A stretch of 37,133 bases of DNA from Chitinophaga pinensis (lineage in GTDB: Bacteria > Bacteroidota > Bacteroidia > Flavobacteriales_D > Crocinitomicaceae), in NCBI GenBank assembly GCA_943327315.2, contig CALPWQ020000013.1, positions 1 through 37,133 of the forward strand. Reading direction: 5' to 3'. Position 1 is the first letter of the stretch. The number at the start of each line of letters is the position of its first letter. Below, piece by piece: positions 1 to 37,133 of this stretch. The notes beneath the pieces were generated by a model. The model did not search any database. It was not told where the DNA came from and saw only the letters and a program-made list of their open reading frames with translations. The position numbers were made by a program, and so were the translations under genes.

Positions 1-3000
1 ATCAATATAAATGCGAGTGAACCGGCACTGCGCATTCAAATGGAATCTCCCGATGGAAGCCCTAGTAACCTGAATGTGAATTCCTACTCGCATTACGACC
101 TTCATGAAGAGGACCTTGTAAACTTAGTGCAGGGTGGACAGCGCTGGTATGGTGAATTGTTTGATATTGAACTTGAGCGGACCTTTACGTTTTCGGTTCC
201 TGGAATTGTTTCTTCCTTCCCTGCAAAAATTAGAACAGCGGTGGCGACGGATGCCCGGCTTTCTGTCGGTTCTTTGCAGAAATATTCAGTGAATGGGGCT
301 GTCCTTACTCAATCGTCTCTTCCCTCAACGTCGGAAGATTTCGTGCAGTCGAGCAGCAATATGACCTTGAGCAACCCTCCAGCAACGATACCTTTTAAAG
401 TTTCGATCACACAAAACTCTCCGAGTATGCAGGTCTATCTAGACCGCATTTTGCTCAATTGCCGCCGATCCTTAAGTTTCACGGGCAGTCAAATGAACTT
501 TAGGGATTTGGCTTCTGTGAATGCTGGAAATATAGCCACCTTTTCTATCGCAAACTTTCCATCGCAAGGATTCGTTTGGGATGTTACAGATCGTCATTCA
601 CCAAAGAAATTGATTGGTTCACTGTCAGGATCTGTTTATTCGTTCACGGCGCACACTGACTCGTTGCGCGAATTTGTTGCTTCGAACAACACCTCATTTT
701 CAATTCCACAATTCGTAAGCACAGTTTCAGCTCAAAATTTACATGCCTTGCCGCAAGCAGAATATTTGATTGTTAGCCATGATTTGTTTTTAAATCAAGC
801 CGATAGATTAGCCGATTTGCACCGAGCAAAAGGAATGACAGTACATGTGGTCACGACGGATCAGGTGTACAATGAATTTAGTTCTGGAATGCCTGACCCA
901 ACGGCGATTCGGATGTTTGCCAAAATGTTCTATGACCGAGGGGTGATTGATCCTGCAACACGGCCAAAATACCTTCTGCTCTTTGGAGACGGCACCTACG
1001 ACCCAAAAAATCGTGTGGAGAACAATAACAATTATGTCATCACTTATCAATTTCCAAATAGTGAAAATCATTCTGCGTCTCTTGTTACGGACGATTATTT
1101 TGGTATGCTGAGTGACAATGATGCTATCGCTGCAGTCGATATGATGGACATTGGTGTGGGTCGATTGCTTATTTCTGACGAACAAATGGCCAAGCAACAG
1201 GTGGATAAAATCGAACACTACCTGAAAAATGGTTCGTCAATCTACAGTGAGAATTCAAGCTGCTCAACTTCAGGTGAAACATCAACATTTGGTGATTGGC
1301 GTCAAAATTACATTCAAATCGCTGATGATGAAGAGGATGGATACTTTGTGAAATATGACTGTGAACCACAATACGAATATGTAAAGACATACCACAATGA
1401 GATGAATTGTGATAAGCTTTATCTGGATGCATACCCCCAAGAGACGGGTGCAGGTGGTCAGCGTTATCCAGATGTTTACAATGGAATTACGAAACGCGTT
1501 GAGCGTGGTGCCTTAATCGTCAATTATGTTGGTCATGGTGGTGAAACAGGATTGGCTCAAGAGCGTGTGGTGAATGTTCCACAAATTCAAGACTGGAAAA
1601 ACATCAATCGTTTGAATGTCTTTGTATCAGCGACATGTGAGTTTACTCGCTTCGATGATCCAGGACGCGTTTCAGCGGGTGAGTGGGTATCTTTAAATCC
1701 TTACGGAGGTTCGATTGCCTTGATGACAACCACGAGATCTGTGTTTTTTGGTGTGAATTCAAGCACCGGTGATGCATTTTTTAATAATGTGTTTGAGCGT
1801 GATGTAGACAGCCTGCCGAAAGCTTTAGGTGAGATCATGCGCCTGACAAAAAATGCGGCCGTTCAGAACGATAACAAGAGAAGCTTTATACTTATTGGAG
1901 ATCCTGCCTTGCGCATCGCACTCCCATACATGAAAGTGGTTACCGACAGTGTGAATGGTATTTCACCTGACTTGGCCATGGATACATTAAGGGCCTTGAG
2001 TAAAGTAACTATCAAAGGTCACTTGGAAGATTTTAACGGTAATATACTAACAGGATTTGATGGGGTATTGTCGCCGTCAATTTTTGATAAAATCAAGGAG
2101 ATGCAGACTTTGGGACAAGATCCAGATTCTCCTGTTTTGACATTTGAAGTGCAGCGGAATGCGCTTTACAAAGGGAAGGCGACGGTGACTGATGGACAAT
2201 TCACCTTTTCATTTATCGTGCCCAAGGATATCAATTATTCATTTGGTGCTGGAAAAATTAGTTATTACGCAAATAGTACTTCAATTGATGCGGGCGGGTT
2301 TGATACACGCATCGTTGTGGGAGGAATCGATCCAAATGGAATTTCTGACACTCAAGGCCCAGATATAGATCTTTTTTTAAATGAAGAAAGTTTTGTGAAC
2401 GGGGGAACAACCGATCAATCTCCAGTTTTAATTGCCAATCTTTTCGATGAAAATGGAATCAATACGGTAGGAAATGGAATTGGACACGATTTGGTTGCTA
2501 TCATAGACGGGAACTTAGAAAATCCAATTGTATTGAATGACTACTATTCAGCGAACCTCGATTCCTATCAGTCGGGTAAGCTGCGCTTTAATTTGTCTGA
2601 ATTGAGCACTGGAAAGCATACGCTAACCCTAAAAGTTTGGGATGTAAATAACAATCTATCCCAATCATCAATAGAATTTTATGTTCAGCTGGATCAAACG
2701 GTTGCATTGAATCACGTACTGAATTACCCGAATCCATTCACGACCCATACAGAATTCTTTTTTGAACACAATCAAGTATGTTCTGAGCTCGATGTCCAGG
2801 TACAAGTGATGACTGTTTCAGGGAAATTGGTACGTTCCATAAATCAAATGGTAAAAACGGAAGGATTTAGATCTCAGGGTATTCCGTGGGATGGACGTGA
2901 TGATTTTGGTGACCAACTCGCAAAGGGCGTATACATTTACACCATTAAAGTGAGAACGCCCGATGGCACTGTTGCTGATAAAACGGAAAAATTGGTTCTT

Positions 3001-3009
3001 TTGAAATAA
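1..3009 (+). CDS. porU: PorU, T9SS gingipain-family (C25) signal peptidase, 5' end outside window
   Basis: Partial gene: the frame is open from base 1, so the true start lies upstream and the ATG at 40 is only an internal Met. PorU is the surface sortase of the type IX secretion system. It removes the C-terminal sorting domain of cargo proteins and helps attach them to the outer membrane. The middle of the protein is a C25 caspase-like domain running from the LADLHRAKGMTVHVV strand through LLLFGDGTYDP. The likely catalytic His is in NYVGHGGETG (codon 1534-1536) and the catalytic Cys in SATCEFTRFDDP (codon 1636-1638). A beta-rich region follows. The end (NYPNPF, then GVYIYTIKVRTPDG) resembles a T9SS C-terminal domain, which PorU itself is known to carry. 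porV lies 52 bases downstream, the pairing known from Flavobacterium and relatives. Identification rests on motifs and context and is strong. Confidence 0.93.
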   Translation: MNINASEPALRIQMESPDGSPSNLNVNSYSHYDLHEEDLVNLVQGGQRWYGELFDIELERTFTFSVPGIVSSFPAKIRTAVATDARLSVGSLQKYSVNGAVLTQSSLPSTSEDFVQSSSNMTLSNPPATIPFKVSITQNSPSMQVYLDRILLNCRRSLSFTGSQMNFRDLASVNAGNIATFSIANFPSQGFVWDVTDRHSPKKLIGSLSGSVYSFTAHTDSLREFVASNNTSFSIPQFVSTVSAQNLHALPQAEYLIVSHDLFLNQADRLADLHRAKGMTVHVVTTDQVYNEFSSGMPDPTAIRMFAKMFYDRGVIDPATRPKYLLLFGDGTYDPKNRVENNNNYVITYQFPNSENHSASLVTDDYFGMLSDNDAIAAVDMMDIGVGRLLISDEQMAKQQVDKIEHYLKNGSSIYSENSSCSTSGETSTFGDWRQNYIQIADDEEDGYFVKYDCEPQYEYVKTYHNEMNCDKLYLDAYPQETGAGGQRYPDVYNGITKRVERGALIVNYVGHGGETGLAQERVVNVPQIQDWKNINRLNVFVSATCEFTRFDDPGRVSAGEWVSLNPYGGSIALMTTTRSVFFGVNSSTGDAFFNNVFERDVDSLPKALGEIMRLTKNAAVQNDNKRSFILIGDPALRIALPYMKVVTDSVNGISPDLAMDTLRALSKVTIKGHLEDFNGNILTGFDGVLSPSIFDKIKEMQTLGQDPDSPVLTFEVQRNALYKGKATVTDGQFTFSFIVPKDINYSFGAGKISYYANSTSIDAGGFDTRIVVGGIDPNGISDTQGPDIDLFLNEESFVNGGTTDQSPVLIANLFDENGINTVGNGIGHDLVAIIDGNLENPIVLNDYYSANLDSYQSGKLRFNLSELSTGKHTLTLKVWDVNNNLSQSSIEFYVQLDQTVALNHVLNYPNPFTTHTEFFFEHNQVCSELDVQVQVMTVSGKLVRSINQMVKTEGFRSQGIPWDGRDDFGDQLAKGVYIYTIKVRTPDGTVADKTEKLVLLK

Positions 3010-3033
3010 GGGGATTTTGCCCGTCATTTTAAG

Positions 3034-3041
3034 TATATTTG
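3034..3041 (+). promoter_or_regulatory. Bacteroidota -7 promoter box for porV
   Basis: TATATTTG fits the Bacteroidota TAnnTTTG element and sits 20 bases before the porV ATG at 3062. No well-spaced -33 TTG is evident; a TTTTG lies 14 bases upstream, closer than usual. If real, porV can be transcribed apart from porU. Confidence 0.55.
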
Positions 3042-3061
3042 TAAGTCAAACAAAAAACAAC

Positions 3062-4366
3062 ATGAATAAAAACCACTTGGCATCTGCCATTTTTGGATTC
3101 ATTTCGCTCTCTGCCTTGGCCCAGCCTACAGGAGGAGCAACAGATAATGATCTTCAGTTAAATACCATTACCACCGCAGTGCCATTTATGGCCATTACGC
3201 CAGATTCACGGGCAGGAGGTATGGGGGATGCTGGTACGGCATTGAGTGCAAATTCGAATTCTTTGTATTGGAACACCTCGATGCTCACATTTGCCAAAGA
3301 AAAGTCTGAGTTGTCTTTGTCTTACACTCCATGGTTGCGTCAATTGACCAACGACATTCACTTGTCTTACCTTTCTGGGTATTATAAATTAAATGACCGT
3401 CACACAGTTGGTGGTGCCTTGCGCTATTTCAGCTTGGGTGAAATCACATTTACTGACGCAACAGGAAATGTAATCCGTAATGATAAACCTGCTGAATTTG
3501 AATTGACGGGTGGATATGCATTTCGTTTAGGTCGAAAAACGAGTATCGGGATCAATGGGAAATTTGTTTATTCTAATTTGACCGGTGGTTTGACTGTTGC
3601 TGGTGTGAATACCAAAGCAGGGGTTGCTGGAGCAACGGACTTATCTTTCACGTACTATGACGATGAATTAAGGGTTGGAGGCAGAGATGCTGCATACACT
3701 TTTGCATTTACATTAAACAATGTCGGAAATAAAATCGCTTACTCTGCCTTGAATGGTACGCGCGATTTCTTACCGATGAACTTGAAAATTGGAAACTCCT
3801 ATAAAATGGAGCTGGATAAATACAACAACATCGTATTTGCCTTAGATCTTCAAAAATTGCTTGTTCCAACACCTGCATACTATGACTATGTAGATTTGAA
3901 TGGTGATGGTGTTACTCAAGCAAGTGAATACGCGATGCTAGCGGGTAAAAACAATGAAGTCGGTGTTATCGGAGGATTGGTGCAGTCTTTCTACGATGCT
4001 CCAGGGACTTTGGTGAAAGACGATGCCGGAAACTACATTCAAAATGCGGATGGCACCTATCAAGTGGTTAAAGGAAGTCGTTTCAAAGAAGAGTTGTCAG
4101 AAATCAATATCGCCTTCGGAACGGAGTATTGGTACAACAATGTACTGGCTATCCGTGCTGGGTATTTTTACGAAAATAAAAACAAAGGTAACCGCCAATA
4201 TTTTAATGCGGGTATAGGTTTCCGATACAACATGTTCGGAATAGATATCTCATATTTGGCAGCCGTGAAGCGTCAAAGTCCGTTAGCAAACACATTGCGA
4301 TTCACGCTCCGTTTGTTCTTCGGAAGCAAAGCGAAAAACACAAGCGGCGATAGCAATCCTGAATAA
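3062..4366 (+). CDS. porV: PorV (LptO), T9SS outer-membrane shuttle protein
   Basis: A 434-residue outer-membrane beta-barrel of the FadL-like PorV family. PorV carries substrates from the T9SS translocon to the PorU sortase. The chosen ATG at 3062 begins a signal peptide (MNKNHLASAIFGFISLSALA, cleaved near ALA-QPTGG). An in-frame ATG at 3017 would add 15 residues before the signal peptide and would lie upstream of the TATATTTG box, so it is not used here. Family hallmarks are the early segment AVPFMAITPDSRAGGMGDAG followed by ALSANSNSLYWNTS, then alternating barrel strands ending in LRFTLRLFFGSK. porU lies immediately upstream. Function is inferred from strong family resemblance and synteny. 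Confidence 0.93.
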   Translation: MNKNHLASAIFGFISLSALAQPTGGATDNDLQLNTITTAVPFMAITPDSRAGGMGDAGTALSANSNSLYWNTSMLTFAKEKSELSLSYTPWLRQLTNDIHLSYLSGYYKLNDRHTVGGALRYFSLGEITFTDATGNVIRNDKPAEFELTGGYAFRLGRKTSIGINGKFVYSNLTGGLTVAGVNTKAGVAGATDLSFTYYDDELRVGGRDAAYTFAFTLNNVGNKIAYSALNGTRDFLPMNLKIGNSYKMELDKYNNIVFALDLQKLLVPTPAYYDYVDLNGDGVTQASEYAMLAGKNNEVGVIGGLVQSFYDAPGTLVKDDAGNYIQNADGTYQVVKGSRFKEELSEINIAFGTEYWYNNVLAIRAGYFYENKNKGNRQYFNAGIGFRYNMFGIDISYLAAVKRQSPLANTLRFTLRLFFGSKAKNTSGDSNPE

Positions 4367-4369
4367 ATC

Positions 4370-4846
4370 ATGCGCATACGTATTGGATTTGGGGTAGATG
4401 TACACCAACTTTCTTCGGAAAGAGAGCTATTCATTGGAGGAAAGAAGATTGAATCAGATTTAGGTGCTTTAGGCCATTCGGATGCCGATGTATTGCTTCA
4501 CGCCATTTGTGATGCCCTGCTCGGAGCAGCGAACCTCAGAGACATCGGTTTTCATTTTTCTGATACTGATCCTCAATACAAAGGAATCGATTCAAAAATC
4601 CTTCTCGAACGTGTCTATGTTTTGTTGCGCGAAAAGGGATATTCCATTGGCAATCTCGATTGCACAGTTATCCTTGAAAAACCGAAATTAAATCCACATA
4701 TTCCAGACATGCAAGCAATTATTGCTTCCATCTTAAAAATTGATTTGGATGATATATCCATCAAAGCAACAACACACGAAAAAGTAGATTCTTTCGGCGA
4801 ACGCAAAGCGGTGAAGGCCTATGCGAGTTGCTTGATCATGAAATAA
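4370..4846 (+). CDS. ispF: IspF, 2-C-methyl-D-erythritol 2,4-cyclodiphosphate synthase
   Basis: A 158-residue cytosolic enzyme of the non-mevalonate isoprenoid pathway. It cyclises CDP-methylerythritol 2-phosphate, releasing CMP. The start reads MRIRIGFGVDVHQL. Metal ligands expected from the family are D10, H12 and H44 (in LGHSDADVLLHAI), and the substrate loop IGFHFSDTDPQYKG is present. The C-terminal motif is unusual: where many homologs have a TTTEKLGFxGR-like sequence, this one reads ATTHEKVDSFGERKAV, keeping the E and the terminal R but replacing the GF pair. It starts 3 bases after the porV stop, so it is probably co-transcribed with porV, with no evident functional link to secretion. 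Confidence 0.95.
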   Translation: MRIRIGFGVDVHQLSSERELFIGGKKIESDLGALGHSDADVLLHAICDALLGAANLRDIGFHFSDTDPQYKGIDSKILLERVYVLLREKGYSIGNLDCTVILEKPKLNPHIPDMQAIIASILKIDLDDISIKATTHEKVDSFGERKAVKAYASCLIMK

Positions 4847-4864
4847 TCACTTTTGCTATTTTTG
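4832..4864 (+). promoter_or_regulatory. Promoter of the bioB-bioF operon
   Basis: TATTTTTG at 4857-4864 matches the Bacteroidota TAnnTTTG -7 element, with a TTG at 4832-4834 spaced 22 bases upstream as a plausible -33 element. The bioB ATG follows 16 bases after the box. The promoter overlaps the last codons of ispF. Confidence 0.6.
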
Positions 4865-4880
4865 CACAACAACTGCCGCA

Positions 4881-5981
4881 ATGAAAATAAATCCAGATTA
4901 TACCAGCCAAGAGAAACTCTTGGAACTTTACAATAAGCCTTTGCTCGAATTGGTCTTTGAAGCGGCAACCGTGCACCGCCAATTTCACGACCCACGTGAG
5001 GTGCAGATGTCTTCTTTATTGAGCATTAAAACAGGTGGATGTCCGGAAGATTGTGGATACTGCCCGCAAGCAGCACGTTACCATACGGATGTGGAGGCAC
5101 ATAAGTTAATGTCCGTAGATACGGTTATTGAACAAGCTAAAAATGCAAAGGCCAATGGATCATCTCGATTGTGTATGGGTGCAGCATGGCGTGAAGTGCG
5201 CGACAACAAGGATTTCGATTCTGTGGTTGAGATGGTACAAGCCGTAAACGACCTCGACATGGAGGTGTGTTGTACCTTGGGTATGCTGAATGAACATCAA
5301 GCTCAGCGACTGAAAAATGCTGGCTTATTTGCCTACAACCACAACTTGGATTCATCCCGTGAGTTTTACGGTGATGTAATTTCAACTCGAGAATATGAGG
5401 ACCGACTCAGTACAATCGAAAATGCGCGTAAAGCGGGTATTACTGTCTGTTCAGGTGGCATCATCGGAATGGGTGAGGCGATTGAAGATCGCGTAGGATT
5501 GTTGTGGTCGTACATGCAAATGGAGACTCCACCAGAATCGATTCCAATCAATGCCCTTGTTGCGGTCGAAGGGACGCCTTTGGAAGATCAAAAGCCAATC
5601 GAACAGTGGGAAATGATTCGCATGGTTGCAACAACGCGCATTGCCTTTCCTGAATCTGTTGTGCGCCTTTCTGCAGGTAGAACGAAGATGAGCATGGAAG
5701 CGCAAGCGATGTGCTTTATGGCGGGGGCTGGATCTATTTTTGCAGGAGATAAATTGCTGACAACCCCGAACCCGGATTTTAATGAGGACAAAGAAATGTT
5801 TAACATCCTTGGTTTAATCCCTAAAGAAGCATTTGCGGGGAGTGAGAAACCGGTTTCAATGCCTGACCCATTGATCGAAGAACGGAAGAAACGTGAACTT
5901 GAGCGAGAGGTGGAATTGAAAAATGCACGAGAAGAAGCACTAAAAAATGGCTTTGAACCAAGAAAAATTACAGTTTCTTAA
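4881..5981 (+). CDS. bioB: BioB, biotin synthase
   Basis: A 366-residue radical-SAM enzyme that inserts sulfur into dethiobiotin to make biotin. The cluster motif CxxxCxxC is C54, C58 and C61 (TGGCPEDCGYCPQ). Cysteines expected to hold the sacrificial [2Fe-2S] cluster appear in RLCMGAAWR, MEVCCTLGML and ITVCSGGIIGMGE, and the Arg ligand is in VVRLSAGRTKMS. The core ends near residue 320. The last 45 or so residues are a charged, probably helical tail (EERKKRELEREVELKNAREE) that many shorter homologs lack. bioF follows 11 bases downstream. No bioA, bioD, bioC or bioH is visible, so the rest of the pathway must be elsewhere. Confidence 0.97.
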   Translation: MKINPDYTSQEKLLELYNKPLLELVFEAATVHRQFHDPREVQMSSLLSIKTGGCPEDCGYCPQAARYHTDVEAHKLMSVDTVIEQAKNAKANGSSRLCMGAAWREVRDNKDFDSVVEMVQAVNDLDMEVCCTLGMLNEHQAQRLKNAGLFAYNHNLDSSREFYGDVISTREYEDRLSTIENARKAGITVCSGGIIGMGEAIEDRVGLLWSYMQMETPPESIPINALVAVEGTPLEDQKPIEQWEMIRMVATTRIAFPESVVRLSAGRTKMSMEAQAMCFMAGAGSIFAGDKLLTTPNPDFNEDKEMFNILGLIPKEAFAGSEKPVSMPDPLIEERKKRELEREVELKNAREEALKNGFEPRKITVS

Positions 5982-5992
5982 TCCTTCAATTG

Positions 5993-7078
5993 ATGGATAA
6001 AAAACTGATGGATAAATTAGTAAAACGAGAAAATGAGGGAACTTTGCGTTCCCTTTCTTTTTGTTCTGGAATGATTGATTTCTTTTCAAATGATTATCTC
6101 GGATATGCTTCACTAGCTACATCAGCGTGTGATCTACAATTTTCGAGTACTGGTTCTCGTCTGATTTCAGGGAATTCTTCCACCGCAGAGGAATGTGAAC
6201 GTTTCTTGGCAAATCGATTTGTTTCTAGCGCTGCATTGATCTTTAATTCGGGGTACGATGCAAACCTTGGCTTTTTCAGTTCGGTACCTCAGAAAGGAGA
6301 TACGGTGGTGTACGACGCCTATGTGCATGCCAGTATTCGTGATGGAATTCGATTGTCCTTTGCCTCTGCATTTTCATTCAAACACAACGACCTTGAAGAT
6401 CTTCGGCTAAAGCTTTCTAGAGCAACAGGCACAATTTATATTGCCGTAGAAGGGATTTATTCAATGTCGGGTGACCAAGCGCCTTTACTCGAAATTGTTC
6501 GACTTGCAAAAGAATACGGTGCATACATCTATTTAGACGAAGCACATTCCGCAGGTGTAATGGGGGTAAATGGCGCCGGATTGGCCGTTGAGCTTGGGAT
6601 TGCCGATGAAATTTATGCCCGACTTGTGACCTTTGGGAAAGCGTTTGGCGCACACGGTGCTTGTATTTTATCCAACGAGAATACACGAAACTACTTGATT
6701 AATTTTGCCCATTCTTTCATTTACACAACAGCCCTTCCTCCGGAACAGTATGTACGAATAATGGATATTTTGCGAGATGCTGATCTCGAAATGAGACGCA
6801 AGAGTCTGCACAAGAATTGTCAATTGCTCAATGAGAAGTTAAGTATAATAAGGGATGGAAATTCTCCCATTCTGATGCTTGGCACCGAAAACAGGGAGGA
6901 GCTTCGTCGGATCTCTTCATTGTTAAATTCAGCCAAGTTTGCGGTTAAACCTATTTTTCATCCGACTGTTCCTATGGAATGCGAAGGAATTCGTGTCAGC
7001 ATGCATGCCTTCAATACTGCGGATGAAATTGACTCTTTTGCAAGTCAGTTGAAAGGATTACGCCCGATTCAATCGTGA
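5993..7078 (+). CDS. bioF: BioF-type 8-amino-7-oxononanoate synthase
   Basis: A 361-residue PLP enzyme of the alpha-oxoamine synthase family. It should condense L-alanine with a pimeloyl thioester, the first ring-building step of biotin synthesis. The start chosen is ATG 5993 (MDKKLMDK); a TTG one codon upstream is also in frame. Motifs seen are FFSNDYLGYA near the N-terminus, GSRLISGNSSTAEECER, the PLP-binding aspartate in YLDEAHSAGVMG, and the Schiff-base lysine K216 in VTFGKAFGAHG. It is somewhat shorter than the usual 380-390 residues. It lies directly behind bioB, which makes biotin synthesis much more likely than another family role. Its last 21 bases overlap the convergent receiver-domain gene. 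Confidence 0.9.
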   Translation: MDKKLMDKLVKRENEGTLRSLSFCSGMIDFFSNDYLGYASLATSACDLQFSSTGSRLISGNSSTAEECERFLANRFVSSAALIFNSGYDANLGFFSSVPQKGDTVVYDAYVHASIRDGIRLSFASAFSFKHNDLEDLRLKLSRATGTIYIAVEGIYSMSGDQAPLLEIVRLAKEYGAYIYLDEAHSAGVMGVNGAGLAVELGIADEIYARLVTFGKAFGAHGACILSNENTRNYLINFAHSFIYTTALPPEQYVRIMDILRDADLEMRRKSLHKNCQLLNEKLSIIRDGNSPILMLGTENREELRRISSLLNSAKFAVKPIFHPTVPMECEGIRVSMHAFNTADEIDSFASQLKGLRPIQS

Positions 7079-7516
7079 ACGGAAGTCAGTTAAATCAATT
7101 TGCACATGGCGGCCTGTGTCGCACCAATTTGTTACGTACTCATGCAATGCTTGCCCCAGTTCAATGAATGAATTGCTGCCGTCTTTTTGAATATAGGTCA
7201 AGGCACCGGCAGCGAAAATTTGTGAGCGGACATACGGACTTTGTTGAGCACTTAAAAAGATAAAAGAAGCATTCGAGTTGTTCGCATGGATTTGAGACAT
7301 CACCTCAAGTCCCTTTAATGTTTTGAGGTCGTAATCTAAAATCACAAGAATATGTTCGCTTTCAGCCAAACGAATACACTCTAATTCATCATCCACCAAA
7401 ATTGAATTGGTATAGCCAAATTTTTGAAGGACACTGTGCACTAATTTTCCCAAAAATGGGTCGTCATCTAAGATGATAATACGGATGGCTGACTTTTCCA
7501 TAGCATTTGTTTCCAT
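7058..7516 (-). CDS. Stand-alone response-regulator receiver domain protein
   Basis: A 152-residue protein consisting almost entirely of a CheY-like receiver domain with no output domain. Counting from the second Met (ATG at 7501), the acidic pocket is D12-D14 (IIILDDDPF), the phospho-accepting Asp is D56 (VILDYDL), and the conserved Lys is in YIQKDGS. The first ATG at 7516 adds only METNA, and both starts are possible. No partner histidine kinase is nearby, so the pathway cannot be named; such proteins often act through protein-protein contacts or phosphorelays. It overlaps the 3' end of bioF by 21 bases on the opposite strand. No exact TAnnTTTG box is seen upstream. Confidence 0.85.
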   Translation of the reverse strand: METNAMEKSAIRIIILDDDPFLGKLVHSVLQKFGYTNSILVDDELECIRLAESEHILVILDYDLKTLKGLEVMSQIHANNSNASFIFLSAQQSPYVRSQIFAAGALTYIQKDGSNSFIELGQALHEYVTNWCDTGRHVQIDLTDFRSRLNRA

Positions 7517-7856
7517 GACTACTTTAAAGTTTGTGCCAAAAGAATAAGTATTTGCAAATCAGTAAAATAACAATTTAACGATGTGCTTATATTGTCAAAA
7601 TGGCAAGTTTATTCCCAAATTGGGATACTGTTTAAGGGACTTAAAAAAGTTACGAGTTACGAATTACGAGTTACGAATTACGAGTTACGAGTTACGAATT
7701 ACGAATTACGAATTACGAATTGGGTCATACTTCTATACTAAACCTTCCAAGGACATTAAGATAATAGGACTTTCATCAATCTTCGCTTGAGTCGATTCAT
7801 GCTCCATGTTCAAAAAGTGACAAAAGACAAAAGAATTGAGAAAAAAAATATCTCTT
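7517..7856. other. Gene-poor 340-base gap between the receiver and helicase genes
   Basis: No convincing gene lies here. The stretch holds a near-perfect palindrome (TCCCAAATTGGGA, 7613-7625) and the tandem heptamer array at 7650-7719. An ORF of 69 codons (7581-7790) spans the array, but its centre is just the translated repeat. No clear promoter or terminator hairpin was found for either flanking gene. Confidence 0.7.
7650..7719. repeat. Tandem heptamer repeat, (TTACGAR) x 10
   Basis: Ten exact head-to-tail copies of a 7-base unit, TTACGAG or TTACGAA, with only the last base varying. The order of that base is G A G A G G A A A A. A partial TT follows before GGG ends the array. Because 7 is not a multiple of 3, any frame reads through all three codon phases and repeats every 21 bases, giving an apparent NYELRIT-type peptide. 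Uninterrupted heptamer arrays of this kind are typically intergenic and length-variable. It sits between two minus-strand genes, about 130 bases downstream of the receiver gene's start and 137 bases beyond the helicase stop. Confidence 0.95.
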
Positions 7857-9689
7857 TTAATACAAGAGTTCAAAACAGCTGTGATAGGCGTCAATCGACT
7901 CGCTGTATTCGATAAGTGAGGAGAAAAATGAATCAGAACACAGGGTGGAGCTGTCTCCAATCATAATAAGTCGTTCTTTGGCTCGTGTCATGGCTACATT
8001 GATACGACGGTGGTCAGATAAAAATCCCACTTGACCTTTATCATTGGAACGCACAAGAGAAATGATGATGGTATGCATCTCTTGTCCCTGAAAACTATCA
8101 ATCGTACTGCAGCGAATTTCACTAGGTAATGTTTCTTTCGCTAAGGCGATTTGACTCGAATAAGGCGAAATAAATGCTGTATGAATTTTATTTAGTTCCA
8201 ATTTTTCAATGAGTTGAAGTACCAAGTTCATCTCGCCGGAATTGGCATATCCCGGACGCTCGTCGGAGGTTTCTTCATTCAATCCAGCACCTGCGGTGTC
8301 GTAAAAAAGAAAATGATCACCAATGTTTTCGAGTGAGCTAGGTGTCACCAACTTGTTTTCGTAGAAGTGTTTTGATGAGAATCCTGCAATAGACTTGCGC
8401 ATGCGGTACTGCGTATCTAGCAAAAAAACGGAAGGGACAGAAGAAAATGCATTCTCTAAAATGGAGCGATTGAATCCTTTCTTTTGAGCTTCTTCTGAAA
8501 GTACTGTTGGTGGCAATTGCAAATGATCGCCGGCCAATATGCGTTTTTCTGCTTTCGGCAACACAGCCCATGCTAGGGGTTCAAGACATTGTCCCGCCTC
8601 GTCTATGATCACAACATCCATGCTAAGGTCTGGAACAAGAGCATCCCAGATTCCAACGGGTGTCCCAAGTATAACTTGCGCATTTTCAATGGCTTTTCGT
8701 TCTTCGTGATCGCGACTTTTTCTGATGTAGGTGCGGATTTCACGGACTGCATTCATGAGTAATTTTCGCTGATCCCGCTCATCTTTGCCAAAATGACGTT
8801 TGTACTGATGGGCCATTTTTCGCAACTCCTCTGCACGAATCTTCATTTTCTTGATTTCTTTGGCCTCATTGCTGTCTTTCAGAATTCCTTCGATCGTATA
8901 AGGAAATAAGGACTCGTCAATACGGGCATTGTTTCCAATGCGCACCATGCGTTTCACTTTACCCAATAAATTCTTAGCGAAATGATCCACAGCGGCATTC
9001 CCTGGTGCGCATACAAGCACGCGTTTTCCCTCGGCAACGAGTTGTTGAACAGCCTCCACCAAGGTTGTTGTTTTGCCCGTTCCTGGAGGACCATGAATAA
9101 TCAATAAGTCATTCTCATCAAAGACGCTTCGAACTGCCTCTTGCTGCCTCCTATTGAGTCTAGAATTGAACCAATTAAGGTCGGTTTTTTTAATTTTTAG
9201 GGACTTGTTCTCAGATGAGGTGCTATGAATGGTTGTGAATAATGCATTTAAATGGGGTGTCTGTCGTACTTTTTCCATGGAACGAAGCATCACCTCGGTC
9301 GTGTGTGCATCAGGTGCTAGACGCAAGGCAGCACCATCATCTATCCAATCAGGAAAATCATTGGTCAACAGTCGAACATCGCCAGCTCTGCCATCAAATC
9401 CAAGAAGAATGGCTTTAATTGACTCCTCGCCTGGAAAAAACACTTCGATTTGTGCACCATCCCTAAAGTTGCTCGAATCATTAGGGAAGGGTAAGGCAAA
9501 GTTAAACTCAGGATAGTCTGCGAATCCATAGGAACGTCGTTTAATTCGCAACGGATGGAGTGCCAAACCCGCATGACGCAATTCTTTCAAGCTGGTGCTA
9601 CCCAGCACATCATACTGTTCTTTTTGTGCTTTTTCCTCTAAATGAATACAGGAAATGATGCTGTCAATATGTTCGTCCGCACTTTTCAA
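7857..9689 (-). CDS. UPF1/IGHMBP2-like superfamily 1 DNA/RNA helicase
   Basis: A 610-residue SF1 helicase with AAA_11 and AAA_12 type domains. The N-terminal 150 residues match the beta-barrel/stalk region of bacterial UPF1-like proteins (QYDVLGSTSLKELRHAGLALHPL). Walker A is HGPPGTGKTT around residues 199-208, with K206. The Walker B/DEAG box is VVIIDEAGQCLEP, followed by the Q-rich motif GDHLQLPPTVLS. Late motifs are TIDSFQGQE and RRINVAMTRAKERL with the arginine finger. The substrate is not predictable: family members unwind RNA or DNA and act in repair or RNA turnover. The start is TTG at 9689, because no suitable ATG lies near the conserved N-terminus; another in-frame TTG lies six codons upstream. 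It begins only 18 bases past the T-tract of the upstream gene's terminator. Confidence 0.9.
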   Translation of the reverse strand: MKSADEHIDSIISCIHLEEKAQKEQYDVLGSTSLKELRHAGLALHPLRIKRRSYGFADYPEFNFALPFPNDSSNFRDGAQIEVFFPGEESIKAILLGFDGRAGDVRLLTNDFPDWIDDGAALRLAPDAHTTEVMLRSMEKVRQTPHLNALFTTIHSTSSENKSLKIKKTDLNWFNSRLNRRQQEAVRSVFDENDLLIIHGPPGTGKTTTLVEAVQQLVAEGKRVLVCAPGNAAVDHFAKNLLGKVKRMVRIGNNARIDESLFPYTIEGILKDSNEAKEIKKMKIRAEELRKMAHQYKRHFGKDERDQRKLLMNAVREIRTYIRKSRDHEERKAIENAQVILGTPVGIWDALVPDLSMDVVIIDEAGQCLEPLAWAVLPKAEKRILAGDHLQLPPTVLSEEAQKKGFNRSILENAFSSVPSVFLLDTQYRMRKSIAGFSSKHFYENKLVTPSSLENIGDHFLFYDTAGAGLNEETSDERPGYANSGEMNLVLQLIEKLELNKIHTAFISPYSSQIALAKETLPSEIRCSTIDSFQGQEMHTIIISLVRSNDKGQVGFLSDHRRINVAMTRAKERLIMIGDSSTLCSDSFFSSLIEYSESIDAYHSCFELLY

Positions 9690-9706
9690 AGGGTACTTTT
9701 TTATTC

Positions 9707-9732
9707 AAAAAAAGCCGGACGAGGCCGGCTTT
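9707..9732 (-). terminator. Intrinsic terminator of the SPT-like gene
   Basis: On the minus strand, AAAGCCGG (9732-9725) pairs perfectly with CCGGCTTT (9718-9711) around a six-base loop, and the stem runs into seven T residues (9713-9707). It lies 19 bases after the stop of the alpha-oxoamine synthase and just before the helicase start. Confidence 0.9.
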
Positions 9733-9751
9733 CATGTTCTTTTTATGTTGA

Positions 9752-10999
9752 TTAGATAGAGGCAATCTTGTCTGACATGTATTCGCCAGCCTTTAATTTT
9801 CCTACAATCTTAGAAAAACATTCAATCGTGTAATTTACATCTTCCAATGTATGCACTGCTGTTGGGATCAAGCGAAGAATAATCATGCCTTTTGGAACAA
9901 CGGGATAAACCACCATTGAACAGAAAACGTTGTAATTTTCTCGCAAGTCAAAGATCAGATTTGTTGATTCTGGAATGGAACCGCTCATGTAAACCGGAGT
10001 AACACAAGAATTTGTTGGTCCGATTTCAAATCCCGCATCTTTCAGTCCTTTTTGAAGGGCGTTGGTGATTTCCCACAATTTATCTTTCAACTCAGGCTGA
10101 GTGCGCATCAATTCTAAACGCTTCAAAGCGCCAACGACCAATGGAAGAGGCAATGCTTTCGCAAATATTTGAGAACGCATGTTGTAGCGTAGGTATTCAA
10201 CCACTTGCTCGTCACTTGAAATGAAGCCACCAATAAGTGCGAATGATTTCGCGAAAGTTCCGAAGTACACATCAATACCATCCTGACAGCCTTGTTCTTG
10301 GCCAGTACCTCCACCTTTGGAGCCCAATGTTCCAATTCCGTGGGCATCGTCAACGAGAAGTCGGAAATTGAATTTATTCTTTAAAGCAACGATTTCCTTG
10401 ATGATTCCTTGATCACCACGCATACCGAAAACCCCCTCAGTAATCACCAAAACCCCACCACCTTGCTCGTCTGCAAGTTTTGTAGCACGCTCCAATTGCT
10501 TTTCGCAATCTTCGATGTCGTTGTGCTTGAATACATAGCGTTTTCCCATGTGGAGACGAACTCCATCAAGTATACAAGCGTGTGATTCTGCGTCATAAAC
10601 AATCACATCGCGACGGTCCACCAAGCAATCAATTGCTGAAAGGATCGCCTGATAACCGAAATTACATAAGATGGTATCTTCTTTATCAACGAAAGCCGAT
10701 AATTCAGCCTCTAGTTGCTCGTGGTAGTTGGTATTTCCACTCATCATTCGCGCTCCCATAGGTGCAGCGAATCCAAACTGTGCTGCAGAATCAGCATCTG
10801 CCTTGCGCACTTCAGGATGATTGGCCAATCCTAAATAGTTGTTCAAACTCCAATTTAAACGTGTTTTACCACGAAAAATCATGTGTGGGCCGATATCTCC
10901 TTCTAATTTTGGAAACGTAAAATATCCGTGAGATTCTTTTGCGTGCATCCCAATAGGGCCGCGATTGTTTTTAATCTTTTCAAAGATGTCCTGAACCAT
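9752..10999 (-). CDS. Serine palmitoyltransferase-like alpha-oxoamine synthase
   Basis: A 415-residue PLP enzyme that condenses an amino acid with an acyl thioester with loss of CO2. Relative to BioF it has the longer N-terminus seen in Bacteroidota lipid enzymes (GYFTFPKLEGDIG, then LNWSLNNYLGLANHP). The PLP-stacking residue is H140 (ESHACI), the aspartate is in LLVDDAHGIGTLG, and the Schiff-base lysine is K251 (GTFAKSFALIGGF). In this phylum, close relatives make the sphingoid base 3-ketosphinganine from serine, or the sulfonolipid base from cysteate; the sequence alone does not let me choose. Many databases label such proteins 2-amino-3-ketobutyrate CoA ligase, which is less likely. It is a single-gene unit with its own promoter and terminator. 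Confidence 0.8.
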   Translation of the reverse strand: MVQDIFEKIKNNRGPIGMHAKESHGYFTFPKLEGDIGPHMIFRGKTRLNWSLNNYLGLANHPEVRKADADSAAQFGFAAPMGARMMSGNTNYHEQLEAELSAFVDKEDTILCNFGYQAILSAIDCLVDRRDVIVYDAESHACILDGVRLHMGKRYVFKHNDIEDCEKQLERATKLADEQGGGVLVITEGVFGMRGDQGIIKEIVALKNKFNFRLLVDDAHGIGTLGSKGGGTGQEQGCQDGIDVYFGTFAKSFALIGGFISSDEQVVEYLRYNMRSQIFAKALPLPLVVGALKRLELMRTQPELKDKLWEITNALQKGLKDAGFEIGPTNSCVTPVYMSGSIPESTNLIFDLRENYNVFCSMVVYPVVPKGMIILRLIPTAVHTLEDVNYTIECFSKIVGKLKAGEYMSDKIASI

Positions 11000-11036
11000 A
11001 GTTATTGTAATTTCTCGGAATACCGAAATTCTTCTG

Positions 11037-11044
11037 CAAATGTA
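11037..11044 (-). promoter_or_regulatory. -7 promoter box of the SPT-like gene
   Basis: Minus-strand TACATTTG fits TAnnTTTG exactly and lies 37 bases before the ATG at 10999. The intervening leader contains a small dyad, TCGG-AATA-CCGA at 11019-11030, too weak to call a regulatory hairpin. Confidence 0.6.
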
Positions 11045-11113
11045 CCCAAAATTGAAGAGGCTTGGGACTGGGGCTTTTCAATTTATTAACACGCATTGTT
11101 CATTTTGCGTATG

Positions 11114-12472
11114 TCATAAATTTTTATCCAACAAATAAATCATTGATGCGATGGCTGCGCAACCCAATTCAAGTTCTCTTTTGTTCACATTCTCAAACAC
11201 ATCGCTTGGCGCATGGTGGAAATCAAAGTAGCGCTGGGAGTCGGGAACGAAACCAAATAGTGGAATGCCTTTGAATGTCGTTTTTAGTGGTCCAATATCA
11301 ACACCACCGTATCCTTTATTGAAGGCATGTAAATCATAGGGCGTAAAAAGTGCTTGAAAACTGCGCATCATCGTCACGTATTTTTCATCTCCATCGCAGT
11401 CGAAACCTCGAGGTGAAAATCCGCCGCGGTCACTTTCTAGAGCAGCAATTTGTTGTTCACCGCGGTCATGTGACCATTGGGCATAGGTTTTTCCTCCCAT
11501 ATTCCCATTTTCTTCGTTCATGAAAAAGACTAGGCGCAACGTGTGTTTCGGTTTGTATCCGAGAACTTTCAAGATACGAAGTGCTTCGAGGCAATGGATC
11601 ACGCCTGCACCATCGTCGTGAGCACCTTCCCCTGTATCCCAAGAATCGAGGTGTCCACCAAAGGTGATGATTTCGTTGGGATGTTCTCCCTCGAGCTCTG
11701 CAATCACGTTGTATGAAACCGCATCTGGAAAATTTCGGCAATCCATTTCCATAACGAAGCGACATTTTCCTTTTTTCAAGGTTGAAGAAAGTAGTTCAGC
11801 ATCAGAAGTAGATAAGGCCGCAGCAGGAATACGCGGAATGCTGTCTTCATAATGCATTGATCCTGTATGTGGATGGTCGTCCACAGGCATAGCCAGAGAA
11901 CGAATAACAACAGCAATAGCGCCTAGTTTCGCTGCTTCAACCGCTCCGTTTCCACGTATGGCATAACATCCGCCGTAGGCTTTGAAGGTGCTGATTTGTT
12001 GCTCATCCATCGCTTGATTGAGAAAAACAATTTTACCTTCAACTTTCGAGCGTTTCGCCTTTTTAAGTTCGTCCATATGGCTAAACTCAACGATGTCTCC
12101 TTCTATGCTGCCATTCGTCCCAATAGAACCCCCAAGAGCTAATATGTTGACTTTGATGAACTCACCATTCTCAAGTTTGATCCACGCGCTTTCTTTGTTG
12201 CCTCGTTCCCAATGAGGAACTTTTATTTCTTGAAGATAAACGTGGTCAAATCCATACGATTCCATGCGCAATTTACTCCAATACACTGCCATTTCTGCTT
12301 CAGCGGAACCTGATAATCGGGGGCCAACGTCTTTGCACAAACTCCGCAAGTCTTCATAGGAACGACCATTGCTTAATGCCTGATCGTAGATGCTTCGCAG
12401 AAATGTTGAGTCGGAATTTTGCCCGTAACTGACTAAAGATACGAGCGCAATGAGGTGAATGAAGTGTCTCAT
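11114..12472 (-). CDS. Secreted M28-family zinc metallopeptidase (carboxypeptidase Q-like)
   Basis: A 452-residue exported aminopeptidase/dipeptidase of the plasma glutamate carboxypeptidase type. A signal peptide (MRHFIHLIALVSLVSYGQ) is followed by the family's N-terminal helices, including the SLCKDVGPRLSGS segment. A protease-associated (PA) insert spans about residues 120-230. The di-zinc M28 domain then shows ITFGGHLDSWDTGEGAHDDGAG (His and bridging Asp), FFMNEENGNMGG (catalytic Glu and Glu ligand), ESDRGGFSPRGF (Asp) and FDFHHAPSDVFENV (His). All expected catalytic elements appear present. It probably degrades peptides in the periplasm or outside the cell. The ATGA overlap with the SRPBCC gene upstream indicates translational coupling. 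Confidence 0.9.
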   Translation of the reverse strand: MRHFIHLIALVSLVSYGQNSDSTFLRSIYDQALSNGRSYEDLRSLCKDVGPRLSGSAEAEMAVYWSKLRMESYGFDHVYLQEIKVPHWERGNKESAWIKLENGEFIKVNILALGGSIGTNGSIEGDIVEFSHMDELKKAKRSKVEGKIVFLNQAMDEQQISTFKAYGGCYAIRGNGAVEAAKLGAIAVVIRSLAMPVDDHPHTGSMHYEDSIPRIPAAALSTSDAELLSSTLKKGKCRFVMEMDCRNFPDAVSYNVIAELEGEHPNEIITFGGHLDSWDTGEGAHDDGAGVIHCLEALRILKVLGYKPKHTLRLVFFMNEENGNMGGKTYAQWSHDRGEQQIAALESDRGGFSPRGFDCDGDEKYVTMMRSFQALFTPYDLHAFNKGYGGVDIGPLKTTFKGIPLFGFVPDSQRYFDFHHAPSDVFENVNKRELELGCAAIASMIYLLDKNL

Positions 12473-12999
12473 TGGGCGTTTAATTTAGCAGACAAACGCT
12501 CGAGTCCAAGTGTAAAATCTTTGCGAATAATTTTTCCCATCATTCTTCCGACAACACGCGTAAAGGGATTGAATCCGAGATTGGATTCTAGAGACCAAAT
12601 AACCTGAGTTGCATTTTCTTTTTTAATGAGTTGAAATGTTGCTTTTGCTGGTCGCCCTGGTCCGAAACGCAGTTCCATTTCTACGCGTTCGTTGGCTTCA
12701 AGATGAATGATTTCCATTGAGCCATTGCCTACTTGTCGATTTCCTTTCCAACGGTAGATAGATCCGTAACTCATTTTTTCTCCTTCAAATTCATTGCGAA
12801 TGTTTGGATCTTTCAACGACCAAGGATTCCAGGTGACAAAATTTTCAAAATCTGCGATTTGAACAAAGATTTGATCAGGATCAGCTGCAATATCTTTTTC
12901 TACATCAATGCGAATTTGTTTAGGAGAAAAGAGACCGATAATGGCAAGAATCCCACCAAAGGTGAACATGCCGAGTAAAAAGACGAAGAAGACAGACAT
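12469..12999 (-). CDS. Membrane-anchored SRPBCC (polyketide cyclase-like) protein
   Basis: A 176-residue protein. One hydrophobic helix (about residues 3-24, FFVFLLGMFTFGGILAIIGL) precedes a single START/SRPBCC-fold domain. Recognisable parts are the opening strand IRIDVEKDIAADPDQIFVQIADFENFVTWNPW, the GSIYRWKGN strand, and the C-terminal helix after NPFTRVVGRMM. The fold binds hydrophobic ligands in a deep cavity; the ligand here is unknown. The last four bases overlap the M28 peptidase start (ATGA), so the two are co-expressed, though a functional connection is not obvious. A TAnnTTCG-type box (13024-13031) lies upstream. Confidence 0.8.
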   Translation of the reverse strand: MSVFFVFLLGMFTFGGILAIIGLFSPKQIRIDVEKDIAADPDQIFVQIADFENFVTWNPWSLKDPNIRNEFEGEKMSYGSIYRWKGNRQVGNGSMEIIHLEANERVEMELRFGPGRPAKATFQLIKKENATQVIWSLESNLGFNPFTRVVGRMMGKIIRKDFTLGLERLSAKLNAQ

Positions 13000-13023
13000 A
13001 AAATAACGATGAGTTTACTTTAG

Positions 13024-13031
13024 CGAAGATA
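13024..13031 (-). promoter_or_regulatory. Candidate -7 box for the SRPBCC-M28 operon
   Basis: Minus-strand TATCTTCG differs from TAnnTTTG at one position and sits 24 bases before the ATG at 12999. The same TTCG variant recurs at other genes in this window. Confidence 0.4.
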
Positions 13032-13079
13032 CAAGAAAATGAGTAACCTAGGCGGTGGGCTGTACATCGATTGAATGAT

Positions 13080-13087
13080 TATCTTTG
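13080..13087 (+). promoter_or_regulatory. -7 promoter box for ychF
   Basis: TATCTTTG followed by C is a perfect TAnnTTTG element, 16 bases before the ychF ATG at 13104. No clear -33 TTG at the usual distance. Confidence 0.6.
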
Positions 13088-13103
13088 CGTAAAAAAGTAG
13101 CAA

Positions 13104-14201
13104 ATGTCTTTAAAATGTGGGATCGTAGGACTTCCGAATGTCGGTAAATCCACGCTGTTTAACTGCCTGTCGAATGCGAAAGCGCAATCGGCGAATTTTC
13201 CTTTCTGCACGATTGAACCAAACATCGGAACAATCTCAGTACCCGATGCACGACTCGAAACCCTTGAGGGAATTGTGAAACCAGAACGCGTGGTGCCAAC
13301 AACAATGGAAATTGTGGACATCGCTGGTCTAGTGAAGGGTGCATCGAAAGGCGAAGGCCTAGGAAATCAATTCTTAGCCAATATCCGCGAAACAGATGCG
13401 ATTATCCATGTGCTACGCTGCTTTGATGATGGGAATATTATCCATGTCGATGGCCGCGTAGATCCCGTTTCTGACAAAGAAATTATTGACATCGAACTTC
13501 AGTTGAAGGATTTGGAAACGATTGAAAAACGCATCGCATCGATTGCGCGTATGCTGAAATCGGGAGACAAAGAACTAATGAAGGAAAACGATATTGCAAC
13601 CCGCATTAAAGAAGCTTTGGAACAAGGGAAATCTGTGAGAACGCTTGACTTTGATGAAAAGGAGCTGGAAATAGCGAATAAATTCCAATTGATTACCACA
13701 AAACCTGTTTTGTATTTGTGTAACGTGGACGAAGCATCAGTGAAAACAGGCAATGCCTATGTGGACAAGGTAAAGGAAGCGGTTAAAAATGAGAATGCGG
13801 AAGTATTGATCATTGGAGCAAAAATCGAGTCCGACATTACTGAACTTGAAACCTATGAGGAACGGCAAATGTTCTTGGATGAGTTGAACTTAGAAGAGCC
13901 TGGCGTGAATCGCTTGATTCGCTCTGCGTACCACTTGCTCAAATTGCAAACCTATTTCACGGCAGGTGTGAAGGAGGTAAGAGCGTGGACCATCAAAAAA
14001 GGGATGACTGCACCTCAAGCAGCAGGTGTTATTCACACGGACTTTGAAAAAGGCTTTATCCGGGCTGAAGTTATGAAATACTCTGATTTTGTCACTTTGG
14101 GATCTGAATCTGCAGTGAAAGATGCAGGAAAATTTAAGGTGGAGGGTAAAGAATACATCGTGGAAGATGGCGATGTCATGCACTTCCGTTTTAATGTATA
14201 A
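13104..14201 (+). CDS. ychF: YchF, Obg-family ATPase
   Basis: A 365-residue translation-associated P-loop ATPase of the OLA1/YchF family. G1 is GIVGLPNVGKSTLF (residues 6-19), G3 is VDIAGLVKGASKGEG, and the G4 position reads LYLCNVDE. This NxxE replaces the GTPase NKxD and is the known reason YchF prefers ATP. A helical coiled-coil insert lies around residues 120-205, and the C-terminal TGS domain starts near LQTYFTAGVKEVRAWTI and ends VMHFRFNV. Length and motifs are typical. fahA follows 30 bases downstream with no clear promoter box between, so the two may share a transcript. Confidence 0.97.
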   Translation: MSLKCGIVGLPNVGKSTLFNCLSNAKAQSANFPFCTIEPNIGTISVPDARLETLEGIVKPERVVPTTMEIVDIAGLVKGASKGEGLGNQFLANIRETDAIIHVLRCFDDGNIIHVDGRVDPVSDKEIIDIELQLKDLETIEKRIASIARMLKSGDKELMKENDIATRIKEALEQGKSVRTLDFDEKELEIANKFQLITTKPVLYLCNVDEASVKTGNAYVDKVKEAVKNENAEVLIIGAKIESDITELETYEERQMFLDELNLEEPGVNRLIRSAYHLLKLQTYFTAGVKEVRAWTIKKGMTAPQAAGVIHTDFEKGFIRAEVMKYSDFVTLGSESAVKDAGKFKVEGKEYIVEDGDVMHFRFNV

Positions 14202-14231
14202 GTCGATTTTTTTTTAAAATATATAACAGTC

Positions 14232-15509
14232 ATGGGAGCAATAGCAGCAAATGATCCAACATTGATGTCCTGGGTGAATGTTCCTCAAGGATCTGATTTT
14301 CCAATCCAGAATTTACCGTTTGGAATTATTAAAACGGAAGATTTATCCCCGCGCGTTGGTGTGCGCATCGGAGATCATGTGTTGGACTTGAAATCGATGT
14401 TTGTGCTCGGTTACTTTGAGAACATTGCTGTTGAATTGTCTGACTTTGATGCGCCGTTTTTGAATGGATTCATGCGCAAAGGAAAAAAGGTGACTCGCGA
14501 TGTGCGCAACCGGATTTCTAAACTGCTGAGTACAGCCAATGATGACTTGAGACACAACGAACATCATGTGGCACAAGTACTTATTCCAGTAGAACAAATC
14601 ACAATGTGTATGCCTGTTCAAATTGGAGATTATACGGACTTTTATTCGAGCCGTGAGCATGCCACAAATGTGGGGATGATGTTCAGAGATCCAGCCAATG
14701 CGCTCTTGCCAAATTGGTTGTGGATTCCTGTCGGCTATCACGGCCGTGCGAGTTCTGTCATTCTTTCTGGTGAGGCCATTCACCGCCCAAAAGGACAAAT
14801 CAAACCTGATCCCCAGGCAAATCCAATCTTTTCGCCTTGTAGAAATCTTGATTTTGAGTTGGAAACAGGATTTATTACCTACGAAGGAAAAGCATTGGGC
14901 GACTCCATCAGCACGGAAGAGGCGGAAGACTATATTTTTGGAATGGTACTTTTCAATGACTGGTCTGCACGTGACATTCAAACTTGGGAATATGTGCCAC
15001 TTGGACCCTTTTTGGCGAAGAATTTTGCTTCGTCTATTTCAGCCTGGATCGTAACCCTAGATGCCTTACAGCCTTTTAAAACGGATTCCCCATCACAAGA
15101 GCCTGAAGTATTGGATTATTTGAAATGTGAAGGTCAAAAATCGTACGATATTGCTTTGGAAATTGGCATACAGCCAGAGGACTCAATGGAAACAACAATC
15201 AGTCGCTCGAATTTTAAATACATGTATTGGAATATGGCGCAACAATTGGCGCACCATACAGTGAACGGATGCAATATTCGATGCGGTGATTTAATGGGCT
15301 CAGGCACAATCTCTGGGCCTACTGAGGATTCTTACGGTTCAATGCTCGAATTGGCATGGAAAGGAACGAAACCATTGAAACTTTCGGATGGTTCTGAGCG
15401 CAAATTTATTCAAGATGGCGACACCGTTATTATGCGTGGTCATTGTGAAAAAAATGGCATTCGCATTGGTTTTGGAGAGTTGAGCACCAAGGTGCTGCCA
15501 GCAAAATAA
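14232..15509 (+). CDS. fahA: Fumarylacetoacetase
   Basis: A 425-residue hydrolase that splits 4-fumarylacetoacetate into fumarate and acetoacetate, the last step of tyrosine/phenylalanine catabolism. It has the N-terminal SH3-like FAH domain (SWVNVPQGSDFPIQNLPFG), then the catalytic domain. Active-site features are DYTDFYSSREHATNVG (metal Asp and catalytic His), GYHGRASSVILSG, the metal-binding pair in DFELETGF, and LFNDWSARDIQ. The late GSGTISGPTEDSYGSMLE segment is also conserved. Length matches the eukaryote-like bacterial FAH. The other homogentisate-pathway genes are not in the window. relA/spoT begins 6 bases after its stop. Confidence 0.95.
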   Translation: MGAIAANDPTLMSWVNVPQGSDFPIQNLPFGIIKTEDLSPRVGVRIGDHVLDLKSMFVLGYFENIAVELSDFDAPFLNGFMRKGKKVTRDVRNRISKLLSTANDDLRHNEHHVAQVLIPVEQITMCMPVQIGDYTDFYSSREHATNVGMMFRDPANALLPNWLWIPVGYHGRASSVILSGEAIHRPKGQIKPDPQANPIFSPCRNLDFELETGFITYEGKALGDSISTEEAEDYIFGMVLFNDWSARDIQTWEYVPLGPFLAKNFASSISAWIVTLDALQPFKTDSPSQEPEVLDYLKCEGQKSYDIALEIGIQPEDSMETTISRSNFKYMYWNMAQQLAHHTVNGCNIRCGDLMGSGTISGPTEDSYGSMLELAWKGTKPLKLSDGSERKFIQDGDTVIMRGHCEKNGIRIGFGELSTKVLPAK

Positions 15510-15515
15510 CTAAAT

Positions 15516-17759
15516 ATGCAGAATCACGTGCAAGTACCCTCGGAAATTGATTTAGAAAAAGAACGCAAAGAAATCCTCAATGCGTTCAAGGGTTTGCTTC
15601 GTGCCACTAAAAATCGTTCGCGTGAAGATACACAACTGATCCGTAAAGCCTTTGATGTAGCCGTTGATGCGCATCGCGATGTGCGCCGAAAATCGGGTGA
15701 ACCCTATATTTATCATCCCATTGCTGTAGCCCGTATTTGTGCTGAAGAAATGGGGCTTGGAGCTACGGCAATTGCCTGTGCCTTATTGCACGATACCGTC
15801 GAAGATACCCACATCACCTTGCAGGATATTGAAGATTTGTTTGGTGCCAAAGCACGATTAATCATTGATGGACTGACGAAAATCCCTGAGGTATTTGACG
15901 ATAACGCATCGATTCAGGCGGAGAATTTCCGAAAGATGATTTTGACCATTTCGGATGATATTCGCGTTGTATTGATCAAATTGGCCGATCGTCTCCACAA
16001 CATGCGCACACTAGGAAGTATGCGAAGTGATAAGCAATTGAAGATTGCTTCTGAAACGAAATTTTTATACGCTCCACTCGCACACCGCCTTGGATTGTAT
16101 TCGGTGAAAAGTGAATTAGAGGATCTTGTCTTGATGTACAGCGAGCCAGAAATGTACAACAAGATTGAAACGAGTTTGAAATCCACTAAGGATGTGCGTA
16201 ATCGCTTCATTCGTCGTTTTGTTCATCCAATCAAAGAGGCCTTGTTGCAAGAAGGATACGAATTTGATGTGAAGGCACGCACGAAGTCCATTTCGTCAAT
16301 CTGGCGTAAGATGAACAACAAAGGAATTCCTTTCGAAGAGATTTATGATGTTTTTGCGATTCGAATCATCGTGGATACCCCTCAAGAACTGGAAAAATCG
16401 AATTGTTGGAGGATCTACAGTATCGTCACAGATTTCTACCAACCCAATCCTGATCGTTTGCGCGACTGGATTTCAACACCCCGTGCCAATGGGTACGAAT
16501 CGTTACATACTACCGTGATGTCTCCTCAAGGGAAATGGGTGGAAGTGCAGATTCGCTCTAAGCGCATGGATGAAATTGCGGAGAAGGGACTCGCAGCGCA
16601 TTATAAGTACAAGGAATCGAAAAGCGAAGAAAGTAAGTTTGACCGCTGGATCGCTGAAATTCGCGACTTGATGGATAACGCAGATTCAAACGCCATGGAT
16701 TTTGTCAATGAGTTCAAATTGAATCTCTTTGCCGATGAAATTTATGTGTTTACGCCGAAAGGAGAATTGCGCGTTTTGCCCGTTGGATCCACCATTCTTG
16801 ATTTCGCCTATGACATTCATACGGACATTGGCGATCGCTGCATTGGCGCGAAGGTGAACAACCGCTTGGTTCCCTTGAGCTATCAATTGCACAGTGGAGA
16901 TCAGCTCGAAATCATCACGTCTTCGAAACAAAAGCCAAACGATGAATGGCTGCGTTTTGTGGTGTCGGCGCGTGCCAAACAAAAGATTAAATCCTCGCTG
17001 AATGAAGTCCGAAAATCCATCGCATCGGACGGAAAAGAGATTTTAGAGCGGAAATTGAAACAATTTAACATACGCTTCTCTCAAGAGAACATATCGTTTT
17101 TGGAGAAGTTTTTTGGACTAGCCTCAACCACCGAGTTTTATTTTAGAATTGCGAAAGGTAAGCTTGACTTGTCGCGATTGCGCGAGATTGAAAATGTTGG
17201 AGGAACGCTTCAGTTCGACAAAAAATCGGGTCAGAATAAGGATCGTCACGAAAACGAGATCTTTCCGAAAATCAATAAAAAAGAAGATACCATCATCATC
17301 GGTCAGGATTTCAAAAATATCCAATACCAAATGGCACGGTGCTGCAATCCCATTCCTGGTGATGATGTATTTGGATTTATTACCATGAGCGAGGGAATTA
17401 AAATTCACCGCATCAACTGTACAAATGCCGAACATCTGCTCTCTAAAATGGCTACGCATTGCATCAAAGCACGATGGACCAGTCAAGAGATGGTGGAACG
17501 AGTGGCTGGAATCCGCATCAACGGCATTGACCAGATAGGGCTTGTAAATCGACTTACCGAAATTATCTCAAAGGAGTACAATGTGAACATGAAGTCCATC
17601 TCCTTCGAAACGGAGGACGGCATCTTCGAAGGAAAAATCAATGTCTTGGTGTATGACTTAGATCACCTCGAAAAACTGATGCACAAGTTTGAGCAAGTAG
17701 AAGGTGTTCAGCGCGTTGCCCGTTGGGACAAGAAGGAAGACGTCAATCCTGGAGTGTAA
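15516..17759 (+). CDS. Bifunctional (p)ppGpp synthetase/hydrolase, RelA/SpoT family
   Basis: A 747-residue long Rel protein, the alarmone enzyme of the stringent response. The HD hydrolase domain looks active: H53, H67 (YIYHPIAVA), H92-D93 (LLHDTVEDT) and the Asp in LIKLADRLHNMRT. The synthetase domain has KARTKSISSIWRKM, DVFAIRIIVDT, GYESLHT and WVEVQIRS. Next to GYESLHT it reads PDRLRDW, basic like the RxKD of bifunctional enzymes and unlike the acidic ExDD of synthetase-only RelA. A TGS domain (IYVFTPKGELRVLPVGST), a zinc-finger-like region with MARCCNPIPGDDVFGF, and a C-terminal ACT domain follow. The start ATG lies 6 bases after fahA. The final 17 bases overlap the convergent OstA-like gene. 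Confidence 0.96.
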   Translation: MQNHVQVPSEIDLEKERKEILNAFKGLLRATKNRSREDTQLIRKAFDVAVDAHRDVRRKSGEPYIYHPIAVARICAEEMGLGATAIACALLHDTVEDTHITLQDIEDLFGAKARLIIDGLTKIPEVFDDNASIQAENFRKMILTISDDIRVVLIKLADRLHNMRTLGSMRSDKQLKIASETKFLYAPLAHRLGLYSVKSELEDLVLMYSEPEMYNKIETSLKSTKDVRNRFIRRFVHPIKEALLQEGYEFDVKARTKSISSIWRKMNNKGIPFEEIYDVFAIRIIVDTPQELEKSNCWRIYSIVTDFYQPNPDRLRDWISTPRANGYESLHTTVMSPQGKWVEVQIRSKRMDEIAEKGLAAHYKYKESKSEESKFDRWIAEIRDLMDNADSNAMDFVNEFKLNLFADEIYVFTPKGELRVLPVGSTILDFAYDIHTDIGDRCIGAKVNNRLVPLSYQLHSGDQLEIITSSKQKPNDEWLRFVVSARAKQKIKSSLNEVRKSIASDGKEILERKLKQFNIRFSQENISFLEKFFGLASTTEFYFRIAKGKLDLSRLREIENVGGTLQFDKKSGQNKDRHENEIFPKINKKEDTIIIGQDFKNIQYQMARCCNPIPGDDVFGFITMSEGIKIHRINCTNAEHLLSKMATHCIKARWTSQEMVERVAGIRINGIDQIGLVNRLTEIISKEYNVNMKSISFETEDGIFEGKINVLVYDLDHLEKLMHKFEQVEGVQRVARWDKKEDVNPGV

Positions 17760-19293
17760 GGGAAAGTGGATCTTTTGGGCGAAGTAAAGGTGTCCATTTG
17801 AATTCACGAATGAATTGTTCTTCCGCATCAATCTGATCCATAGGGTAGAAGATGCCATCTGGCTTTTCGTAATACGTTATGCCTGTTATTTCACCACTGT
17901 CAAGGTAAATGCGCAAGTCGCGGGCAAACAAACGATTCATTCCCAACCGCTTTACCGTCACCGTAGTATCCGTTTTTTCTTCGTTTTCGGGATAAAAGAT
18001 GGTGCGCGCATTCCCACCAACATCTGTGCGAATCAGTTCATTGTTCTTAAAATAGGCATCGATGCGTTTACCTGCCACTTGGTTGTAATAGAACCCTGAA
18101 TCGATTTCCATAATGGCCGTTGCGCTGTCCTTGATTTCGACGTAACGAATTAAACTGTCACTGAGCCAAACGGTCATCCGCGCGCCTCTCAGCTCGGCAT
18201 TTTGACTCCAAATAATCGGTTGTTTAAAGAGTTGCATTTGACCCTTTTCCTCATCGTAGGAGATGCTATCACAAACGGCTTGTACACTGCTGTTGAAAAT
18301 TTTCACCCCCCAATATCCTTTGGTGAGGATTTGGCCGGTGATGCTGTCTGTGATGTTCATTAAGGTGTCGGCATGAATGAACAAGGTGTCTTCTTTTTGG
18401 ACTTTGGTCGCCAAGGCATTTCCTGTGATGTAGGCAATGTGCTGTTGTTCGTCGGAAAAAGCATAATTCCCTTGAAACACCATGTGTTGCGTGGTGTCGG
18501 TATAGTAGACGTGACCTTTACCAATCGAGCGTCCAATCTTAGGCATATACAAAAGTGTATCGCCACGAATGATGCGCGTGGAGTCTAAAATCTCAGCATT
18601 TTTTATTAAACTTCCCTCCTCTGTTTGCACGTTGTACCAGCCACTTTCACAGCTCATGTGTGTTTTACCCTTGTCAATTTTTGTAGGTCCGAAGAAATGG
18701 GTAAGTTGCTTGGAATAGGTATACTGCAAGGTATCGGTGGACATGCTTAAGTCGTCGTTTTTGTACTTTACTTTTCCGCTAAAAAAGAAGTTTTTAGAAT
18801 CGGGATACATGTAGCCGATGCGACTCGTAAGCACTTCGTTGGAGGAAATGCTTTCGATTTTGCCTCCATGCAAATAGGTTCCTCTTCCTTTTTTGGCATC
18901 GTATTCAAGGGTATCCGTGGTTAATTTGTACTCCATGTCGCGCACCTTGACGTGTCCCCAAAGTTTGGCTTTTTTTGTTTTTCCGTTGTAATAGAGTGAG
19001 TCACAGAAGAGGTTAATTCCATCCTTGGTAATGTGCACATTTCCATAAGCTCGCACCTCTTCCGATTTGTCGAAGTAGTGCGCGGAATCGCAGTACATGG
19101 TGTTTCCTTGGTACACGAAATTCACAGTTCCCACAAGTCGGTGCGCACCTGTTTTTTCGTTGTAGCCAAGTTTCTCTGATCCTGGCAACAATTCGAGTAT
19201 TTTGTTTTGAGCAAGGGAAAAATAAGATGCGAAAAAAAATGCGCCTGTGTAAAGCGCAATTTTCAAAAATCTATTTATTCCTATGTGAATCAC
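17743..19293 (-). CDS. OstA/LptA-like periplasmic protein
   Basis: A 516-residue exported protein with OstA-type repeats. Signal peptide is about residues 1-28 (FLKIALYTGAFFFASYFSLAQ). The body repeats beta units of the form GNTMYCDSAHYF, GINLFCDSLYYNG, MEYKLTTDTLEYD, LSMSTDTLQY and EDTLFIHADTLMN, as in the jelly-roll LptA/LptD N-domain that carries LPS across the periplasm. It is much longer than E. coli LptA and may form an extended slide, but it lacks an obvious LptD barrel. The start is GTG at 19293, overlapping the purA stop by 4 bases (GTGA); no ATG lies upstream of the signal peptide. Coupling to purA is structural rather than obviously functional. Confidence 0.82.
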   Translation of the reverse strand: MIHIGINRFLKIALYTGAFFFASYFSLAQNKILELLPGSEKLGYNEKTGAHRLVGTVNFVYQGNTMYCDSAHYFDKSEEVRAYGNVHITKDGINLFCDSLYYNGKTKKAKLWGHVKVRDMEYKLTTDTLEYDAKKGRGTYLHGGKIESISSNEVLTSRIGYMYPDSKNFFFSGKVKYKNDDLSMSTDTLQYTYSKQLTHFFGPTKIDKGKTHMSCESGWYNVQTEEGSLIKNAEILDSTRIIRGDTLLYMPKIGRSIGKGHVYYTDTTQHMVFQGNYAFSDEQQHIAYITGNALATKVQKEDTLFIHADTLMNITDSITGQILTKGYWGVKIFNSSVQAVCDSISYDEEKGQMQLFKQPIIWSQNAELRGARMTVWLSDSLIRYVEIKDSATAIMEIDSGFYYNQVAGKRIDAYFKNNELIRTDVGGNARTIFYPENEEKTDTTVTVKRLGMNRLFARDLRIYLDSGEITGITYYEKPDGIFYPMDQIDAEEQFIREFKWTPLLRPKDPLSLTLQD

Positions 19294-20561
19294 TCGTTGG
19301 TTAATGTTTGTTTTCGGTCTGGTCCAACAGATACAACGGAGATAGGGACTTCCAATTGTGCTTCAAGGAAAGAAACGTATTCTTTCAAGGCATCTGGTGC
19401 GTCATCGTACGAGCTTAAACCCGTAAGGTCAGCTTTCCATCCACGTAAATCTTCATACACAGGAACCAATTCCACATCTGTGATATCATAAGGGAAGCGG
19501 TCCGTTTTCTCTCCGTTGATGAGGTAATGGGTACACACGCGAATGGTGTCAAAATTCCCAAGTACGTCAGCTTTCATCATACTCAATTCTGTGACACCAT
19601 TGATCATAATGGCATATTTCAATTGCGGCAAATCGACCCAACCGCAGCGACGAGGACGACCTGTTGTGGAGCCAAATTCGTTGCCTTCCTTGCGGATAGA
19701 ATCACCGACTTCGTCTAACAATTCAGTAGGAAATGGGCCACTACCAACGCGGGTACAATAGGCTTTAAAGATACCAATGACTTTTCCGATTTTCTGTGGG
19801 GCAATGCCAAGTCCTGTGCAGGTACCTGCGGTTACCGTATTTGATGAAGTGACGAACGGATACGTTCCGAAGTCGATGTCGAGCATGGTGCCTTGCGCTC
19901 CTTCAGCCAATACACGTTTCCCACTTTTCAAAGCTTCATTGAGGTAATGTTCGCTGTCCACAGCAATAAGTCCACGCAATAGTTCAATGCCTTCCATCCA
20001 AGGTCCTTCAAGTTCAGAAAGATCATAGGTGAATCCTTCGTGATGTTTCAGTATCCCCAGGTGTTTTTCTACCAAGGCATCGTATTTTTCTTTGAAGTTT
20101 GGAGAAAAAATATCCCCAACGCGCAAGCCATTTCGACCTGTTTTATCCATGTATGTTGGACCAATCCCTTTAAGCGTTGAACCGATCTTATTTTTTCCTT
20201 TCGCTGTTTCAGAGGCAGCATCTAGCAAACGATGCGTAGGTAAGATGAGGTGCGCCTTTTTTGAGATCACGAGTCGTGCACGTATGTCAAAGCCAAAGGG
20301 CTTCAATTTCTCCATTTCCTTTTGGAAAACGACAGGATCAATGACCACACCGTTTCCAATAAGGTTAATCACCCCTTCACGGAAAATTCCCGATGGAATG
20401 GTGTGTAATACATGCTTTATTCCTTCGAATTCTAAGGTGTGCCCTGCATTTGGCCCCCCTTGAAAGCGCGCGATAATATCGTAGTTCGGGGTAATTACAT
20501 CGACAATTTTTCCTTTTCCTTCGTCACCCCATTGCAGTCCTAGCAAGACATCTACTTTCAT
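19290..20561 (-). CDS. purA: PurA, adenylosuccinate synthetase
   Basis: A 423-residue cytosolic enzyme that joins IMP and aspartate with GTP to make adenylosuccinate, the first committed step to AMP. The N-terminus contains GLQWGDEGKGKIVD with catalytic D13 and the GPNAGHT loop with H41. Later motifs are GTYPFVTSSNT, GRPRRCGWVDL and the base-binding VGPDRKQT near the end. Length is standard. It sits third in a Fur - STAS - purA - OstA-like operon. Adenylosuccinate synthetase is a known inhibition target of (p)ppGpp in other bacteria, which makes the adjacent, convergent relA/spoT notable; any such link here is inference. Confidence 0.97.
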   Translation of the reverse strand: MKVDVLLGLQWGDEGKGKIVDVITPNYDIIARFQGGPNAGHTLEFEGIKHVLHTIPSGIFREGVINLIGNGVVIDPVVFQKEMEKLKPFGFDIRARLVISKKAHLILPTHRLLDAASETAKGKNKIGSTLKGIGPTYMDKTGRNGLRVGDIFSPNFKEKYDALVEKHLGILKHHEGFTYDLSELEGPWMEGIELLRGLIAVDSEHYLNEALKSGKRVLAEGAQGTMLDIDFGTYPFVTSSNTVTAGTCTGLGIAPQKIGKVIGIFKAYCTRVGSGPFPTELLDEVGDSIRKEGNEFGSTTGRPRRCGWVDLPQLKYAIMINGVTELSMMKADVLGNFDTIRVCTHYLINGEKTDRFPYDITDVELVPVYEDLRGWKADLTGLSSYDDAPDALKEYVSFLEAQLEVPISVVSVGPDRKQTLTNE

Positions 20562-20567
20562 AATGTG

Positions 20568-20912
20568 TTAATTCAAATGATGAATGGCCTCTTCAAGATT
20601 GCCATATACAGTTATTACTTCGTTCACTTTAGAGATGGTCAACAATGTCGCAACATTGCCTTGGGCTTTACAAATGCACAAGTCACCGCCATTGATTCGT
20701 GTTTTGGTCAGCGATCGAATGATGAAATTCAGTCCAGATGAATTCATTTGTTCGAGATGTTCCAAGTTGTAAATGATGTGTTGTTCTTTCAGCTCTAGCA
20801 CACTAGAAAGTGATGTTTGAAGTGAAGCCATATCGGCATCATGCATCAATTTTCCTTTGAGCGATATGACTTGATATTTGTGGTGCTGATCGACAGTAAA
20901 TGTAATGTCCAT
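20568..20912 (-). CDS. STAS-domain protein (anti-sigma factor antagonist-like)
   Basis: A 114-residue single STAS domain of the SpoIIAA type. The order is strand VISLKGKLMHDADMASLQ, central strand HIIYNLEHLEQMNSSGLNFIIRS, and later strand GGDLCICKAQGNVATLL. The phospho-acceptor loop that normally reads DSSGL is here MNSSGL, keeping the serines while Asp becomes Asn. No anti-sigma kinase or PP2C phosphatase is in the window, so the partner-switching circuit, if there is one, is elsewhere. The gene is squeezed between fur (2 bases) and purA (6 bases), so it is certainly co-transcribed with them. Confidence 0.85.
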   Translation of the reverse strand: MDITFTVDQHHKYQVISLKGKLMHDADMASLQTSLSSVLELKEQHIIYNLEHLEQMNSSGLNFIIRSLTKTRINGGDLCICKAQGNVATLLTISKVNEVITVYGNLEEAIHHLN

Positions 20913-20914
20913 GC

Positions 20915-21370
20915 TTATTTAGGTAAATCGTTTTCAGACTTTTTCACCCCATAAAAATAGAGTGAATGGTGTTGGATTTTTATGCCAAACACTTCTTCAA
21001 TGGTTGCCTTAATGGTTTGAATGCGTGGATCACAAAATTCAATCACTTCCCCAGTGTCTGTCACTATGATATGGTCGTGCTGCTTGGAACCATGAGATTT
21101 TTCGAATTGGGCGATGTTCTTTCCAAATTGATGCTTGCGCACAAGGTTGCATGCCAACAACAATTCTATGGTGTTGTACAATGTTGCTCTTGAAACCCTA
21201 TAATTTTGGTTTTTCATCTTAATATAGAGCGATTCTACATCAAAATGTCCCTGATAATTGTAAATCTCTTCGAGTATGGCGAACCGTTCCGGAGTTTTTC
21301 GGTGACCATTTTGTTCCAAATAGGCGGAAAAAATGCTTTTTACGGTTGATTGTAGATCGGGACTAATCAT
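20915..21370 (-). CDS. Fur-family transcriptional regulator
   Basis: A 151-residue metal-dependent repressor. The winged-helix DNA-binding domain covers about residues 1-85 ([16 protein letters not shown], then [15 protein letters not shown]). The dimerisation and metal-binding part has [24 protein letters not shown]. The HxH motif of the regulatory site is kept, but the structural-zinc CxxC usually following it reads VTDT, and no second CxxC is at the C-terminus; a single Cys remains in EFCDP. This points to a Fur type without the Cys4 structural zinc site, known in parts of the family. Whether it senses iron, zinc or peroxide cannot be told. It is first in an operon with STAS, purA and the OstA-like gene. 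Confidence 0.88.
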
Positions 21371-21457
21371 TACATCGATTAAATACGAATCGAAGGTGTA
21401 AAATTAGCTATTTTATCTGTCTTACTCATTGATTTTTATCCCCGTTATGAAAAGATA

Positions 21458-22048
21458 TCAACGGTTTTCTGAATGTGTTGAAAATCGATCTTCTATATGG
21501 TCAATCAAGGAATGAATCACCTTGATGTGAATCTCCTGAGCTCGGTCAGCGAACTTGCTGTGCGGTGCACGAATTTCCACATCACACAATGAGGCCATTT
21601 TTCCGCCATCTTTTCCAGTTAGTCCAACGATGAACATCCCTTTTTTTCTTCCCGCTTCTATGGCATTCAATACATTTTGAGAGTTCCCCGAGGTAGAAAT
21701 TGCAAGAAGAACATCTCCTTTGTTGCCAATAGCTTCTAAATAGCGCGAAAAAACATGCGCATATCCATAATCATTGCCCACGCAACTCATGTGACTTGGG
21801 TCAGAAATTGAAAGGGCTGGAAGTGCTTGACGATCATCTCTGTAACGTCCGGTAAGTTCTTCTGCAAAGTGCATGGCATCGCACATGGAACCTCCATTTC
21901 CGCAGCTAATGATTTTACCACCCCCACGAATGGATGTAAGCATCATCTCGCCTGCGCGTTCAATTTTCTCGAAATTTTCAGTAGTACTAAATGCTGCGAG
22001 AACAGAAGCGGCTTCAGAAAAATGGTCTGCAATTTGTAAGGTGCGCAT
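21458..22048 (-). CDS. gmhA: Phosphoheptose isomerase (SIS domain)
   Basis: A 196-residue SIS-fold enzyme converting sedoheptulose 7-phosphate to D-glycero-D-manno-heptose 7-phosphate, the first step of ADP-heptose synthesis for LPS. Phosphosugar-binding motifs are [23 protein letters not shown] and [14 protein letters not shown]. The family's catalytic-site segments [21 protein letters not shown] and [17 protein letters not shown] are present. Length is typical for GmhA. It is transcribed alone from a strong-looking -7 box and is divergent from the unknown secreted protein at 22149. Confidence 0.92.
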
Positions 22049-22064
22049 GACGTTAAATTTTTAT

Positions 22065-22072
22065 CAAAATTA
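22065..22072 (-). promoter_or_regulatory. -7 promoter box for gmhA
   Basis: Minus-strand TAATTTTG matches TAnnTTTG and lies 16 bases before the gmhA ATG at 22048. Confidence 0.6.
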
Positions 22073-22110
22073 AATATTTCAGTCGATATGAGGATTTATG
22101 CGATTCTTCT

Positions 22111-22118
22111 TATATTTG
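22111..22118 (+). promoter_or_regulatory. -7 promoter box for the secreted paralog pair
   Basis: TATATTTG is a perfect TAnnTTTG element, 30 bases before the ATG at 22149. It faces away from the gmhA box 38 bases away, making a compact divergent promoter region. Confidence 0.6.
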
Positions 22119-22148
22119 AAATCAGGGTAAACCCCGTAAAATTGGTCT

Positions 22149-22754
22149 ATGCATAGAGGTTTGCAACTTACTTTTTTCTTCATCGGGCATCTGTTTTTTG
22201 CCCATTCTCAAACCGATTGCTTCCTAAAGTTAGAAAAAGCATTTGTTGAACGTGGTGCAAATACGGTTCCCGACGCCATGCATAAAAACATAGCCATTTG
22301 CTTTTTTAACAAAGAAAGAATGGGCTGTTACCGAGGAAAAGCACGCGTTGAAAACGGAAAAATCACGTCGTTTTTTCTTCAATACTCCGATGATTCTTAC
22401 ATGCTGTACGAAGATCCTTTTTACAACGCAATGAAAACGGCACCAGCCATTAAAAACGGCATTTCTGAAATGATCTACTCGGCAAAGGGGGAATCGTTCA
22501 AAATCGTTTTTATGGACCAGCTTAAACCAAAAACGAGTGGTCAAATTTTTAATAAGCCATTGGAATCAAAGGGTATTCTGTGCATTTTATTCGCTGAAAA
22601 CCCATTAAATTTCTTCTCAACTACTACCTGTTTGCACATTGTTGATGATTTGAATGTGCAACATGCAAACAAAAATCTTATTTTTACATCGTTTACTGAT
22701 TGCAACAACCGCATTTTTGCCTTGGAATCATTGAACAAAACACTGCTTAATTAA
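22149..22754 (+). CDS. Secreted protein of unknown function, paralog 1, possibly frameshifted tail
   Basis: I do not recognise this family. The 201-residue product has a signal peptide (LQLTFFFIGHLFFAHSQ) and, up to about residue 133, aligns with the next gene. Shared features are CFxKLExAFxxRGA, an FFN strand, C...G..RVENG.I, a Y.DD.(S/T)Y..(Y/F)E.PF stretch, NGISEMIY and F...(D/E).LKPK. The domain is about 110 residues, probably beta-rich. After LKPK the match ends. This protein continues for about 65 residues (from TSGQIFNKP) that the paralog lacks, while a one-base shift at the A-run near 22527 would give a short end (NEWSNF then stop). The tail may therefore be a frameshift product reading through former intergenic DNA. 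Confidence 0.65.
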   Translation: MHRGLQLTFFFIGHLFFAHSQTDCFLKLEKAFVERGANTVPDAMHKNIAICFFNKERMGCYRGKARVENGKITSFFLQYSDDSYMLYEDPFYNAMKTAPAIKNGISEMIYSAKGESFKIVFMDQLKPKTSGQIFNKPLESKGILCILFAENPLNFFSTTTCLHIVDDLNVQHANKNLIFTSFTDCNNRIFALESLNKTLLN

Positions 22755-22764
22755 ACCGTATACC

Positions 22765-23190
22765 ATGAGAAAAAGTCTTGCATTAATCGTGATTCTGATG
22801 TTTTCATTTCTTTCCCAAGCACAGGAAAGTTGTTTTACCAAATTGGAGCAAGCATTCCTCAAAAGAGGTGCATATCCTGTTGGTGATGACAACCACAACA
22901 ATGTGATTCTGAGTTTTTTCAATAGTGATGGGACATCAACATGTGTTACAGGTCGTGTGCGTGTGGAAAACGGAAGAATTGTTCACATTGCGGTATATTA
23001 CGACGATGGAACGTATGGCCCATTTGAAAAACCATTCTCCAATGACAAAAAGAATACACCAATCATTGTAAATGGGATTTCTGAGATGATTTACACTTCA
23101 GACAACGAAAAATTCAAAGTGGTGTTTATTGAGAAGTTAAAGCCGAAACAAAAGGCGCTTAAGGAATACGAACTTCCAACAGATCTTTAA
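22765..23190 (+). CDS. Secreted protein of unknown function, paralog 2
   Basis: A 141-residue product with a clear signal peptide (MRKSLALIVILMFSFLSQAQ) and one small domain homologous to the gene just upstream. It has the conserved opening ESCFTKLEQAFLKRGAYPVGDD, the strand VILSFFNSDG, then GRVRVENGRIVHIAVYYDDGTY, and the closing NGISEMIYTSDNEKFKVVFIEKLKPK. Two cysteines remain in the mature part (CFTKLE and STCVTG) and could form a disulfide after export. It starts 10 bases after the first paralog and ends before a strong terminator. Without matches to known families I give no function; the tandem arrangement shows a local duplication. Confidence 0.75.
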   Translation: MRKSLALIVILMFSFLSQAQESCFTKLEQAFLKRGAYPVGDDNHNNVILSFFNSDGTSTCVTGRVRVENGRIVHIAVYYDDGTYGPFEKPFSNDKKNTPIIVNGISEMIYTSDNEKFKVVFIEKLKPKQKALKEYELPTDL

Positions 23191-23199
23191 GAAAACAGG

Positions 23200-23226
23200 T
23201 CCCGGTTTAACACTGGGATTTTTTTT
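23200..23226 (+). terminator. Intrinsic terminator after the secreted paralog pair
   Basis: TCCCGGT (23200-23206) pairs with ACTGGGA (23212-23218) with one G-U pair and a five-base loop, followed directly by eight T residues (23219-23226). It lies 9 bases after the stop of the second paralog and only 3 bases before the first possible SDR start codon. Confidence 0.85.
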
Positions 23227-23235
23227 GTCATGGCT

Positions 23236-24030
23236 ATGAAGAATTTTCAGGGAAAAGTCGTTTGGATCACTGGAGCCTCCTCAGGTATCGGTGCTGAGTT
23301 GTCAAAACAATGCGCCGAAGCAGGTGCTATTGTGGTCTTGTCTGGGAGAAATCAAAACAGTCTTGAACTGGTCAAAGAGAAACTTTTGCACCCAGAATCT
23401 CATTTGATTGTGCCACTCGATTTGGAACATGCTGACAACTTTAAGGAATTGGCGGCGTCGCTTATTGCGCAAGTAAATCGAATAGATATCCTGATCAATA
23501 ACGGAGGTATTAGCCAGCGGGGAACGGCATTTGAAACAGATGAAGCCGTAGACCGCAGAATCATGGAGGTCAATTATTTTGGAAATATCGCCTTGTCAAA
23601 AGCTGTCTTGCCCTATATGCGGAATCAAGGTACAGGTCATATTGTGGTGCTATCAAGCATCGCAGGAAAATTCGGATTCTTCCTTCGTTCGGCCTATAGT
23701 GCCTCGAAACATGCGCTTCATGGATTTTATGAAAGCCTCATGCTCGAAGAGGAACAAAATGGGATCAAGGTGACTATAGCCTGTCCAGGAAAAATTAACA
23801 CGAACATTTCCTTGAATGCCCTGAATTCAAGCGGGGAGAGTCATGGTGTGATGGATCACAATCAAGAAACGGGGATGACTGCAGAAGAATGCGCACGCAT
23901 CATGTTGCACGCAGTCTTGAAAGAAAAGAAGGAGGTGCTCATTGGAAACAAGGAAATTAAAGCAGTGACGCTGAAACGTTTTTTGCCAGGACTTTTCTGG
24001 AAAATTATTCGCAAACAATCAGCAACGTGA
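23236..24030 (+). CDS. Short-chain dehydrogenase/reductase (SDR)
   Basis: A classical SDR oxidoreductase of about 264 residues with a Rossmann fold. The nucleotide-binding motif is ITGASSGIG near the N-terminus, the structural motif is INNGG (in place of NNAG), and the catalytic residues are Ser in VLSSIAG and Tyr/Lys in YSASK. The C-terminal half (KVTIACPGKINTNIS) resembles the DHRS7-like group, whose substrates are often lipids or steroids; the actual substrate is unknown. I prefer ATG 23236 (MKNFQGKVVWITG); another in-frame ATG at 23230 adds two residues. Both lie just past the upstream terminator. The stop overlaps the next start (GTGA). Confidence 0.88.
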   Translation: MKNFQGKVVWITGASSGIGAELSKQCAEAGAIVVLSGRNQNSLELVKEKLLHPESHLIVPLDLEHADNFKELAASLIAQVNRIDILINNGGISQRGTAFETDEAVDRRIMEVNYFGNIALSKAVLPYMRNQGTGHIVVLSSIAGKFGFFLRSAYSASKHALHGFYESLMLEEEQNGIKVTIACPGKINTNISLNALNSSGESHGVMDHNQETGMTAEECARIMLHAVLKEKKEVLIGNKEIKAVTLKRFLPGLFWKIIRKQSAT

Positions 24031-24734
24031 GAATTTCACTCTTTTTTCTCCTCGGCTTGCTAGTTTCATTTGGCGAAGTTAAAGCATGCTGTGGTGCTGG
24101 ACAATACCGCGTTTTTCCGCTAGGACTGATAAAAAACAAGGCGGTATGTGCGGTGTTCGAGATGAGCAGACACTGTGAAGAGGAATTTCAAGACTATCAT
24201 TGGGTAGGAAAAGTATCTTTAGCAATTCAGTCGTCTGATTCGCTACAGGTATTGAGTGAAGTGTTTTCAACCATTGAATTTCTTGAGTGTTTATGCAAGC
24301 CCGATGAATTAGAAGAAAAATCAGCATACCTCACTTACATGAATGCCTATTTGGATACGGCGCTTTTTCATGCAAAACAGTTGAAAGGATTTCAAGCCTT
24401 TGAACGCATGGAATACATCGCCACTGAAGCGGAATTTTCTAAAAATAAGGTGCAGCTCAACAATGATCAATTGGGGGTGAGGGATTTTTCTCTTTCCTTT
24501 ACATTTGAAGCCTTGAACTGCGAATCTCTTTCAATGATTCGAGAGGTACGGTTCTATTATATCAAAAAAAAGTACTTTGCTGTATGCTGTTTGGGTTGTC
24601 CAGAAGGGAAAGAAATCTCAGAGACCTTGTTAGAAAAGGGCCGTTCGAATGCCTTGAATTCACCATTTGGAATGACCTATGTCGCAGTTGATTGGCACGG
24701 TTACACGAGAGATGTCTTGCTTGGCCCAAATTAG
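24027..24734 (+). CDS. Cys-rich secreted protein of unknown function
   Basis: Not recognised. The 235-residue product starts with GTG at 24027, overlapping the SDR stop by 4 bases, and has a signal peptide (MRISLFFLLGLLVSFGEVKA). The mature form begins CCGAGQYRVFPLG and contains further Cys pairs in LECLCKPDE and VCCLGCPEG, suggesting disulfides. The VKAC boundary does not fit a lipobox well because of the Lys at -2, so a soluble periplasmic or secreted form is more likely than a lipoprotein. The middle is helical (SAYLTYMNAYLDTALFHAKQL) and the end strand-rich. It sits between the SDR and a lipoprotein gene with 4-base overlap and 15-base gap, so co-transcription is very likely. Confidence 0.7.
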   Translation: MRISLFFLLGLLVSFGEVKACCGAGQYRVFPLGLIKNKAVCAVFEMSRHCEEEFQDYHWVGKVSLAIQSSDSLQVLSEVFSTIEFLECLCKPDELEEKSAYLTYMNAYLDTALFHAKQLKGFQAFERMEYIATEAEFSKNKVQLNNDQLGVRDFSLSFTFEALNCESLSMIREVRFYYIKKKYFAVCCLGCPEGKEISETLLEKGRSNALNSPFGMTYVAVDWHGYTRDVLLGPN

Positions 24735-24749
24735 ACTAAAATCCTTCAG

Positions 24750-26396
24750 ATGACGATGAAGTGTGCGTTTTTCCTTTCTTTGTTCCTGCTTTTGGCTTCA
24801 TGCCGGGTAAATATCCCAACGGCAATGCTTGGTTCTGCGAGGAGTAAGTCCTTTGAGATCTCTGCGGGCAACATTCAAGTACCTCATGAGCGAACTCTCC
24901 TTTGGAATACCAAGAGTGAATTCGCAGATAGTGTGATCAAAGAATGGGCGGACATGCCAATGGCGGATTGGGAAAACGATGGAAAAACAACGGCTCCAAG
25001 GATACTCCTTGCTCGATTGTATGCTAAAAAGGATATTCCCGAAACCAATAAAGTTATTCAATCCCTCGTTCCAAGGGGAGTTACGGGCTCAAAATGGTGG
25101 CTTAATCCAAAAGGTGATTATGACTTCACCTTAACCACCTTAACGACAATTCTCTTTCTTTTTGGCGAAAAACCCGAGATTCTCTATCCGGAAACCAAGG
25201 ACCACTTGGTGAATGTCTTACTGACGGATTCTGGGGATAAATTCCGTAAACACGTTCCTCATACTTTGGGTTTGATTATCGACACGGAAAATCATATCCT
25301 CATGACCGAAGGTTCGCGCTATTTAAAGAATCAATGGCTGACCTTGCATGGCAATACAAGCAAAAAGTTTAATAATGAGCAAAATGGAATGGAGCTCCGT
25401 CTGCACTCTTTCTTAAGCGGACTGACAACTATGGGGCTATTTGAGTTTAATTCCTTGCCTTATATCGGATACACGATTGCTGCCCTACTTAACTTAGAAG
25501 CATTTGGATCTGAACAGATTCAAACAGATGCTCGAAATGTACTGGATTACATGAATTGGTGCTATGCCCTCGGAAGTCTTGAACTCAACCACTTTCCACC
25601 CATGCGCAGACGTTACGAAAAAGCGGGGATAAGAGATTTTGCGAGTAATTACCATACAGCCTTTATGACCACATGGCTTCATTTTCTAAATGACACCTTA
25701 CCGCTTCCAACACGTGAATTGGTCCATGCACATACTTTGGTGGCTTCGTATATGCCATATAGGCCTGCAGACGAAGTGGTACACTGGCAATTTGACAAAG
25801 GCAATGGTTACTTTGTTCAGTTTGGTCATGGTCCCGGTGCAACGCCAGAAATCTATACTGCAGGGAAGAATTATCTCTTGTCGGCGGGTGGATCAAATCG
25901 AGGTGAAAGCTCACATATCGTTTCTCGACCAATTTGTTTGTTCCTCAAGGATGGAGCCAATGCAGTAGCAGAAACAGTTCATCTCTATGGCCCAACGAAA
26001 GATTACATGAAGTGGAACAATACGGGTGTATTTCAGAATTTGGCCGTTGCTTCAGGTCCAGTTCACGTCCCTAAGCATTTTCATCCTGTCGCTGTTCAAG
26101 GGAATTGGGCGGCTTATGCGCTTCAGGATTCAATTACCTTGGTCGTCTATTCGTGTGAAGATTTCGGGTTGTTCCATGTTGAAGAAAATGTGGAGACGAA
26201 AACGTATTTTGAATCAATAATGAAGTTGAATCCCGATGAATTTAAGCTGACCTCATCATTCGTTACTCTCAATCAACAAGTGATTCAATACAATGTAAAT
26301 GCACCTCACCGGCTATGGGTAATTCAATCTGAAAATGGTATTGAATTGAACAGAAATGTCGACACATGGCCACTGATGAATGGGGTCTTTCGCTAA
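24750..26396 (+). CDS. Large lipoprotein, possibly alpha/alpha-toroid carbohydrate-active fold
   Basis: A 548-residue exported lipoprotein with lipobox LLASC; the lipidated Cys is residue 18 from ATG 24750 or 16 from the alternative ATG 24756. The mature half is helical, with a segment TENHILMTEGSRYLKNQWL that recalls the ENH..M...YL pattern of alpha/alpha-toroid proteins such as polysaccharide lyases and heparinase-like enzymes. It continues with GYTIAALLNLEAFGSEQIQTDARNVLDY. The C-terminal 180 residues appear strand-rich (HWQFDKGNGYFVQFGHG, then AVQGNWAAYALQ), which would suit the toroid plus beta-sandwich layout of such lyases. This is a weak fold guess; no catalytic site can be assigned. 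No SusC/SusD genes are nearby. Confidence 0.65.
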   Translation: MTMKCAFFLSLFLLLASCRVNIPTAMLGSARSKSFEISAGNIQVPHERTLLWNTKSEFADSVIKEWADMPMADWENDGKTTAPRILLARLYAKKDIPETNKVIQSLVPRGVTGSKWWLNPKGDYDFTLTTLTTILFLFGEKPEILYPETKDHLVNVLLTDSGDKFRKHVPHTLGLIIDTENHILMTEGSRYLKNQWLTLHGNTSKKFNNEQNGMELRLHSFLSGLTTMGLFEFNSLPYIGYTIAALLNLEAFGSEQIQTDARNVLDYMNWCYALGSLELNHFPPMRRRYEKAGIRDFASNYHTAFMTTWLHFLNDTLPLPTRELVHAHTLVASYMPYRPADEVVHWQFDKGNGYFVQFGHGPGATPEIYTAGKNYLLSAGGSNRGESSHIVSRPICLFLKDGANAVAETVHLYGPTKDYMKWNNTGVFQNLAVASGPVHVPKHFHPVAVQGNWAAYALQDSITLVVYSCEDFGLFHVEENVETKTYFESIMKLNPDEFKLTSSFVTLNQQVIQYNVNAPHRLWVIQSENGIELNRNVDTWPLMNGVFR

Positions 26397-26402
26397 GAAT
26401 GC

Positions 26403-26858
26403 TTAAGTCACCACAATTCCTGGGTTTCTTTCTTTGAGCAACGCGATGAATTCATCTTCGTTTTCGGGACTTATACAAATATTACCAAAATTGTCGCAGT
26501 GAATCATAGGACCGTTTAATGAAAGTGACATATGAAGTGCTCTGCGCGCAGCAAAAGCTGATTCCGGCCTCTTTTCAATTTTTTGGATGGAACTGTATAA
26601 GATTCTACGTTTTGTAAGCATACTTTGGCAATATAGTTCATCATGATCAAATCTGTAAAAGGTAGTTCGCAATTTTCCAATTGTAAAAATGATTTGAACC
26701 AAGAGAAAAATCAGATAGATAATCGAATCAATCCATTGCTTATAAAATACATAATACAGTATAGCAATCACCAATCCACTAAAAACCAAAGTGCTGATTA
26801 CTTTAATACCCATATCAGTTCGTGCTCGAAAAATAGGTTGGTCTTTCTCCATATTCAT
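26403..26858 (-). CDS. Membrane protein with bacterial PH-like domain
   Basis: A 151-residue protein with two hydrophobic helices in tandem (about residues 18-40, IKVISTLVFSGLVIAILYYVF, and 44-62, DSIIYLIFLLVQIIFTIG). A small domain follows with the pattern of bPH_4/DUF1200 proteins: TTFYRFDHDELYCQS, then RRILYSSIQKIEKRPESAFA, then a closing SPENEDEFIALL helix. These domains are common in Bacteroidota and have no established function. The start may be ATG 26858 or the Met two codons later. It lies 6 bases behind glyA and ends 6 bases from the convergent lipoprotein gene. Confidence 0.7.
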   Translation of the reverse strand: MNMEKDQPIFRARTDMGIKVISTLVFSGLVIAILYYVFYKQWIDSIIYLIFLLVQIIFTIGKLRTTFYRFDHDELYCQSMLTKRRILYSSIQKIEKRPESAFAARRALHMSLSLNGPMIHCDNFGNICISPENEDEFIALLKERNPGIVVT

Positions 26859-26864
26859 ATGATT

Positions 26865-28139
26865 TTACCACTGAAAAAGTGGGCGAGACGACATCAAAGC
26901 ATTCACTTCGGCGCGAACTTGCTGGATGACATCTTCATTGCCGATATTCATTAAAACGCGATCAATCAAGTCAACGATTTGAGCCATTTCTCCTTCTTTC
27001 AATCCACGAGATGTAATCGCAGATGTTCCAACGCGAATACCAGATGTAACAAATGGAGATTCAGTGTCGAACGGAACCATGTTCTTGTTTACCGTAATGT
27101 CAGCCAATACCAAGGCGTTTTCAGCATCTTTACCAGTTACTCCTTTTGAACGCAAGTCAATCAACATGGAGTGATTTTCTGTACCACCAGAAACAATTTG
27201 ATATCCTTTTTGCATGAATTCATTCGCCAAAACGGAGGCATTTGTCTTCACCTGAAGCATGTAAGTTTTGTATTCATCGGTTAGTGCTTCACCAAATGCT
27301 ACAGCCTTTGATGCAATGACATGTTCCAAAGGTCCACCTTGAATTCCAGGAAATACAGCGGCATCAAGAAGTGCTGCCATTGATTTTGGATTGCCATTGT
27401 TCCATTTCAAACCAAATGGATTGTCAAAATTATTGCGCATCATGATGATACCACCACGCGGTCCGCGCAATGTTTTGTGTGTGGTTGTCGTAACGATGTG
27501 ACAATGATCAAGTGGGTCATTCAACAATCCTGCAGCGATTAATCCAGCTGGATGTGAAATGTCTGCCAACACCAAAGCACCAATTTCATCTGCCACCTTG
27601 CGAATGCGCGCATAATCCCAATCTCGGCTATATGCAGATGCACCACAAATAATCATTTTTGGACGCTCCCGAAGTGCTACTTCTTCCATCATGTCATAAT
27701 CAACCAATCCAGTTTCTTTAGATACACCATAGAAGAATGGTTTGTACAATTTACCGGAGAAATTCACCGGAGACCCGTGTGTCAGGTGTCCACCATGTGA
27801 AAGGTCGAACCCCAAGATTTTATCTCCAGGTTGAAGGCACGCTAAAAATACGGCAGCATTTGCTTGAGCTCCAGAGTGGGGTTGAACATTCGCCCAAGTT
27901 GCACCAAACAATTTGCACAAGCGATCGATGGCCAATTGTTCTACTTTATCGACGACTTCACAGCCACCGTAGTAACGCTTTCCAGGTAGCCCTTCCGCGT
28001 ATTTATTGGTCAACACACTTCCCATGGCTTGCATGACTTGGTCACTGACAAAGTTTTCAGAGGCAATAAGTTCAATGCCATTGAGTTGGCGTTGTTTTTC
28101 TTCTTCGATCAAATCGAAAATTTCCCGATCCTGATTCAT
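26865..28139 (-). CDS. glyA: GlyA, serine hydroxymethyltransferase
   Basis: A 424-residue PLP enzyme interconverting serine and glycine with tetrahydrofolate, the main source of one-carbon units. The N-terminus has [21 protein letters not shown], then [20 protein letters not shown]. The PLP pocket is in [11 protein letters not shown], the Asp and His in [10 protein letters not shown], and the Schiff-base lysine is K222 in [15 protein letters not shown]. Length is standard. It is 9 bases behind an epimerase gene, so it is probably expressed as part of the dinB - nlpC - epimerase - glyA - PH run; no exact promoter box was found just upstream. Confidence 0.97.
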
Positions 28140-28148
28140 AGTGCGCTA

Positions 28149-29081
28149 TTATTTTGAATGATTTGTTGTGTAAATAAGCTGAAGTCCTTCTCCCAAAGAT
28201 GTCATTGGGCGGTATCCTGTTAAACCAAAGAGTTTGTCGGAACTACCAACACGACGTTCAACCTCATAGTCATATCGATTTTTCGGTGCTTCAATGAAAT
28301 GAATCTCTGAAGACGAATGTGTGATTTCTTTGATTTGTTCTGCAAGGTCGAGGATGCACCATTCTGCTTCGTTGGCGATATTCACAATGTGACATCCTTC
28401 GAGGTGCATTAGGCGAATACAAGCTTCAACCGTATCGTCAATGTAGGTGAAGTCGCGGGTCTGTTTTCCGGTGCCAAACACAGTGATTGGCTCATTTTTA
28501 CTTGTTTGCTCAAAAAATCGAGGCACGACCATGCGGTTGTCTTGATTCGGCCCGTAAACATTGAAGAATCGTAAGGAAACCACATTTAATCCTTTTTCTT
28601 CATGGTGAGAAGCTAGATAAATTTCATTGTAGCGCTTGGCCATGGCATATGACGTGTGCGGATCCACGAGGACTTCTTCAGTGAGCGCATTTTCTATCGC
28701 AGAATGGCCGTAAATTCCGCTTGTTGAAGCGTACATGATTTTCTTCACGTTATTTACATTGGCTGCTTCAACAACATTTCGAGTTCCAATCACTTCAACA
28801 TCCATCGTTTCAACAGGATTATCAGCGACGATGTCAACACCCAAAACTGCGGCAAAATGAAAAATAATATCACAGTTTTTAGCGGCTTTCATGATCAGGT
28901 CTGCATCGCGTACATCACCTTTGATAAATGTCACCTGGGAGAAGGTTTCCTTATCCAATTTGTTTCCACGCAACAAGGAATCGACAACAGTCACGGTATG
29001 ACCGTCATTGACAAGTCGTTTTGATAGATTGCTGCCAATAAAACCGGCACCACCTGTGATCAGTATATTCAGAGCTTTCAT
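28149..29081 (-). CDS. NAD-dependent sugar-nucleotide epimerase/dehydratase (extended SDR)
   Basis: A protein of about 310 residues from ATG 29081 (MKALNILITGGAGFIG). The frame stays open to 29135, which would add 18 residues and overlap the upstream gene by 20 bases; the shorter form begins exactly at the Rossmann motif and is preferred. GGAGFIG is at residues 10-16, the NAD-binding Asp in VVDSLLRGNK, the catalytic Ser in YASTSGIYG and Tyr/Lys in SYAMAK. LRFFNVYGPNQ and TRDFTYIDDTVEA are typical of UDP-glucose/GlcNAc 4-epimerases and related dehydratases. Likely makes a nucleotide sugar for surface polysaccharide, though no glycosyltransferases are adjacent, so the sugar is unknown. Confidence 0.85.
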   Translation of the reverse strand: MKALNILITGGAGFIGSNLSKRLVNDGHTVTVVDSLLRGNKLDKETFSQVTFIKGDVRDADLIMKAAKNCDIIFHFAAVLGVDIVADNPVETMDVEVIGTRNVVEAANVNNVKKIMYASTSGIYGHSAIENALTEEVLVDPHTSYAMAKRYNEIYLASHHEEKGLNVVSLRFFNVYGPNQDNRMVVPRFFEQTSKNEPITVFGTGKQTRDFTYIDDTVEACIRLMHLEGCHIVNIANEAEWCILDLAEQIKEITHSSSEIHFIEAPKNRYDYEVERRVGSSDKLFGLTGYRPMTSLGEGLQLIYTTNHSK

Positions 29082-29115
29082 AGGTTCAAATATCGGATTA
29101 ATTTTTCTGAATCCT

Positions 29116-29871
29116 TTATATTCTGCGGATTTCACTTAATTTGTGCGTAATCGATTGATTTTCTGAATGTACAATGCCTTCAGGGTTTAGGGTGTCTCTT
29201 CGCACACAACCTGATGCGTGTATGATACTCCCATCATGACTGAGAATTCCGACATGAATGACTTTGTTTTGTGGATTGATGAAAAACGCAAGGTCATTTT
29301 CCGAACGATCTTGAAAATCAACCAAAGAGCCACATTCGGCTTGCTGTGAGGCATCCCGTGGTAAATTGATATCGAAAAAACGAAATATCTGTTGTATCAA
29401 TCCAGAACAATCAATCCCAAACGGGGATTTTCCTCCCCATAAATAAGGTGTGTTCAGGTAATGTCGCGCAGCATCACTGGGTGATTGAAAATGAGTATCT
29501 TCCATGCAATCGGAGATGTGGAATGTGTCGTTGCCAATGTGGAAATTGCCATTTTGGTCAGCAGAAATGTATGATCCTCGGTACGTCAACTGATGGCCCC
29601 ATGGAGTATCTATTTTCTGTAAGAGTGCTGTCTGAATACCAATGCCATCCAACCAACGTTTCACTTCCTTCTCTGTCAAGAAACGAAGATGTTTCATGTC
29701 AACATATCCCGGGTAATTGTCAGTGAAAGTCACAATTTTAGACCATGGCGCCCTCATTTCTTCCACAGTCACGATTTCTCCAAAAAGCAGCTGAGTGACA
29801 ATTTCTGAAGTATCGATGTCTTCAGCGCGAACTGGACTAACACTAACCGAACAGTATGCGAACTTCACCAA
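29116..29871 (-). CDS. NlpC/P60 cysteine peptidase with N-terminal SH3-like domains
   Basis: A 251-residue peptidoglycan-type endopeptidase, similar to the dipeptidyl-peptidase VI/YkfC group that cuts gamma-D-Glu-diamino acid bonds. Residues 1-60 form a bacterial SH3-like domain (VTQLLFGEIVTVEE, then GYVDMKHL), and a second less clear domain follows. The NlpC/P60 domain has catalytic C155 (GIDCSGLIQ), H206 (VIHVGIL) and H218 (IIHASGCVRRD). There is no signal peptide, which fits an enzyme that recycles wall peptides in the cytoplasm. The start ATG directly abuts the stop of the DinB gene. Confidence 0.9.
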   Translation of the reverse strand: MVKFAYCSVSVSPVRAEDIDTSEIVTQLLFGEIVTVEEMRAPWSKIVTFTDNYPGYVDMKHLRFLTEKEVKRWLDGIGIQTALLQKIDTPWGHQLTYRGSYISADQNGNFHIGNDTFHISDCMEDTHFQSPSDAARHYLNTPYLWGGKSPFGIDCSGLIQQIFRFFDINLPRDASQQAECGSLVDFQDRSENDLAFFINPQNKVIHVGILSHDGSIIHASGCVRRDTLNPEGIVHSENQSITHKLSEIRRI

Positions 29872-30450
29872 TTAATTTTTTGGAAATGATTTGTGTTCAA
29901 TGATGTTGAGTGCTTGTTGCATGTGCCGCTCATTGTGGTAGATGACAAACTGAAGGGCATCTCCAAGACGAAGTCTTATGATTTGTGATATTGAAATTGG
30001 CACCTTCACTTTTCGCAGATTAACGTCCTCCGCGTTGGTCAATATGTTCAACAATTGCAGTTGGTCTTTTTCAAATGCTTCGATAGTTGCACCAGTGATT
30101 AATGTTGTTTCAATCGTCGGATTGAAACTTTTTGGAGATTTCATTCGGCGCTTCACATTTTTTGCATTGCCCAACTTCATTGATTTCCAAGCAGATTTTC
30201 CCAAAGGTGACGAAATAAATATGTCTTTCGGTTCACGGTAACGTGAAGTTTCAATGCGCATTGCAAAAACGGGATGGTAATAATTCGCATAGGCATTTAA
30301 ATGAGCAAATACCTCAACAACTGACCATGAATTGGTGTCTGTTTTCCATCTTTTCTGATGATCAGATAAGTCGTTGAAACGCTGACGAAGCAGATCAATG
30401 TTTCGTTCAGTGATGGCGCGTAGTTCGATTAATAGTTCTTTTGATGTCAT
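29872..30450 (-). CDS. DinB-family four-helix-bundle protein
   Basis: A 192-residue protein of the DinB/YfiT metal-binding fold. Visible are the first helix LLIELRAITERNIDLL, the NSWSVVEVFAHLNAYANYY segment with the usual W-S-x-x-E-x-x-x-H pattern (a probable metal His), and a late HNERHMQQALNIIEH helix with the two other conserved His. Members include bacillithiol/mycothiol-type S-transferases, so a thiol-transfer role is possible but unproven. I chose ATG 30450 because a perfect TATTTTTG box lies at 30468-30475; the longer frame from 30486 would begin upstream of that promoter. It heads the run leading to glyA. Confidence 0.82.
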   Translation of the reverse strand: MTSKELLIELRAITERNIDLLRQRFNDLSDHQKRWKTDTNSWSVVEVFAHLNAYANYYHPVFAMRIETSRYREPKDIFISSPLGKSAWKSMKLGNAKNVKRRMKSPKSFNPTIETTLITGATIEAFEKDQLQLLNILTNAEDVNLRKVKVPISISQIIRLRLGDALQFVIYHNERHMQQALNIIEHKSFPKN

Positions 30451-30467
30451 GGTGATGTATGCGAAAT

Positions 30468-30475
30468 CAAAAATA
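30468..30475 (-). promoter_or_regulatory. -7 promoter box for the dinB-to-glyA run
   Basis: Minus-strand TATTTTTG fits TAnnTTTG and sits 17 bases before the ATG at 30450. It decides the dinB start and is the only good promoter seen for the five closely packed minus-strand genes down to 26403. Confidence 0.6.
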
Positions 30476-30538
30476 ATCCTTTCCACTCACAAACCTTTAA
30501 GAAACGGACAATAATTGCAGGGAATCGCTTAAAAAAGA

Positions 30539-30567
30539 AGGATAAGTGTTACTTTCGTGCTTATCCT
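30539..30567 (+). promoter_or_regulatory. Inverted repeat around the surE -7 box
   Basis: AGGATAAG (30539-30546) and CTTATCCT (30560-30567) are perfect 8-base inverted repeats separated by 13 bases. The spacer contains TACTTTCG (30550-30557), a TAnnTTCG promoter box 24 bases before the surE ATG. The arrangement could be an operator for a dimeric regulator or, less likely, a long-looped RNA hairpin. Confidence 0.5.
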
Positions 30568-30581
30568 AGTTCTTGGAAGGT

Positions 30582-31343
30582 ATGCGCCCATTGATTTTTG
30601 TTACAAACGATGATGGAATTTCATCGAAAGGGATTCGTTCTTTGGTAAGTGTTGCTGAAGAATTTGGTGAAGTGTGCATCATTGCACCGGACAAGCCGCA
30701 ATCTGGAATGGGACATGCCATTACGGTAAATGGGATTTTGCGCTTGGATAAATCGCGACTTTTTGAAGGTTTGAATGCATATACGTGCTCTGGTACACCA
30801 GTAGATTGCGTCAAGTTGGGGATTTACGAACTGTTAAAGCGTAAGCCAGATTTGATTCTCTCCGGAATCAATCACGGCGAAAATTCCTCAACCAATGTGT
30901 TGTACTCAGGAACAATGTCTGCAGCTGTTGAGGGGGCTATGGAGAATATTCCATCTGTTGGATTCTCACTTTGTGACCACAGTTCAGAAGCTGATTTTTC
31001 TGGTGCTCAGCATGTTGCACGACAAGTGATTGCGGCCATGTTGAAAAATACATTTCCCGCAAATGTGTGCATCAATGTGAATGTACCGAAATTGCCACCT
31101 GATCAAATCAAAGGCATTCGTGTGGCGCGCCAAGCACATGCGTTTTGGGAGGATCGATTCGACAAGCGATTTGATCAATTTGGCAAACCCTATTATTGGT
31201 TGACGGGTGAATTTATGAATCAAAATCCTTCAGCAGATACTGATTTGCAAGCGGTAGAGGATGGATATGCGAGTTTGGTGCCTACGCAATTTGATATGAC
31301 GGCCTACGAAGTAATGAATGAATTTAAAAAATGGAACTTATGA
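30582..31343 (+). CDS. surE: SurE, 5'/3'-nucleotidase
   Basis: A 253-residue metal-dependent nucleoside-monophosphate phosphatase. The start is ATG 30582 (MRPLIFVTNDDGISSKG); a TTG at 30573 is in frame but less likely. The metal-binding acid pair is D10-D11, followed by the conserved PDKPQSGMGHAIT loop with Ser, YTCSGTPVDCVKLG, and LILSGINHGEN with the Asn ligand. NVLYSGTMSAAVEG is also conserved. Length is standard. A small membrane protein and lpxB follow in a tight +-strand run, an order I associate with Bacteroidota. Its own promoter box sits inside an 8-base inverted repeat. Confidence 0.95.
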   Translation: MRPLIFVTNDDGISSKGIRSLVSVAEEFGEVCIIAPDKPQSGMGHAITVNGILRLDKSRLFEGLNAYTCSGTPVDCVKLGIYELLKRKPDLILSGINHGENSSTNVLYSGTMSAAVEGAMENIPSVGFSLCDHSSEADFSGAQHVARQVIAAMLKNTFPANVCINVNVPKLPPDQIKGIRVARQAHAFWEDRFDKRFDQFGKPYYWLTGEFMNQNPSADTDLQAVEDGYASLVPTQFDMTAYEVMNEFKKWNL

Positions 31344-31648
31344 ATTTGAGAAATTGGTCGATTGCACATACAAAAGGATTGATTTTAGGATTGTTATCTC
31401 CTTTAATTTTTATTCCAGTTGTGATTTTCTTGTTGAGCTGGGTACAGAATTTTCAGTTTCAGCAAATGTGGCACATGTTCACATTAGATCCTATGACACG
31501 AAGCAAGATCATGTCAATTGCCATTATTTCAAATTTAGCTTGGTTTTATACCTTCTTGAATCGCGAAAAGTATGGAATTGCCATGGGAGTCATCGTTGGA
31601 ACAATCGGTTTTTTACCCTATATTATTTACGTCAACTTTATCATGTAA
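31340..31648 (+). CDS. Small membrane protein of unknown function between surE and lpxB
   Basis: A 102-residue protein with three likely membrane helices: ILGLLSPLIFIPVVIFLLSW, MSIAIISNLAWFYTFL and GVIVGTIGFLPYIIYVNFI. The start at 31340 (MNLRNWS) overlaps the surE stop as ATGA; an ATG at 31331 would add three residues. lpxB begins directly after its stop. I recall similar small proteins in the same place in other Bacteroidota, which suggests a role tied to lipid A or envelope lipids, but no function is established from the sequence. Confidence 0.75.
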   Translation: MNLRNWSIAHTKGLILGLLSPLIFIPVVIFLLSWVQNFQFQQMWHMFTLDPMTRSKIMSIAIISNLAWFYTFLNREKYGIAMGVIVGTIGFLPYIIYVNFIM

Positions 31649-32788
31649 ATGAACCAAGAAACTACCCCGCGTAAAATTTACATGATTGCTGGTGAGGCCT
31701 CGGGTGACTTGCATGGGAGCAATGTCATTCGTCAACTTTTCGAAATGGACTCTTCATTAAAGATTCGTTGTTGGGGTGGTGACTTGATGAAAAAAGAGGG
31801 GGGTGATCTTGTGAAGCACATTAGAGAACTTGCTTTCATGGGCTTTCAGGAGGTGCTCATGAATCTTCGTACGATTCTCCGCAACATGAAGCAATGTAAA
31901 GCGGATATTGAGGACTTTCAACCAGATGCTTTGTTATTAATCGATTATCCTGGTTTCAATTTGCGCATTGCAGAATGGGCTAAGGCGAAAGGAATCCCTG
32001 TTTACTACTACGTGTCTCCTCAAGTTTGGGCGTGGAAGCAATCTCGGGTGTTCAAAATTCGAAAGGTGGTGGACCACATGTTTGTCATCTTGCCTTTCGA
32101 AAAGGCCTTTTATGAAAAATTCGATTATGAAGTTGATTTTGTCGGTCACCCTTTACTCGATGCCATCCAACGGTATGAAGAGGAGAAAAGTGCGGGAAAA
32201 TTTATCTTGAGAAATGGCTTGTCAACGAAGCCGATAATCGCTGTTTTGCCCGGAAGTAGACGGCAAGAAATTGCAAAGAAACTTCCAGTAATGTTGCAAT
32301 CGTTAGAAAATGTATCTGATTATCAAATCGTCATCGCTGGAGCGCCCAGTATGGACGAATCCTATTATGCTGAGTTTTTACCTGAAAACGCAAAAATTGT
32401 TTTTGGACAAACGTATGACCTACTCGCCAATTCAGTTGCAGCAATAGTGACTTCTGGTACGGCGACATTAGAAACAGCCTTATTTAAAGTTCCTGAGGTG
32501 GTATGCTATAAAAGTTCTCCTGTATCATATCATATTGCCAAACGATTGGTGAAGATTAAATACATTTCATTGGTCAATCTCATTATGGACCGTGAAGTAG
32601 TGAAAGAATTGATCCAAGGAGATTGTACCGCAGAGAAAATTCGACATGAGTTAAATCGGATTTTACCTGGAGGTGAATCAAGAAGTAAAATGGAAAAAGA
32701 TTTTACAGAACTCACACAAATTCTTGGTGGGGGAGGCGCGAGTAAAAAAGTTGCACAATACTTGTTGAAAACTATTCCTAAGGCCTGA
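31649..32788 (+). CDS. lpxB: LpxB, lipid-A-disaccharide synthase
   Basis: A 379-residue peripheral membrane glycosyltransferase (GT19) that joins 2,3-diacylglucosamine 1-phosphate to its UDP-form to make the lipid A disaccharide. Motifs are YMIAGEASGDLHGSNVIRQL at the N-terminus, RCWGGDLMKKEGG, LLIDYPGFNLRIA, YYVSPQVWAW, the UDP-binding LPGSRRQEI, and SGTATLETALFKVPEVVCYK, ending with KYISLVNLIMDREVVKELIQ. Length is normal. It starts on the base after the upstream stop. With gmhA and the OstA-like gene in this window it confirms a Gram-negative envelope. Confidence 0.97.
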   Translation: MNQETTPRKIYMIAGEASGDLHGSNVIRQLFEMDSSLKIRCWGGDLMKKEGGDLVKHIRELAFMGFQEVLMNLRTILRNMKQCKADIEDFQPDALLLIDYPGFNLRIAEWAKAKGIPVYYYVSPQVWAWKQSRVFKIRKVVDHMFVILPFEKAFYEKFDYEVDFVGHPLLDAIQRYEEEKSAGKFILRNGLSTKPIIAVLPGSRRQEIAKKLPVMLQSLENVSDYQIVIAGAPSMDESYYAEFLPENAKIVFGQTYDLLANSVAAIVTSGTATLETALFKVPEVVCYKSSPVSYHIAKRLVKIKYISLVNLIMDREVVKELIQGDCTAEKIRHELNRILPGGESRSKMEKDFTELTQILGGGGASKKVAQYLLKTIPKA

Positions 32789-32809
32789 ATTAAAGCCAAT
32801 CTCAACAGC

Positions 32810-32817
32810 TAATTTTG
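32810..32817 (+). promoter_or_regulatory. -7 promoter box for the SpoIID-like gene
   Basis: TAATTTTG matches TAnnTTTG, but ends only 4 bases before the GTG start at 32822, so a transcript from it would have almost no leader. Confidence 0.45.
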
Positions 32818-32821
32818 TTTC

Positions 32822-33988
32822 GTGCGCATTCTATTTGCCATATCCTTTCTGTTCGCGACATTTTCATATGCGCAACAAATGAGGATCGGGGTCTTCCGCG
32901 ACCATGATCTTCAAAGGATAATGTGTGCATACAATGAAGGGAGCTACACTGTATTTGCAGATACCATAAATGCTGGCGCAATACTTCCCAATGAATTTGT
33001 TGAAATGTCGGTCACACAAGGAAAGGTTCTGCTGAAAAAAGGTGCAGTTGAACTGGGTGTTTTTGATCGAATTGTCTTACAGCAAAATGACCCGAAAAAT
33101 TCTTTGGTTCTTGCCTCTAAATCACCATCCTTGAAGCAACGAAAGTATGTCGGTGACTTTGAAATTATATGTTCTGGAAAGGAATTGACTGTCGTCAATC
33201 TGGTAGAGTTGAATGATTACCTGGAAGGAGTTGTCGAATCGGAGGGAGGCGGGGGAGCCCATTTGGAATATTACAAGGTTCAAGCGTTAATCAGTCGGAC
33301 CTATGCGCTGAAACATGTGGGAAGACATGCAAAGGAGGGGTTTGATTTGTGCGATCGAGTGCATTGTCAGGCGTACCATAACATGCTTCGGTATTCTACG
33401 CTCATTGACACTGCCGTCCAACAAACGACTGGATTGGTGATTGTCGATGACAAAGGAACGATGATTGAATCTTATTTTCATGCAAATTGCGGTGGACAAA
33501 CGTGCGAGCCGCAATACATTTGGAATGAAGAAATACCGTATCTCAATTCTTTTATTGACACGTTTTGTATTTACACGAAACAGGCGACGTGGGAGAAACG
33601 AATCACTAAAAATAAATGGAGTAATTTCTTGGAATCAAAGTACAATTATCCCGTTTACGACAGTGCCTTTGCGGCAATGATGTATACATTTAATCAGCCG
33701 CAGCGAAAAGCATTTTATATCCACCCATCTCTTGGGATTCCACTGCGTGATTTGCGGGAAGAGTTTGGATTAAAATCAACATTTTTTAGCTGTTACCCAG
33801 AAGGAGATGATGTTGTTTTGCGCGGACGTGGTTTTGGACATGGAGTAGGACTTTGTCAAGAAGGAGCGATGAAAATGGCGAGATCCGGTTACACTTTCGA
33901 TCAGATCATTACCTTTTATTTTCCTGGTGCTATGGTATGCGATGATCAAGGACGAAAATTTTTCAATCAGTCGTCTGAGAGGTTCTAG
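32822..33988 (+). CDS. Exported SpoIID/LytB-domain protein
   Basis: A 388-residue protein starting with GTG at 32822, where the signal peptide begins (MRILFAISFLFATFSYAQQ). The SpoIID core is clear: VELNDYLEGVVESE, KVQALISRTYALKH, YHANCGGQT-like (SYFHANCGGQTCEPQYIW) and the C-terminal LRGRGFGHGVGLCQEGAMKMA. SpoIID is known from spore formers as a lytic transglycosylase acting on denuded glycan strands, and LytB-type relatives modulate wall hydrolases. In a non-sporulating Gram-negative, peptidoglycan remodelling is the reasonable inference. Its stop and the convergent DivIC gene's stop are one base apart. Confidence 0.88.
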   Translation: MRILFAISFLFATFSYAQQMRIGVFRDHDLQRIMCAYNEGSYTVFADTINAGAILPNEFVEMSVTQGKVLLKKGAVELGVFDRIVLQQNDPKNSLVLASKSPSLKQRKYVGDFEIICSGKELTVVNLVELNDYLEGVVESEGGGGAHLEYYKVQALISRTYALKHVGRHAKEGFDLCDRVHCQAYHNMLRYSTLIDTAVQQTTGLVIVDDKGTMIESYFHANCGGQTCEPQYIWNEEIPYLNSFIDTFCIYTKQATWEKRITKNKWSNFLESKYNYPVYDSAFAAMMYTFNQPQRKAFYIHPSLGIPLRDLREEFGLKSTFFSCYPEGDDVVLRGRGFGHGVGLCQEGAMKMARSGYTFDQIITFYFPGAMVCDDQGRKFFNQSSERF

Positions 33989-33989
33989 T

Positions 33990-34274
33990 TTATTCGTAAG
34001 AGATGACAAAAATATCTTCATCATCTTTTTTGAACATCTTTTCTTCGCGAGCAAAGCTTTCTAGTTCGCTCGTGTAATGCAACTTGCGTAAGGTCCTGCG
34101 TGTAGCTTTTAGCTTTGCCTCGGCCTCAGTTGTTGCCACATCAATTTTATTTCGTTTTCCGATTTGATTGAAAATGGTGAAGATGTCTACATCGTCGAGA
34201 AAAAGGATGTAAATAAGAAACAAGATTCCAGTAAGAATGAATTTATTCTTTAAGTAAGTTCCCCATTTTTTCAT
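33990..34274 (-). CDS. DivIC/FtsB-like septum formation initiator
   Basis: A 94-residue bitopic membrane protein. A short basic N-terminus (MKKWGTYLKNK) precedes one membrane helix (about 12-27, FILTGILFLIYILFL). A helical coiled-coil stretch (about 36-68, QIGKRNKIDVATTEAEAKLKA) and the family-typical end SFAREEKMFKKDDEDIFVI follow. FtsB/DivIC proteins bridge early and late division proteins with FtsL and FtsQ/DivIB. Orphan location away from other division genes is common. A TAnnTTCG-type box (TAACTTCG, 34280-34287) lies 5 bases before the ATG, implying a very short leader if real. Confidence 0.87.
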   Translation of the reverse strand: MKKWGTYLKNKFILTGILFLIYILFLDDVDIFTIFNQIGKRNKIDVATTEAEAKLKATRRTLRKLHYTSELESFAREEKMFKKDDEDIFVISYE

Positions 34275-34343
34275 AGCACCGAAGTTAAGCAGGAATTATT
34301 CGGGCTGTAATTGCAGAATTAAATAGTTATCAGAAAAGTAATG

Positions 34344-34371
34344 TGAAAAAGAAAGGCCCGTTTAAGGCCTT
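34344..34371 (-). terminator. Intrinsic terminator of the exported helical-protein gene
   Basis: On the minus strand AAGGCC (34371-34366) pairs with GGCCTT (34358-34353) around a seven-base loop and runs into a T-rich tract broken by single C residues. It begins 3 bases after the stop codon at 34375. Confidence 0.7.
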
Positions 34372-34374
34372 CAT

Positions 34375-35100
34375 TTATTTTAAAATAGCTTCTGCTTTGG
34401 ATTTAAATTCTTCGTCCTCTTCAAACCATTGGGACACTTTTGAGAGGAGTGTTTTTGCTTTGTCCTTTTGCTTTGCTTTGACATAGCACTGGGCTGTTTC
34501 TAAAACGCCCATTTGCAACATCGCAACATCTGCTTTGCTCCACTCATCAAGCGATGTGATTTTGGCTAACAAGGCATCAGCTTCTTTCCAAATGGTATTT
34601 GCACCACCTTTGTCTGCTTTCGCAAATTTTGTCGCTCCGTCCAAATATTTAGTGCCAACTCCATTGCGTGTAATTTTATAGTATTTAAGGACCCATCCAG
34701 CAGCTTTATTGTAATCCGCAGCGGATAGCTCATTGGAAATCAACTCAACCAATGAGAGTTGGAATTTCTCAATAAATTCTTGATGGTCAGCAAGAGCTGA
34801 CCCATCTTTGTCCAGTTTCATTGCTTTTCCTAGGGCAGTAATGGCCTCTTTGTATGCATTTTTAAATTTCTCGTCATCTGTGCCGGACTGAGAGATTTTA
34901 TACAAGCCTTTTGCCATCCAAAAACTAGGGAGTGGATCCTTTTTTAAATCTTCTTTCAAACTGTAATTCTCGGCTACCTTAACAAGTTTTTCGTAATTGG
35001 CATCTGCGAAAAGAATTTTAAGATCATCATATCCAGGTGCCTGCGCGGTGGCGTTCAGACCTGCGAAAAGCAACATTAAAAGGAAAATATTTTTTTTCAT
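34375..35100 (-). CDS. Exported helical (TPR-like) protein of unknown function
   Basis: A 241-residue protein starting at ATG 35100 with a signal peptide (MKKNIFLLMLLFAGLNATAQ, cleaved before APGYDD). The open frame reaches 35193, but the extra 31 residues precede the signal peptide and overlap the mutase stop, so they are rejected. The mature part is almost all amphipathic helices, such as FKNAYKEAITALGKAMKLDKDG and KAKQKDKAKTLLSKVSQW, which look like TPR-type repeats, commonly protein-binding. No known family is recognised. A TAnnTTCG-type promoter box and its own terminator make it a single-gene unit. Confidence 0.75.
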   Translation of the reverse strand: MKKNIFLLMLLFAGLNATAQAPGYDDLKILFADANYEKLVKVAENYSLKEDLKKDPLPSFWMAKGLYKISQSGTDDEKFKNAYKEAITALGKAMKLDKDGSALADHQEFIEKFQLSLVELISNELSAADYNKAAGWVLKYYKITRNGVGTKYLDGATKFAKADKGGANTIWKEADALLAKITSLDEWSKADVAMLQMGVLETAQCYVKAKQKDKAKTLLSKVSQWFEEDEEFKSKAEAILK

Positions 35101-35141
35101 GGGATTTAAATTTGGTCGGCTCGTCTTTTCAATATCTATGC

Positions 35142-35149
35142 CGAATGTA
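35142..35149 (-). promoter_or_regulatory. Candidate -7 box for the exported helical protein
   Basis: Minus-strand TACATTCG fits a TAnnTTCG variant of the Bacteroidota element and lies 41 bases before the ATG at 35100, in the gap after the mutase gene. Confidence 0.4.
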
Positions 35150-35189
35150 CTAAAAACATTTTGTTCAACGATAATTGGACGACAAAGTT

Positions 35190-37133
35190 TCACTCTTCAA
35201 CACTTCGAATGAGTAAATGCAAAATTTCTTGTGCAGCCGTTGAAATTTTTGTGCCAGGTCCGAAAACACCAAATACGCCTGCCTTGAATAAGAAATCATA
35301 GTCTTGCTGCGGAATCACACCACCGGCAATCACCATAATATCTGCACGACCAAGCTTCTTCAATTCATCGATGACTTGAGGAATAAGTGTCTTGTGTCCT
35401 GCGGCAAGTGAAGACACTCCCAAGATGTGAACATCATTTTCTACAGCTTGCTTGGCTGCCTCTGCAGGTGTCTGAAACAATGGACCAATGTCAACGTCAA
35501 AACCAATGTCAGCAAAGGAAGTGGCAATTACTTTTGCTCCTCGATCGTGGCCATCTTGTCCCATCTTTGCAATCATGATGCGCGGACGTCGGCCTTCCAA
35601 GGCACTGAAGCGATCAGTAAGTTCTCGGGCAATTTTAAAATCTTTATCATCCATAGCTTCATGTGAATAGACTCCACTTATCGAACGAATTGTTGCGGTA
35701 TATCGACCATAAACCCGCTCCATCGCCGATGAGATTTCACCGAGTGTAGCGCGGTTTCTTGCACATCGAATGGCGATTTCCAACAAATTTCCAGACTGGT
35801 CTCTTGCCGCCCGTTCTAGTGCGATTAACTCTAACAGTACAGCATGCTCATCTCTATTGGCGCGAAGTTCTGCCAACCTCTGCAATTGTGATTCGCGTAC
35901 TTTCGTGTTGTCCACTTCTAAAATATCAATGGCTGTATTGCTCTTGTCGCTAACTTGGTAACGGTTGACTCCAACAATCACATCCTTCCCCGAATCAATG
36001 CGTGCTTGTTTTCTTGCAGCAGCCTCTTCAATGCGCATTTTAGGCAATCCAGTTTCAATTGCCTTGGCCATTCCACCTAGTTCTTCTACCTCGGAAATTA
36101 ATTTCCACGCTTCATCAACCAGTTGTTCAGTGAGTTTTTCTACATAGAAACTGCCTGCATACGGATCTATAAAAGAGGTGATTCCTGTTTCCTGTTGAAG
36201 ATAAATTTGTGTGTTTCGTGCGATACGTGCAGAAAAGTCAGTAGGTAAGGCGATGGCTTCATCCAATGCATTTGTGTGCAATGACTGTGTACCTCCCAAT
36301 ACTGCAGCCAGTGCTTCGATACATGTGCGTGCCACATTATTGAATGGGTCTTGTTCCGTTAAACTCCATCCAGAAGTCTGACAATGTGTTCTTAATGCGA
36401 GTGATTTACTACTCGTTGGCTCAAATTGTTTAACGATTTTCGACCAAATCAATCGTCCAGCGCGCAATTTGGCAATCTCCATGTGGTGATTCATGCCAAT
36501 GGCCCAGAAAAAACTCAGTCTCGGTGCGAACTCATCGATTTTGAGCCCAGCTTTAATTCCTGCACGCAAGTATTCAAGCCCATCTGCAAGCGTATACGCC
36601 AATTCAATCGCTGCCGTAGCACCCGCCTCTTGCATGTGATAGCCTGAGATCGAAATTGAATTGAACTTAGGCATGTGCTTCGACGTATACTCGAAAATGT
36701 CGGCAATAATCCGCATGGATGCAGCGGGTGGATAAATATAGGTGTTGCGCACCATAAACTCTTTGAGAATGTCGTTTTGAATGGTTCCAGAAAGTAATTC
36801 TTGTGAAACACCTTGTTCTTCTGCTGCGACAATGTAAAAAGCCATGATTGGAATCACAGCCCCATTCATTGTCATCGAAACAGACATTTGATCCAAAGGA
36901 ATCCGATCAAATAAAATATTCATGTCTAAGATGGAATCTATCGCAACTCCAGCTTTGCCTACATCGCCCACAACGCGCTCATGGTCGGAGTCATAACCGC
37001 GATGCGTGGCCAAATCAAAAGCAACGGATAGACCTTTTTGTCCGGCAGCAAGATTTCTTCTGTAAAAAGCATTCGATTCTTCTGCAGTAGAAAATCCAGC
37101 ATATTGACGAATCGTCCAAGGCCGAATGGCATA
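35190..37133 (-). CDS. Methylmalonyl-CoA mutase large subunit, 5' end outside window
   Basis: Partial: the frame stays open to the window edge, where it reads [20 protein letters not shown], the standard N-terminal region of the large subunit, so roughly the first 80-100 residues are missing. The enzyme interconverts (R)-methylmalonyl-CoA and succinyl-CoA with adenosylcobalamin. The TIM-barrel domain has [24 protein letters not shown], then [12 protein letters not shown] and [14 protein letters not shown] linker leads to the C-terminal B12-binding domain with the base-off motif DGHDRG (His is the lower cobalt ligand), [13 protein letters not shown] and [12 protein letters not shown]. The small subunit gene, if present, would be upstream outside the window. 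Confidence 0.96.

Follow-up and report, generated by a model that had tools for sequence, protein, structure and literature searches.

Tandem copies of a secreted protein family of the Crocinitomicaceae, encoded divergently from gmhA

Introduction

Two adjacent genes in a genome of the Crocinitomicaceae encode small, apparently exported proteins, and raise the questions of which protein family they belong to, why they stand in tandem, and what role they may have. These questions were addressed by computational analysis of contig CALPWQ020000013.1, referred to here as the window (the whole stretch of 37,133 nucleotides), of its genome and of related genomes. The two genes are termed copy A and copy B, and the positions of the features discussed are collected in Table 1.

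Table 1. Features of the gmhA–copy A–copy B region, with positions in the window and the basis of each assignment.
Feature	Position	Strand	Basis
gmhA, D-sedoheptulose 7-phosphate isomerase (SIS domain); neighbour conserved in divergent orientation	21458..22048	-	NCBIfam
Two-promoter intergenic region	22049..22148	.	-7 box scan and conservation in relatives
Copy A (201 aa, secreted), comprising signal peptide, family core and a new tail	22149..22754	+	ORF and BLASTP
Copy A signal peptide, approximately residues 1–21	22149..22211	+	By eye; helix 4–20 in model
Copy A family core, to residue 130	22212..22538	+	Omega; pLDDT blocks
Copy A lineage-specific C-terminal tail, 71 residues, replacing the usual C-terminal segment of the family	22539..22754	+	Omega; open frame; pLDDT blocks
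26-nt block inside the copy A tail, identical in the four species compared	22668..22693	.	Candidate promoter/operator for B
Copy B, 141 aa secreted protein with usual family architecture and C-terminus	22765..23190	+	ORF, BLASTP, model, omega
Intrinsic terminator-like hairpin with U tract	23197..23226 (hairpin 23197–23221)	+	Fold with flanks -13.1 kcal/mol, z -3.16

Results

Relation of copies A and B

BLASTP aligned copies A and B over a shared region of 114 residues, 54 of which are identical (47%, E 2e-37). This region spans the CFxKLExAF.xRGA, RVENG.I and NGISEMIY motifs, in agreement with a preliminary description of the locus as two adjacent, related signal-peptide genes with motifs in common. 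As judged by eye, both proteins begin with a hydrophobic leader ending in SQ or AQ. The lipobox has the consensus [LVI][ASTVI][GAS]C, with the Cys directly following the signal peptide; in both A and B, again by eye, cleavage is likely after AQ or SQ and the first Cys lies two residues further on, which departs from a lipobox.

The signal peptide (by eye) and the residues C23, F31, R34-G35, C60, D81, G104 and F121 are present in both copies. Copy B contains the C-terminal segment after KPK, in which K130, K133 and P138 are nearly invariant (alignment A2). This segment is absent from copy A, which diverges after LKPK and continues into a new tail. A search of the window's genome with copy B returned only A and B, with no third copy at E 10.

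Distribution of the family and extent of the duplication

Matches to copy B (E 0.01) were found in 50 of 59 other genomes of the same taxonomic family and in 8 of 39 other genomes of the order, giving 59 of 99 when the window's own genome is counted. Five of the nine same-family genomes that gave no match are at most 82% complete. A wider sample of the order contained 89 matching genomes out of 299. Among named records, 115 loci were confirmed, and the best 80 of these, which were kept, include Fluviicola, Brumimicrobium and Taishania, pointing to the Crocinitomicaceae. The gene is thus mostly a single-copy gene of the Crocinitomicaceae and of some other Flavobacteriales. A profile search of the phylum recovered divergent relatives from a second family of the same class, in three genomes plus the window's own among 395, a lower bound, as 10 candidates were scored per genome; a follow-up with the same profile scored up to 67. 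Further sampling of that other family with this profile gave matches in 4 of 60 genomes, one of which was already among the three.

Eight residues are invariant over 45 sequences (C23, F31, G35, C60, D81, G104, F121 and P127), and eight in a set of 20 rows that includes the divergent relatives (C23, F31, R34, G35, C60, D81, G104 and F121). The uncharacterised homologues in Fluviicola, Brumimicrobium and Taishania resemble the window's proteins in length, signal peptide and invariant residues, and have a divergent gmhA and a -7 box in nearly all loci examined, but they are single copy and lack the 71-residue tail. Homologues outside the clade with the duplication share 44–61% identity with copy B (76 rows). 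By sequence comparison, A and B are tandem paralogues belonging to a family that is conserved in this lineage and normally present in one copy.

Some record titles appear unreliable. CP034120.1 (L107), a complete chromosome whose title names the gammaproteobacterium Glaciecola amylolytica, carries a Crocinitomicaceae-type locus, and this title looks wrong. The locus is also held by L092, L112, L139, L156 and L158, where the MAG titles Chitinophaga pinensis, Chryseobacterium gleum and Candidatus Kuenenia look doubtful.

Tandem clustering is not general in the family: two full copies are present in only 5 of the 59 matching genomes and 3 of the 80 loci. Among the genomes searched, these five are the window's genome (G000) and G004, G010, G015 and G024, all of the same genus. 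The tandem arrangement was seen in G000, G004, G015 and G024, and we infer it for G010, where A and B end separate contigs whose overlap falls within the tail of A. G044 also gave a weak additional match (E 0.0025, 31% over 64 residues, with one internal stop), which was left out.

In a tree of 37 rows, the five A and the five B sequences each form a clade with support 100/100, on stems of 1.27 and 0.74, respectively. The five host genomes themselves form a clade (SH-aLRT 100; nine neighbour proteins, 12 genomes, of which G010 is 50% and G014 44% filled). Copy B falls beside the single-copy genes of the genus with support 84/77; the position of A is unsure because of its long branch, and since the stem of B is also long, B may not be the plain ancestral copy. 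Neither A and B as one clade (AU p 0.231) nor A and B together with the genus (p 0.079) was rejected, and neither was demonstrated. A single duplication in the stem of this clade is the simplest reading, and an older duplication followed by losses is possible.

Conserved divergent arrangement with gmhA

The product of the neighbouring gmhA scored above the equivalog cut-offs of both GmhA models (NF001628, 273 bits against 265; TIGR00441, 227.9 bits against 209.45). In 76 of the 80 named loci, which are the best-scoring ones and hence lean to close relatives, gmhA is divergent from the family gene, with 94–196 bp between the two; two of the remaining four loci are too short to tell, and two are without gmhA. 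The preliminary statement that nothing nearby indicates a role was therefore only half right, as the family gene forms a conserved divergent pair with the gene for an LPS-heptose isomerase.

The intergenic region contains a candidate -7 box in each direction: TATATTTG on the forward strand (22111–22118), pointing towards the family gene and starting 38 bp before copy A, and TAATTTTG on the reverse strand (22065–22072), pointing towards gmhA. Because Bacteroidota-type -7 boxes as a class are no commoner in the window than expected by chance (31 found, 32.05 expected), the weight of copy A's box lies in its conservation in relatives. Towards the family gene, TANNTTTG is present in 75 of the 76 intergenic regions, in 68 of these at 38–47 bp before the start codon, against approximately 4.5 expected from mononucleotide shuffles, a simulation that covered this direction only. 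Towards gmhA, it is present in 69 of the 76. In Flavobacterium psychrophilum, TAnnTTTG is given as the sigma-A -7 consensus (PMC9723704).

Thirty loci of 9–14 kb were taken from beyond the genus; in 13 of them gmhA and the family gene are the only matches to genes of the window, and in 11 the family gene alone matches. These surviving pairs, together with the frequency of the divergent arrangement and the paired promoter boxes, would be expected if the family protein served GmhA or LPS heptose synthesis as a dedicated partner, perhaps by binding the LPS core in the periplasm, and the pair reflected obligate functional coupling. The co-occurrence data, however, speak against an obligate tie. 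In one genus of the same taxonomic family, each of the 19 genomes examined keeps gmhA and gives no match to the protein family, and the protein family occurs without a close gmhA in G043, G047 and G050, as well as in the f3 members G061, G072 and G094. We regard such a dedicated partnership as unlikely. The heptose kinase model gave a best score of 323.6 bits in the window's genome, against a cut-off of 345, and matched all 14 control genomes, two of them above the cut-off; because the match is below the cut-off and the controls all match, the heptose pathway is not demonstrated for this genome.

Further observations concern the wider neighbourhood. A gene for a short-chain dehydrogenase/reductase (SDR) follows the family gene, less than 400 bp downstream, in 41 of the 80 loci. 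In L184, one of two loci inspected from the genus lacking the family, gmhA is paired directly with a divergent SDR gene, as a clean excision of the family gene would leave it; in the other locus, L183, the neighbour of gmhA is a different one. A YifB-type ATPase-like gene is the divergent neighbour in four of eight f3/f13 loci (L081, L082, L087 and L089), and a family search confirmed the one in L087. Loci L055 and L058 have approximately 2 kb of extra DNA between gmhA and a Fur-family gene, unlike the window. Downstream in the window, two exported-looking gene products, encoded at 24027–24734 (235 aa) and 24750–26396 (548 aa, with a lipoprotein-like start), have no Pfam or NCBIfam match; in a comparison of 40 loci, matches to these genes were confined to the duplication clade, where L050 and L051 have both and L052 has just the one at 24750.

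Expression of copy B and the conserved block in copy A

The preliminary description had the two genes sharing a promoter and ending before a strong terminator. The box before A and the hairpin after B are in line with this, and a single shared promoter is plausible because only 10 bp separate A from B; A and B are probably co-transcribed. Terminator-like matches in the region overall are close to chance (4 found, 3.0 expected). The tail of copy A, however, contains a conserved block that may serve B as promoter or operator, which leaves the shared promoter unproven.

This 26-nt block does not differ at any base, even at third codon positions, between the four species, and is the longest identical run, compared with 13 nt in the core of A and 21 nt in B. 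Conservation is lowest in the tail that surrounds it, at 44% identical columns against 66% in the A core and 78% in B. Within the block lies a perfect, operator-like dyad, AAAAATcttATTTTT (22671–22685). The block also contains AAAAATCTTATTTTT, a pattern found a single time in the window (0.07 expected), and likewise once in 7 of 100 shuffles. Its first 24 nt have a single occurrence in the genome at up to three mismatches. A near -7 box, TATTTTTA, lies 86–87 bp before B in all five genomes, and the full TANNTTTG occurs within 120 bp of B only in G010 of these five. The block may act as a promoter or operator for B.

Selection on the two copies and the tail of copy A

Pairwise omega was 0.01–0.05 for copy B (nine of ten pairs with finite dS, one being saturated), 0.05–0.11 for the core of copy A (residues 1–130; four of six pairs, two having saturated dS) and 0.65–1.13 for the tail of copy A (all six pairs). 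Copy B is under very strong purifying selection, the core of copy A is under weaker purifying selection, and the tail of copy A changes in a nearly neutral manner.

In the four species with a complete copy A, the tail comprises 71 codons with no stop. Out of 4000 neutral simulation runs for each start sequence, 5, 17, 3 and 0 left all four tails open. The simulation used the observed divergence and spared the conserved block; these figures are rough because it started from present-day tails and had no indels, while MAFFT placed one compensating pair of single-base gaps in the G015 tail. The tail is probably translated, though hardly constrained in sequence. In the model of copy A, pLDDT blocks are 87–97 over residues 21–130 and 34–60 over the tail, which is predicted to be disordered.

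The tail could instead be leader DNA of B and no protein feature at all, with A losing its end and the open frame being incidental. An omega near 1, the low pLDDT and the identity of the most conserved part at third positions as well as first and second would all fit. The common open length of 201 aa in four diverged species, so seldom reached in the neutral runs, and the purifying selection on the A core argue against it, and we consider this explanation decidedly unlikely.

Searches for a known family or fold

Neither A nor B passed a cut-off in Pfam or NCBIfam, each giving one sub-threshold match. Nothing was found in PHROGs or PADLOC at E 0.1, the PADLOC library being the 2023 version, absence from which is compatible with a defence role. 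A sequence search of PDB with B alone gave no match, and the lowest E values by profile were 0.41 and 0.35. No Rfam match was found in the window at gathering thresholds. The family is unplaced in every protein-family library searched, which supports the original designation of an unrecognised family of secreted proteins.

Other members gave scattered sub-threshold Pfam matches to 20 families, which we take as chance apart from PF16438 (DUF5035), a small domain of unknown function. The family might be a distant branch of DUF5035, or of another catalogued domain that profile methods narrowly missed: a colinear match to DUF5035 was obtained for a single member of 40 (E 0.0023, 18.3 bits). This best score is, however, below the curated gathering score of 25 bits, the other 39 members gave no match at E 0.1, and A and B gave none either, making such a relation improbable. 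A candidate DUF5035 sequence from 118 genomes, a single match of 22.3 bits with an inner stop, was below the cut-off and was dropped. A further DUF5035 search matched none of 92 genomes, but its controls were silent too, so this zero does not mean absence. In the open-licence PMC literature, a search with exact terms found no papers on DUF5035 or on such uncharacterised Crocinitomicaceae or Fluviicola proteins.

The AlphaFold model of copy B, built from 40 sequences, has a mean pLDDT of 91.9; in it, a single helix follows the signal peptide and precedes a beta domain of seven strands. Fold searches with this model gave no match below E 0.001 in PDB by Foldseek (best E 0.0054, with a TM of 0.22 by query; TM normalised by query 0.13–0.32 among the 50 rows listed) and none below E 0.001 in BFVD. 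VIA ranked a chain from a Dcp1/Dcp2 complex first (Z 4.7; 77 residues at an rmsd of 4.0 Å), with other PH-like and designed barrels close behind. Such barrels (Dcp1 complexes, Ran-binding, EVH1 and designed ones) have a strand arrangement similar to that of family residues ~40–126, but all at Z below 5, where 8 or more indicates clear similarity; they are mostly eukaryotic or designed, and no sequence relation was found. The periplasmic lipoprotein carriers LolA and LolB, envelope proteins of helix-plus-sheet build, are among the weak Foldseek rows (E 0.041–0.38), but with TM by query of 0.17–0.26, which lends homology no support, and they are absent from the best 50 VIA rows. No relation to PH-like, LolA or NTF2 folds is claimed. 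The model of B is confidently predicted, yet is without a convincing structural match.

Of the roles guessed at in the preliminary description, an envelope role may still apply, but the idea that the pair is a module for immunity, effector action or defence, or cargo of a mobile element, suggested by A and B being small, exported tandem paralogues with one fast-changing tail, is highly improbable given the silence of PADLOC and PHROGs, the lack of plasmid or phage matches at E 0.001 (query B only), the lack of a named effector or toxin family among eight scanned neighbours (two being without any family match), and a mostly single-copy, syntenic gene under the constraint seen for B.

Discussion

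Our tentative proposal, which we hold as a possibility rather than a firm assignment, is that the family is a periplasmic envelope protein that was duplicated and partly neofunctionalised in this clade. The protein would be exported to the periplasm, where the two invariant cysteines (C23 and C60) may form a disulfide, and could contribute to envelope maintenance as a small binding or stabilising protein, a candidate role. It may be expressed alongside LPS-core heptose synthesis, yet would be dispensable to GmhA itself. After the duplication, B would have kept the main role and A would have become partly neofunctionalised, and the conserved block in the tail of A may have brought B under extra or separate control.

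A more far-reaching version is rather unlikely. It would have the family founding a new periplasmic fold and a Bacteroidota envelope factor, with the frame of A extended over regulatory DNA of B, and the 26-nt element both translated in A and serving as the promoter or operator of B.

As a family kept in most of the Crocinitomicaceae examined, with a structure predicted at high confidence, invariant cysteines and a conserved gene order, yet unlisted in the libraries searched, these proteins are a good target for an initial functional study of the envelope in these aquatic bacteria. The tandem pair also offers a natural experiment, with one copy becoming nearly fixed and the other acquiring a tail that evolves fast.
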